Origin: Cliona cf. orientalis
Lineage: Eukaryota > Porifera > Demospongiae > Clionaida > Clionaidae
Direction: 5' to 3'
DNA: 64,000 nucleotides
Assembly: GCA_963930775.1 (NCBI GenBank)
Contig: OZ005689.1
Coordinates: forward strand, 7,913,569-7,977,568
Part shown: positions 1-64,000 of the stretch, one piece after another
Numbering within the stretch: position 1 is the first letter of the stretch
How the letters are laid out: each line of letters starts with the position of its first letter
Program-made: the position numbers and the translations under genes
Notes under the pieces: generated by a model
The model's input: the letters and a program-made list of their open reading frames with translations, nothing else
What the model was told of the DNA's origin: nothing
The model's database searches: none

Positions 1-2075
1 CTCTAACCTCATCTCTAGGCCCTTTGAGAAAGGGCCTGGGGATGACCAGAGAAGATAGAGGCAAAGGGATGAGACTAGGTCTTATCAAGATTGGACAACC
101 TCAACTATTCTTCCAAAGCTGCTTCAAAGTTTCTCTGGTTTACTTAGCTTTCTATATAGCACGAACATTTTTTAGAAGATTTCGACTATCTTTACCAGTT
201 CATAATACTAGGCCACTTCATTGTGTGCATGAGCAGAAACACATGGCCCGCATGCATTATGCATAGAGTAGCTAGGTACTGTATGATGCAACAAAAAGCT
301 ACTATTTATGACGCTCGTGGATCGTGTCCCTGGATTTGAAGCATAGCTACTGAAGATAGTTTTTTTGCCAAGTTTCATTGATTGATTGTGCTTACGATCG
401 CGAGTTGCCCAGTGCCTATAGATCTCGAGATTTGGCGATATTTGTGCTCACGACGATGATGCCACGGCTGATTACTCCATCCCTTGTGCATGCATGTGGA
501 GGTAATGCCTGACCTTGCTCACTGGTGTTCAGTTAAAATTCATGAGCTATGTGGGTATAGGTCAGTTGATAGATCGTCGTGATAACAGCACCTTAGTTGC
601 AAACCACAAACCCATACCAGCTGGAAACAAGGCTTACATATTGCTACACCTGCATTCCCATAGTGTAACCATGGCAATACAGCATCTAATGGCCTAGTAC
701 TGTAAACCTCAGGCTGTGAACATCAAAATGAGATTTCCATTGAGGTGAGCAATCCTGATGGCTATGCCTTCACCATACTATGACAGATTTTCTGAATTAC
801 ATGCTCCAATTTGATGTGGCAGAAAATCATGATACTTATGTGTATACTGTATAGCCGGAAATATTCTCAGGTAATCTAAGGACTGGGTACGCACGCGCCA
901 CAGCAGGGGTCACGTGCGCGCAATATACTTCAATACGTTTAGTCACATGATCACGATCATGGCCATACAGTAGCTGTACAAAGGCAGAGGTTGGCTGAGG
1001 CGGCAATGAAGACGCTTAGCTATGAAGATATCTCCGTTGTACGAAGCGAGTAACGATGATTTTAAGCCATAATGCCCTGGGGCAGGAAGAACTGTTGAAC
1101 AAGACGGGAGATATTCAGGTAAATAACCCTCGTGTGACCTTAGGTTTATCACACATTGGGGCATTCCCGCTCAGTACGATGACAGATCAACTTGCCCCAG
1201 TGATATTTATTAGTTAGGCATATAAACTTTATTTAAGGCCTAGAGAGACAGTCGTCTAGATTGATCTTCACCGCCGCCTTTTGCGATCTTGTCTTCGGAA
1301 TAGCCTTTACGCATGACGTCACCAGGAGGCAGCTAATTAATGGGCGTGGCCATTAATTAGTTTGCGGTTAGAGAAATGGTTGGTCTATCTTATGGTGTAA
1401 CTTCCTTGTTCACAACATGTAGTGTTCTGGAGATGTGGTGGCTAAAGTTACAGCTAAAATCATGCTCTGAAATGGGTGTCCCAGTCCTTAGACTGCCTGA
1501 GTTGGTGGGAATTAAATTTGGCGGCTGAGCCCAAAATCGCTATTGCAAGAATATTGGCGGATTTAAATTTGGTAGTTCGGTACGAGATCACCATATGTAT
1601 ATATGCAAGTAGGAAATTTTGGCGGTTGTAATAATAGAGCACCAAACCGCCAAATTTTCCAGCTATACGGTAATATACAGAAAGGGCTGGTGCTAATAGC
1701 CCTATAAACCAAGTTTCAGGAAGATAAATCTTTTGGTGAGAAATAGGTCCGCTGGATGCGGTAGCTTCAGGATGCTCAGATTCAAGCCTAATCAGGGAGG
1801 CTAAGCACATCGGAAAGCAGGCACTGATGCTAAATTATGCTGTGAATTATATTTGTAGATTTGGAATTTGAAGAGTGAGAATAACATCATATATACCTAA
1901 CCACATGGCCGTGCAGCCACATTGTGGAGCACTCAATATTTTATGTGCCAAAATCTTGTGTCAGTAGGCTGCAATGAAGTCTGCTGAGTTTCGAAATCGT
2001 TACATACAGAGATCCTAATTAGATTATTGGTGCGTGGTTATGATGCAATCACGTGTGCGCATAATGTATAATATA
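1..2075. other. repeat-rich intergenic stretch
   Basis: I see no convincing gene. Positions 1-50 hold a short hairpin repeat of the family that ends in TCxCCAGGC (loop around 22-30). Positions about 290-460 resemble a diverged copy of the GTCGTC/CGCCAGATCT repeat seen at 7.86, 8.34 and 9.61 kb. A repeat ending in GCTATACGGTA lies at 1607-1671, the same terminus as the MITE at 25.85 kb. All open frames here are short, lack splice support and cross repeats. Confidence 0.5.
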
Positions 2076-2290
2076 CGCGGTATGGATGGGAGGGGCTGGG
2101 GGTTTGGGGATGGGTTGCCAATGATTAGCAGGGTTAGTCTCCAGGGTTTGTCTATGAAAGGGGAAAAATAATGATTGCACATGGCAGAGCAACAACAGCG
2201 GTGGTGTAGTGGTTGGGGCTCTTGTGTGTGAAACAGAATGAAGCGGGTTCAAACCTTGCTTTATGCTTTAATTTTTTTCTTTTCACTTGT
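2075..2290 (+). repeat. tRNA-derived SINE
   Basis: A pol III split promoter is visible: A-box TGGTGTAGTGG at 2202-2212 and a B-box-like GGTTCAAACC about 35 bases further, followed by a T-rich end. The 5' segment (2075-2195) and the tRNA-like segment recur in reverse orientation at 13.25-13.47 kb, and part recurs near 50.31 kb, so this is a dispersed family and not a functional tRNA gene. Confidence 0.7.
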
Positions 2291-2556
2291 CAAAATTTTT
2301 TAAGTTTTCGTGGGATCTCTGTACATAATGAGATCTGCTGAGTTTGCAGTTGAGGAGCCAGTGTATTGAACGTTGCTCTGGGACTACAAGACCTCGCCCA
2401 TGTACACATTGTCAATAGATTGCAATGATAGCATGACAAAATATTGGCGGAATTTAATTTGGCAATGCATTCATAATCTCAAATTCAATTTCTCCTTAAG
2501 TTTCTCTTCATACTATGATAATAATAGCTATAATAATTATTATTACAGTGACTTAC

Positions 2557-3432
2557 TTTGTAGACTAATGCACTTGATGTGGTTCTTTGAACTGCCTCAA
2601 TTGTTGCACTAAAGTATTCTGGTAATGATGGGATGGGAAGTCCAGCAATGCGACCAGAGCAAATTAGTCCAAAGGGAACTGTGAAAGCTTCATCTGGAAC
2701 AGATCTTGGACCAGTGTCAAAAGATATAAAAGAGTAGATGTGGTTTAGTGATTCAGCTACACCTTTTCTGACAATCAATGCGTTGAGGACCACTTGCACT
2801 GGAGAAGGACCATTTCCTAGGGAAAAATCCCAGTTCTCAGTTGCAAAATAGTAGTCCAAGGTGTAGGAGTTGTTTTCTAGCACAGTGCACGTCTGCCAGC
2901 GATTACACGGAATTCCTCTCACAACCTCCACGCCGAGCCATGTGGCATTGTTGTTGCGTAGTTGGAAGAAGTCACGAACAGTTCCGATGTGTACGGATCC
3001 ATTTGCGTTGTCCAGGAATCCAAATATAGGTGTTTCAGTGAATAAACTACGCGAGGAGGGATCAGCGATCCGGCTAATTTCGCAGGTATCACCATCTGAA
3101 ATCCTAAAAATTTCTCCATCGTCGTAATCAAAAACTCCCACAGTTTTTAAGCCGTACCTAGTTATTTCGAACCTGCCTCTGTTTCCGATCTCATCGAAAT
3201 ATTCCCGAACGTTCGTGGTGCTGTTTTCCTGTCCCAGGTTTGCTTCGATGACTACAGAGAACTGCGCAGGAAGATTGGGCAGCGGGATGGACGGTGGGCC
3301 CGTGTAGTTGGGGTCGCATACTGGTGTGTACTGCCCGAATACCACCCCTATCAAATACACTGTCAGGAGAAAAGTAACGCACAGAGAACGCAGCATAATT
3401 ACCGTAACGGTAGCCGAAACTTGGATAGTCAA
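2557..3432 (-). CDS. secreted LolA-like domain protein, 5' exon
   Basis: This is one large coding exon. It starts with a signal peptide (hydrophobic run from the MLRSLCV start, cleaved near VVFG), then a cysteine-containing beta-rich domain with several N-glycosylation sites. The run FSVVIEA...EYFDEIGNRGRFEI and the later CNRWQTC match my recollection of the metazoan LolA-like secreted proteins. Near the exon end a second similar module starts (LPEYFSATIEA), so the gene should continue. A GTAAGT donor right after 2557 (phase 0) closes the exon. I could not place the following exon between 1 and 2500, so the gene is partial here or runs off the left edge. Function is unknown for the family beyond lipid-binding-like fold inference. 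The first ATG is at 3432; the Met at about 3396 is an alternative start. Confidence 0.65.
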
Positions 3433-5926
3433 GTATCACTGAGTATAGAGTATTGTCCAGCTACCGTGCGAGGGGTGTAGCCTCGAATCCCGTGCACGGG
3501 TGCATGAGAAAGGAGGAATGGGAAAAGAGGAAATGAGAAATTGGAGAAATGAACGGAAAACTCGTACTGTACGGCATATATATGACAGGTTGATATTATT
3601 CATGCATGAGATGTCTAGACTGCACATACAGTGACCTGCAGGTATGCAGAGACGGATTGTACTCGTACTGTATGCATTCATAGTAACATAGCTACTGTAA
3701 CATTACCTAGTAACGGGCATGTCCTCCCCTGACTGACGAACAGATGGACGAAGGATGAATTCATGAGCCGTGAATAAGCTTATGGATATTGCAACTGCAC
3801 ACTACAATATCATGTTTAATTAATATATGTGGCAGCTGTGAGGACGCTTATTATTCTCCAAGGTCACTGTGTGGAGATTGATCTTATGACTTAACTTGAT
3901 TGATTAATTTATGCCTGCTCTTTAGCAGTGTACATGTGGCAAACTGTTTTTGTAAAAATTAGCATCATTATGATGTTAAGGTTTGGACCCCTCCCCCCTC
4001 TTTAATAGTATCATGGCAAAGTCTTAGGTACAGTTAGGCGTGACAAACTAAATTCACAGTTTATCGTCACAAAGATTTCGATTTTGCATGCGGGCGGGCG
4101 GTCATTTTTCATATTTCAAACCAGTAGAGAGTGCTGGATAGCTATGCTCGAACCTCGAAATCGCCGACGCCCCGCCCTCTAATTAACGCGATCGGTGGGT
4201 GGGGCTCAAAGTGCCATATGTTTACTGTATTGAATATGAAATCTGAAAAATTTTGAGAAAATCTGAAAATCCATGCGGGCGGTGACGATAAACAGCGAAT
4301 TCAGTTTGCCCCGCCTTACATGGACTAGTAGACAGTGGCAGATATATATTCCAGCTTAATAAGGACAAAGGATGGTTTACATTTCATGCCATGAGCTTAT
4401 GAGTTCTTCATCCACTTCATGGCTGACCCCCCTAAAGTCATAATGATATTAAATTTCCAAAAGTAGTTTGAAAGTGCTCCTTCAGTATTGCCTGATAGGA
4501 GAACTGATCTCAATTTTTTTATTATTATATAATTACTTTTGGGGGCAGCAATAATATTATGATCATTACGACAAAACAAAGTGTCGTGGTCTGGGTGATA
4601 GCTCAGTAATGTAACTTTCATTATTCTGGGATTGTAGTTAAGGCCACACAAAGTAAATTCATGGATCATTAATTTTCAGGCCCACCCACATTGGTAATAG
4701 CCATAATAATTATAATAATACTATAATTATTTGACGTTATCGTAGCTTTGTACTGCAGATTGTATATTATGCAATCTTTGGGGCTCAGGACACTAGATTT
4801 CACTTTAAGGCACACATGCATAGCTCTTGTTTTGTGTGACTGGACCATGCAGTAATGATCGACACATTTCCTGAAATGTTGCTTAAGTGGCTTTTTGACA
4901 ACACTAATGTCTTTAGTTTAGTATTTTCTTCAGAGTATGCATGATGGTGTTGGTATGGATGCCCTGCCCTCTGCATGCTAGATTACCTAAGAATCCATCT
5001 TGTTTGTGTGGCCCTAAACAAGGACAAACATAAGCACATAGTGGATTTATGTTCCCCAACTGTATAGACGGCACAACTATTATTTTCCATCATTTCCCAT
5101 AATTATTGTATTAGCATTTTCTCAATAAATAATTTTGGGAATGGTCAAAGATATTTCAAATTTCCAAACAGTGATGATGTGTATAGTAGCATGATTGTTA
5201 TGTTACAAAACCCTAAATTAAGGCTGCAGATGGATACATGTACATGCATATACTAAGATAGACCTGCAGTTTACAATTCATACGAATTTTTAAAGTATAC
5301 GGAGGTCAAGAAACAAATTATATACTGATTTCATTGATTTCTTCTTTCTCACACAAAATTATGGCCTTACGAGGTAGTTTTTCTTGAGCTAACGTATTGT
5401 ATGCGCATTCACGGGCAGAACACCACCCTAGACCACCCTAGAACCATTGGCATTGGAGACAGCATGAGCCTTTAAGTTAATGACTACAAACAGAAAATTG
5501 GTATTGCCAATAATATACAACAATATAAGTGGGTAATTAGCAACCACAAATATTAATTTTGGTATCTGCAATACCAAGTACCAACAAAAAAAATGTAGAT
5601 ATAAATACCTACAACGGACTTTGACCATGCATGAGCTCGTATATAACAGAAGACACAATGTCATAAAAATTATGCATGGCAGACTTGTGCGGCAATACAA
5701 GGCAGGGATGTTATCACAACCCTACAGCATCTTTCTTTAATGTGTAAATATTTATCATGTCCTATTTTTTTGGTTGCTCTGCTTCAAAGATACAAAACAG
5801 TGGGTAGTGAGGGTAGTGGGTTAGGGTTAGGAATTCACATCACTGACACTGTACTAGGAGACAATAATAATTACATAGTATGTCCAAGAAGTACCATCAA
5901 GCCATTAAATTTTGCTCAGCAACTGT
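3433..5926. other. intergenic region with one MITE
   Basis: Apart from the Harbinger-like MITE at 4037-4315 I see only AT-rich non-coding sequence. It separates the LolA-like exon from the 3' end of the glypican gene. Both genes are on the minus strand. Confidence 0.5.
4037..4315. mobile_element. PIF/Harbinger-like MITE, TTA target duplication
   Basis: A 279-bp element flanked by TTA on both sides (4034-4036 and 4316-4318). The ends form imperfect inverted repeats of about 37 bp starting GGCGTGACAAACT on the left and GGCGGGGCAAACT on the right (reverse complement), and share TTTATCGTCAC. No coding capacity. A TWA duplication with a GG start is typical of PIF/Harbinger MITEs. Confidence 0.75.
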
Positions 5927-6147
5927 TCACATGGTGGTAGCAAGAAGTGCAGCTATCAGGATCACAGTGAGGGATATCATAGTCGCTGCTCCGGAACCAT
6001 CGTATGGCTTAGCTGGAGGTGCCATCACACCCTCTGGAGAGACTTCAGTGAAGTTTTTGCTGGTTAAAAAGGTGTTGACAGGGGTGCCCAGGGCACTCGC
6101 CTGGGTCATGAGTTCCTGCTGATCCAGCTGTACCACTGGGTTATTAA
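5927..6147 (-). CDS. glypican exon 9 (GPI signal, stop)
   Basis: The acceptor is TTGCAG before 6147. The exon takes a 2-base remainder that pairs with the single base left by exon 8, giving VNNPVV at the junction. The last 20 residues are hydrophobic after DGSGAA, with no charged tail, as expected for a GPI attachment signal. Confidence 0.88.
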
Positions 6148-9100
6148 CTGCAATGGATCAGAGTGGTTGATGGATGTGAGCGCATGTAGTTGATATGCAA
6201 GTGTGTGAAGTGGGTATGTTACATTATAATACTAGAGCACTAAAGTGCAGAACGCTTGGCGCAAATGCAGCATATTAAACGTTTAACAGCAGGAGCACAT
6301 AATGTGTATTTTAAAAGTAATCCTGTTAATAGTAATTAACCCGCGTGCGCGCATGCGCAGCAGGGGGTAAAGCAATCGGTTTGTCTGTCGTCTGTCGTCT
6401 GTCAGCATAAAATCGGAAAATCTCAACATTTAGGCGAAAGTAGGGTCAATAAATGGGATAAAATGGTGTAAGACAGTGAAAAAACACCTTCTGTCTCGTT
6501 TTTAACCCTAGGCAATACCCAGGGAAGCTACAAATCGTGGAAGTATGTCGGACACGCCTACATCGGACACGCCCACCTAGTACCTTATGAAGTCTATTGC
6601 GCATGCTCGAGCTTCTCTACTATAGGGAGTCTACTGCGCATGCTCGAGCTTCTCTACAGCATGCTTCTAGCAATGTCATTAAATTTTGTGATCATGGATC
6701 TCAGAAAGAACGAAAAACTTCGTGAATAGCAAGAGAATAAACTTCAAAGAATACAGGCCTCTAAGAAGAGGCATGGTCATGGGCAATATTGCCATGGCAC
6801 GCGGGGTATGTGTATGGTGGCCCTGGAGGTCACACGTCACGCCAGTGGCTATCACGAATCACTCCAGTATCCTCTCCTCCTACCGTCGTCACGTCACCGC
6901 CATCCGTAACGCTGATGTCCGTACAGTTCAGTCTCCGTACTGTCGCCGTTCCAGTACACATGACGACCAGTCCTAGGGGTGTGGCTATCAAGTGTTCACC
7001 GTCACACCCCCTCCTCCGAGGATGTGATGTGAGCGTAGATACGATCAACAAATAGAATTATTTTACGTATGATAAAATCAAGTATGTGACCCTTGATCTG
7101 TTGCTGTGTTCTTATTGTCAATGATAGATACCTCAGCGTGTTATAATTTGTTCTCTCAAGGGATGATCCAGAAGTTGATATTAAATTGAACTGATAGTAC
7201 CATCAGTACCAATGATACACGATAGCACGGATGTACCACTGTGTAATCCACACACTCCGTCATCTTGTTACGTTTTTGACCCTATATATCCTAAGATTCT
7301 TAGAACAGTCACCCTGCAGCTGGAAACTTCTATGATGCCACATTTACTAAGTATGGCGAAAAACCGTATGTACTATATATCTTGACTGTCAATATAGATA
7401 ATAATTATATCTAGCAACAACACACTGATCATGAGGTATCAATATACTCAAGAACGGGGACGAGGCTACACTCTGCTTCTTCGGGCTACGCGCGTATCGT
7501 ACCCTACTGAGCCATGGGGGTGTGGCAGTGAGCGTCGATAACCACACCCCTGGCTAGGACTGGTACATGGTCGTGTTATTAGCATGTATACTGGAATGGC
7601 GACGGTACGGAGACTGAACTGTACGGACATCAGCGTTACGGACTGGAATGGCGACGGTACGGAGACTGGACATCAGCGTTACGGACGACGGTGACGTGAC
7701 GACGGTAGGAGGAGAGGATACTGGAGTGATACGTGATAGCCACTGGCGTGACGCGTGACCTCCAGGGCCACTGTATATGTGCTCTATGAGCTCTAGTATT
7801 GATGGTTGATATGGCGCTAAGATTACAAGTCAGGATTGGTGTTAATATATGTAATAGTTACCCCGTGTGCATGCGCAAGGGGTAATGTAATCGGTTGTGT
7901 CTGTCTATCGTCGTCATCGTCGTCTGTTAGCACAAAAACCGCCAGATCTGGACATCTAGGCATCTGAGCGACTCGTAATCACAACATATCCGTCAAAAAA
8001 CTTGCTTCATTATGCTTCGAATCGTTTGGTAAGCCCCATGAGCGTAGCAAATGCTGCATTTTGTTGACCATGCCTATCACTTCTGCACAGCAGGCCATGG
8101 GCTTTCTGATCTGCTCATGTACACAACCTGGCACAATATGTGGGTAAAGGTCGTCAACAGGGCTCATGCTACACAATGGCAAATGCACTCTGCTGCAACG
8201 TGCGCACACTCTCCAGAGCTCTAGTGTTGTGATGTAGACGACGTTTTGGTTGTTCTCCAATGGTAGTGCTACAATAATTGTGCTGATGCAGTACGTATGT
8301 GGCTCTGAAATACTAACCATTGAGAGCCAACACTATAATTACCCCGCGTGCATGCGCAGGGGTAAAGTAATCAGTTGTGTCGTCGTTGTTGTTGTCGTCG
8401 TTGTCGTTAGCACAAAAATCGCCATATCTTGAGATATAGGCATCTAAGCGACTCGTAAGCACAATGAATCAATCGAATTCGGCGAAAAACTGGCTTCAGT
8501 ATGCGTCAAATCGAGTGATACGGTCCACGAGCGTCACAAATAGTGCCTTTTTGTTGGCCATCATAGCCACGCCTATCGACAGTGCCTACTCAATGCATAT
8601 GCATACCAATTGTGCTTTCTGCTCATGCGCACAACTAAGTGGCCAAGCGTGTGAGTGGTAAAGATTGTCAATGTAAGTCTAAATAATACTCGTGATATCT
8701 ATAGTGACTGCCCTATGGAACCAATCATAATGTAAGGTAGCTATACTACTATTGTTACAACATTAATATAGAATCTGATAGAAATTCATATCTTCCTAGT
8801 CTGGGCTAGGTCTGTGTGTCGAGAGCGCTTTTTCAAGTGTCACCGGAACCCCCAGTACAATCGTCTATTATCTATGGCAGCATTTCCATTATTTCTCTGA
8901 AGTTCACGAACTTACAGCCATGTACCGAAAGTAAATCTATAGATTGCGCAATGTGCGCGCGGGGTATGTGCTCTACAGAGCTCTAGTTTAAAACAGCAAT
9001 AGCTATTGGGAAGGTTGCTAACTAGACTGCAGTCAGCTACTATCATCTAAAGATACATATACAACCAAGCTTGGCCTCATTCACTTTAAAGCTATGACAG

Positions 9101-12100
9101 GATGGTGACTACATATATACAACTCACTCCATTCTAAAATGAATGATCTAGCCTCAAACCCAGGTGTGATCAGAATGAACGGTGAGCATTTATTAGACAC
9201 TGGCACATGGCAACTACACATTGTGCAATTTCACTCAGTTTGCCCCATAATCTATGAACTGTAGCCATATAATATTATGGTTATAGATATTACCACGAGT
9301 AGTATATGGAGGGGACTTTACCCTAGATTATGGCTGGGGACTGAAAGATGGCTGATTTCGCTGTGCTAAAAGCGAAGAATAAGCTGTAACTTGTGAAAGA
9401 AAGCTTTCAAGTTAGCAAAATCCCTTAGTTGAAAACCTTTGGAGTTTGGCGCAAAATTGGCTGGTATGTTCATTTTGTTGCACAAATGTCTTCTTATGCA
9501 GGCAGTAAAGTGGTAACAGACAAACAAACAAACAAACAGACTATCGTAACCCTTGTGCATATGCGCGCCGAGTATTAATCAAGCTAGGGCTTATAGACTC
9601 CTATAAACCATTGATAACTAGAGCTCTGTAGAGCACATACCCCGCGCGCTCTGTAGCCACTGTAGCGTACTACTGCAACACTCTGCAGCAGAGCTGTTTC
9701 ATGACCTGACGACCCTTTCCAACACTGAGCTTGAGCATGCGCAGTCGCATCAGCATGCTAAAAGAGTGGGTGTGGTTGATAAACCACAGGCATGTTGAAC
9801 AGAAAATGCACGATTTGTAGCACTAGTAAGCCGTTTTGAGCAATTCGAAGCCCGTACAAACCAGTTTTTCATCGATATCTATCGATTGGATGTGCTTATA
9901 GCACGCACAGACACCTAGAACTCGAGATCTGGCGATTTTCGTGCCGACGACGACAACAACAACGACAACGACAACGATAGACGGACAAACCGATTGCTTT
10001 ACCCCTTGCGCATGCGCGCGGGGTAATTATTATGTTGGAGGGGATCAGTGAGCATGTGGCATGTGCAAGTATGTGCACGTGTGCTTTTATCTCTGCAGGA
10101 TAATATTATGTTAGTGGGTACTAATGTGAGTGAGTGATAATACTGAATTTTGTGTGTGCATATATCCATACACACTCTGCCCCTCACCTTGTCCCTTATG
10201 AATGTGAGCACATACACTCCACCTCACTCTTTCTCTGATCCTATCCCTTATGTACTCTGACCCTAACTCTATGAGCACACATGCACACTCCACCCCACTC
10301 TTAGACTATCTCTCTCACCCTTACAACACATGCACTCTGCCCCTCACCCTACCCTTACAAACATAAGCACATACTCTGTCTCTCACCCTGTCCCTCAATG
10401 TTAGAGTTGATGAACCGCTCAGTATTACTGCTCCGATTCATAGTCCCATCCCAGCAGTTGCAAGCTGCAGTGCAAACATCTAGTCTGCCGCACATTCGGT
10501 CATCAGCATTGCTATTGCAAGTGAGGAACTCTAATATAGGTTCACAAATCTCAGGACCATCATTGTCTGTGGAGTGGGAGAAAGGGGGAAAATTGGGGAA
10601 AGAGGTGGGAGGAATGAGGAGAGAATTAAGGGATGGAAATGGGGAGGGAATTTGAGAGAATAGTTAGAAAAATGAGTTTCTATGAGAGGGATTCTTGATA
10701 GGCTAAGCACATGAAAAGGAATAAGCCCAATACGCCATGCTAGCATAGTCCCCCAGCCAGGGTAAGTTCTCATGGGACGGTCGATACTGTTTGTTATAGC
10801 CTTGTCTCCACTTTCTTAACCACAAACTTGACCTTTGAACCAAGTATAGCCTTGGTTTAAAGTTCAAGTTGGGACGAGGCTATACTTGTCACACTGGCAT
10901 ACAGTAGTTGAACACTCACTGTCACACTGGCTTACAGTACTTGACAACTCGCTCTTACCATACTCAAACACTCCATGAAACTGGCTCAGACTGTCCATGA
11001 TACTGGCAGGCAACAGCTGGCGAGGGTACAGGTTGCCATCCTGCCTAAACGAAGGAACTGTGATAGTATTGCACATGTGAGTTAGCAGCGCCACATCCTG
11101 CCAAAATTAAGCAAGCAGTGAATTTTACTTGGGAAGGGATAAAAAAATATTATCATAAGGGAGTGACACTCCATTATTCACTGTAATCACATGTGCAACT
11201 GGGCTTATTGGCACATTTTGATGCCGTATATAAGGAAGAAGTGGAGTCGCGACATTCTTCTGTATATTATTGGGTCGAGGGTAAAATGTGTACATAGTGA
11301 AATGGTCAACACCTAAAATACATTGCTATCAAACGGCCTTTTTATGATGCAGTTAAGCGATAACGTTATGCAGCAAAAGTAATGGTTGGTCGCAGCTGTC
11401 ACATGGGAGTGTCACCCCCTTGTATCACGATTAATAAAAAAAAACAAGACAACAACTAAAAGTTGACAATTATCACCAGACATTTTTAGACTTCAGGCTG
11501 CCCATACAACAACGTTTATTTACCTGCTCCCAGGCCATCAATGCACACAAGTGAAATTAGAGTCTGGTAAACAGCATCATGGCATGTATCTGATTGCCTC
11601 ACTACACAACTCAACATTAGTCTCGTCCCCAGGCTCCCGTCATGTTCTCAACATTGAGAACATGACGGGAGCCTGGGGACGAGGCTAACTCAACGTTAAT
11701 ATGAGTTTCCTCACCACAACTACTTTAGCTTTACTCACCACATACATCGTATATTAATTTTAGTGATACACTACCAAGATGCAAGACACTCAAATGGCAT
11801 AGCTATTACTCCATGTCTACTGTGCTTGTTGATCATAGTCACTCTTGATCCCTTTATGAGTGTTTCATGGATTGCAAGATTTGAGTTTTTATCTAACATA
11901 CAGCATGATAGTAAACAATCAATAGCTAAGTCACTTTATGAGTGGTTAAGCAGAAAAAAATGAAACAAATCTACATACAGCAGAGTGTCGCCCCCTCGTG
12001 TCACCACCAGCTTTGCCCTCCATGCTTACACTAAGCAATCAAAAGCTAGAGCTTGAGAACAAAGATACTCAATCGTACCACTGAATCCTTGTTATTAAAG

Positions 12101-15100
12101 AATAAATTACAGCCACGATTGCATGAAACAAGCACAGTAATATAATGGGGAACTTTTGACACATCTAGGTGCAAATTTTCACATAAATGACTGCCAGGCC
12201 ATTAGAAAAAATGCTTGCATTTAAATTTCACATGCACTCTCTAATATCTCAACGTCACTTTTCACAGTGTGTGGCATCATTTTCTGTTGGGGCAATGATG
12301 AGAGGCTACTATGTTGACAGGATATATACCTGGACCACTTTTACTGGTGAGAAATTGCCAGTGTAAGAATGAAAGGATACCTCCTTTCATAGGATCTCGT
12401 CTATTCATCCTACATTGAGAATCATTGATCCTAAATTTGAACATTACTTTGTTGTACACAGATCACGTGAAATTTCGAACTGTATGGTAAAACAGATTCA
12501 CGTATGAATGCTATCATAACTGGACGTACGGTTAAAAGACTGAACATGATCAGAGGGTTTTCCTCACTGAACAGCTGCATCAGTGTATTATTGGTGGCAC
12601 GAACAACATTAAGTGTTATGCTCCACAAGTTGTCAAACTCCCCCCTGAGTCCATCCACAAAGGGCGAGTAGCAGGCTTGGATCAGTGCTCCACATGTATT
12701 GCTGCAGAGTGGAGGGATGCGATGGGTACAACGTGAACAGAAGCTCAGCTCAACCAGTCTCTGTTGACAATGCTGCAAAGGTTGGAAATTTCCGAGGGTG
12801 AGATTATAATTGTGTAGGAATGTGAGGATTCGAACTGCAGTTGTTACCCCTCTCCTGATCTGTTCAAGATGCCTGCCAACAAGGCTCAACGCTGTCTGGT
12901 TTATGCGCTGCCAAATAAAATTAGTGATGCACATTTGCTGTGTCATACTTCCAGGAGCAAAAGTCTCAGCTGCAAGATCTACAAGACGATTAGTGATATT
13001 CTGGATGAAGGCTGAAACATTGTACGCTAGTCCTTGAGTGATTATGATGTTGTCCACAAAGTTTTGGATCAGATTTGAAACTGCAGAGTGCAATTGATCA
13101 TCAGGAAAGAGAGTCGTTAGGGGCAGGTGGGTCCGGAATGCATCACTAAAATCTCCTGTAAAGTCTGCAAAGAGAAGAAGCATTGTTACAACGCAAATGC
13201 GATCTAACGCAAATGCGATCTATCAACACTTAGAAAAATTCGACAGGGAAAAAAAAAAAATCAAAGTGTACGGCAAGATTTGAACCCGCTCTATTCCGTC
13301 CCACACATAAGAGCCCAACCACTCGGCCACCACCGTTGTTGCTGCTGGCAGCCGTTATTTCGACTATTTTATAGACAAACCCTACACAACCCAGCCACTC
13401 CCACACTAACCCTGCTAACCATTCACAACCCAGTCCCAGACCTCCCAGCCCCTCCAGTCCACGTATACGCAAACCCTAGAGACTAACCCTGCTAACCATT
13501 CGCAACCCATCCCCAGACCTCCCAGCCCCTCCCACACTAACCCCGCTACACATTCGCAACCCATCCCCTGACCTCCCAGCCCCTCCCATCCTTATCGTCC
13601 AGCGATCGCGGCGGCGTACGTACCGGCGTATCGCGAACGGGTCGGGATCGCATTTGCATCGTTACAAGCATAAAGGGAGGAGAAGGTGGGAAGGAGAAGA
13701 GGGGAGAGGGGAGAAGGATGGACAGGGAAAGAGTAGAAGAGGGAAGCATAGAGAAGTGGAAAGAGTGGTGGTGAAGTATCTATAACCACACAGCACTCTA
13801 TAAAGATTAATGAGTGCATCCAGGAGGCTACCCTTCAAATATGTACAATAATTATAGTCATGTACCCGGGTCAATGCATGGTACTGCTGCAAGGACATGG
13901 TGACACTTGGCAGGCTTCTGATATGTGCTGAGTCAGCATATTATGTATATATAGCAAATATGTTCCTTACTGGATGCATTCAAGTTTGCATAGTGTTTAA
14001 TAGTGGCTGCCAATTAAGATGGGCCCGTGTGGAAAAGTTCGCGGCACTACGCGCGCAATGATTGACTCCGCGGAGCCACACCCTCGCGCGCCGTTACGCG
14101 CGGAATACCTGCTGCTCGCGCGCAAATGATATTGGCGCGTATTTCGCGTTCTCCGCGGAAATGCGCGTTTATTTATCACACTTTCAGCACTACCTGGGGA
14201 TACAAAACAACGCGCTTGCGATTATTATTGCGTGCGCGAGTATATGCATGCGCGCACAGTTGAATGCACAATAATTTTTTAAGACAACATTCTAATCATC
14301 TGTGATACAGTTTGGAGGCACAGCAATGAATATGTTGGTACTGCTAAAGCTACAATACACACACTTTGATATGAGAGACTTGACAGGGATGATTTCAACC
14401 GATGATTGCAGCTTCACTGGAACAACTCTAGAGCAAAGAATTCCTAGTCCCCGAGCGTAACAATGATCTGTCGTGGTACTGAGTTTGTTCAAAACAGCCA
14501 CAGACTGGTTTGGCAGGGAAAGAAAGTACTTTATCAAACCATAGTGTGCAGCTCCTCCATCCTTATAGCATACAGTGTAACTGTTTCTCTTTGTGACTCT
14601 TGTGTAAGCTTGGGAATAGTATTTCACACCACCAACAATTGCCCGGGTAAATTGTGAAGCTACATCTGCCCGTATCGTGAACTTTTGATTCAGAGAGTCG
14701 GCTACCTCTTGTTCCACCTGTACTTTCTTAACTGGCCCAAGCACATGGCAATCTATTAGCATGATTCTGTATTAGCAAATCATGAATATGCATCATATTA
14801 ATATTATGTGGAATCGATAGAAAAATTAACTTACGACTGTGATAGTTGTGGTTTTCCTACCAGTTGGAGCATCACGTAGGAGAAAGCAAGCTACAAGGAA
14901 GTGCACACAATGTCATAAATAAGTAAACAAGACAATAACATTCTATTGTATACATACCTGATAGTTCATAGCTCTTGTGCCATGAAAGTGTGCTTTTAGG
15001 TGACCATTCACCGACTCAAAATGAAAACATGAGTATACCCAAAGAGGTCCCCAGTTAGCCACGCATGCCGGCATATGTTTCAGCAAGTGTACATTCATGG

Positions 15101-18100
15101 TACAGCCATTCTCCCCTAAAGATGTATTGTCATGCACATAATGGATATTAGTACATATGCTTACCGTCAAGAAAAACCAATTATTATTTTTATTATTATG
15201 ATTACATACCATACAGTGTAGCGAACATTCCATAAAAGCGGTTTAGATACTGTTCCGACTTGTGTAGCATTGCCTCAGTAACAACATCACTCAACAACAA
15301 ATGCATAGCAGCTACCAGCAGTGAGTAGTGGGTGAAAAATGGATCTGGCAGAATTCCGTGCAAAACCGGGAGCGAGTAGTATAGCAGCCATGACCTAAAT
15401 TCTGATGCTACATGCAAGTAGAGTAAATAAGCATGATATACGATGATTACAAATATTATTATTATTACTATACCTTTCCAATAGGCTAAATCTTGAAGGC
15501 TTCTCACTGAGCGACTGAATTCGACTGGTACCTGTATTTTCATGAGCCTTTCATCACACTGGGTAATCTGTGCAGGGCCGATCATTTGAACCTAAGTAAC
15601 AGCTTATAGTGATTGTAATGATTACCTTCGATTTGATGCTATAGGGAGAACCACGGTGACTCGCTCCAAACCAAAATCCCATGAGTGATTTCTCCATCAC
15701 ACCCAAGAACACACAATGCATCACATCAATCACCACCCCAGTACAAAGATCAAATGATGGTTGTGTACACAAAACGCTAGCCCCCTTGATGCCCATCACC
15801 TTTGCATGAATTAAGGTTAATTACAACTATTGTGTATAATATAATATGTAACTTACTGCGTCGTTCTCTCTCAGTGCCCTCCTGGCATTCCTTACTATAC
15901 TTTCGTGCGTTCTTGGGGTGGAGGTAGTGGAGTAGGGCCAGTTTCGTACGAGATGACATGTTGGCCTTGGAACCCCCTCGTCTTCACAATAAGTACATCC
16001 CCACTTCCCATTGAATTGTTTCATGTTCAGCACACTGGCCCTTGCTGGCAGATCTACGGCACACATAAGCAGCCTCGCCTTGGACACCATCTCCCCTGAG
16101 GGAGTCTTGATAGCAACTCCTAATGATGTTATATTTTAATCCTTAATTGTTTTACATGTTACATGCATGTCATGTAACATACATGAAACATGCATGCTAC
16201 ATGCATGTAGATACAAATGGAACCTGCATATAACGTGCCAAGGTTAGTGCATGTCATATGCATGTAACATGCATGTTACATGCACAAGATTTCGTATAGG
16301 GAATGTACCTCTTGAGGAAAGTGTCTTCAGGTGGTCCATGAGAGGTTTCAGAAAGGTGGACATTGTCGGCTTGGAACGGCCAAACCACAAGCCAGCTAGC
16401 AGCAGATTTTTGCGCTTAAACCTAATCATGTATGTGGTAGAGTGAGTGTATATACAACAATTTGTTTTTTGTTGTTGTTTTGAAAGGAGGGGAAAGGGGC
16501 TACTGTACACACATACATACCGAACTGTTGGAGGCAATTCATTTACTGCCAACCAGATTGGCCAGAGATCTACCGATGACGATCGGAACAAACTCACTCC
16601 GTCCGTGTTGAGGGTGAAAGTGACGTTGCACGGCTGATTCACAAATCTGTGGTGTTTCTTGTATTCGCTTCCATCCAATGCATCCCTGAGAACTCCAGGC
16701 TCAGATGGCCGGCTAAATCGTTGTTGCAGACAATCCCAAAAGGCAGGGTCTACGACAACCATACAAAAGTTGTGAAATGGCCTAGCCTAGCAATTGCAAG
16801 CTTAGATCCTATGATAATATAGTACGTGTAATACAACACATGCTATTAATAGCATACCTTCTAGTCGTCGTTTGAGCTGTGCCTCGACAGAAATGGATAA
16901 AAACTCCATGGCTTCAGCTTCACAATTATTGGGGCAAGACGACTGAAGAGTAGATAGAACAGCATGACAGCTTGAGCAGCAGAAGTGTGTTGTGTACGTG
17001 ATGTCTCGATACAGGTGAAGAAAGTGCTTCTTGAGCTTGTACAGCGAAACCATCGAGTTGGTTTTAGGGAGATGACTGTCGACTAAGTTAAGCAAGTCAC
17101 TGAACGCCAGTTTAGTTAGGCGATGGCGCAGTGCGAATTGAAACACTTGGAGATGACTCTCGAAGAAGGTTAAACTTGATCCAGGATAAAGTGGCTGGTC
17201 AAAGTCGCCTTCACTGTCAAGTGTATTGCTGGTATCCTCATCTTGGCTGTGATCTTCTGTAGATAGGCTACTGTTGAAGCAAACAGAGTCTTCATCCATG
17301 GAGGAAGAGGAAAAATCCAACGAATCGCTACCGCTGCTATCCATCGTTGGGCAACTGACACGAGTCTTCATTGCATTGGGTTCTCACTTAGCCTGATCCG
17401 CGTGGATCACTTGGAGCTTCGCGCGATCGCGCGTGCTTCCGATGCGGTCCGCGTGTATCACCGCGTGCTTCCGATGCGGTCCGCGATGTGGACGTGGTGG
17501 TGCTGCATACTCCTATTTAACGCCCGCCACCTGCTACCTGCCACCTCGTGTCTCAAAGCTCGAAGCTGAAGGCAGATTGGTATCGACGTGACTCGTATTC
17601 CAGTTCAACCAGTTATCATCGTCTACTCCTGCTGTGTGATCGATTGAGTAAAGATGGCATTGATTCGTGCTGCTGTGAAAGAAGGTATTTTATTACAATG
17701 CCAGTATTAAAACGTATACTAGTAAACCCGAAATCTATCCCGACACCTTTCGTAACTGGCCTTGTCCGTTCTTGATAGCTAGGTACCAATAGAGACCTAC
17801 TGTCTTGATCACAAAATTATTTTGCCTACAGGTTCTCACTGTCTCATCGAGTGGGATGAGCTCAACAATCCAGTCAGTGTTGTTGACAGAAAGAATGTGA
17901 AGTCTGTTGATGGTGACAGTGAGCCAGATGTTGGGGAGATGTGCTCTATTCGATGTCGTGAACGATCAAGATGGGTTGAGTATCCAGGCAAGCTACTGGC
18001 TGTAGGATCAAAGAAGGAGATGGAACTAGAAATGGCACGGCTAGATGACCTAGGCTCAAGTGATGGTGAAGATGAAGAGAGTGCTCAAGTTACCTCAGAG

Positions 18101-21100
18101 GCTGAAAAGACAGTGTTTAAAGGTAAATGGTGTTTGTTTGCGATCAGGACCTATCTATCATTCATTACCTTGATCCTATTTTTCTACAGACACTCACTGT
18201 CTCATTGAGTGGGATGAGCCCAATACACCTCCCAGTATTATGGAAAGGATGAATGTGAAGTCTGTTGATGGTGATAGTGAGCTGAGTATTGGAGATATGT
18301 GTTTGGTGAGGTGTCGTGAACGATCGAGGTGGGTTGAGTATCCCGGCAAACTACTAGCCATGGGCTCCAGAAAGGATATGAAGGTAGCAATAACGAACAA
18401 TAGAGAGACTGCTCAAGCCAGCTCAGAGGAAGTGTCCGAGATTGGAAGGGGTGATACTGCCGGAGATGTAAGTTGGACTCCTCTTGGTTTATGCACAGTA
18501 TGTGACAAATAGTATTGTATTTAGGCTGAAATGACGGTGTCGAAAGGAGGACAGCTAGCACATGATATGACGAAGGAAGACATCGGTGGTGGAAATGAAG
18601 ATGATAATGAAGCTAGCAGTGAGCACCAGTCAGAAAGAGAAGGTAGCGATTTATACGATGAGCAGCCAGCAAGAAAGAAGAGAAAGACTGTAAGTTATAG
18701 CTGTTTCATTCAGTTGATAGTACGTACATAACCTTGTATTTCTCCAGGTTAGACGTAAAGTTTGCAAGAAAAGTGTAAATTCGGCTAAAGGTGATGATGA
18801 CCAACCAGTGAAGAAGCGCCGGCAAGTTGTAAGTCAACTGGTTGTGTCCTCTAATTTTGACTGACAAGAAAAACATTGATAATATAGGCAATAGCTAGTA
18901 AGCCGTGCAAGAAGAAGGCAGCCGCAGAGAACATGCGAGTGACAGAGCAGCTACTGGATGGGTTGGTATCACCAACAGAATCACCTGAAAAGTCGCCACC
19001 ACAATCACTACCCAAAGGCTTTGTACTTGCCGGTAATGTGTCCCCTGGTAATATCTCCATTGGTGATGGCTACCTCTCTGAAGAGGATGAACCACAGCTT
19101 ATCTCAATGCCAGTGCAAGGACAATCCACTCCACGAGTGAAGGATCTCACGAATAAGGTGATGTGTGTGTGCATGCATGTGTGTTTGTGTACGTGTCTTT
19201 CTGGAGTGGCAATTAAGTTTAATGACACATGTAATCATACAGGGTACTTTAGTTGGATGGGAGCGTTCAGTGCAGGGACAACTGGACAACTTGAAGTTAT
19301 GGTTAGAGCTGCAATTTGCAACATTGAATCAGAAAGTGGATGGTATTGCTGAAGATGTGAAGTCCCGGAAGCGCCACAAGAAGGTATGTTATGGTTTGTG
19401 CTTTATTGCTAAAATTACCCACATGTACTAATGTGCATTAATTTTATACACAGGTGTACCAGGATGTATCAGTTGAAGGTGGTAGGAGTGATTTTGATGA
19501 TAAGAGTGTTCTTGAAGAGAGTGTAATGGCAGGCTCAGCTGAGCCGACTGCAGCAGGGCAGAGTGCAGCTGGTAAAGTGAAAACAGGAAAACTAGGTAAA
19601 CATATATACTAATACCACATTGTACATAGTTGCATTATTATCATCATAGAGACATGCACATTATCGTCAAAACACATGCAAATATTATTTCAACAGAAAT
19701 CGTCTGCGGGAACCCTAAATCGAAACACCACCTGGTACTTTCTCTGCCATCAGAAGCAGCTGTTGCACTGTTTCACAGTGTGAATTGTTGCCCCCCTCCT
19801 GATGCTGGCACGTTTGCCAAGAAGTTGTTGGACGTTTTTTTTAGTGAAGAGGAATTGGCAAGGTCTTGCTGTACAAAGGCTGTGGGAAGAGAGCTCCTGG
19901 ATCAAACTGTGCTATTGGGAATCAAATGTATGTTGGCAATATAATATACGGTGCTACCATAGTGACATAATCTAATGTATGTGCACTGTGCTTTCCATTG
20001 ACAGACCAAACATTTTACAAGTATCCAGTCCCAAAGGAACAGGCCGATGATAAATGGAGCAAGATAGTGCGTGACAAGCTGAACATGAGGTGCAGAACCT
20101 GCAGACGAAAGCTAAACTCGGACAAAGAGAATATACATGCAAACAAAATAGATCACATGCCTTGAGAGCTTACCAAATAGTATCACAAGCCTCGAGTTTA
20201 CAATAATACTACTATTATTGTGTATTTCCTTTTGTTGGTTACTAAGAATTTAATTAACCTCTGAACTTCCAACTCGTGACCAGAGCGCTAGAACGCGCTC
20301 GATACCAGAGCAGTACTGTGCTGAAGAGTTTAATAATACTGCTACAGCTAGGAATCGTTGGTGTACTACAATCGAAGCTTAAACGAGTGAATAGGTAAGC
20401 TCGCACATAATTGGCTAGCTCGAATTTGCCGTTAAAAATGTTTGGCGCTCGATCGCTTCGTGTAGTACGGCAGAACGCGGAACCCGCCAGCCAATGCGCG
20501 ATGTATTTGTCAGCGCTTTCTTATACTGCTGGTCTTCTTGTTACACTCCAGCTGTTAATGATAGTGTGAAACGGACGCTCACCTATCTACGCTGCGCGTC
20601 TTGGCGCGCTGCCGCGTAGATCTTCGTCCATATCTCCGCGGAAATCAACGGCGGAAATCCGCGAGTAATCCGCGAAATTACACGCAATGACCGCGGACCT
20701 TTCCACACGGGGGTATAGTTGTTAATCATGGCAATATTATAGATAGACAAATATGACCTACTGACAACGTACAAGTAGTTGCCTCCCACTAAAGTGCTTG
20801 GTAACTACATATAAGTGTATATTTTTTGTATGTCTTGTTAAAAACTTGAAGCAAAACATTTCAGTGCTCACAACTTTGCCACCAGGGTGAGTTTTGGCAA
20901 GTAAGCATCAGTACACAGTGGTAATCATGGCTGTTTGGTTAGAATCTTCGTGGGTCTTTTCTAAGACCTGCATGTATGCTGCCAACAAACCACAAAGCGG
21001 GGTACTTGAGCAATGGCGGTCAACAGGAAGACAAAACGCTTATAATTTTTATTTTCATAATTCCACCACGGAGAGTTTCAGCACCAAAATGTATACATTC

Positions 21101-24100
21101 AGATCAGCACAAGATCACGATGGTATATAATATTATATACATGTAGTCAGAATTTTGTAGGACATTGTTAAGTATTCAAACATTATGTATATACAAGGAG
21201 TGAGCGAGCGAAGCGAGCTCACTCCTTTATCTTCTGCATGTGTGGTCGACGACCTTTACCTATATAGTTATGCGCATGCGCAGAGAGCAACCTAGTACAC
21301 GTGCACATCCTGCCTAGTCATGTGACTTCGTCAATCAGCTAGCTAAAGAATTCGTTACTTATCTTGCAGCTTTGCTCGCAAGAGGTCCCAAGAGAAGGCG
21401 CTTAGAATAGAATCGCCTCCCTCTGAAAAGCAGCTATGGGCAACATCGACTCCAGAATGTCACCCTTTTGCATTCTCCAGGCCGCCATATGTAAGTGTAC
21501 AGTTCAGTCTAATTCTGCCCTGCCTTTTTTTTTGAAGCAGCTCACGTTAGTGGCTGCTGGGGCCATAGCCAGCCGTGTCAGTGGGCTGTCTGTTGTATCG
21601 CCCCAAGTCCAGTGACGCCGAGAAAGAAAACTTTTTAGCTCGAGTCGAATCGCTTCCGGTCACCTCCCGCTCGTACGCACACACGCACAGACAACTATAA
21701 TCTTAGTATAATGATATATATACTTCCCCTGAAAGGAATGTATATATAACAATATTTTAGTGAACAGCAAAAATACAAGCATTTTCAAGTTTTGCTTTCA
21801 AATCACACTACACAGAGGGCACATGCTCAATATGACATTATGCTCACATCATGTTACACATTACTCACATTGCATCAACTGCTCAACAATTCTATTGTAG
21901 TCTTCAATACGATCCTGGAACTCCTCCCTGAGGCCATCTATGAGATATTGTCTTACACGCTGAGTGATATCATCAGTGTATTCACGAGTGCAGCATTGTA
22001 GGCTATTAGTGGAACAAACAGGGAGATTGGAACCTATGTGTGTATTTCATACGTGTGCGTATATATGTTTGTGTGCTCTTGAATGAATGAATGAAATATC
22101 TTAATCTGTTAGTGATAATCTTAATAATCTAGTGGCTCATACCATATGGCGGGTAATTTTTGTGGGGTGCTAATTCGTTAAAAATATTGTCATGGTTGAT
22201 TTGACAGTCATGAAAATTTCCCATCCATGAAAATTAATTCCTACGCATATACGGTGATAATTATATTATGCAAGACGATGATGTGATGGCGTTTTCAACA
22301 CTAACATTCTTCTACATGTTGTATCTCATGCTATTTGTATAAGTCTCTTTGTAGATATGGCTTAGCAACAAAAAAGATAGCAAACAAGATCAAGGACGTG
22401 TATCGATTATCCCTGGACTGGGTTGCTATCACGAAATTTAAAACCACGATAAAATTCTGAGGGCCTTCTCTGACTTTCTATGAAAATTTGCACCCCCAAA
22501 AATTACCTGCCATACGGTGTATAATTGCATGTACATGTAGGTAGGTATCACTTGCATTGTAAGTATTGATATTATGTACACCTGTATACTACATGTGCAT
22601 GTGGTATGTATGTAGCATAGGTGTCAACAGTCCCGATTTTTGACTGCTTGTCCCGCTGTCCCGCCTTGCCTTCAGTTTGTCACAACTTTTTTAACTGGCT
22701 TGAAATATAATACAAATGAGCACCAGCCATGGATAAATCAGAGTAGCTAAGCTAACAGATAGCATGCAATGAACATAGGCAAAAGTTCTTTAGAGCGTAG
22801 CATTAGATAGTCTCTTCCCCAGGCCACTCCCATGTTTTCAAGGGCCTGGGGATGAAGCTAAGCATTAAACTATTATGCATCAATTTTTCGTTTTGTAGAC
22901 CTTGAGATTGACTTGCCACGTCCACTAGCAATTGACGACCATTACCGAATTTTTGGTACTGTCCGGCTCTGTAGAGGCAAATCACGACTTTTGTCCCTCC
23001 AAGCAAAATTGTTAGGTTGGCATGTATGGTGTAGGTGTGTATGTGTATGTGTATGCATGTGCGTGAGTGAGAACAAGTGTAGTGGAGAGTACATGTGGAT
23101 GTGCATATGCAAGTGCAAGTGCAAGTTTGAGTGCATGCGCATGAGTCAATGGGGCTTTGTTTTTTGGTGACATAGGGTCATCACCTTCTGTTAATGGTTG
23201 CATGACTACTGCAGGATCAGGGCTGCCCCCCTCCCCCCTGGAAGCTGACTGCCCCTGCTTGAGAGTTGCCAGTGGCCCACCAGCCATAATAAATGCAACA
23301 CATAGGTATGTAAAAATGGGGAAAGTGTCCAAATCAGTAATTTTGCTCATTTATAACCCATATATCATCTTCAGTTTCATGCAGGAGGAGACACATTCGA
23401 TCCCTATCCTGTATTAAAGGGAGGGGAACCAGTGGATATCACTGATAGGCTTCTCCCCGACCCTGGAAGCTGGGTCTCAGAAGCCACCAGAAACAGTCTG
23501 CGAGGTTGAAAAATACATAGGGGAGCATGCCCACAGATACCCCTAGTATAAGAAAATTAATGTTCTTCTTTGCTGATGAAAAACACTTGAAGTATAATAT
23601 GTACTACTACAGTCCCTGCCCCCCAAATCCACAATTGTCATGTTTGCCACCCCCTTGACGAAAAAACCCTGATGAAGATAATACTACAGGGACATGCTGT
23701 TGCAACTGTTGGGGTGGTGGAGCCTGAGAAAGAGCAGAGACAGGCCATCCAACCATTTATCAAAGGAAAAGATACTTTTATCGCATGTCATTGGCTATGG
23801 AAAGTTTAGCCAGCTACTGTTACTGCCTTTCAAGCTCCTCTTATTCACTGCCCTGATCTTTGAAATATCACCTTATGCTGTGCTTATTCTTAATTGGTAG
23901 GAGAAGGATCAGTGGTGTTCCCAGGATTTGGAGGGGGATGCTAAGATAAATTTTTAGCCAAGTCCCAAAATGTTGACCACATCCCTATTTAGACACGTTC
24001 TTGTAGGTAGCTGGCCGACAAAGAAGGCGGTTTTAGGCCAAGTAGTGACGAGAAATTGACCTTTAGGGGGCGAATTTTAGAGGCAAGTGGCAAGTAAGTA

Positions 24101-24811
24101 GGCAGTACATGTAGTTGCCAGTCATTGATGATCAGTAACATTCATCACTGAGCTACTGTGTGCCAGAGTTGATGGGGGTGCTCTAGCATCCTAAGCACCC
24201 CCTGGGGACACCACTAAGGATGTCAGAACTCTTTCTCGTGCAAAAGACTCACCCCCAGGGCAACAATTTTGCGCCTTGCTTGCCCCAGGGTGTGGTAGGT
24301 GGGATGTAACCTTGATAGTGCATAATGAGTCCACTAATATAATATGCACCTGTCAACATTATGCACCACCGTATCCCTCTCCCGCGCAAAACCAAGGGGT
24401 ACCAAGGGGTTTTTACAGGAGAAGCTGAATCAAGGGTGGGCATTTGACTTTTCTGACGTAAACTAGGGAGTGTGGCTCACACGATTACGATTGCCACGTC
24501 ACAACAGAAGCAGCATGAAAGCAATTAAATCCCCTGTGTTCCCCTAGGTCCTGAATAGGACTGCAAATGTTGCTCTGACCGTGGGGTAATTGAAGTGATC
24601 ATTCAGGAGGGAGATACTGGAGCATCCCCAGTTTAGTATTATGGGTCAATCATAGATATTAGTATTATAGCTAATTGAAATTACCGGTTGTAGGGCTTTG
24701 TAAGGGATTATCCAAGTTAAGTGTAGCGCACTGCGGCTGTGCCTGGGCGTCTGACAGTAGACAGAGGGAAAGGACGAATAACGCAACTGCAACGAACCTC
24801 GCCATCATCAT
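5927..24811 (-). CDS. glypican, GPI-anchored proteoglycan core
   Basis: Nine exons join in phase: 24811-24685, 22033-21869, 20978-20917, 20804-20762, 14006-13971, 13164-12530, 11097-10959, 10566-10387 and 6147-5927. The total is 1608 nt, or 535 aa, the normal glypican length. In order: signal peptide; an LPVCSTNSLQCCTRE motif matching the glypican N-lobe double cysteine; helical N-lobe; the SFCSRCTHRIPPLC cysteine cluster that marks the family; a CNCWDG motif matching the conserved CWNG; then VNNPVV matching NNPEV; a GPI signal (small residues DGSGAA, hydrophobic tail to the stop). Glypicans sit on the outer membrane leaflet and, when modified with heparan sulfate, tune Wnt/BMP/Hh ligands. 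Few SG dipeptides are visible, so glycanation is uncertain. The intron between exons 4 and 5 carries a 6.7-kb transposon, and the last intron (4.2 kb) is full of repeats. Exons 3-5 are short and their donors are the weakest part of the model. Confidence 0.88.
6320..7060. repeat. left arm of fold-back repeat in glypican intron 8
   Basis: Positions about 6790-6985 are the reverse complement of about 7530-7790 (shared TACCGTCGTCACGTCAC, CCAGTGGCTATCACG, and TCCGTACTGTCGCC). A 6340-6440 segment belongs to the GTCTGTCGTCTG repeat family also seen at 7.86, 8.34 and 9.9 kb. No protein-coding sequence is supported. Confidence 0.6.
7060..7790. repeat. spacer and right arm of fold-back repeat
   Basis: The right arm (about 7530-7790) mirrors 6790-6985 and contains an internal tandem duplication of a roughly 50-bp unit (CTGGAATGGCGACGGTACGG occurs twice near 7590 and 7642). 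The arms and spacer make a roughly 1-kb non-autonomous fold-back element. Confidence 0.6.
7855..8235 (+). repeat. GGGGTAA/GTCGTC repeat family, copy 1
   Basis: Starts at a TTACCCC...GGGGTAA palindrome, then CGGTTGTGTC, a run of GTCGTC, AGCACAAAAACCGCC, and ends near AGAGCTCTAGT. The same order of blocks recurs at 8337-8670 and, inverted, at 9614-10028. A partial relative lies at 43768-44010. No ORF is conserved among the copies. Confidence 0.6.
8337..8670 (+). repeat. GGGGTAA/GTCGTC repeat family, copy 2
   Basis: Same block order as the 7.86-kb copy: TTACCCC palindrome, a GTCGTTGTTGTTGTC run, CACAAAAATCGCC, TCTAAGCGACTCGTAA and CGGCGAAAAACTGGCTTCA. Its distal end (near 8660) lacks a clear inverted repeat, so I cannot give a TSD. 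Confidence 0.6.
9614..10028 (-). repeat. GGGGTAA/GTCGTC repeat family, inverted copy
   Basis: Reads inverted relative to the 7.86-kb copy. It starts at AACTAGAGCTCTGTAGAGC and ends at the GGGGTAA palindrome near 10020. The AACTAGAGCTCTxTAGAGC terminus occurs again at 43768 and, inverted, at about 8955. Confidence 0.6.
10387..10566 (-). CDS. glypican exon 8 (CWDG motif)
   Basis: Acceptor CCACTCCACAG, donor GTGAGA. Phase 1 at both ends (180 nt). It encodes five cysteines and the CNCWDG motif that corresponds to the conserved CWNG of bilaterian glypicans. Confidence 0.87.
10959..11097 (-). CDS. glypican exon 7
   Basis: Acceptor TTTTGGCAG, donor GTAAGA. Enters in phase 0 and leaves in phase 1, matching its neighbours. 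Encodes the helical C-lobe segment starting DVALLTHMC. Confidence 0.85.
11619..11687. repeat. near-perfect hairpin of the TCGTCCCCAGG family
   Basis: About 33-nt arms (CTCGTCCCCAGGCTCCCGTC and its complement) with almost no loop. Related termini recur across the window, for example at 25.18, 30.54, 36.00 and 39.28 kb. Confidence 0.8.
12530..13164 (-). CDS. glypican exon 6 (core cysteine cluster)
   Basis: The largest glypican exon (635 nt). It enters with a 2-base remainder after a CTTTGCAG acceptor and ends in phase 0 before GTACGT. It holds most of the helical N-lobe and the diagnostic cysteine cluster (SFCSRC, PPLC, NTC, QAC), followed by the FVDGLRGEFDNLW segment that aligns with the invariant glypican tryptophan region. 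Confidence 0.9.
13248..13470 (-). repeat. tRNA-derived SINE (minus)
   Basis: Read on the minus strand it has a consensus A-box TGGCCGAGTGG (13319-13329), a B-box GGTTCAAATC (about 13277-13287), and ends in a long T run. Its 5' part matches the plus-strand copy at 2.08 kb. It lies in glypican intron 5. Confidence 0.75.
13402..13592. repeat. tandem CCCAGCCCCTCC repeats
   Basis: About three imperfect units of 55-60 bp, each with ACTAACCCxGCTA, CAACCCAxxCCC and GACCTCCCAGCCCCTCC. The first unit overlaps the 5' end of the SINE. Confidence 0.6.
13971..14006 (-). CDS. glypican exon 5 (36-nt microexon)
   Basis: Acceptor TTAATTGGCAG, donor GTAAGG, phase 1 at both ends. It encodes IKHYANLNAS, which fits the LRxYYxGxNL segment conserved in glypicans directly before the exon 6 sequence. 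The acceptor lies only 17 bp from the end of the inserted transposon. Confidence 0.65.
14292..17371 (-). CDS. Tnp2/EnSpm-like transposase
   Basis: Ten exons: 17371-16858, 16749-16521, 16421-16309, 16119-15857, 15799-15626, 15591-15474, 15407-15210, 15115-14958, 14890-14835 and 14766-14292. They sum to 2298 nt (765 aa) in closed frame. The N-terminus is acidic and Ser-rich. Then comes the LYPGSSLTFFESHLQVFQFALRH-type region (start at about residue 62), a C-x2-C pair (FCCSSC), TLNTDGVSLF, GLWFGRSKP, a WGCTYCEDEG zinc-binding-like pair, DVMHCVFLGV, and near the end YTRVTKRNSYTVCYKDG. These blocks are those of the large invertebrate transposase family usually filed under EnSpm/CACTA. Role: excision and reintegration of the element, in the nucleus. 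No stop or frameshift was seen. Exon 9 (56 nt) is the least certain. Confidence 0.82.
17372..17653. promoter_or_regulatory. divergent promoter between transposase and BEN gene
   Basis: 282 bp between the two start codons, rich in CG (CGCGTG, GATCGCGCG) with duplicated GATGCGGTCCGCG blocks at about 17440 and 17471. No TATA box is evident. The head-to-head layout implies shared control, which is an inference. Confidence 0.5.
17654..20165 (+). CDS. BEN-domain protein with duplicated N-terminal module
   Basis: Ten exons: 17654-17684, 17832-18122, 18190-18467, 18525-18689, 18748-18828, 18888-19157, 19243-19383, 19454-19595, 19697-19927 and 20005-20165. Total 1791 nt, 596 aa, in frame throughout. 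Exons 2 and 3 each encode a similar module of about 75 aa (HCLIEWDE, NVKSVDGDSE, RSRWVEYPGKLLA). Exons 4-6 are low-complexity with basic runs (RKKRKT, KKRR) that look like nuclear signals. Exons 9-10 (residues about 467-596) hold a BEN-like domain (LPSEAAVALFHS, FAKKLLDVFFSEEELA) and a C-terminal CxxC segment (RCRTCRRKL). BEN domains bind DNA or chromatin proteins. Here it probably helps the transposase or its targeting, an inference from linkage within the same inverted repeats. Confidence 0.82.
20762..20804 (-). CDS. glypican exon 4 (43 nt)
   Basis: Acceptor TATATGTAG, donor GTAGGT, phase 0 in and phase 1 out. It encodes VGGNYLYVV, plausibly the YGxLY segment of glypicans. The transposon begins 50 nt downstream in the following intron. 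Confidence 0.5.
20917..20978 (-). CDS. glypican exon 3 (62 nt)
   Basis: Acceptor TTGTTGGCAG. It encodes YMQVLEKTHEDSNQTAMITT, matching the conserved FKELLxxSExSLxxMF helix. The proposed donor GTGTAC is weak and an in-frame TGA follows two codons later, so the 3' end is uncertain. Confidence 0.55.
21190..21700. repeat. intronic repeat with GAGCGAGC hairpin
   Basis: Starts with the hairpin GGAGTGAGCGAGCGAAGCG, whose 3' half is its complement. The following 450 bp (CG-rich; splice-like sites at 21370 and 21491) show no recognisable protein and lie inside glypican intron 2. A similar GAGCGGAGCGAGC hairpin sits at 61.58 kb. Confidence 0.4.
21869..22033 (-). CDS. glypican exon 2 (double-cysteine motif)
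   Basis: Acceptor ACACATAG, donor GTGAGT, phase 1 at both ends (165 nt). LPVCSTNSLQCCTREY aligns with the conserved VCPQGYTCCTxEM of glypicans, followed by an amphipathic helix ending EQLMQ. Confidence 0.85.
22141..22514. mobile_element. MITE, TATGGC termini
   Basis: Inverted ends ACCATATGGCGGGTAATTTT and its near complement AAAATTACCTGCCATACGGT bound about 370 bp of non-coding sequence in glypican intron 1. The target duplication is not clear-cut. Confidence 0.6.
22801..22860. repeat. short CCCAGGCC hairpin repeat
   Basis: CTTCCCCAGGCC near 22812 and GGCCTGGGGATGAAGC near 22843 form a small inverted pair of the same family as 1-50 and 11.62 kb. Confidence 0.5.
22899..23510 (+). pseudogene. 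unassigned coding-like fragments in glypican intron 1
   Basis: Three short segments read open and are bounded by splice-like sites: about 22899-23015 (LPRPLAIDDHYRIFGTVRLC), 23170-23304 (proline-rich) and 23382-23508 (FDPYPVLKGG, DPGSWVSEATR). I do not recognise the protein. They lie on the strand opposite to glypican and may be remains of a mobile element next to the helicase fragment at 23.69 kb. Confidence 0.25.
23690..23905 (+). pseudogene. RecQ-like helicase fragment
   Basis: EKEQRQAIQPFIKGKDTFIA resembles motif 0/I of RecQ-type helicases (EQxxAIxxFxxGxDxFV). The Walker A region (GYGKFSQL for GxGKSxCY) is then in another frame, followed by LLPFKLL. So a frameshift separates the pieces and the Walker serine is changed. 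It is probably a decayed mobile-element helicase. Confidence 0.45.
24685..24811 (-). CDS. glypican exon 1 (signal peptide)
   Basis: Three consecutive ATG codons start at 24811, followed by a strong signal peptide (FVAVALFVLSLCLL, cleavage near DAQA) and the first mature cysteine. The exon leaves in phase 1 at GTAATT and joins exon 2 to give TTGSNLPVC. Confidence 0.78.
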
Positions 24812-25176
24812 CTGTGCGCAATAACCGACCATGTATATACATGTACCAGAGGAGAGTGAACACGATCACGTGCGCACAAAAAGTGGGCGTGTTGTCCCAT
24901 AATTATGGCTTCGGAAGGCGGTCAATAAGCCCTTGATTATACGTAGTAAATCACGATCTAAAGCCTTATTTAAAAACGGTTTTAAATCTGAAAGCAAGTT
25001 GAAATCCATGGGAAAATAAGATACTGAGTGCCATACCCCGCACGTCCACCCTCGAGAAAATTCAAAACCAGTATCATGGCGCAGTCGGCTTCTTTCACTG
25101 TTACAACATTAAAACTACACGATTCATCTAGTTCACGAACACAAATATTCTAGTTACTATAATTATTATCAGTGTT

Positions 25177-25233
25177 AGTCTCGTGCCCAGTCCCTCCTAC
25201 GCAAAATTAATGTAGGGGCTGGGCACGAGACTA
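25177..25233. repeat. hairpin of the TCGTGCCCAG family
   Basis: AGTCTCGTGCCCAG and CTGGGCACGAGACT are inverted around a loop of about 25 nt. It lies just outside the left end of the Tc1-like element. Confidence 0.7.
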
Positions 25234-25489
25234 GTATCAGTTTACATACATACAGGGTTTTGCACAATTCTTGCAACAGGGGATTGTGCTAACTTCCAAA
25301 TATGGAAGTAGATAGTCAAAGGCAGCTTTAACTTACAGTTTACATAAGGACATAAACATACACACCAGTGCAGACAGACAGCACTGCATGTGGCCACACA
25401 CACACAGGTGCACACATACATATGGACCACACATGCACAAACAGGCTAGAATAGGCTTGGGGCACTTGGTATTAAACAAGAAGGATTTT

Positions 25490-26688
25490 ATGATGTCTTG
25501 TGAGCCAAAGAGAACATCAGCTTATTCAAATGACCTTAGATGGCGTATGGTGTACATGGTGGAAATGCAACATAAACCTTGTCGTGAGGTGGCTGAAAAT
25601 CTAGCAGTTGATCCATCTACTGTGTCTAGAACAGTCAGTCTTTTCAATGAGTCTGGGAATGTTAACAAAAGGAAGCACCCACCAAATAAAGGCACTGCTG
25701 TATTAACTGAAATAGATAAGCTGATTATCATGGAGACCGTGTTAGAAAAGCCAGAGGTGTACATGCGTGAGATCAGGGACACACTCATTAGTGAGACAGG
25801 CACAGAAGTAGATATCAGTACCATCTGGAAATTTCTACAAATCTCAAATACCGTATAGCTGGAAATTTTCGAGGGAGAAAACTTTCACGGATCGGTAGGA
25901 AAGGAGCATTTCGCGGAGAAAACTTTCGCGGAACGTTAAAACTGGTCGCATAATGGGTGTGGCATGCCTAGAATTTCGTGGAGAAAACTTTCGCGGATGG
26001 CTGAAAAATCACGAAATTCGTGAAAGTTTTCTCCCTCGAAAATTTCCCGCTATACGGTATCACTAGACAAAAAATGGTCCTGGTTGCAAAACAAAGGAGT
26101 GATTATCTCAGGGCTGCGTATGCTCAAGACATGCAAATATTCAATGGCCATCCTGAAATGCTGATATTTATCGATGAAACGGGAAAGGATAGGAGGAATT
26201 GTATGAGAAGATTTGGTTACAGTGTGCGTGGTAAGCCTCCTGTATCTAAGAAACTCCTGGTACGGGGTCAGAGAGTGTCAGCCATAGCAGCTATGTCTAC
26301 CAATGGGATCATTGATTGCCACACTGTATCTTCCTCTGTTAATGGTGACGAATTTATATACTTTTTGCAGCATGTCCTAGTTCCACACCTCCAACCATTT
26401 AATGGAGTAAATCCTCACAGTGTAGTTGTGATGGATAACGCCTCAATCCATCATGTGGATAGGGCTGTGCAACTTATTGAGGCTACTGGAGCACTAGTTC
26501 AATTCCTCCCACCTTATAGCCCCGACCTCAATCCAATTGAGGAAGCTTTTTCTAAGCTTAAATCAACATTACAAGCCAATGAACAATTATTGGACATTAT
26601 TGATTGTGAATCACTTGTACTGTGCGCATTTACAGCAATTACACAAAATGACTGTAGACATTGGATAGAACACGCTGGATATTTTTAA
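25490..26688 (+). pseudogene. Tc1/mariner DD34E transposase split by a MITE
   Basis: The N-terminal part (25490-25848) has a helix-turn-helix (CREVAENLAVDPSTVSRTV). The C-terminal part (from 26060) carries the catalytic triad: IDETG, MDNASIHH and NPIEE, with 34 residues between the second D and the E. The reading frame stops at a MITE inserted at a TA. Removing the insert plus one TA (209 bp) leaves 990 nt, a continuous 329-codon frame plus stop, so the gene was intact before that insertion. In its present form no full-length transposase is predicted unless the insert is spliced out, for which I see no evidence. Confidence 0.85.
25851..26057. mobile_element. 207-bp MITE in transposase, TA target duplication
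   Basis: Ends CCGTATAGCTGGAAATTTTC and the complementary GAAAATTTCCCGCTATACGG, with inverted repeats of more than 40 bp including GAGGGAGAAAACTTTC. TA lies on both sides (25849-25850, 26058-26059). Internal GGAGAAAACTTTCGCGGA blocks repeat. Confidence 0.9.
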
Positions 26689-26824
26689 TTTAAGTGACAT
26701 CACTTCATGGATTTTGTACAAGAATTGATGATTTTCATCACATCCTAAAGTGTTTGCTGTCTAACTAAATTTTATGGTATATACATCAAGATCAACAATT
26801 ACAAAATTCTGTCATCAAAAGGAG

Positions 26825-29800
26825 TCATTTAATCTCCTTGAGGGTACGCAATATTTTTTCCTTTTGCTCCAAAAATTCTGTCTCGCTGAGCACAGCTTCC
26901 TGATATAATTCATTAAGTGATTTTAGATCCTCCAAACAGCTCCTGCGTAGTTTAGCGGAACTCATTGGCGAAAATGAGTTAGAACCAGGCTGTTTTACGT
27001 CGCTGGAACGTTTGCTAGGTGAGCCAGTAGGTTGTGGAGGCTGAACGGCATATGCATTAGCAAAAATGGTAGCAGCATTTACCAGTGCATCTCCTATATT
27101 ATTAGTTTTTTTCTTAGCAGGAGTTGGAGAACCAGTAATGAGTGGAATTGCAGGAGGATTGTCATAATCATCATGGCGACCTTTATCAATCATCTTTGCC
27201 CATAGCCTAAGCTTGGGGTTTGCCATGTCGGGATGTTTACTCTTTAGCTCCTTAAGGTACCATTTAATTGCGTGGGCGTGAGCGTCAGGAATGGCTAATT
27301 CAATTAGCGAATCGTGAAGGGGCGTGGCCGAAGAGGCCATACGAGTGCTTTTGGTCGAAGGTGGGCATGTCCAGAATCGGCCAGGGATGATTATGCGCGT
27401 GTAATTAGCGACCGGAAGTGGCCCCTGAAGAAAAGGCCGGTAATTGCCCACATCAAAGCAAGATCAAAGCATTCTTGCTTAACTATTAACCGCAACGACT
27501 TAAATTAAAACACTAAGTAGAAAAAAAAAAGATTTTAAATAATTAATTCAGGGGAGAACTGGGAACACTTGGGGACATAATTTTTGCACCGGCGCGCAGA
27601 ATGGATCGAATGCAGAGATTTGACCTTTACGAATTTTGATTCACACCTTAGAATTAAAGTTACGGCCCTTTGAAGTTTCCCCATATGTTTGTACAGGGAA
27701 GCCATGCGTTTGCAATGTTTCCGCCCACGCGCACATAAACGTGACGACCTTTACCAACTTTTTGACAAAATTGAAATTTAGGCTGCCTGCTTGCATTGTA
27801 TGGTTCCACTATGCACCCAGCTCGATTATATGGTGGTTTTTGGACAATTTTTTTTTTCTGCTTAGTGTTCAGGTCACCTTGTTAAACACTAAGTAGAAAT
27901 TACACACTAAGTAGAAAAAAAAAAAATATGAAAATTCATGGGGGGTTTGGGAGCACTTGGGGAGATAATTTTTACATGGGCACGCAGAATGGGTTTTGAG
28001 TCCCGGTGTGCGTTATTTAGAAAATCGCTAGTCCAGTACATGCATAGGCTACCATGGAGCTGGTATTGTATCCAGAGACTTGCTGAATGGATGAGGAAGC
28101 AGTCACAACAGTAACTCTCCCGTTTTTGCTGAGAGGTAGGTGGGGTAGTACAGCTATAGTTTTACATTTTGTATGTGTGGATCAGTGTGTGGGAAAATAC
28201 ATCTAATTGAGCTCTAGAAACATAACTAACTAAAATTGTTTTGTGCTTCTCCCCTAGCCTTGTGTGTGTGCTGTGGTGATCTTGAGTACTAGTACAAAGT
28301 AACGTGTTACAGTGGCCACAGGTACTGAACCTCTTCCCCTAGCCTTGTGTGTGTGCTGTGGTGATCTTGAGTACTAGTAGGAAGTAACGTATTGCAGCGG
28401 CCACTGGTATACTGAACCTCTCAACACTGATCATATACTCTGTGTTTTCTAGGCTCTATTAGGAGCATAGATGGCCTTGTTTCCGATTGTATGGGTATCC
28501 AGCTCAACTATGTGGTGGTTTCTGGACAATTTTTTTACAGTAATACTCGGGATGACTATAATAATATTACTATACTGTAGCGTGTGAATATTATATACAT
28601 GCATGTTTCTAATTATGTGGAACTTTTTGTGCTTAGTGTGCATGGTAGCTCCTTAGATGATTTCCAGCAAGCTCTAACTGCGCCTGCAGCGCAGTTAGAG
28701 TGGGTGGAAATCACCTGAGGTACTTGGTATTGTTACTATGGTATAACAATGCTAAATCGTACAGGCACTGTACATTGATTAAATTATTGTGGGCTAGGGT
28801 AGCTGTTTTGAACATGACTTGACTATTTCCGGGATGCTCTACTCTACTGAAGAATGGTTTTAGTGACATTAGATGTTGTTACCATAGTAATACAGTGGAA
28901 CCCCTCTATAACGGCCACCATTGGGGAATGAGGTAGTGGCCTTTATAGAGGGGTGGCCTTAACTCAGGGGTTTTTTCCATAAATTGATAAAACAACAACA
29001 CAACTTGAATTATGCAATAAAATATTAAGTAGGATTAAAATATTCTTTAAGTGTGCTCTGCCTAGCAGAGTTAAGGCTTGTACAGTGAAGGAAGGTTAGC
29101 CTATTGTAAACTGTACTGACTGATGATTAATAAAAAAAAGTAGGTGGAGCTGGCCGTAGTATGAGATCATGCGCACTAATGATCGTTAAAGTGGGTAGAG
29201 CTGGCCGGTGACGACCTTTACCTTGGCTAAAGTGGGTGGAGCTGGCCGTAGTGCAAGGTCAATACGTATTGGTGAGCATCATTTGGGGCCACAATACGTG
29301 GCCGTTGTACGGAGTAGAGGGGTGGCCGCCAACCAGGGGTTTCTTAAGTACTATCTTATATGGAGATGCAATCGGGACCAAGGTGAGTGGCCGTTATAGA
29401 CAGGGCGGCCGCCCATCAGGGGTGGCCGTTAAGAGGGGTTCCACTGTATATACCAAATGTACATAAAGTATTGCAGTGTATATATGTGCATGGTAAACAA
29501 TCAATGTAAAGTAAGCTTAAGTGCATATTAATTTGTGCGAACCTATATACAATGCAGGTACGTATACTTATGTGCCGCAGTTTTTTTTTTTTCTGCTTAG
29601 TGTGCATGGTAGCTTGAAAAAAAAGAATTTAAATAATTAAATAAATAATCTAATTCATGGGGGGTTTGGGAGTACTTGGGGACATAATTTTTACATGGGC
29701 ACGCAGAATGGATCGAAACTAGAGATTTGACCTGAAAGAATTTTGATTCACGCCTTTGAATTGAAGTTACGGCCCTTTGAAGTTTTCCCATATGTTTGTA

Positions 29801-31908
29801 TAGGGAAGCCATGCGTTTGCTATGTTTTCCGCCCACGCGCTACGTGAAAAACGGGGAACCCCCGTTAGGCGCGCGCACACAAACGTGACGACCTTTACCT
29901 ACTTTGGTCAAAATTGGAGTATAGGGTGCCTGCTTGCATTGTATGGCTCTACTAAGCATCCAGCTCAACTATGTGGTGGTTTTGGACAATTTTTTTTTTC
30001 TGCTTAGTGTTCTGGTCTCCTTGAAAAAAAAAAAAAAAAAAAAAAAGGCTAATTAGGCCTAATTAAGCATGTGGGCGTGTTCCTGGCACTGTGTGGAGTG
30101 TGTGCATGTGCGTTAATGCAGGTTTCATTGCTTCCGATTGGGCGTGGCTTCACAGGCCAGTGCTTGGACATCGGGGCCGGGGACTTGGCTGCGGCGATAG
30201 GTGGGCGTGTCCCGGATGCGGTAGTGACCTTTGAACCCGTCCAGGAGGCTTTGGGGGCGTGGCAGGAGGTCAAAGGTGAGGCCATGTCTGTTAATGAGGC
30301 ACTGTACGGCGGTGCGATCGAGGGGCCTGTACGGCTGGACGGAAGCTGACGATGGTTTGAAGCGGATGTGGTTGCGATGACGTGTTGTTACTCCGCCCAC
30401 ACAGGAAATGAGGTGAGCTCTTGCGTGGGCGGTGTGGCAGAACGGCCTCCAAGTGTTTGTGTGTGTTTTGGCCTTGAGGAAGCTGTGTGTTTTAATTGGG
30501 ATTGATTGTGGGCTTCCGGTGGACATCCGGTGGTTAGTTAGTCTCGTGCCCAGACCCCACCCTCGAGGAGGAAAAGGGTCTGGTGACTTTGGGCAAAAAG
30601 CTTGGTCCAGTTGACGACCCGCGGAGGAATTTGCGCGTCCCAATCAGATCGCAGCTTTAGCCCAGTCATATGACTCGCTAGCCGCAGGAATGTAGCAGGG
30701 CCATTGCCCGCTATATAAATTTGAATCGCCTACGCAGCCTTACTGGCCAATCAGATCCGAGCTTTATTCAAGCGCACCCGTATAGGCGCGCGCGACCAGA
30801 GCCGGCCAAACCAAGAAAACTGCCCGAAGTCACCAGACCCTTTTCCCTCCTTTTGAGGGTGGGGTCTGGGGACGAACTAGTGGTTAGTAGGCACTTGATT
30901 GAGAATGGTGGTCCTTGGGGAACAGGGTGGGGCTGTTTTGGGCGTGGCCTGGCCCCTCCCTTCCGGCTCGGCTTCCGGTCCATGGAGGATGTTAAATGAA
31001 CACTTCCGGCTCTAGCAGCCACACCCCTGAGACCTGTGCAATTAAAAGGGCGTGGTTACACAACATGCACCTCACTAATGACTTTGATGTGGTTTAGGTG
31101 TCATATCCCCCACCTCACGCCCACGCAATTTAATGGTACCTTAAATATGATATCCACATTGTCTAGCTCTAAAGAGGCGCCAGCAGACGCTGTAGCACTA
31201 TCAGTTTTCCTTTTCTTCTGGGGGGGCTCATTGCTAGGTTGCATTTGGAGAGTATCACACCACAGGGTAATTTTTGATGACATTGGAAATGTTTTGTACA
31301 TAACTTGCAGATCCTGGTCTTCAAATATCCATCGTTTTACATTCCCCTCTAAGGTAAATGAACCAGTTATGAAACAGTGAGTTCTAAACTGACTTTTAGG
31401 AGGAACTAGATCTAATTAGCTCTTTGTTTCATAACTGGTACATGTTTCATAACTGGTTCACTTCCCTTATATAGCCCATTTGAAAATCATCGGTATGAGG
31501 AATATCTTGTGGGAATGATTCCTGTAGTTTAGATCTGAGTGATGTAGCACTCTGAAACAGTTGTGATGTACCATGCCACATTCGTACTACAAAATCACTT
31601 TTTTTCTTGGGATTTATTATTTTTACATGATACGTGTACGCACCACTAGTCGCAGCATTTGGTGTGGGTTGTTGATGACTCAGAGTTGAACCAGCTCTCC
31701 TGCCTAGCCCTGACTCCTCTGACTGGGGAAATTGTACTCGAGGGAGCGTACCTGTGGGAGCCTGCTGTGTTATGTTGAATGCCATGGGGTTGTTGTGAAT
31801 GAAACGATGATCCTGGTAGTAATGCCAGTTTTGTGCTGGGTTAGCACCAGGAGCCCCAGCATATTCAAACGGAGATGGCCCAAGAATATTGTGCTGAGTT
31901 GGCTCCAT
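26825..31908 (-). CDS. transposon accessory protein, nuclear, SHOCT-like C-terminus
   Basis: Three exons in phase 0: 31908-31462, 31346-31140 and 27250-26825 (1080 nt, 359 aa). Exon 1 ends and exon 2 begins a beta-rich, ubiquitin/PB1-like segment (YHVKIINPKKKSDFVVRMW, MGYIREGNVKRWIFEDQDL, TLWCD). Exon 2 has a nuclear signal (PPQKKRKTD). Exon 3 has HPDMANPKLRLWAKMI, GRHDDYDNPP and a SHOCT-like end (LNELYQEAVLSETEFLEQKE). It lies inside the Tc1-like inverted repeats, convergent to the transposase, so it is best read as a second element-encoded protein, perhaps for DNA binding or regulation (inference). The second intron is a whole TTAA-type transposon. If not spliced, the protein would end early. 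Confidence 0.65.
27511..27867. mobile_element. CACTAAG-ended MITE, copy 1
   Basis: Ends CACTAAGTAGAAAAAA and TTTTTTCTGCTTAGTG. Internal blocks (ACGGCCCTTTGAAGTTT, GCGTTTGCxATGTTT) recur in the copy near 29.62-30.01 kb. No coding sequence. Confidence 0.6.
27905..28638. mobile_element. CACTAAG-ended MITE, copy 2 with insert
   Basis: Starts CACTAAGTAGAAAAAAA and ends at GTGCTTAGTG. Shares the GGGGGGTTTGGGAGCACTTG block with the other copies. It includes an 85-bp tandem duplication (28251-28335 and 28336-28420). Confidence 0.5.
28893..29446. mobile_element. Tc1/mariner-like MITE, TA duplication
   Basis: 554 bp between TA dinucleotides. Inverted ends start CAGTGGAACCCCTCTxxAAC. The interior repeats a GTGGCCGTT/GGGTGGAGCTGGCCG theme and has no conserved ORF. 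Confidence 0.8.
29590..30013. mobile_element. CACTAAG-family repeat, copies 3 and 4
   Basis: CTGCTTAGTG ends occur near 29590-29603 and 30000-30009. The interior (GGGGGGTTTGGGAGTACTTG, ACGGCCCTTTGAAGTTTT) matches copies 1 and 2. A run of about 23 A follows at 30025. Confidence 0.55.
30537..30888. mobile_element. MITE of the TCGTCCCCAGACC family
   Basis: Inverted ends of about 50 bp: TAGTCTCGTGCCCAGACCCC...GGTCTGGTGAC on the left and the complement ending GGGTCTGGGGACGAACTA on the right. About 350 bp, GC-rich, no gene. Confidence 0.72.
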
Positions 31909-32439
31909 CTTGCTGCTTGATCTGACACAATTTGATAGCGGTAGATATCCCCACAGTACGTAGAAAGTGACTGAGTTAGTGTGATAGCTGTTCTGATGAA
32001 GTAGCCAGTACTCTAATACACTCGCACTAGCTAGCTAGCTAGCTACATACAGCTCCTCAGCTCAGCACAATTAGCGGAAAGCGCGCCAAATTGCACATAG
32101 TGCACGTGGCAGTCACATATGCCTTGTACTTTGCACCACATATACATACATGCTATAATATCTAGACAGCTAAGTAAACTGTGGTCAGTATCACCCCATG
32201 CAGCTGTGACTACCATATTTGGAAGTTAGAGTGTAGGCTTGTTGCAAGGATTCTGCAAAACCCTGTATAATATACCGGAGCATACGTACGTACTCGCAAA
32301 TATAATAATAATGGAGACGCGACAGTAATTGCATACCAAGGTCATGTGACTATAGCGTAAATGTGCGTCATGTCCAGCGTAGATTCTATTCGAGAAAGAG
32401 GACAGTCACAGCTTTTGCGCTACAGCTACAGCCCAGGAG

Positions 32440-33099
32440 ATGGGAAATAAAGAATCTAATCCGGTTCAGACTTCGCAGCGCGGAGATCAAACCACGTCTT
32501 CCCCCTCGGAAGAGCATGCACACCATCCTGCGTGGCAACGCCGTATGGAGGAGCTGTTTATCAGGCTGGACCGCGATAAGGATGGATTTGTGTCGATGAA
32601 CGATTTCATGACACAGATTGACAAATTTGAGAACGACCACGCGCCTACGTCGAGCGATGGCGACGTGTCCCCAGAGACAGTGATCCAGAACCTTCGTTCT
32701 TGCATGCAGGAGATTTGCATCGCTATGGGGCTCACTCCCGGGAAGAAAGTCACCAAATACGAGTTTATTCGAGATATCCTTGTTTATGCCCCTCGTGAAA
32801 TAGAGAAGAAGGAAAAGGGAGAGGACGCATTGATCGATAAGTTGAATAATGCCTGGTATGACGCCGTGGACACCACCCATGACGGGCACGTAACACTGGA
32901 AGAGTGGAGGATAGTCACGAACGCTTGGCAACTTGACCGTAGTGTTGCCGACAAAACATTCAGTACAATTGACCATGAAAACAAGGGGAAGATCTCAAGG
33001 AAGGAGCTCAACGAAAAGCTCTTTATGTTCTGGTTTGCTCGTGAGGATGAACACAGCAAACAACACTTTGGAGAGAAGGGGATGTTTGGAGAGAATTGA
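32440..33099 (+). CDS. calexcitin/SCP-like EF-hand protein, copy 1
   Basis: A 219-aa single-exon frame. EF-hand 1 is DRDKDGFVSMND, a middle pair is degenerate, EF-hand 3 is DTTHDGHVTLEE, and EF-hand 4 (DHENKGKISRKE) lacks the acidic residue at position 5. The C-terminus FWFAREDEHSKQHFGEKGMF fits the calexcitin / sarcoplasmic Ca-binding family. The start MGNKES is a good N-myristoylation signal, so membrane targeting is likely for this copy only. It is probably a cytosolic Ca2+ buffer or sensor. It lies just right of the Tc1-like element and is the first of three near-identical copies. Confidence 0.8.
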   Translation: MGNKESNPVQTSQRGDQTTSSPSEEHAHHPAWQRRMEELFIRLDRDKDGFVSMNDFMTQIDKFENDHAPTSSDGDVSPETVIQNLRSCMQEICIAMGLTPGKKVTKYEFIRDILVYAPREIEKKEKGEDALIDKLNNAWYDAVDTTHDGHVTLEEWRIVTNAWQLDRSVADKTFSTIDHENKGKISRKELNEKLFMFWFAREDEHSKQHFGEKGMFGEN

Positions 33100-33236
33100 A
33101 CAATGAAAGCTTGATCTGTTATACTATATCGTTACTTTTGTTGAACTAGCTATAGCTACAAAAAAATTGCAATGTATGTTGGAATTGGACAGATTAAACT
33201 CACCCCCTTTTTATTCTTTTTTTGTTTGTTTTAGTT

Positions 33237-33806
33237 AAGGTAGATGTTCCTATTATGAGTCAGCCTGTATTATGGGTCATCAAGACTAATTAATTTGCAA
33301 GTATCCAACTATTGGGCCAGCGTATTGTACCTTATGAGATATTATTATCTGATAAATTGTTTCCATTCCCAATTGAATTTTCATGTAGCTAAGTTTCTGC
33401 TTATTTTATATTTAGAGAAGGGTTTTCAAACTTCGATGAATCATTTTAATAAAATAATTTCTTTTGGCATATTTAGCCACTCCTATCTAGTATTCACAAC
33501 TACGCCTCGCTTCTGGATGGCTGCTAAGTACATCCCATCTGTTAAAGAAGCTTTATCATGGTTGAGTTCATGGCACTGAAAGTAGTGACTCATAATACCA
33601 GCAGGCGGTCCATAATATCTCCAGTAATAGTGCTGACAAGATAATTTTTTAAAAATCACACCTTTTAATAGGGGAGATCTCATTCGTACCCGATGTAATA
33701 GACACATTGGGAAGTCCATAAAAAATTTAACCACAAAAAATAACTCCCCAATTACATATATGGCATATCACTTGCTTAAGTGACTCATAATAGGGACATT
33801 TACCTT
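33237..33806. mobile_element. MITE, AAGGTAxATGTxCCTATTATG ends
   Basis: TIRs of about 26 bp: AAGGTAGATGTTCCTATTAT on the left and the complement of CCTATTATGAGTCA with one or two mismatches on the right. About 570 bp in the 3' flank of EF-hand copy 1, no gene. Confidence 0.65.
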
Positions 33807-33870
33807 ATGCCCTAAAATTAAATTTACATTATGCTCCAAATTTGCCTATTTTGCTAAAACTATGCCCTGA

Positions 33871-34214
33871 CAGTTGTGGATCCAGGATTTATCCGAGGGG
33901 GGCTCTTAGTTTAACAGTATGAGCGCGAAATTTTAAGCCACGCCCATTTCTCGCTAGATATACCGTGTTCGAGGTCTTGTGATGCGCTCCAAAACTTCAA
34001 ATCGACCAAATAATATTCACTAAGAAACGTCCAAGTAAGTGAGCTAAAGACAGAGGCTTTAGTACTGTAGCTAGCTAAAGGCATGGGGGGGGGGGGGGGG
34101 GGGTTCTATGAAGCCTAGATTTTACACTACTATACAGGCTAAGTACTAGACAGCTAGTCACTGAAAGGGGGGCTCGTTCGAGCCCCCCCCTCCCCCCCCC
34201 CCGTATCCGCCCTG
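33871..34214. mobile_element. MITE with poly-G/C termini
   Basis: Left end CAGTTGTGGATCCAGGATTT then a G run; right end has a C run then CGTATCCGCCCTG. This resembles the CAGGGCGGATCC-type ends seen in many invertebrate repeats. A second G run lies at 34085-34103. Confidence 0.6.
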
Positions 34215-36120
34215 CATACAAAGAGCACACGTGACACTCCCTGCAGCATTGGTAACACTGTCAGGATCTACCATCACCAGGTCTCAGACTCTGGTTTAAA
34301 TCTATTATTATTTGCCAGCATATCCACCCAACCCTAGTGTATGTGCAGGAAAAATCACGTATAGCCATGGAGTTAATATCTGTACTCATGCAGCTATATA
34401 TATATACCTTGGGAATGGTGTAGCTAACTTACTCAGTGCAGTTATCTTGTAGCTACACCATTAGGGTAGATATTTTTTTTTCTTATTTGCTCTTCTCGAA
34501 TTCTCAAAAAATTACCTATAGCTACATGTAGCTAGCTAATTCCCAAGAAATGTTCCTATTATTTCATGGGTGGCAGAAGTGGTGTGGCATTTGCCACCCC
34601 ATGGCAGTATTCTTAATGCATAGCCTATAGCTACTCTTCTTATAAATTAAGCTAATGGAGTCAAAGGTGAGTACAAATCCATACGCAGTATTTACTATAA
34701 TACATAAGTACAATGTCATTTAAGTGCACACATTAAAATTTCCAACAATGATGTTGAGGACTAACTCCTGTTTTTTTTTTGTTTTTTTTTTTTTTTAGCT
34801 ATAACTGCTAATTTAGGTACTGGGCAACCATAGCTATCATGCAGTGCTGTGCCCGTAATTCCCGAGTGCACGCATGTGCAATTCATAGCTAACCACGGTC
34901 TTCAGTCACAAGAGAAATTGGGTCTGGTGACCTTATATTATGCTAATATTATTGTAAAGGGTTCCGTTATTATACTAAATAAATGTCATGTATGCTCATT
35001 GTTCTGAACAATATATGCCAATTAACTACACCCTATTATGCATGTCCACACATGAAAGGTGGCCATGGTATCACAAAGACTGTTAGCATAAATTTATAGT
35101 GATATATTATTAGCTATTTTGCATTGACCTCTGCACAACAAACCACAAATATATTCCTGGCATGCAGGGATGGATGCTTAGTAAAAGTAAGGGGCTCAGG
35201 CTTCAGAAGTAAATTCCAATGGTAAATCATTCAGGGCTGAATCCAATGTGGGTGTCTGATGTGGTCATATACTACCTTAAGGACATTTTTGTTTGCGGGT
35301 ACTAAAGTTAGTGAAATTTAGCTAGTGATTTACCCAATTTTCGCTAAAATTGTACCCGCAAATAGCTTTTATTTTAATATTTTCGAATAAATAGAATGCG
35401 GCTAATTTTGAAAAATCGCTAAAATGAGTACCCGCTAAACACACTATTTCCGAAATCCGCTAAAATTTGTACCCACAAATAATCGTAGCCCTAAGGTAGG
35501 ATAAGAGCCAGATTCACGACAGTAATTTCAGGCCTGGACTACCACCATGATCTTCATATGAGTACCTAGCTAGCCACGTCCACTAACCACCCAGGGTGAT
35601 AGAAAAGGTGTATATGGGCACAACCCTTGGGCCAGGGCCTGGTGAGCAGATCACAGCCTGATCAGTAGTGAGCCCGGCGAAGCGGCTGGCAAGTTGAAGT
35701 CACTGATGTGAAATTACCAGCAACTTGGAAGGATCACATATTAAAATTATCCACTAGCATTTTGACAATAACCAGAATACAGGTTTGTTCCACTACCGAC
35801 GACCCTGACGACCCGTACTACATAATTCCACATATAATACCTGAAGCAAAAGAAAGTCTAGTCATGCATTCTAATTAGAGCGCGTTCATATACGTCAATA
35901 CGCTGAGTCGGCAACTATTATGACGCGCAATGATTAAATGCGCATTCCACAAAAATAATAAAATTAATTATTCATTATTATAGTATAAGTTTGATTAGTC
36001 TCGTTCCCAGTCCCCAATCTGCAAGCGATCTGGGGACGAGACTTTTCCCTCCTCGAGGGACTTCTAGTGCCATATCGTGCACGTGAAAGAAGCGCTACAG
36101 GCGGCCAGGAGCTCAAGGAG

Positions 36121-36765
36121 ATGGACCCACTTCAGACTTCACAGCGCGGAGATCAAACCACGTCTTCCCCCTCGGAAGAGCATGCACACCATCCTGCGTG
36201 GCAACGCCGTATGGAGGAGCTGTTTATCAGGCTGGACCGCGATAAGGATGGATTTGTGTCGATGAACGATTTCATGGCACAGATTGACAAATTTGAGAAC
36301 GACCACGCGCCTACGTCGAGCGATGGCGACATGTCCCCAGAGACAGTGATCCAGAACCTTCGTTCTTGCATGCAGGAGATTTGCATCGCTATGGGGCTCA
36401 CTCCCGGGAAGAAAGTCACCAAATACGAGTTTATTCGAGATATTCTTGTTTATGCCCCTCGTGAAATAGAGAAGAAGGAAAAGGGAGAGGACGCATTGAT
36501 CGATAAGTTGAATAATGCCTGGTATGACGCCGTGGACACCACCCATGACGGGCACGTAACACTGGAAGAGTGGAGGATAGTCACGAATGCTTGGCAACTT
36601 GACCGCAGTGTTGCCGATAGTACCTTCAGTACAATTGACCATGAAAACAAGGGGAAGATCTCAAGGAAGGAGCTCAACGAAAAGCTCTTTATGTTCTGGT
36701 TTGCTCGTGAGGATGAACACAGCAAACAACACTTTGGAGAGAAGGGGATGTTTGGAGAGAATTGA
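36121..36765 (+). CDS. calexcitin/SCP-like EF-hand protein, copy 2
   Basis: A 214-aa frame from ATG at 36121. The body is nearly identical to copy 1, but the N-terminus is MDPLQTS, so the myristoylation signal is missing. An upstream in-frame ATG at 36067 would add 18 residues. Private changes against both other copies include V to M in the DGDMSPE segment and K to S in VADSTFS. Same EF-hands as copy 1. Confidence 0.78.
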   Translation: MDPLQTSQRGDQTTSSPSEEHAHHPAWQRRMEELFIRLDRDKDGFVSMNDFMAQIDKFENDHAPTSSDGDMSPETVIQNLRSCMQEICIAMGLTPGKKVTKYEFIRDILVYAPREIEKKEKGEDALIDKLNNAWYDAVDTTHDGHVTLEEWRIVTNAWQLDRSVADSTFSTIDHENKGKISRKELNEKLFMFWFAREDEHSKQHFGEKGMFGEN

Positions 36766-36807
36766 ACGATGAAAGCTTGATCTGTTACTCTATAGCTATA
36801 GCTATAA

Positions 36808-37374
36808 GGCCAAACAAACTTAATTACTAGTTTCTCAGGCTTTCAAATTTCAAAACCCATGCGGGAGGCGGCTTTTTATTTTATTTTTTAATGAAAAATG
36901 GGCGTGGCGATAGCGACCACGCCCATTTTCGCTAGTGCTGCACGTGGTTGATACACAAGCTAGTGCTGAAATACAAGTATTCAAGTCCAACCAGAGAGAA
37001 TATCTAGCCTAACAATCAAGTTTAGCTTTCTATTTAGTAGAGAAAAGTTTTATCAGTCATACTAACCTTGTAAGATGACAAAATTTAGTCTGCACCAGAT
37101 GACGTCATCATCTTTGAAGAAAATAGCTAGCTAGCTAGCTGCTGGCTAAATACAAAGTTTCACGGAGGCTTCAGTGTGAGATGTCAACCAAACTGTCTCG
37201 AGATGCCAGAAAACAGTTAGTTTCATGAACTCTTTACTGTATGTTCCAATTTTTGTCTGTTAATTAAATTAATTAGCACGTGACTGCTCACGTGAAAAAT
37301 AAATAAAAAAGTCTTGCTTTCTCAAAATTTGATGCGGGCGGGCCTGAGAAACTATTAATTAACTTTGCTTGGCC
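36808..37374. mobile_element. PIF/Harbinger-like MITE, TAA duplication
   Basis: 567 bp with inverted ends GGCCAAxCAAAxTTAATTA and TAGTTTCTCAGG. TAA lies on both sides (36805-36807, 37375-37377). The matching place behind copy 3 (about 40080) shows the empty site with one TAA. The small hairpin around 36895-36930 (AATGGGCGTGG) is internal. Confidence 0.9.
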
Positions 37375-37712
37375 TAATATACTTTTATTGAACTATCTAT
37401 ACAAAAATGTACATGTAAGAATTGGGCAGTTTATGCTCACCCCTTATGCTATATGCGTTATTAAATTTTCCAAATTTGCCAATTATATTATAATGATTAT
37501 TATGCTGAAACTATTATAATTATGAATAATATAAGTAATATACTACTTAGTACAGTACTACGGCTAGGGAATAATGTCTTAGACTAGGAAAACCTGTCTG
37601 ACATAGACCACAAAATATGACATCATCTGTATCTATGGGAAAATCTCCAGGGAGTCACCTATAGTATCTATACGCATGACATCAAACTTTAGCTATAACC
37701 ATTATCTATAAT

Positions 37713-38120
37713 GGGCTATTCCATTTAATATCCATACACCCCCTATGGATGACTAGTGAGGAAAATTTAACCCCTGGACATAATTAACTAGCAACCATCC
37801 CCCCTAGACAGTCGTTAATTAGGTCACTTTTCCCCCAAGACATAATTAAGAACATTACTACTCCCCCTGGATTATTAATCAAATCAAATTTTGTTCCCCC
37901 TGGACACAAATTAATGCGTTAATTTATGGAAGGGAAATCACCTAAAGGAGCAAAGTGCCCCCCTGGACACCACAATTAGTGATGGTTTCACCCCTAGACA
38001 TAATTAAATTTGACCAAAATACCCCCCTTCCCTTCATTAAAATCAGTGTTTTATCCCCCTGGACATTCGTTAGCAGTCATCCATGCATAGGGGGTGTATG
38101 CTCATTAAATGGAAGAGCCC
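37713..38120. mobile_element. GGGCTATTCC MITE with internal degenerate repeats
   Basis: Ends GGGCTATTCCATTTAATATC and the complement of CATTAAATGGAAGAGCCC, AAT on both sides. The interior is a degenerate array of about 30-38 bp units containing CCCCCTGGACAxAATTA. A relative with the same ends lies at 45.56-45.95 kb. The locus behind copy 3 lacks it. Confidence 0.75.
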
Positions 38121-39397
38121 AATATTATATCAGCACTTATCACTCAGTGTGTTATTATAGAGGCAACCTGATTAGCATCTGGTATACATTATTGGGTAGG
38201 ACCTTGAACCACTGTCTAAACTATTAGCTATACTAGCTACATAAGTAATAGTAGGTAGGCTGGTCCCATTTATGGTAGCATAGTCTTAGAATAATAGGTA
38301 CTATTTTTGAATGATTACCACAATAGAATAGCTAATAGGCAAAAATATCTTTAAGTTAGTGGGTTTTAAGTAAGATCACATTAGGTATCATTATTTGCAT
38401 TGACCTCTGCACAACAAACCACAAATATATTCCTGCATGGCATGCAGGGATGGATGCTTAGTAAAAGTAGCTAAGGGGCTCAGGCTTCAGAAGTAAATTC
38501 CAATGGTATAGCTAAATCATTCAGGGCTGAATCCAATGTGGGTGTCTGATGTGGTCATATGCTACCTTAAGGACATTTTTGTTTGCGGGTACTAAAGTTA
38601 GTGAAATTTAGCTAGTGATTTACCCAATTTTCGCTAAAATTGTACCCGCAAATATCATTTTAATATTTTCGAATAAATAGAATGCTAATTTTGAAAAATC
38701 GCTAAAATGAGTACCCGCTAAACACACTATTTCCGAAATCCGCTAAAATTTGTACCCACAAATAATCGTAGCCCTAAGGTAGGATAAGAGCCAGATTCAC
38801 GACAGTAATTTCAGGCCTGGACTACCACCATGATCTTCATATGAGTACCTAGCTAGCCACGTCCACTAACCACCCAGGGTGATAGAAAAGGTGTATATGG
38901 GCACAACCTTTGGGCCAGGGCCTGGTGAGCAGATCACAGCCTGATAGTGAGCCCGGCGAAGCGGCTGGCAAGTTGAAGTCACTGATGTGAAATTACCAGC
39001 AACTTGGAAGGATCACATATTAAAATTATCCACTAGCATTTTGACAATAACCAGAATACAGGTTTGTTCCACTACCGACGACCCTGACGACCCGTACTAC
39101 ATAATTCCACATACAAGCAAAAGAAAGTCTAGTCATGCATTCTAAATAGAGCGCGTTCATATACGTCAATACGCTGAGTCAGCAAAATACTATTATGATG
39201 CGCAATGATTAAATGCGCATTCCACAAAAATAATAAAATTAATTATTCATTATTATAGTAGATAAGTTTGATTAGTCTCGTTCCCAGTCCCCAATCTGCA
39301 AGCGATCTGGGGACGAGACTTCTCCCTCCTCGAGGGACTTCTAGTGCCATAATATCGTGCACGTGAAAGAAGCGCTACAGGCCAGGAGCTCGAGGAG
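38121..39397. other. duplicated flank between EF-hand copies 2 and 3
   Basis: 38.40-39.39 kb repeats 35.13-36.12 kb almost base for base with small indels (for example 4-bp TAGC insertions). It includes the same small MITE and the TCTCGTTCCCAG hairpin (39275-39321, as at 35997-36043). No separate gene. Confidence 0.6.
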
Positions 39398-40042
39398 ATG
39401 GACCCACTTCAGACTTCACAGCGCGGAGATCAAACCACGTCTTCCCCCTCGGAAGAGCATGCACACCATCCTGCGTGGCAACGCCGTATGGAGGAGCTGT
39501 TTATCAGGCTGGACCGCGATAAGGATGGATTTGTGTCGATGAACGATTTCATGGCACAGATTGACAAATTTGAGAACGACCACGCGCCTACGTCGAGCGA
39601 TGGCGACGTGTCCCCAGAGACAGTGATCCAGAACCTTCGTTCTTGCATGCAGGAGATTTGCATCGCTATGGGGCTCACTCCCGGGAAGAAAGTCACCAAA
39701 TACGAGTTTATTCGAGATATCCTTGTTTATGCCCCTCGTGAAATAGAGAAGAAGGAAAAGGGAGAGGACGCATTGATCGATAAGTTGAATAATGCCTGGT
39801 ATGACGCCGTGGACACCACCCATGACGGGCACGTAACACTGGAAGAGTGGAGGATAGTCACGAACGCTTGGCAACTTGACCGTAGTGTTGCCGACAAAAC
39901 ATTCAGTACAATTGACCATGAAAACAAGGGGAAGATCTCAAGGAAGGAGCTCAACGAAAAGCTCTTTATGTTCTGGTTTGCTCGTGAGGATGAACACAGC
40001 AAACAACACTTTGGAGAGAAGGGGATGTTTGGAGAGAATTGA
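39398..40042 (+). CDS. calexcitin/SCP-like EF-hand protein, copy 3
   Basis: A 214-aa frame, start MDPLQTS as in copy 2. From about 39606 onward its coding bases match copy 1 at the sites that distinguish copies 1 and 2 (GACGTG, GATATCC, GACAAAACA). The first part and both flanks match copy 2. Same EF-hands, no myristoylation signal. Confidence 0.8.
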   Translation: MDPLQTSQRGDQTTSSPSEEHAHHPAWQRRMEELFIRLDRDKDGFVSMNDFMAQIDKFENDHAPTSSDGDVSPETVIQNLRSCMQEICIAMGLTPGKKVTKYEFIRDILVYAPREIEKKEKGEDALIDKLNNAWYDAVDTTHDGHVTLEEWRIVTNAWQLDRSVADKTFSTIDHENKGKISRKELNEKLFMFWFAREDEHSKQHFGEKGMFGEN

Positions 40043-40399
40043 ACGATGAAAACTTGATCTGTTACTCTATAGCTATAGCTATAATATACTTTTATTGAAC
40101 TATCTATACAAAAATGTACATGTAAGAATTGGGCAGTTTATGCTCACTCCCTTATGCTATATGCGTTATTAATTTTTCCAAATTTGCCAATTATATTATA
40201 ATGATTATTATGCTGAAACTATTATAATTATGAATAATAATATTATAAGTAATATACTACTTAGTACAGTACTAAAGCTAGGGAATAATGTCTTAGACTA
40301 GGAAAACCTGTCTGACATAGACCACAAAATATGACATCATCTGTATCTATGGGAAAATCTCCAGGGAGTCACCTATAGTATCTATACCATGACATCAAA

Positions 40400-40562
40400 C
40401 TTTAGGAACTTTAGCTATAACCATTATCTATAATTAGCTATAACCATTATCTATAATTATAGATAATGGTTATAGCTAAAGTTCCTAACACACTGAGTGA
40501 TAAGTGCTGATATAATATTATTATATTATATCAGCACTTATCACTCAGTGTGTTATTATAGA
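40400..40562. repeat. composite palindrome behind EF-hand copy 3
   Basis: Two inverted pairs lie back to back: AGCTATAACCATTATCTATA with its complement, and GATATAAT...CACACTGAGTGATAAGTGC with its complement. The segments equal the two flanks of the MITE at 37.71 kb behind copy 2, but rearranged. Confidence 0.75.
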
Positions 40563-41682
40563 GGCAACCTGATTAGCATCTGGTATACATTATTGGGTAG
40601 GACCTTGAACCACTGTCTAAACTATTATACTAGCTACATAAGTAATAGCAAGGGCTTATAGACCCTTGGTAATATGGTCCCGTTTATGGTAGCATAGTCT
40701 TAGAATAATAGGTACTATTTTTGAATGATTACCACAATAGAATAGCTAATAGGCAAAAATATCTTTAAGTTAGTGGGTTTTAAGTAAGATCACATTAGGT
40801 ATCATTATTTTGACACAAAATAAGATTCATAAGCTGCTGCTGAAAGAGTCTGCTCAAATTCTAATTCATTCACAATTTAAACAGACTCAGTCCTACAAGA
40901 CTATTATAATAATAATATTGAAGCCTGTTGGAAACAATCATGTATGTGTGTGTGTGCACTTGTTATGTAATGTTTACCCTTGAGTTTTGATTGTTTTGAT
41001 TGTAAAGTTTAATTAATATACTTTGTGTGTAATTATACTTCTTCAGTTCTGTACCTTCTCATCCCTACCTTTTCACCCCTTTTCTTATCAGGACTAAGCC
41101 AGTCATGTGAGCCTTTCAAACCAGTAGAACCAGTCCTGTTTATATTGATTTATACTGGTCTTATGTGTACTTAAACTTGAGTTTTGTCAGAATCAGTCCA
41201 GTGTTGTCAGTTTATTAGTTGTGCTATATTATTCTATGTATGCATGATTGCTAACAATAAGAAGTGTTTCGCAACAAAACGTTAGTCAAAACTACTCAAT
41301 AGCTAGTTATATTATATTCCCTCACTGCACCAACAAAGCCTCCATAATGTTATAGTACAATATCAAGTCTTCAGGACCCCTGTATTAAGCCCTGTTTACA
41401 CTAGCTATAGGCCTTTAAACTGCTTTAGAAGCCATCTTAGTTAAGTATGACAGGTTAAACTGCTTGCAAGTCACCTTCTAAACCGGTTTGTAAACCACAT
41501 CTAGGGAGGTGGTTTGAAACTGGTTTAGGGTGTTTCTATACAAACTATCCGTGTGTAAAATTGCTCTAAGCTGGCTTGTAATACTGAAGCCATAGAGATC
41601 AAAGGCACTGCCAGTGCAATAAATCGCTTATAGTGCTGGTAGGCTGTGGGTAGCTCTAGGATCAGGTGAGAATAAGTATAAT
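40563..41682. other. AT-rich non-coding stretch
   Basis: No supported gene. The first 230 bp are the end of the EF-hand duplication unit; the rest shows only short repeats. Confidence 0.4.
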
Positions 41683-42920
41683 GGCAGTCTCTATTCAATG
41701 GACTGCACTGGACCATTGGACTGGACTATTGGACTGGAATACTGGACTTACCTTTGACCCCAAAATGCCAACTTAAATGGTCATTTTTCAGATTTTGATT
41801 GCCCTAAAATGCAGTTATGACCCTATAATTACGTCTGACTCAATGCATACATGTACCTGTACATGCAATGGGCTTCCTAATTATATTATTGGATCATCAA
41901 TTTCAGTCAGCTTAGCCTAGCATAGTCTATCTAATTCAAACAAGTGAATTCTTCATGGCTCTCCCTGGGCCGGCCACACCTGCCCTCTTCAATATCTAAA
42001 GACTAATACTGCTTACTTTAGGGGTCGACACTTAATCTAGCATTTCATTGAATTGCTCCTGCAGTTTTGTCACTTCACTTTTTATAGCTAGCTACCTCAC
42101 ACTAGCTATACAACTATTGTCCACATCTGAGTATCTAGATTAGACGTAATAGAGTGATTGTGTCTTATTCAACATGTTACTAAAGGCATAATATTATGCT
42201 AGTATTCTTCAATGGCCTTTGGGAAAAACGTAACATGGGGGAGGGGGGCATTGTGACTTAATCTGTGGCTGCAATCTTATGTAGCTAGCACTAGATGATA
42301 ATAATGAATTTCATGCATATAGGAAATGTGTAGGATAGGGCAAAGTTTTCTACACATTTCATTTATTTTACAAAAATTCTGTCCTATCCTGTGACAAACA
42401 GGTACAGATAAGCTCATGTTTTGGTAAGAGGAAATCTTAGTTTTTTGGTCCGGTGCTATTGGCACTCCAGTAGAGCTAACTAGCGTGAATTCTCTGTGTG
42501 AAACCTGTCTTTGCTGAGAGGATTACGAATTATTCGCGGAATACTATCCTGTAACGTTAAGACAGTTTTAATAGCAGGCTGGATTTATCACAACTAATGG
42601 CAAATATCCACAGCATAGTGGCTGAAGTTTGGCATTTAATCTCATGCAGACCATTACACCAAACAGTGGAGTAGGAAGAAATCACGTGTTGCAGGGGCCA
42701 CCGATACAAGTTGTGGGGGCGGCTTTGATTACTGAATTTTGTGACCACAATTATTCTTTTGTAGAGGTCGTATTTCAGTAATTTAAATCAGATTTTTATG
42801 AAGAAAGTCTGATATATGATAAAAAGAATATATACATACATACACAAGGGTTATGTATCAAGCCTGATTATTAGGGGGGCCAGGCCCCCCCTTCTGAAAT
42901 ATTGGGGGGGGGGAGCCAGT

Positions 42921-42970
<50 letters not shown>

Positions 42971-43107
42971 TTTCCTACTTCACTTCCAAACCCTTCTACT
43001 ATATACATTCATTCAGGCATACATGGAGGATAAATGCCTATTTTTGGGGGTCAAAGGCTAGTCCAGTATTCCAGTCCAGTAGTCCAATCCAGTGAATAGA
43101 GACAACC
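41683..43107. mobile_element. Mutator-like fold-back element, GGCAGTCTC ends
   Basis: The left end GGCAGTCTCTATTCAATGG is followed by GGACTGGACTATTGG-type repeats. The right end is the complement (GGACTGGAATACTGG block near 43050-43100). A roughly 9-bp duplication ATAAGTAxT lies on both sides. A nested poly-C element lies near 42.87-42.97 kb. Confidence 0.6.
42866..42985. repeat. poly-C tract (about 45 C)
   Basis: An unbroken C run at about 42925-42969, preceded by GGGGGGCCAGGCCCCCC and a G run. Likely the terminus of a small MITE with G/C-run ends, as at 34.1, 48.0, 51.25, 55.55 and 59.05 kb. Confidence 0.7.
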
Positions 43108-43767
43108 ATAAGTAATTAACCCCTACTTATACAGTGCATGCTTGGTGGTTTTACTTAGCAACTACAACTTATACTGTGCGTTCTTGGTGGTTTTGCCTAG
43201 CAACTACAACTTATACTTCACATTCTTTGTGGTTTTGTTAGCCTTAGTCTGCAAACCTGCATGTTGGCCTCAAGATTAGTGTGACCATCTATAGAAGATC
43301 CTAGTAGATAGCCAACTAGCGATCCGGGCCATAGCTGCAGATCAAGAGCCCATAGCATCAGTGAAAGTAACTTTCTGTACACTTGGCTCTAGTGTTTTGA
43401 ATGACCGGCCATCATCAATTTTAAACCAGCTGGCTCCATGTCACTACAGAATAAGCTAGAGAAATAGCTTCATCTTCCGATATACACTGTCAACAGGTAT
43501 ACCAATCCCCTTCAGTTAGTCAACATCCAGGCTAGAACAAACCAGTTTTATCATTCTTTCTTCCCAAAAACCATTACTCTCTGGGACTCTCTTCCCTCAT
43601 CACTTCTATCATCTCTCTCCCTTAATTCTTTTAAATCAGGCCTCAGTCAGCATTTTAATTTTTAACTCATTCTTATTTGCACTCCCTCCATAGGTTACAT
43701 GCTAGTTTTAGCTATCTCCAGCTAATCATGTTAACCACTGTTCTGTTTTTTGAGCAGAAATTATTAT

Positions 43768-44012
43768 AAACTAGAGCTCTATAGAGCACATATCCCGCGC
43801 GCACTGCAGCGTCGATGTCAGAGCATATGGTCAGAGAGCTCGATGATACGAGCAGCCTGTTGACGACCTTTACCGACATATTGTGCCAGGTTGTGCGCAC
43901 GAGCAGAGAGCACATAGTGGGCAGTGTACATAGGCGTGACCAATAAAACGCAGTATTTGCAACGCTCGTGGGCCTTGCCAAACGATTCGAAGCATACTGA
44001 ATATTTCGCGAA
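43768..44012. repeat. partial GGGGTAA/GTCGTC-family repeat
   Basis: Starts AACTAGAGCTCTATAGAGC, matching the terminus at 9.61 kb, and shares GCAACGCTCGTGGGCC and AACGATTCGAAGC with that family. It is cut off before the GTCGTC block. Confidence 0.5.
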
Positions 44013-45559
44013 CATTGAGGAACCGTTTCAAACGGTTCCTCGCATAATATGCGGGGGTCGCTCAGGCTCGGCCCAATAAATAGGGTCTACAATAAACGGG
44101 ATCGACTAAGTTCACCCTGTTTGAAACGGTTACGTCATTGGTCCCACCCACTTCACGCGGCGCAGCGCATCGTTGGCCGCCGCTAGTACTTGCACTCTGA
44201 ACCACCCATAACACCAAAATTAATTTTGTTTGCCATCAACAAAGAAGTCAGAGCTAGAGCTAGGGAAGGTTGTGTCTGTCTGTTTGTGCCATGACCTGAA
44301 GAAGAGGTAGTAGTACAGCAGGGATATTCACGCCTGTAGGAGCTTGGATTGTTCCCATGTAGCAGACCTACTGCAAAGGTACGTGCACATGGTGCACTCA
44401 TTAGCCTCGTACCCAGGCTCAAGAGCTGAGTTATCTTTATTGGTAAAGGTACTTATAGAGGTGCAGATTCTACAGTAGCAGCTTACTCTGTTAGTCAGTT
44501 GATCATAATTCAATGATGAAAATTATTACTTGAACTTAATTAGCTTTGTCGTCCACAAATCCGTAATTGCATATCGACATCGAGCTCTCCCTTGTGTACA
44601 CTTCTTCACTGTACGAAACTATGGAACTTTGAAGCTATATAGAAACACTAAGTTTATTGTTCTGATTGGTTTGACTGGTAGTTACATATGTCACTGTGTC
44701 AAGGGACTTGCTATGAAGGATAGGATACTTATAATTAGATGAGCTGCTCTCATCACATGCAAAGGCAACGTGAATAGCTATGGTACACACGTATGGTAGA
44801 CCATCAAAATCCAGGTGTGGAATAGCCTTGTACCCAGGTCAATTCACAAGGCTAGGTCTAGAAATACATTGTCCGTGGACGATGAAAGAGAATAATATTA
44901 TTATCAGTACAGACACACAAAATTGATTAAAATAATGTAAAAATACAGTTATATAAATAGAAAATAGTCACTTTGATGTTCACTCTTTGCCAAATATGTC
45001 CTGTACAAAGGGGAAACATTCCTCTATACAATACAGAATTCAATATTTGCTTATGGAAGGTGCGTTAAAATTAATTAAAACATTGGGAACTAAGGATAAA
45101 CATTCTGAATATATAGCCAATTGCAACGATGTATGCACACACACGTACACATATATACACATACACAAGTACATACATACAAATATTATCCAATTATAGA
45201 GTATCTAAAGTGGTCAGGAATGGTACTAAGCCAATCAAATATACTGCTACTGTTCAGTAGATATGTGAAGAGCTATAATATGAGAGGGGATTGGAGTGGT
45301 ACATGTACATGTACATGTAACCCGTGTACTTACGTTTTTCATAATGTGGGTACGTTTTCCATAATGCAGCTGGGACCAGAAAGAGGAGTGGGTGTGGCGA
45401 TTGCCAAGGCTGTGGCTACCGAGCAACAGGCACCTGAATCAATTGGAAATTGTGTACTTAAATCTTTGATATATTCAAGTATTAAAGACACCCTATCACC
45501 GTTGATTTATGTTCAATTAGGCATTCTAGAATCTGCACCTTCACCATTAATTTTAATAA

Positions 45560-45951
45560 AGGGCTATTACAGATAATAGGCGTACACCCTTATGGAGGAA
45601 GAGATATTATGTTCATTACCCTAAACACCAATTAAAGTGCAAAAATAACCATCAAGACTAATCAATTTGCTCATTTTACCCTATAAAACTAATCAATAAT
45701 CTCGATTTCACCCTACAAAACTAATAGTAATTCCTCCATACCCTGACCAGCTACTCCATCAAATTATACTAATCATTCACTGCCATGTCCCCTCAATACT
45801 TTGTTACTACCTACAATGGTGCCTACAGTACCTCATTAAACTTTAATGATCCACAAAAATGCCCTCAATACTTCCTTAAATCTTGATCCCACAATACTAA
45901 TCAACCTTCCTCCATAGGAGTGTATCCTCATTTAATATCTGGAATAGCCCA
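45560..45951. mobile_element. GGGCTATT MITE with internal degenerate repeats
   Basis: Ends GGGCTATTACAGATAATAGG and the complement of ATATCTGGAATAGCCC. The interior repeats ACCCTAxAAAACTAAT-like units at about 30-40 bp spacing. Same family as the element at 37.71 kb. Confidence 0.65.
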
Positions 45952-46009
45952 AAGATGAGTACCACTTGACCCCACGTACCTTTGCAGTAGGTGTACATGG
46001 GAACATACA

Positions 46010-47072
46010 GGCAGTCTCTATTCAGTGGACTGGACCACTGGACTGGACTACTGGACTGGAATACTGGATTCACCTTTGACCCCAAAAATAGCATACAAAA
46101 GGCTTCATTTAGCCCCCTATAGCTTGGTGGGGCAAGTGGGGCTATAGAATAAGACTAGTGGCTTTATGACCAAATGGCTAAGCAAGCAATTTATCTCCAT
46201 TTGAGGTGGGATAGCATGTCCCCAGGTCTCTTGCTGGGAATGATCTGACACTGAATGAATATTATTAACTGATCAGTGAAAAGAATAGGTACACATGCAC
46301 TCTTTTAATCATGCTGAGCTGGTGCAATTAGATTCTTCCGAGATAAATAGTCCCCATAACAACGGTATCCTGTCCAGGTGTACTCTGGGGTATCAGCCCC
46401 TTCGCAGGCTGGTATATACCCCAGACTAGTTCAGGTGCACGACAGTTGAGTCCAACTTAACGTCAGTAACATACTTGTGTCGTTTTGAATACATGACACT
46501 AATAGTATGACACTACACTCAAAGTGACACAAAATTGATAAGAAGATGTCACTTACTCATAACACATGATAGCTAATATTAATTATTATTGTATGCTAAT
46601 CGCAGCTGTGTAGCTAAATTAATAGAGTTACCCCTGTCATGTAGACACAAACATGTTACTGACGTTAAGTTGGATTTGACTGTCTGTGTACTGTTGTTAT
46701 GGGGACTACGTATCTCGGAAGAATCGTAATTGCACCAGCATGATCAAACAAGTGCATGTGTGTCTATGCTATAATTTCTTTTCATTGATCAGATAGTTTA
46801 ACATTCATTCAGTGTCAGATCATTCCCGGCAAGAGACCTGGGGACATGCTATCCCACCTTAAATGGAGATAAATTACTTGCTTAGCCATTTGGCCATAAA
46901 GCCACAAGGCCAAAGGCCATTAGGCTGTCTTATTCTATAGCCCCACTCGCCCCACCAAGCTATAGGGGGCTAAATGAAGCCCTTTGTATGCTATTTTTGG
47001 GGTCAAAGGTGAGTCCAGTATTCCAGTCCAGTAGTCCAGTCCAGTGGTCCAGTCCACTGAATAGAGACTGCC
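46010..47072. mobile_element. 1.06-kb near-complete palindrome (Mutator-like fold-back)
   Basis: Both arms of about 480 bp are reverse complements with small indels, from GGCAGTCTCTATTCAGTGG inward through CATGTCCCCAGGTCTC and ATCTCGGAAGAAT to a centre near 46.4-46.6 kb. Direct repeats GAACATACA and GAACATAGA flank it. It sits inside the 44.1-kb element next to its right arm. Confidence 0.8.
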
Positions 47073-47394
47073 GAACATAGATGGGAACAATCCAAGCTCC
47101 TCCAGGCGTGAACATCCCTGCTGTACTACTACCTCTTCTTCAGGCCATAGCACAAACAGACCTTCCCTAGCTCTAGCTCTGACTTCTTTGTTGATGGCAA
47201 ACAAATTAATTTTGGTGTTATGGGTGGTTCAGAGTGCAAGTACTAGCGGCGGCCAACGATGCGCTGCGCCGCGTGAAGTGGGTGGGACCAATGACGTAAC
47301 CGTTTCAAACAGGGTGAACTTAGTCGATCCCTACAATAAACGGACATCCCGCCTGTATGGGCGGGGTCTCAGACGGGGTATCCCTAGGGTGGTT

Positions 47395-47900
47395 TGCGCA
47401 TGCGCATATTATAATAGGTGTCCCATCCCCCTCCCTCTCCGCGGTCTGGGTACTGCGACTCCACCCTACTACATTCCAAAGCTGCAATCTACAGATAAAC
47501 TTGAAACAAAGATTATCCGTCTGAAGGAGCTTTAGCTCAGAAAATCTGAAGATATGCGAGATTAAACCTGGTGAGTGTACCAAGAGCTGCTTGTTTAATA
47601 GTCCGGCTTGGCGAAGTAGTTGCTGATTCAGTGTTAATTGGTATAAATGATATTGGCTAGCTGTCAGCACTTCAGACATTGGTCCTTGAAACAACCATAA
47701 TATGCTGTGAAAAATAATAGTCATTAATAATACTACAACTTTTTCCTCACCTGATAAAACCATCATATATTGATGTGTGTACTGAGAACAATATCTGCTG
47801 ATCTCAATCACTATAATAATACGTCTAATCTCAGCAAAATTTCGCCCAAGGCAGGAATGATTCTTATTATGACAATAGACATTGTTTAAGGGAAGCAACA
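47395..47900 (-). CDS. possible exons of an unrecognised gene
   Basis: An exon at 47684-47581 (acceptor TTTCAAG, donor GTACAC) encodes PMSEVLTASQYHLYQLTLNQ plus a Gln/Leu-rich helix. An upstream segment ending YTHQYMMVLS at about 47746 leaves in matching phase 1 at GTGAGG. The helical content suggests a coiled coil. I do not recognise the protein and no start or end is secure. Confidence 0.25.
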
Positions 47901-47994
47901 GCTGCGATTATAAGTCTTATAGCTATAGGGTGCATAATTAGAAAATGATATAATGATGATCTTTCTAGTACAAATTCTGACAGGTTGTAGACCA

Positions 47995-48025
<31 letters not shown>

Positions 48026-48680
48026 TCTAAAGTTAATGACATGATGATGATGATAAGCATAATGGAACTAGCCTTGCCCATAGGCTCGCTCTTTCATATT
48101 AGTTTTAGCGAGCATCATAGAAACCTGGGAATGGCTCTAGCAATGAGGCCATTTATACCACATGTTATAATAATAATAAGGAGATAGAGATGGGGTAGAG
48201 TTGAGCATGCAAGATTAGTCTGAGAACAAGTGGCCGTAATTAAAAAATCAGAGCGATCACTACGATTAGACACTCAAATATCTGAAATCTCAAGCTTGAA
48301 GGGTAAGCCTGAGACTAGAGTACCATGAATTAGATCATTGTAAGTAACAAGTGGCCTACATTGCTAAAGGGATCTTTCCTGCATTCATGGATCAATTGAC
48401 TTAATGTGTAGTTAGGATAGCAATTAAATTGGTGATCAATGTTATGCGTCACTGTTGACATAATTATTATACTTTATACTTAAGCCAAAATTAATGAGCA
48501 AAACCAACAGATGAGTAAAATGATTGAGTGGTATTTCCCTGACCATCTGCTGTCTGCCATTTGTGGTTTACTACACATGCACAGGCCTGATTTCCTTGAC
48601 TGATTATTGTACATCACATTGTGCACATACAACAATACTGTGTAATCTTTGACAGTCTATTTTTCCCTCTCTCCTCCCTT

Positions 48681-48778
<98 letters not shown>

Positions 48779-49872
48779 TCTCCCACTCTCTCTGTCTCTA
48801 TTCTACTTTACTCTACTCTTTTCCATGCAGTGCTGTCTGTATAACAAGCTCGATTTTGTCTATTTCTTATCTTATCACTGCTCCCTTATTACACCAAAAT
48901 CTCAGCTTTCTATACAACGTTGTTTTCAACGGAATTATTGATTAACGGCTGTAAATTCATGATTCATCATTCACTGATGTCACTATGTCCTTTCCATCAA
49001 ATTATACCCGTGAGTTGTAGTGTGTGTATGTTACAACATCCTGCAGTTTAACATTACATAGGGCCGAGTGATAATATATTACGATGGAGAGCCTTTGTAT
49101 AAGTATGCATCTGATTATTATAATATCAAGGGTGAGCAAGGGTATAATTATTGTACTATGCAAGTTTGACTTAAGGACTGTTTTCAGAGTGGTCTGGATG
49201 TCCTATCACTCAGTTACTTTTGCTGATTAATGAACGGATACATTCTTAACAATTCACCCATGAAATGCGTAATGGGAAAATGGAATTAGGAGAGGGAAAA
49301 ACAACATCACTTGTGTGGGCTATGAACAATAATAGCAACACTTACAGCTTTATGTGTAGCTAGTCTGTAATAATAGTCTTAATTCCTGAGTGAGAATTTG
49401 CACGCTACTGTAAAAGCATTTACTAAACAGTACTGTAACATTGAAAAACATTTTTTGGAATCTCGCATTATAAGGAACACCAAACATTATGAAATTGATT
49501 AATAGATAAACAAAATCACCGACAACAATCCCCCTAGTGTAGGTTAATAATATTAATACAGCCTCTCCTGAGGATTAAAAAGCCATATTAGGTGCTATCA
49601 GAGCTAGGATAATATTCCTAATAATAACATAATAACATCAACGTGCTAGCTAAGGGACCATTTTTCCAACAATCAACTTCCTTGGAAGATGTAGGGAACA
49701 TGCTCTCCTGCTGAGAAATTTGAGATTAGGAGTGTAAAGTCCCTTATCCCTAGACAGTAGACTCAACAATAGCTACATCCTGTTTCCACGATATCCTCAT
49801 TATTAAGTGCATTCATTCAATACATGTTGACATTTTCTGTTCTCATTATTATAACATTATTCATGAATTGCA
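47900..49872. other. region upstream of the YVN receptor exons
   Basis: Poly-C at about 47997-48024 and a (CT)n microsatellite at 48689-48778 dominate. One candidate exon at about 49063-49130 (after TTACATAG, donor GTGAGC, phase 1) would encode VIIYYDGEPLYKYASDYYN and fits the phase of the next exon, but its family is unknown. No ectodomain exons are otherwise seen. Confidence 0.35.
48689..48778. repeat. (CT)n microsatellite
   Basis: About 90 bp of uninterrupted CT dinucleotides. The open frames across it on both strands are low-complexity artefacts. Confidence 0.95.
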
Positions 49873-52800
49873 GCAGGTGTAAGTAATGAAGTTACTGACG
49901 GTGGTTCGGACATGAATCCAGGCCTGCTGATTACCATTGTTGTTTGCTCTCTGGCAGGAGTTTGTCTGCTCGTTCTTGTTACAATTCTGATTATCCTCCT
50001 AGTGATGACCAAGAAGGCTCGAGGTTAGATATTAAATTTGATAATACATCATGATCAGGGGACTCAATACAAGATGTGTGCTGTACCATCAGAGTCCATC
50101 CCACACCCCTCTCCCCCAAACTAAGTCTTCGATTTTTTTTTCCAGATCAGTTGCATACTTATCACATTCAAGTTCCCATAAGAGCTAGGAAGGCAAGATA
50201 ATCTGATTCAATGCCTTGTTATGACACAAATGCGATCCTGCCCCAATCATGATCCATCCTAATTGGATGAAATCACGCCGCTACACCGACACGATCGCTA
50301 GACTATATGGATGGGAGGGGATGGGTTGTTTTGGCTAGCAGGGGTTAGTCCCTAGAGATTGTGTTCATCTTTATAAGGTTTGTGAGGCTAATAACCGATA
50401 CAGAGGAACCTCTCTTTTTATATTGCTTGGTGAATAAGAAAAAAAAATAGCCTTACAGTGCTACAATTCTAGAGATAATATCTGAAATACAGCAACCATA
50501 ACCTCGTTCCCAGACCACTCCCATGCTTTCAATGTGAAAGCAAAAACAAGTGGATTACAGTAATCTAATATGGGTTACCTCGTAATCCAGTTAATTACAG
50601 GACAAGGCTACAGCAACCATGCTAACAATGATCACATACTAGCTAGATCATGATAACATTATTACGAGAGTTGTGATTGATCTAGGTTGTCAGATTCCCA
50701 ACAAAGCACGCAGGACATCACCAAAAAATGATCATGTTTATTTCAATAAAATTTCCTATCATTATGGGTATTTCAACTCTCTAGATTGCTTTTGTCGATT
50801 TCAGTCGTTGGGAGAATAACTACATTTCATATCAAATAGCTTAATACCTCTTATTGTATTAGTGCATGGCTCATTTATTTTCTAAAATTTCATTACACGC
50901 ATTTGCATACACAAATACCATTGTCTCATAATAATGACACACGTTGTATAAATATGGAAAATGTATTGAACAAGTGTTATAATGCATGATTGGTAGTCTA
51001 TAAAGATATTACTCTGCTATTAATTTACACACACGATGTTCCTCTCTGTCCTATTCTATCCAATAGACATAGGATGCAGAGGAAACTAGAGCAGTGCAGC
51101 ACCGAAAAGGCATATTGCATGGCTTTCAAACCACAAATTCCCTTTGATGTTTAACCACATCATCGCTCTTCGATTTGCTCTAGTGACTTCCCTGAAATGG
51201 CACACAAGATTACAGCATGTCATAGGTGGCGGAAGCGAGGGGGGGGGCACCAGGGGCACGTGCCCTCCCCCCCCCCCCCCCCAGCCTAAAGTAGGGACAG
51301 TGCCCCCCCTCTTCCAGAGCCACTGAAGCCATGCAAAAATGTGCTATCAATACTATGACTGCCATTGTTCTTTGATTCTTACCTTGAGTAAGTCAGGCAA
51401 ACCATGGTCACATTATTATCCAAACATAACAGAATGGATTAAGGGTAGCTTTATGGACTATAATAATATGTAACTTTTGCCCCCCCCCCCTACTCCCAAT
51501 ATCTTCCTCCACCTATGTGTATGCACAATGATGAGTCACTGCATACGAGTTAGTACTTCCTGTTTCACACACGCATGCACTGCCATTACATTATTTTACA
51601 GATAGAAAGGGGATTCGGAATTATTCTGTAGCAGGACATCGTCATACCACCAGGGAGAGGGTGGAAATGATGGAACTCTCAACGAACTCGGGGGTGGTAT
51701 TGGTCAACAGTGCAGATGCTCCACAGTTACCCCAACACGCAGCTGCAGTAATTCAGGAGCTCCGAGCCTCTTTCTCAATGCAACAGCAAAACTTAAACCC
51801 ACCAAAACTAGCAGTGAACATCAGGGAAAGATCCACTAGCAGCCATAGTGGGGCAATGAACAGCACTTCCACCAATACAACTGTTGTGGTTGACATGGAA
51901 GATAGCGGGGCAATTGATGAGCCAGTCTTCCTTGAAAATGAAACTAAAAGTAATGAGCTGGCAAAAACCGGTTGTCTGTTGAACCAACCATCCGGGAATT
52001 GTGTGTCTACTCGTGGTCGTGGTTCACATGAGTGCACAAAGACAACCACTGCCGGGCAATCTCCTATCCAGAAGACTACCAATTCCAGTACAGGGAACAG
52101 ATTTTTAAATAAGCATGGAATCAATCATAGAGATCCTGAAACTGGCTCCCCCAGCTATGTGAATATTACTAGACAAGCTTCTGATTCAGTGCACACCACT
52201 GAGCAACGCAGTGCAATGCAGTATTCCTTATCGCAGCCTCTACTGACAGAGTGTAATCAGAGCCCGACGTACGTGAACCACACTGAGATCCCATTCTGTC
52301 GATGCCGTGTATGTCGTACGAGTGACTACAGCAGTTGTGGTTATGTAAATGTGCCAAATCAGTCCTCATTATCACAGCCGCTGTTAGACGATAACTGTGA
52401 CTTGCATCATGTTCCTCTGTATGTAAATCAAACCCAAGCACATTCGTCTAGTGAGCTTGATAATGGTACTAGACTTACTTCATTGTCACCTTTTAGTCGT
52501 CAGACATCCGTACCAACTAACGAAGTTCAAGCGAATGAGCAGGCTTCATCCAGTCACCGTGTACATAGCGACGGTAATGACCTAGTACATGGATATGTTA
52601 ACATTGTTAATAGAGATTCGGAAACGATACCTCTACCTGAACAAAAGAAATCAGATAACAGTCATCCACAACAACCTGCACCTTCAAAATCTCCAAGCCT
52701 ACTGCGTTCATTACCCCCACGGGCACAGCGACCTACGACTGGTCACTGTGAATCGCCTCAACTGACTAGTACTGCTAAAAGAGGTAGTGACAGCGGCTAT

Positions 52801-53583
52801 GAGGATGCTTCGAGTCTACAACAGACAATTTCAATGACTACTCCAAGAGAAACAGCACCGTGTGTTGGTCGCTCTCAGTCCAACAAATCTTCCTCTGCTG
52901 TGACCAGTGACCGTGGCTATGTTAATGTCACAAAGCCTCGCTCCATCTCACAGCCAACTCCAGTTACTGCCAACATGTTGAATTCATCTCTAATCCCTCC
53001 AAGGACGATCCTGAGAGCAGATGTTTGCCAACCAAGCAAGTCAAATAACATTCGTGCCCTTCCACCTAGGACTCGCTCAAAGACTGAGACAATACCACCT
53101 CCACTAACCCTATTACCAGCAGAAGATTTACAGCTTGTAAAATCTACTGAACTCGAAACAAAATCTTCATCAGGATGCAGCAGTGGTAGTTTAGCTCATC
53201 AGGACGCTACAGTACAAGCAGAAAAGGGACATTGCGTTCATGAAAAGTCGAAGAAATCTGAGACTCATAGAAGCTCATGCAGAGATAGGGGGTGTTCTTG
53301 CGAGCCAGTTGGTGACGACAGTTACGTCGTAGATGAAATAGATAATTTTGATAGTGGTAAAAAGATGACTGATCTTGAGTCAGCGGAGAGCTTGGACTTA
53401 TGGCCACCAGTGATTCCTCCACAGACTGAGTTGATATTTATTGTAGCTGATAAGCCGAAGCCAGCTTCTGTGGATCAGGAAGATTTTGATGTGGGTTGTG
53501 TGCAGGATGGCCTCACAGATTCTGTTACTAAAAACATAAAGATGACAAGAAATGCTTCTTATGTAAAGCATAATAATTATTGA
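49873..53583 (+). CDS. single-pass membrane protein with YVNx-repeat cytoplasmic tail
   Basis: Two exons are secure: 49873-50021 (acceptor GAATTGCAG) and 51602-53583 (acceptor TTTTACAG), joined in phase 1. The first encodes a short ectodomain stub and a 24-residue helix (LLITIVVCSLAGVCLLVLV onward) followed by TKKAR. The second encodes about 660 residues of tail without a folded domain that I recognise. Counted from the Met at 51661, tyrosine motifs sit at 166, 204, 228, 254, 312 and 420 (all YVNx), plus YEDA at 380 and YVVD at 555. Proline/basic stretches LPPRAQRP (about 352) and LPPRTRSK (about 468) look like SH3 ligands. YxN is the Grb2-SH2 consensus, so the protein looks like a phosphotyrosine docking receptor or adaptor (inference). 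The ectodomain and signal peptide are not found and must lie upstream. Confidence 0.75.
50290..50400 (+). repeat. SINE fragment in receptor intron
   Basis: TATGGATGGGAGGGGATGG and AGCAGGGGTTAGTCC match the 5' segment of the SINE at 2.08 kb. The tRNA-like part is missing. Confidence 0.5.
51221..51517. mobile_element. MITE with CATAGGTGG ends and G/C runs
   Basis: Inverted ends CATAGGTGGCGGAAG and CTTCCTCCACCTATG, each followed inward by a G or C run near GGGGCACCAGGGGCA or TTGCCCCCCC. It lies in the intron just before the tail exon. Confidence 0.75.
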
Positions 53584-54180
53584 TATTATTATATCCTTGT
53601 TTGTTTTATAATTATGTATGTGTGATCATACGGTGATAGTGAACTAGTGTTACATATACATGCAGTGCAACTTGGGGGCCCTGCTACACCTGTAGCATGA
53701 CATATTGTATATAGTAAACCGCATGGACCATGTAGAATCACTATTTTAACCTTCGTTGGTACTAAATATGATTTATAAACTTGGGACCCTTTACCTGCGG
53801 TTAAACTCCTTACTCGTAAGTACAGAAGAGCTATAGTAATTCCTGCATCGTGTATGGCACATTGTAGAAATGAATTCCGGGTACTCTTCAGGTGGACGAT
53901 CATTACCGTTTGGTAAACTCCTTGACAGTATTGCCTGGAACATGTGACACTCGCCATAGACAGCTAAAAATACTAAAAATTATTTATAAACTTGGGACCC
54001 TTTACCTGTGTGGTTATGGCTGCAAGGGTAACTCCTACAAAGTGGATTACATTGTTGAAATGAATTGGTACGCTTCAGATGGATGATCATTTAATACCCT
54101 TTGGTAAACTCCTTGACAGTATTCCCAGGAACATTGTGACACTCGCCATAGGTAGCTGAAAGAGCAGAATATAAGTACCA
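53584..54180. repeat. 3' flank with tandem duplication of about 200 bp
   Basis: TATAAACTTGGGACCCTTTA, GGTAAACTCCTTGACAGTAT and GTGACACTCGCCATAG each occur twice (about 53.77-53.97 and 53.98-54.16 kb). No gene is supported. Confidence 0.6.
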
Positions 54181-54444
54181 GATAGAGCTAACATCAAAGA
54201 GTAAATTGAACTTGGGCAGAGATGATTCTTGGGCCTACTTTAAGGAATCTCCATGCATCAATGAGGTCGCAGCTCTGGCACGGTCACATGATAAGCTTAC
54301 TGCAGGAATTTAACTCTTGCTGCGTAAGATATGCAATTATGCCGACCAATCAGATTCGAGCTTTGCTTAACTGTCGATTGCAATCACATGTGCACGTATA
54401 GATCAATCAGATCAACAACTACTCCAACTGAAATAGATATTATT

Positions 54445-54830
54445 ATATAGTCGCTCTCAGACCTCTGACGAACAAATCTTGCTCCACTATGACGAGTGAC
54501 CATGGCTATGTTAATGTCACAAAGCCTCATTCTATCTCATAGCCAACTGACAGCATGTTGAATTCATCTCTACTCCCTCCAAGGACAATCCTGAGAGCAG
54601 ATTTGTGCCAACCAAGAGCCACCTAGGACTCGCTCAAAAACCTTACATACATTGATACCACCACGCTCCCCTGAGACAATACAACCTCCACTGACATTCT
54701 TACCAGCAGATTTACAGCTAGTAACGTATATCGAAACAAAATCTTCATCTGACAGGATGCATAAGTGGTAGTTCAGTTCATCAGGACGCTACAATACAAG
54801 CAGAAGAGACATGTGTTCATGAAAAGTATT
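54445..54830 (+). pseudogene. decayed partial copy of the YVN tail
   Basis: Aligns with 52870-53250 of the tail exon: the GGCTATGTTAATGTCACAAAG block, CTCCCTCCAAGGACxATCCTG, CACCTAGGACTCGCTCAAA, and AGCAGATTTACAGCT all recur. Several deletions, frameshifts and an in-frame TAG (after the PHSIS equivalent) show it is dead. Confidence 0.85.
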
Positions 54831-55196
54831 CTTACTGTAAGTAATTAGTTATGTCATCGGGTGCACACCCAATTAGCTGTTTTGATTTTTGGCTATTGTG
54901 TATTCTTTGCTATTTAGGCAAGAATTCTTATAGACAAAATTACACACTAAGTAGTTACAACCTAAGATAAAGAATAGTATGTGTGCGTGTAATATAATGT
55001 AATTAATATAATGTAATGTAATTAATGTAATGTAAATAATGCATTCGAAGCACAGGAAAAGGTATTGTGCAATAGTTTTTATATCAGCATGTAGAGTGCT
55101 TCAAATAAAGAAATTTAATCATCCCAGATTTTCGCTTTCAGTTTTGAGATATGAGTCGTAGTAATTTCTGACCACTAAACTATGAATAATTAAAAT

Positions 55197-55300
55197 TACT
55201 ACTGTCCAGATGGTGCAATGGTTAAGCTCAGTGTCTGCCAATCAGTGCCAAATGTGTGCACTGGTTTTCCATCTTTTTTTCACTGCCAGTGATACATGCT
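55197..55300 (+). repeat. tRNA-Gly-like SINE, degraded copy
   Basis: ACTGTCCAGATGGTGCAATGG and TTAAGCTCAGTGTCT match the better preserved copy at 63.38 kb. The B-box is degraded (CTGGTTTTCC). Confidence 0.55.
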
Positions 55301-55835
55301 GGGAAGGTAGTCTACATACACGTTAGTTGCCATTGCAATATTAGTGAGTTTAAATTTGGTATGGGATGTGTGCGTTTTAATATCGCCAAACCACAAAATT
55401 TACCGTACCGTCACCAAAAAATTCCCATGGGCAATTAATGCTCCTTACGTTGGACCTAGACTTAAAATTATAATATTATTAGTGGGTATCAAGCTGATGT
55501 CACTTGGATCAAGATTCAAGTGATTTGAGTCCTCAATATCCTCACCTCCCCCCCCCCCCCCCCCCCCCCCAATCCTCGAGGAAGGTGTTAAAAAAATTGC
55601 CATGATAATAATATTTTTCCAGATACTACTATAAGTAATTTTTATACTAAAAAGATCCAATCATTGATGTTTTTCTCACATAGGTGTTTACAAATAAATT
55701 TAATTTGTATAATACATATAACATTATAGATATATCTTACATTAGCAGTTTGGATACAGTTATAATTAATATGCAGGATAAAAAAATTATGATAACATCT
55801 ATAGAATCTAATACCAGATTCTAGTCCATCATAAG

Positions 55836-58800
55836 CTAATTGCCTCCTCCACTGTTTAAGTTTTGGCCTAAGTATAGATATAATAGGTATCATGAAAAGG
55901 GTAGAGCTTGAAGAAAAAAATTAAGACAATCAACAATATTATTATTATTATTATTATTATTATTGCTTTACAGCTTCTATAGCTGAAGGCCTGCTACAGG
56001 GTTGTAACAGCCTGACAGGATGATAAAATAATAAAGTAGTATAAAGTAATTTAAAATCGTTCTAGGCTAGAATAGTCATAGATGATTAAAAATTGATGTA
56101 GGATCTTGGACCAGTTAGTTGAAGCGGGACTTTGGCAGGGAGAAGCATCTTGGGCATGGATAAGCAGTTTGTTATGTTTTAGATATCGTTTGGATTCACT
56201 AGCCTCTGCATGCTGATATTTATATTAAATTTGGTGATAATATATATCTGGTCGCATAACTGACAATATTATTATTATTCTTACTTAGAGTACCTGCATC
56301 AGAATATGTACCTGATCCAATACTTAGTGCTATGTTATCATAACCTTCCTATTCACAAAAACATAAAGATATTATTGTGGCACAATATTATTATTATTAT
56401 TTAAAATGTTCATACATGGTGTGTTCCTTGAATGGATGACCCTCCTTTCCGTCTGTCAAATTTGTGTTTATTATTAATTTTTTTTCTTAACAACTATTAT
56501 ATTACCTTTTAAGAGCAATAATTACAATAATAATAATTGCAATAGCACCTCCTGCAATAACTACTGTAAGAGTGTGTGCATGTAAGAATCCATTATTATT
56601 ATATAAAATTATTGCAAGGGAATTTAATCATAATTTAATATAATACTGTACCTGCAGTTGCTAACACACTCGATACAACTGTTACAGTAGCATTTTCATC
56701 TTCTAGCTTAGAAACTGAATTAGTAGTTTGCGTACTATTACGATAATTATCATCAGGAGGCTGCATATCTTTAGCATTTTTGTTTAATGATATCACTGAA
56801 ATTATGCCGATTTGGTAGTCAATCAAATCAATTCCATGGATGCATCCAAACACTGTTTCATTCTCTGTGGTCATATTAATCAGAACAATCTGTGAAATGT
56901 TTAAAAATCCATTGGTTACATTTATTTGAGAGATACTATGATGAACAATCGCAACACAAGGTTCATGACATTCAATGCATACATCACCCCCTTGATTAGA
57001 AATATTGTATGCAATCTCTTGTTCAGTACCTGTCACAGTACAAAAATCATCATGAATGCTTTAATTATAGGAACAAAAAAACTTACACATGTCTTTTATA
57101 TTATTAGTAGCAATAGATTGCTGGTTATTGAAACTTCTGGTTAAAGGAAGGGATGCTGCACTTTCTTGAGGGAGACCATTTTCGTTGATGACATAGAGAA
57201 GTATATTATAAGATTGTCCTGGCAAACATGATATATTAGCTTGGATCTCTTGCTGATCGATACTTTTCCTTCGTACTACTCTATAATAGATATCTGGTAT
57301 ATCACTTATGGAGTAGGCAACAATCAAAACACCAGCTGCTTGTGATCCATTTATCAGAGCACATTTGACAATTAAGGACCCATTCATTGTAACTTGAATA
57401 TCTTGAATATCAAAGGTACCTGGTACAAATACAATTATTAGCTATGAATCACTGATAAATTTTGTTATTAATTTCTGTCCTCAAATTATGAAGTTTGGCC
57501 AAGATAAAATTAAATAATTAGTGTGGCCATTGGTTCCCCACTGATTTCACCTTCAAGTTCTGATCAAACAATATAACATGCATGTACGCTCATAATCAAA
57601 ATTTATTATGTCATTCATAATAATTATATTATGTAGTGACCCTTTGCTATATCACCCTAATTATTATAATACAAGTATAAAAGTATATAGCTATATATTA
57701 ACTTACTCAGTGTTGTAATGTCTGAAACCTTTAGGCCACCACATCGAGTAGCGTAAATTGTGCAATTCCACAGGTCTCCATATGGCACATTAGATATGTG
57801 TACTTCTAGAGAATCCGTATAAATAGTACTATATTTAGATGCCGCTGTAAAGTTTCTGAAGGTTGAGCCTTCTAATGATTCAAGGGATATGATGAAGGAA
57901 TTAGGTGGTACTTCATTGATAAGAGACTGTAAGAATGATACATCATAATATAAATGAGTCAAATTGGATTTAATTACAATAAAGCATTATAATTAAACCC
58001 TTGGTGCAGTGCATGCAGTTGCTTAAGTTAATTTATTAAAAGCTTGCAGGATGCATGCATGAAAGTTCTTAGCTTAACAAGGATGGGCACACACACTCTC
58101 ATCACCCCATCTACATCCTAAAGCTAGCTGGAAGAGAAAAAATCCGGGCAGCCACCGGGAATCGAACCCAGGGCCACTGGCTTGAGCCACCAGCGCTCTA
58201 CCACTGAGCTACGACCACCCTTAGGCACCCGAACTCCCCCCTTCCAGCTTTAAGGGCGAAAGTCAACCCTATACCCAAACTACGTTCACGGAGTCTGCCG
58301 GGATAATTAAATCACCAAAGCACAGAGCCCCAACAATAGTAATTACATGAAAGTTCTTAGCTTAACAAGGATGGGCACACACACTCTCATCACCCCATCT
58401 ACATCCTAAAGCTAGCTGGAAGAGAAAAAATCCGGGCAGCCACCGGGAATCGAACCCAGGGCCACTGGCTTGAGCCACCAGCGCTCTACCACTGAGCTAC
58501 GACCACCCTTAGGCACCCGAACTCCCCCCTTCCAGCTTTAAGGGCGAAAGTCAACCCTATACCCAAACTACGTTCACGGAGTCTGCCGGGATAATTAAAT
58601 CACCAAAGCACAGAGCCCCAACAATAGTAATTACATGAAAGTTCTTAGCTTAACAAGGATGGGCACACACACTCTCATCACCCCATCTACATCCTAAAGC
58701 TAGCTGGAAGAGAAAAAATCCGGGCAGCATGTTATAGAGTAGTTATGAAGGGTACAATAGTAATAATAATATGCACACTGTGTGCTTTCTATTAATTTTG

Positions 58801-60898
58801 TGCATAATGATATAAATATATTATTATGTTCAGTCAGCCTGACATGCAGTCAGTCAGTTATTGGAACCAGTTGTCGATGAATGCATCGAATAATTATCCA
58901 CACATGCAACCTCACAATAGAATGCCTGTATTTGAACATTACACGTCAATAATCAGCTATACAATGTATATAATATATACCGGTATATACGTGCATTCTA
59001 AAATAAAGGCCATTGAATTGGATGTAGCAGAGGTGAGTAGTGCAAGCCCCCCCCCCCCCCCCCCCCCCCCGCTTGTATATATAATAATTAAATTTTCATC
59101 ATAAAATGAATTAAATTTTTGTACCTATTATACTTTTGTTCACAATTATAACAATATCATGCGATATCATAATAATTATTAATACTTGTTTAGTTCAGAT
59201 ATACAAAGTAATTTTGAAGTTCTTGGCTGCGCAATAGTTATAGCAAGTACATTAGTTCTTGTATACCACAATAGCTGGCAGAATAAGAACTCCCGCAGAC
59301 AAAATTTTTGCCAGGAAGATTCATAATTCTTCTGCCAAATTCGGTGCATACAAGAACGAACGCACTTGCTAAATTAAGCCCTCTCATGCACCTGAGTATA
59401 CATATTAAATATTAGTATTATGTAGCAAGCATATTAATAATTTACATCCGGATCTTAGACTTACGTTCGTACGTAAATATACTGTGACATCAACAATTTG
59501 ATCAGATACCCTTCGTACAACAGGAAAAATTGCTGAGACATTGAAATGAATATATTGTTCTAAAAACACAAGAAAAAAAATCATGATTGATTTGCACACA
59601 TACATTTAGTCATGCATAACATTATTATAATAATACCTTGTATACTCCGCTTCAATCCTGCTTGAGCTCCTGAAACATTGCTTTTAGGGGTTATATTAAT
59701 TTTAAATAGATCTGCATCACTCAAAGTTTCATGCTCAAGATACGGCTCACTCACATTACACCTATTAATAAGTATATTATTGTTACTACATGTTTTATTA
59801 ATAACTTTCACACAATAGATAATATCCGGTTCTGCATTGGTAAGATTTAAAGAGAATGGTGCACTCCAGGTTAATATGGCAGCTTGAGGATATCTTTCGA
59901 TATTGGTAACCGCAGATAGTGGACCTATTATGAACGGGATATGAGTTGTAATACTATTAATTACTTACTCTAGTATTTAATACACCTTGAATTATTAGAT
60001 ATACTTCAGGTGAATATTGAGTTTGTCTGCCATCAGTATAGAAACCAATACAACCAATAGTTGTTTCGTTATACTCTGGATGGGCATGGACCACAAGTAG
60101 TTCAATTATAGAACCACCACCTGGTTTACTGCCTCTCCTAATATTTGGAGGATTGAATTCAGTCAATAATGTTCCGTTAAAGCTCCAGCTGATTACAGCA
60201 CTTCGTAGTTGACATTCAAAAATTGCAGTTGTCATTTCTGGAACGATCATTTTTGATGGTAGTATTGTAAAACCTACACACATAGTGTAACAACATGATT
60301 CTTTTCTCTAGAAACATTATAATGTTTATACTTACTTGGTGATGGAGTAGAAGTAGTCACAAAAGTTGCTAATTAAATATTTATGATAATTATGTGATTG
60401 AAAGAAAAGTATCTGATTAGTTATAATGCGGTACATTACCATAATAAAAAAATTTAGCTATTAACGTTTTGATCAGCGTATTTTCAAATCATGGTGAAAC
60501 TCATTTAATTTTAGATTTATTCTAATTAAATTTAACTTACATGAGACATTGAGGTAAGCAGGTTGACTAGCCTGGCGCACTTGTTCTGGTTCAGATGCAT
60601 TATCATTATCAAATCTTGCAATGCATACGATTTCTGTTTGATTGTAATCTTCATTGCCAGTGACAATCAGGAGATGAACACCTGGTTCACTGTTGCTAAT
60701 TCCCAATCGGATGCCCATTGGAAGTCTGGAATTTTTCACTAATGTTCCATTCACTCTCCATCGGTAATAAGCAGCCTCTGAATGGTGACATCGGAAAACC
60801 GCTTCCTCCCCAGGGTTGACAGTTATGTTACTTGGAGAGGTAATGAATCGGCCGGATGCTATAATAATCGTATAATAGAGTATAACTGCAATGAACAT
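55836..60898 (-). CDS. type I receptor with Ig-like and FnIII-like domains
   Basis: Twelve exons: 60898-60541, 60368-60336, 60273-59986, 59924-59637, 59559-59465, 57926-57707, 57419-57087, 57029-56652, 56563-56506, 56452-56416, 56348-56285 and 55867-55836. Sum 2184 nt, 727 aa, closed frame. In order: signal-like start (MFIAVILYYTIIIASG), Ig-like domain (VFRC...YYRWRVNG...IVCIA), a Thr/Ser/Pro linker from a 33-nt exon, second Ig-like domain (FECQ...ISWSFNG...IGCI), an FnIII-like segment (ILTWSAPFSL...DIIYCVKV), further beta-rich extracellular segments with many N-glycosylation sites, one transmembrane helix (VVIAGGAIAIIII, then KRRK), and a short tail with YDNI and TYSDAG. Ligand unknown. Exons coding Ig domains are phase 1-1, as usual for this fold. 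The last exon (32 nt) and the use of 60898 as the start rather than an upstream signal exon are the weakest calls. The neighbour YVN gene converges on it. Confidence 0.78.
58146..58220 (-). repeat. tRNA-like sequence (pseudo-tRNA), unit 1
   Basis: On the minus strand: A-box TAGCTCAGTGGTAGAGCG and B-box GGGTTCGATTCC, and a roughly 7-bp acceptor stem (GGGTGGT with GCTGCCC). The anticodon loop GGCTCAA lacks U33 and the D-arm spacing is 2 nt too long, so it is probably a tRNA-derived repeat. Confidence 0.6.
58434..58508 (-). repeat. tRNA-like sequence (pseudo-tRNA), unit 2
   Basis: Same sequence and same defects as the copy 288 bp to the left. The third unit ends before the tRNA-like part is complete. 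Confidence 0.6.
59047..59071. repeat. poly-C run
   Basis: About 24 C in the same receptor intron. Runs like this mark several small repeats in this window. Confidence 0.8.
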
Positions 60899-61560
60899 TA
60901 AATTTTGTTTGATTTACTAGCAAGAATAATGCATGGAGGGTCTCGAGGGCATTAGATCCAGTATCATCGACAATATTATTATTTAAATTATTGCTGCATA
61001 ATTATATTATGCAAATGCATTGTAGATTATAATGAATGCACTTGAGTGAAGACCCTCACCGCTACATGCATGCATGACTTGTGCGTGTGTATAGCAGAGC
61101 TCACCGGAGTGTGTATGCTTGTTCAATATCAGGAGTTTTGACTCGACTACATACGCTGAACGTGAACATGGTTGTGGTACTGTTCAAGTCTCTTCAGAGT
61201 CAGTGTATGATCTAGGAGTAGAGGAAAGGCACCTGGCTATGTCACTATACAAACTGAAAGCTTCTGTGACTACCTAAACGGAATTATATATGCACTTGAG
61301 AGCCACTGCCTGTTTTAATACCCTGTCACTGCATTCAACTGACCAGCAAAGCACAGAAAGGCAATCAGTCATGTAGCTGAGGTAAGAGCCAATGCCCCAT
61401 GTAAATACAGACTGGCAACAGCTGCACACTGAACGATTGCAGTAACCCCGCCCCCCGCCTACGCTTTGTGGTGAGGGTTAATTGGGGTGAGCCTGAGCGA
61501 GTCCCACATAAACGGTACATCTGCTATCCTCTATTAGCTATGTGGATTCTTAAATACTCA
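60899..61560. other. 5' flank of the Ig/FnIII receptor
   Basis: I see no further exon with confidence. A separate signal-peptide exon upstream of 60898 is possible but none stands out. Confidence 0.35.
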
Positions 61561-61574
61561 TAATAGAACTATCG

Positions 61575-61620
61575 AGTAAAGCAGGGGGCGAGCGGAGCGA
61601 GCTCCCCTGCTGTAATATAT
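61575..61620. repeat. GAGCGGAGCGAGC hairpin
   Basis: AGCAGGGGGCGAGCGGAGCG pairs with the following GAGCTCCCCTGCT. It resembles the hairpin at 21.20 kb. Confidence 0.55.
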
Positions 61621-61670
61621 AGGGTGACCGACGTACCATAATAAATACAACAGTTGAGCAGCTATATATT

Positions 61671-61810
61671 AGTTAGACACTGTTTAGGAGGTTTCTACGT
61701 GATTTAGAAGACCGAAGGGCTCTATGTAGAATCCCGAGCGCAGCGAGGGTTCTACGGAGCCCTGAGGTCTTATAAATCACGTGGAAACTAACTAAATAGT
61801 GTCTAACAAG
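61671..61810. mobile_element. 140-bp hairpin MITE
   Basis: The two halves are near-complementary: GTTAGACACTGTTTAG, ACGTGATTTAxAAGACC and AGGGCTC versus GAGCCCT, GGTCTTATAAATCACGT and TAGTGTCTAAC. The loop contains GAGCGCAGCGAGG. Confidence 0.75.
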
Positions 61811-62635
61811 TTTAGATCATAATAGTAAAACACTGTAATAGCCCGAGGATACAAATCTGTAGGGGATCTATCAAAATCTTGTAGGGGTTCTATCAGACTT
61901 GTAGGGGTACTATCACATATAGATACCTGCTAATGACCAATCAGATTGCAGTATTTGTTACAACTATGATCTAAAAGACAGTCCTTTACCTATGTTCTGC
62001 AACATTCTATTGAGCATGCGCATTTATGGCATCCTGCTTGAACACATGGCTAAATCAATCAACTGTCAAGTTCATGCACATCGAGAACTTGAGGGGAGCC
62101 TTGGGACGAGGCTGGAACGAGCGATTACAATTAACGTTAGACAGTTCGCCCACGCGTGGGCATTTTCCATAGTGAGTAATGGAGCATTAATACCAAGGCA
62201 AACCGCATGAAAACTCTACGTCAAGTTTTGCCTAGATGGCTTCTCTTTGACCGTAAGGAAGTGTTTATCTTATTACTCAGACATGTGGGCAGGGCTGGAG
62301 TTGGTGTAAATTTGAACGCCACCTGTCAGAAAGCAGCTAGACAGCCGTGTTAAGGCAATACCCCAATTTGATGTTTTGTTTCTCGGACAAACAGCAGGAG
62401 CTGAAAACAGACCGGGTGGTCGGCATAAAAATAAATTATTATTAAACAGGAAGCAAATCGTGGGCATCACCAATCTACAGACAGCCAAGCTATCATTTTA
62501 GTAGTGAATAGCTACTTACATTCTAGAGCAGTTTTGATGATCATTTAGCTTACAGCACTATCAGAGCAGACCAAGAGTGCTCTTTCTAACGAGTACTCCT
62601 GCATGGCCTATCACTATTATAATGTGAGGAATATT
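61811..62635. other. non-coding stretch with a CTTGGGACGAGGC relic
   Basis: Near 62100 a GAGGGGAGCCTTGGGACGAG segment belongs to the window-wide TCGTCCCCAGGC hairpin family. No gene is supported. Confidence 0.4.
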
Positions 62636-62936
62636 AATTTTTTAAATCAGCAAAAAATAGACCTGCTGAATCTGAGAAACAAAATTAACTTTGTGCCTGG
62701 TCCGCCATTATGCTTGGCGTAAATTACCTTCTTTCCCTCAACAGCCTATTTATGAAGCACTTAACCTTATGCTGGAGTTGGTCCCCAAGTTCATAGAGCC
62801 TACACACGGAGGGAAAACTACACAAAAGAAGGTAATTTACGCCAAGCGTAATGGCAGACCAGGTCGTTAGGCCATACAAAGTTATTTTTTGTTTCTCAGA
62901 TTCGGCGGGTCTATTTTTGGCTGATTTAAAAAAGTA
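62636..62936. mobile_element. fold-back MITE of about 300 bp
   Basis: Arms of about 110 bp: TTAAATCAGCxAAAAATAGAC, CTGAGAAACAAAA, GGCGTAAATTACCTTCTTT and their complements on the right side. The spacer is about 60 bp and there is no ORF. Confidence 0.8.
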
Positions 62937-63383
62937 ACGCCCATAACTATAGTTTATATGTTGCAACTGAACATAGCATATCACTATGAAGCCAAAAATC
63001 TACACAGAAAGGTGAAAAATAATAATCTTCCACACATTTTAGCAATTATTAGAATATCCCAAGTGGTCCCTTTTCTCATAGGTGGTCACATATTATTGCT
63101 TTAGTGGTCACGCAAAAAGCAATAATAATAATAATAATAATGATAATAATAATAATAATAATAATTACATCCTAAGTTGGAAAAAAATACAATTAATCTA
63201 AATAATGTAATGTAATGTAATGTAATTGAACTCAGCCCCAGAACATGCTAGGAACATAATTCAAAGACCAGCAGATAGAGCATAAAAAAACTAAGATTTT
63301 CTCCGTTCAAAATTTTTATTTTCACTTTCATTATCGAGTTATAAGCGAAAATGTCCTTGTCAAAATATAAAAGCCACAACTAT

Positions 63384-63495
63384 GCTACTGTCCAGATGGT
63401 CTATTGGTTAAGCTCAGTGTCTTCCAAGCTGTGGCAATTGCTCGCGCCGGTTCGAATCTCGCTTGCTCAAACCAATTTTTTTTTTTTTTTCCTAT
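63384..63495 (+). repeat. tRNA-Gly-like SINE
   Basis: A-box TGGTCTATTGG, an anticodon-arm-like GTCTTCCAAGC (as in tRNA-Gly UCC), B-box GGTTCGAATC and a T run. Stems are imperfect and the head matches the degraded copy at 55.2 kb, so it is a SINE and not a tRNA gene. Confidence 0.65.
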
Positions 63496-63599
63496 GTAGA
63501 AGCAGGTAAAGATCGTCATTAACCTGCAAAGGATGCTCTAGCTATATACATAAATGCTCACTATTCACCATATGGAATTTATCTGTTCTACCTCAAAAG

Positions 63600-64000
63600 A
63601 GGTACAAGACTTGGCCAAAAAGATAGAGAACCGCTAGCCCGTGGGATATCATCCTGAAGTGTCAGTACTGGCTACCGAAAAGAGATACAAATGGTTTATG
63701 AATATTTATGCTCAGATGAAAGTGGCTCACTTGGCATAATCCAAGATAAGGTAGTCAAAAAAGAATACCAACGAAGAGGAGCAGTCCATTGGCACATGCT
63801 GTTAATATGGGTTAAGCCAGGAACTGCTCCCTCCTATGCTGTCACAAGTTATGGCTGAATGATGCCCCGAGGCCATAACACTAATGGTACCTCTATCTCA
63901 GAAGGCACAAAGAGGATGCTCTGGTGGTTCCATACAATCTAGAGATAGCACTATTGTGGGGTGCTGCCCATAATGTCCAAAAAGTATCAAGGCATGGCTT
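63600..64000 (+). pseudogene. Helitron Rep (HUH) fragment
   Basis: LGIIQDKVVKKEYQRRGAVH followed by WHMLLWVKPGTAP matches the Rep domain of Helitron proteins, with the HWH pair as the HUH metal-binding motif. Upstream (TEKRYKWFMNIYAQ) is in another frame and several stops follow, so the copy is dead. It runs off the right edge. Confidence 0.6.

Follow-up and report, generated by a model that had tools for sequence, protein, structure and literature searches.

A young TTAA-flanked MITE in a reading frame of an older sponge transposon, with putative GT...AG intron borders

Architecture of the locus

The window, which is the whole 64,000-nucleotide stretch of Cliona cf. orientalis DNA that was analysed (contig OZ005689.1), carries a Tc1/IS630-like transposon whose accessory ORF is interrupted by a 3,885-bp element bounded by GGTACC inverted repeats and TTAA duplications. 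The features, with the evidence for each in brackets, are the following.

25388..26688, plus strand: host transposase, HTH/PAX-like and DDE_3 (ORF list, Pfam)
26825..27251, minus strand: accessory ORF, 3' part, exon 3 of the original prediction (paralog alignment, translation)
27252..27255: TTAA target-site duplication (TSD), left copy; with the host G at 27251 (minus strand), the proposed acceptor
27256..31140: TTAA-flanked non-autonomous DNA transposon, 3,885 bp (inverted repeats, BLAST against the family)
27256..27282, plus strand: left terminal inverted repeat (TIR) GGTACCATTTAATTGCGTGGGCGTGAG (inverted-repeat pair)
31114..31140, minus strand: right TIR, holding the proposed donor AAG/GTACCA, with GT from 31139
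31141..31144: TTAA target-site duplication, right copy (paralog comparison)
31145..31349, minus strand: accessory ORF, middle part, exon 2 of the original prediction, in the same frame as the 3' part
31352..31467: 116-bp MITE-like insert with flanking TA, within the accessory ORF (repeat search, paralogs)
31470..31908, minus strand: accessory ORF, 5' part, with its ATG at 31908
Paralogs with an empty site: L045 (C1, 32.457 Mb), L046 (C10, 4.319 Mb) and L047 (C12, 4.78 Mb) (gap-free alignment)

The TIR pair matches over 31 nt, counting the TTAA, with 97% complementarity. All three other genomic copies of the host ORF have one TTAA at the insertion point and align across it without a gap, as read from the printed alignments for L045 and L046 and from row 824-991 of the alignment table for L047. 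The original prediction of a TTAA-flanked 3.9-kb element inside a minus-strand accessory gene is borne out in this respect, and empty sites, which it had proposed to look for at orthologous positions, exist in the paralogs; its right limit, 31346, lay too far out, beyond the element and into the host ORF (31145-31349), which is followed by the separate TA-flanked insert. The latter recurs in at least 36 other genomic places at 89-99% identity and is missing from all three paralogs. The host transposase is interrupted near 25850-26057 by another insert, about 208 bp long, which introduces stop codons; the host transposon bears two inserts besides the 3,885-bp element. The ORF of L045 is open from its ATG beyond both insertion points, save where a long poly-C tract shifts the frame, and L046 is likewise without both inserts, yet has several stops in its ORF. 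The two segments predicted to be joined as exons 2 and 3 of one protein do lie in a single frame when the element is omitted, but "exon 2" corresponds to no known exon, the L045 ORF being continuous on either side of it apart from the poly-C frame change.

A young, high-copy TTAA family

Against the 1-kb majority sequence of its family, the window element matches by BLAST in three blocks, at element positions 1-282 (95.8% identity), 2765-3283 (97.1%) and 3625-3885 (99.6%), separated by about 2.5 kb and about 0.34 kb of sequence outside the 1.0-kb form. The one ORF submitted to Pfam, 26825-27451, of which 196 nt lie inside the element, gave no match.

Genome-wide, 2,201 exact TTAA-flanked family ends were counted; with up to two mismatches in the TIR there are 2,857 ends against none for a reversed control pattern, so the repeat ends are not due to chance. 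TTAA lies on both sides of 30 of 30 complete copies (the search pattern itself included TTAA), and the 44 paired entries inspected, array copies counted, have GG...CC ends, with GGTAGC at one end in 16. The majority of sampled copies measure about 1.0-1.4 kb; one pair of ends, at C1:3107847-3114028, spans 6.2 kb. Divergence from the majority sequence was taken over 21 copies of 950-1,100 bp, including two members of one tandem array, and amounts to 0.2-1.8% in 18 and to 4.0% in L075; L051 and L064, which the orientation test had not reversed, gave no value. With TIRs, a fixed TSD and many near-identical short copies without transposase, the family has the properties of a MITE.

The targets are enriched in TTAAG, found at 573 of 2,201 ends (26%) against 118 of 748 background sites (background range 14.6-15.8%), or at 527 of 2,155 (24.5%) if all 46 ends at 23 head-to-head junctions were among those counted. 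The enrichment was counted against an ordinary MITE, and it was also considered as proof of splicing and rejected: the excess of about 200 ends can hardly be exonic, because just three of the 30 sampled copies were shown in coding ORFs, and a site preference together with tandem arrays is the simpler explanation.

Superfamily assignment

Kolobok elements are described as duplicating TTAA and having 5'-RR and YY-3' termini (PMC9587614), and piggyBac elements as ending in CC[C/T]T (PMC2872659). The GG...CC ends and the TTAA found in 30 of 30 copies agree with the former, and the GGTACC ends differ from the latter; judged from ends and target only, the family would thus fit Kolobok better than piggyBac. 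Kolobok has been reported in sponges, and Kolobok MITEs such as the Xenopus T2-MITE are likewise described as non-autonomous and high-copy, with TTAA duplications and RR...YY ends, but the Xenopus copies end in AG/AGG. The piggyBac MITEs of corals (CMITEs) resemble the sponge family in their TTAA duplications and in forming tandem arrays, too; the difference lies in the piggyBac terminal motif.

Transposase searches gave a mixed picture. By eye, no Mutator/Kolobok-type transposase lies near a family end among the ends listed: none of the 55 genomic matches of PF20700, taken to be a Kolobok-like family, does so. The piggyBac domain PF13843 has 122 genomic matches; of 12 piggyBac loci inspected, a figure that includes two loci counted a second time as larger extracts, three yielded TIR pairs, all beginning CCCTTTAGGGCC. 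A family end lies about 1.35 kb downstream of each of two PF13843 ORFs, C2:5760427-5761503 and C2:8525616-8526632, which was counted against the Kolobok label. In L085, the one of these two spacers that was read, similarity to the MITE is confined to the outer 339 bp or so, and a TTAA unit with CCCTTT ends (CCCTTTCGG...CCGAAAGGG) stands between the PF13843 ORF and the family end. A piggyBac source of the family is therefore ambiguous, and the "piggyBac-type" label of the original prediction does not suit the terminal motif.

These observations bear on whether the element might be seamless at the DNA level, with a transposase excising it precisely, restoring a single TTAA and letting the gene recover without splicing. 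piggyBac elements are reported to leave TTAA free of footprints, piggyBac ORFs lie near family ends at the two places above, and paralogous sites with one TTAA exist. However, the paralogs lie elsewhere in the genome as copies in their own right, most simply never hit; the termini are unlike those of piggyBac, footprints are reported for KolobokP excisions, and a transposase acting on the family is hypothetical. We regard such excision as barely credible.

Geometry and strength of the putative splice borders

On the minus strand the junctions read AAG/GTACCA on the left and CCTTAAG/GAG on the right. The hypothetical intron runs from 31139 to 27251 (3,889 nt, phase 0), and removal of GT...AG restores the bases of the paralogs' empty site. 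The geometry that had been predicted, with the donor in the TIR and an acceptor made of the duplicated TTAA plus a host G, is therefore confirmed on the sequence, and a second copy in an ORF, L067, conforms to it. The putative junctions would join 31140 to 27250 of the window (7,944,708 to 7,940,818 of OZ005689.1, minus strand) and, for L067, C1:6,281,417 to 6,282,440 (plus strand). Because GGTACC stands at both ends, the geometry is valid in either orientation at any TTAAG target.

The predicted strength of these sites is low. Scored with generic matrices, which ignore branch points and exon definition, the proposed donor reaches 3.9 bits (3.94 in L067) and ranks 26th of 226 local candidates, and the acceptor reaches 1.9 bits in the window (3.2 in L067) and ranks 115th of 254. 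By the same matrices, the apparent native intron that follows in L067, identified by eye, has a donor of 10.1 bits and an acceptor of 4.8. Two minus-strand sites inside the window element outscore the proposed pair, a donor GAG/GTGGGG at 31113 (7.3 bits) and an acceptor TTCTTCAG at 27426 (9.5 bits). If splicing took place through such internal sites, element sequence would be exonised and the host ORF changed; we consider this unlikely, the scores resting on matrices with the limits just given. When splicing of the window copy was simulated with the TA-flanked insert also removed as an intron, one of two adjacent acceptors yielded a 359-aa open frame and the other a stop at 152 aa, a result counted against an ordinary MITE.

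Copies in open reading frames

Thirty complete copies, the window copy counted, were compared with other TTAA sites within the same joined flanks. The sample is non-random: L050-L064 are the first C1 entries among copies for which both ends were listed, L048 was included on account of a piggyBac ORF, and L065-L084 were selected because one end lies at TTAAG. The sample leaves out 14 array entries (L002-L008), and seven loci (L068, L071, L077, L078, L079, L081 and L084) have no end pair bounding one copy. ORFs spanning the junction are about as frequent at copies as at control sites, with 14/30 against 85/206 at 70 aa or more and 7/30 against 43/206 at 100 aa or more. At 150 aa or more the copies stand twofold higher (3/30 against 10/206), on three copies, and this was counted against an ordinary MITE.

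Fifteen of the 16 junction-spanning ORFs of at least 70 aa (window excluded; the one omitted was the antisense L073 ORF) were given to Pfam. L067 matched DEAD and ResIII above the cut-off, four Ig matches of L065 fell short of the threshold, the minus-strand ORF of L080 had a Med14 match below the cut-off (E 0.07), and the remaining ORFs among the 15 had no match. L065 was considered as a further in-ORF case and set aside as intronic, because its insertion lies about 17 nt upstream of the apparent acceptor of an Ig exon.

Three of the 30 copies were shown in ORFs with uninterrupted paralogs: the window copy, L067 and L073. GT...AG borders whose removal restores the frame, at a sense TTAAG, are found in the window and in L067, whose host, a RecQ-like helicase ORF, is otherwise open and intact in both halves, and not in L073, which lies at a sense TTAAC; the two conforming copies were counted against an ordinary MITE. 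The hosts of all three are multi-copy ORFs, and the ratio of sense to antisense TTAAG in this small, non-random sample is 2:1 (P 0.5).

Discussion

A donor inside the element combined with an acceptor from the TSD is an arrangement already known for introners: in Chrysochromulina, a published family takes its donor from the element and its acceptor from a 4-bp TSD (PMC9860276). The sponge element resembles it, on paper only, in having the 5' site within the element and the 3' site co-opted. The Chrysochromulina cases, however, are annotated introns of a family described with no TIRs, whereas the sponge element is a putative intron, is long, lies in multi-copy hosts and has no clear gene enrichment; published introner families have median lengths of 30-654 nt, far below the length of the window copy. 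Literature searches found no introners with TTAA and piggyBac and, from 2022 onward, none on point in sponges, as judged from the listing. A 2025 paper reportedly concerns horizontally transmitted introners.

Exact splicing between the GT that begins at TIR position 2 and the AG of the duplicated TTAA plus host G, which would make exonic TTAAG insertions silent either way round, draws on the geometry and phase of the window copy, on the intact helicase halves of L067 and on the Chrysochromulina precedent. The low site scores, L073, the 2:1 ratio of orientations, the multi-copy hosts and the length of the window copy speak against it, and we judge it quite improbable. The wider proposal, an animal TTAA MITE acting as an orientation-independent introner, with the GGTACC palindrome giving a donor either way, TTAAG targets (about a quarter of insertion ends) giving the acceptor and part of a burst of some thousand insertions being silent in coding exons, appears more doubtful still. 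The claim of intron function is not upheld: the proposed sites score low and are surpassed by sites within the element, the host is multiply interrupted, L073 does not fit and junction-spanning ORFs are close to control.

The most likely reading of the element is a young TTAA MITE of the ordinary kind, and an intron only putatively. A high-copy, non-autonomous transposon with Kolobok-like RR...YY ends, enlarged in the window copy by other repeats, would have landed on a TTAA within the accessory ORF of a Tc1/IS630-like copy older than itself, one that bears other inserts too. The open frame over the joined flanks would be what any recent insertion leaves, and the seamless GT...AG would follow arithmetically wherever GGTACC ends meet a TTAAG target. 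This account, in which the borders are incidental, is in our view likely to be correct; they are probably not used efficiently, and we infer that productive splicing is lacking.

A TTAA element with GGT ends may thus easily produce a convincing intron on paper. The window and L067 are two loci where RNA-seq could decide on splicing; an RNA-seq run (ERR13669944; specimen odCliOrie1, PMC12639293) and an Ensembl annotation exist for Cliona cf. orientalis. Splicing, if it occurs, would make this an animal example of a cut-and-paste element, with a target of four bases, that brings one half of an intron with it and takes the other from its target, seen shortly after its burst, with empty paralogous sites beside the filled ones.

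Junction Geometry and Empty Paralogous Sites

The original prediction proposed that a TTAA-flanked element within a minus-strand ORF could be spliced out seamlessly, with the donor GT lying in its terminal inverted repeat (TIR) and the acceptor AG being formed by the duplicated TTAA and the next host G. Its sequence observation is correct. The features concerned are as follows.

27256-31140: TTAA-flanked element, 3,885 bp, near-perfect inverted ends
31470-31908, 31145-31349 and 26825-27251, minus strand: pieces of the element-bearing host ORF
31352-31467: TA-flanked MITE-like insert, 116 bp, found in at least 36 other places at 89-99% identity
25850-26057: insert in the DDE_3 transposase, about 208 bp, inverted ends CCGTATAGC...GCTATACGG, TA at the junction

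The inverted ends read GGTACCATTxAATTGCGTGGGCGTGAG, with TTAA on either side. The claimed geometry was borne out: once the element is omitted, 31145-31349 and 26825-27251 form one frame, and the hypothetical intron 31139-27251 (GTACCA...CCTTAAG) would be in phase 0. Such geometry at TTAAG is, however, a property of any TTAA element with GGT ends.

Searching the genome with both halves of the host ORF yielded three other copies.

L045, C1:32.457 Mb: 97-98% identical to the window host ORF
L046, C10:4.319 Mb: 89-92% identical in two long pieces
L047, C12:4.78 Mb: 91-98% identical, in pieces

Empty sites were found, at other loci, in all three paralogs, each ungapped at the insertion point; the L045 and L046 alignments show one TTAA, then G, so that insertion involved duplication of TTAA. 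At this point L045 lacks an intron, and its ORF continues from the ATG but for a shift of frame in a long run of C; the L046 copy contains several stops.

Because a DDE_3/HTH transposase adjoins the ORF in the window and in 3/3 paralogs, the host can be classed as a Tc1/IS630-like transposon, the ORF being its accessory ORF. Comparison with L045 shows three inserts in the window copy: the TTAA element, the 116-bp piece and the approximately 208-bp piece, the last of which introduces stop codons into the transposase; frame changes are also present in the transposase of L045 itself. The window host looks like a nested, broken transposon rather than a maintained gene. When the 116-bp insert was also removed as an intron in simulated splicing, one acceptor gave a 359-aa open frame and the adjacent one a stop at 152 aa, an outcome within chance. 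This insert has GT and AG near the junctions within its ends. Three EF-hand-matching ORFs adjoin the host transposon on the plus strand (32440-33099, 36067-36765 and 39398-40042).

Family Size, Age and Affiliation

Genome-wide searches covered 216.79 Mb in 149 contigs (the deposited odCliOrie1.1 has 217.17 Mb in 307 scaffolds, with 19 chromosomes) and found 2,857 TIR ends when as many as two mismatches were allowed, against none for the control, along with 2,201 exact ends bearing TTAA. Assuming two ends per copy, these counts correspond to about 1,100 to 1,400 copies, and most of those sampled measure about 1.0 or 1.4 kb. The family is young: divergence from the majority sequence is at most 1.8% in 18 of 21 aligned copies and 4.0% in one, the other two yielding no value owing to wrong orientation. 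At C2:5203662-5220074, C2:3989097-3992320 and C1:14361817-14363968, copies follow one another head to tail in tandem, repeating every 1,010-1,070 bp or so, the first array with one TTAA common to neighbouring copies; tandem arrays are likewise reported for coral TTAA MITEs.

Among the matches and ends listed, judged by eye, no match to PF20700, a Kolobok-like family, lies near family ends. Facing ends about 6.2 kb apart at C1:3107847-3114028 mark a candidate long or autonomous copy, with neither PF13843 (piggyBac transposase) nor PF20700 among the matches listed there. The designation "piggyBac-type" holds for the TTAA target and fails for the terminal motif, since the family has GG...CC ends and piggyBac CC[C/T]T (PMC2872659); these ends with TTAA match instead the Kolobok signature of RR...YY ends and TTAA duplication (PMC9587614).

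On C2, nevertheless, two PF13843 ORFs are each followed, about 1.35 kb downstream, by a family end, in matching order and at nearly equal spacing.

C2:5760427-5762847: piggyBac ORF and family end (spacer region L085, 5761400-5762870)
C2:8524256-8526632: piggyBac ORF and family end

In L085, the one spacer read, the MITE match is limited to the outer 339 bp or so, no second GGTACC end occurs, and a unit with CCCTTTCGG...CCGAAAGGG ends, TTAA beside each, lies between the MITE-matching part and the ORF. On the simplest reading, a family copy here contains a piggyBac or a MITE belonging to it; alternatively, a composite may move as one unit. The two places may represent a duplicated nested composite or one mobile as a unit. 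Most listed PF13843 matches are concentrated in the second half of C1 (17-37 Mb), which at 37.5 Mb is outsized, the other chromosomes being 7-15 Mb.

Tests of the Intron Reading

Scored with generic animal matrices, the proposed donor reached 3.9 bits and the acceptor 1.9 bits; in a 4.6-kb stretch they rank 26 of 226 GT and 115 of 254 AG, respectively, and higher-scoring sites are present inside the element. Compared with other TTAA sites in the same flanks (n = 206), junction-spanning ORFs of at least 70 aa occur in 14/30 copies vs 85/206 control sites, those of at least 100 aa in 7/30 vs 43/206, and those of at least 150 aa in 3/30 vs 10/206, twofold higher but on three copies.

Three in-ORF copies have close uninterrupted paralogs, and all three hosts are multi-copy. 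The predicted insertion at TTAA plus G with precise splice geometry applies to the window copy and L067, both at sense TTAAG, and breaks down at L073, where sense TTAAC yields no seamless product. The L067 host is a RecQ-like helicase ORF (DEAD, E 1.2e-19, Helicase_C downstream), and its 94% paralogs at C1:13.027 and 19.623 Mb are uninterrupted. One RecQ-like helicase exon has 156 matches across chromosomes, which are pieces of exons and include more distant helicases; these ORFs are possibly a transposon helicase. The L073 host ORF, without a Pfam match, has 17 homologs, including an uninterrupted 94% paralog at C1:30.914 Mb. Sense and antisense orientations among TTAAG-bearing in-ORF sites stand at 2:1 (P = 0.5). 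TTAAG makes up 26% of family ends vs 15-16% of background TTAA, an excess too large for exonic survival, which was rejected as its source; it reads as insertion preference plus arrays. None of the four tests (splice strength, gene enrichment, in-ORF copies and target base) favours splicing beyond the geometry.

Most probably the element is a young, ordinary TTAA MITE that lies within a dead transposon, and the intron reading is attractive but unproven. RNA-seq data from the same specimen (ERR13669944) and an Ensembl annotation exist for odCliOrie1.1. In the survey of 175 genomes by Gozashti et al. 2022 (PMC9860276), some introners bring their own 5' site and obtain the 3' site from a target site duplication (TSD) of 4 bp, and other families have TIRs and TSDs, so that the splice mechanism proposed here is already known in kind. 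As an alternative to splicing, the element might be removed seamlessly at the DNA level, as is known for piggyBac (PMC7351741). If splicing were proven, the element would be a new instance of a known introner mechanism.
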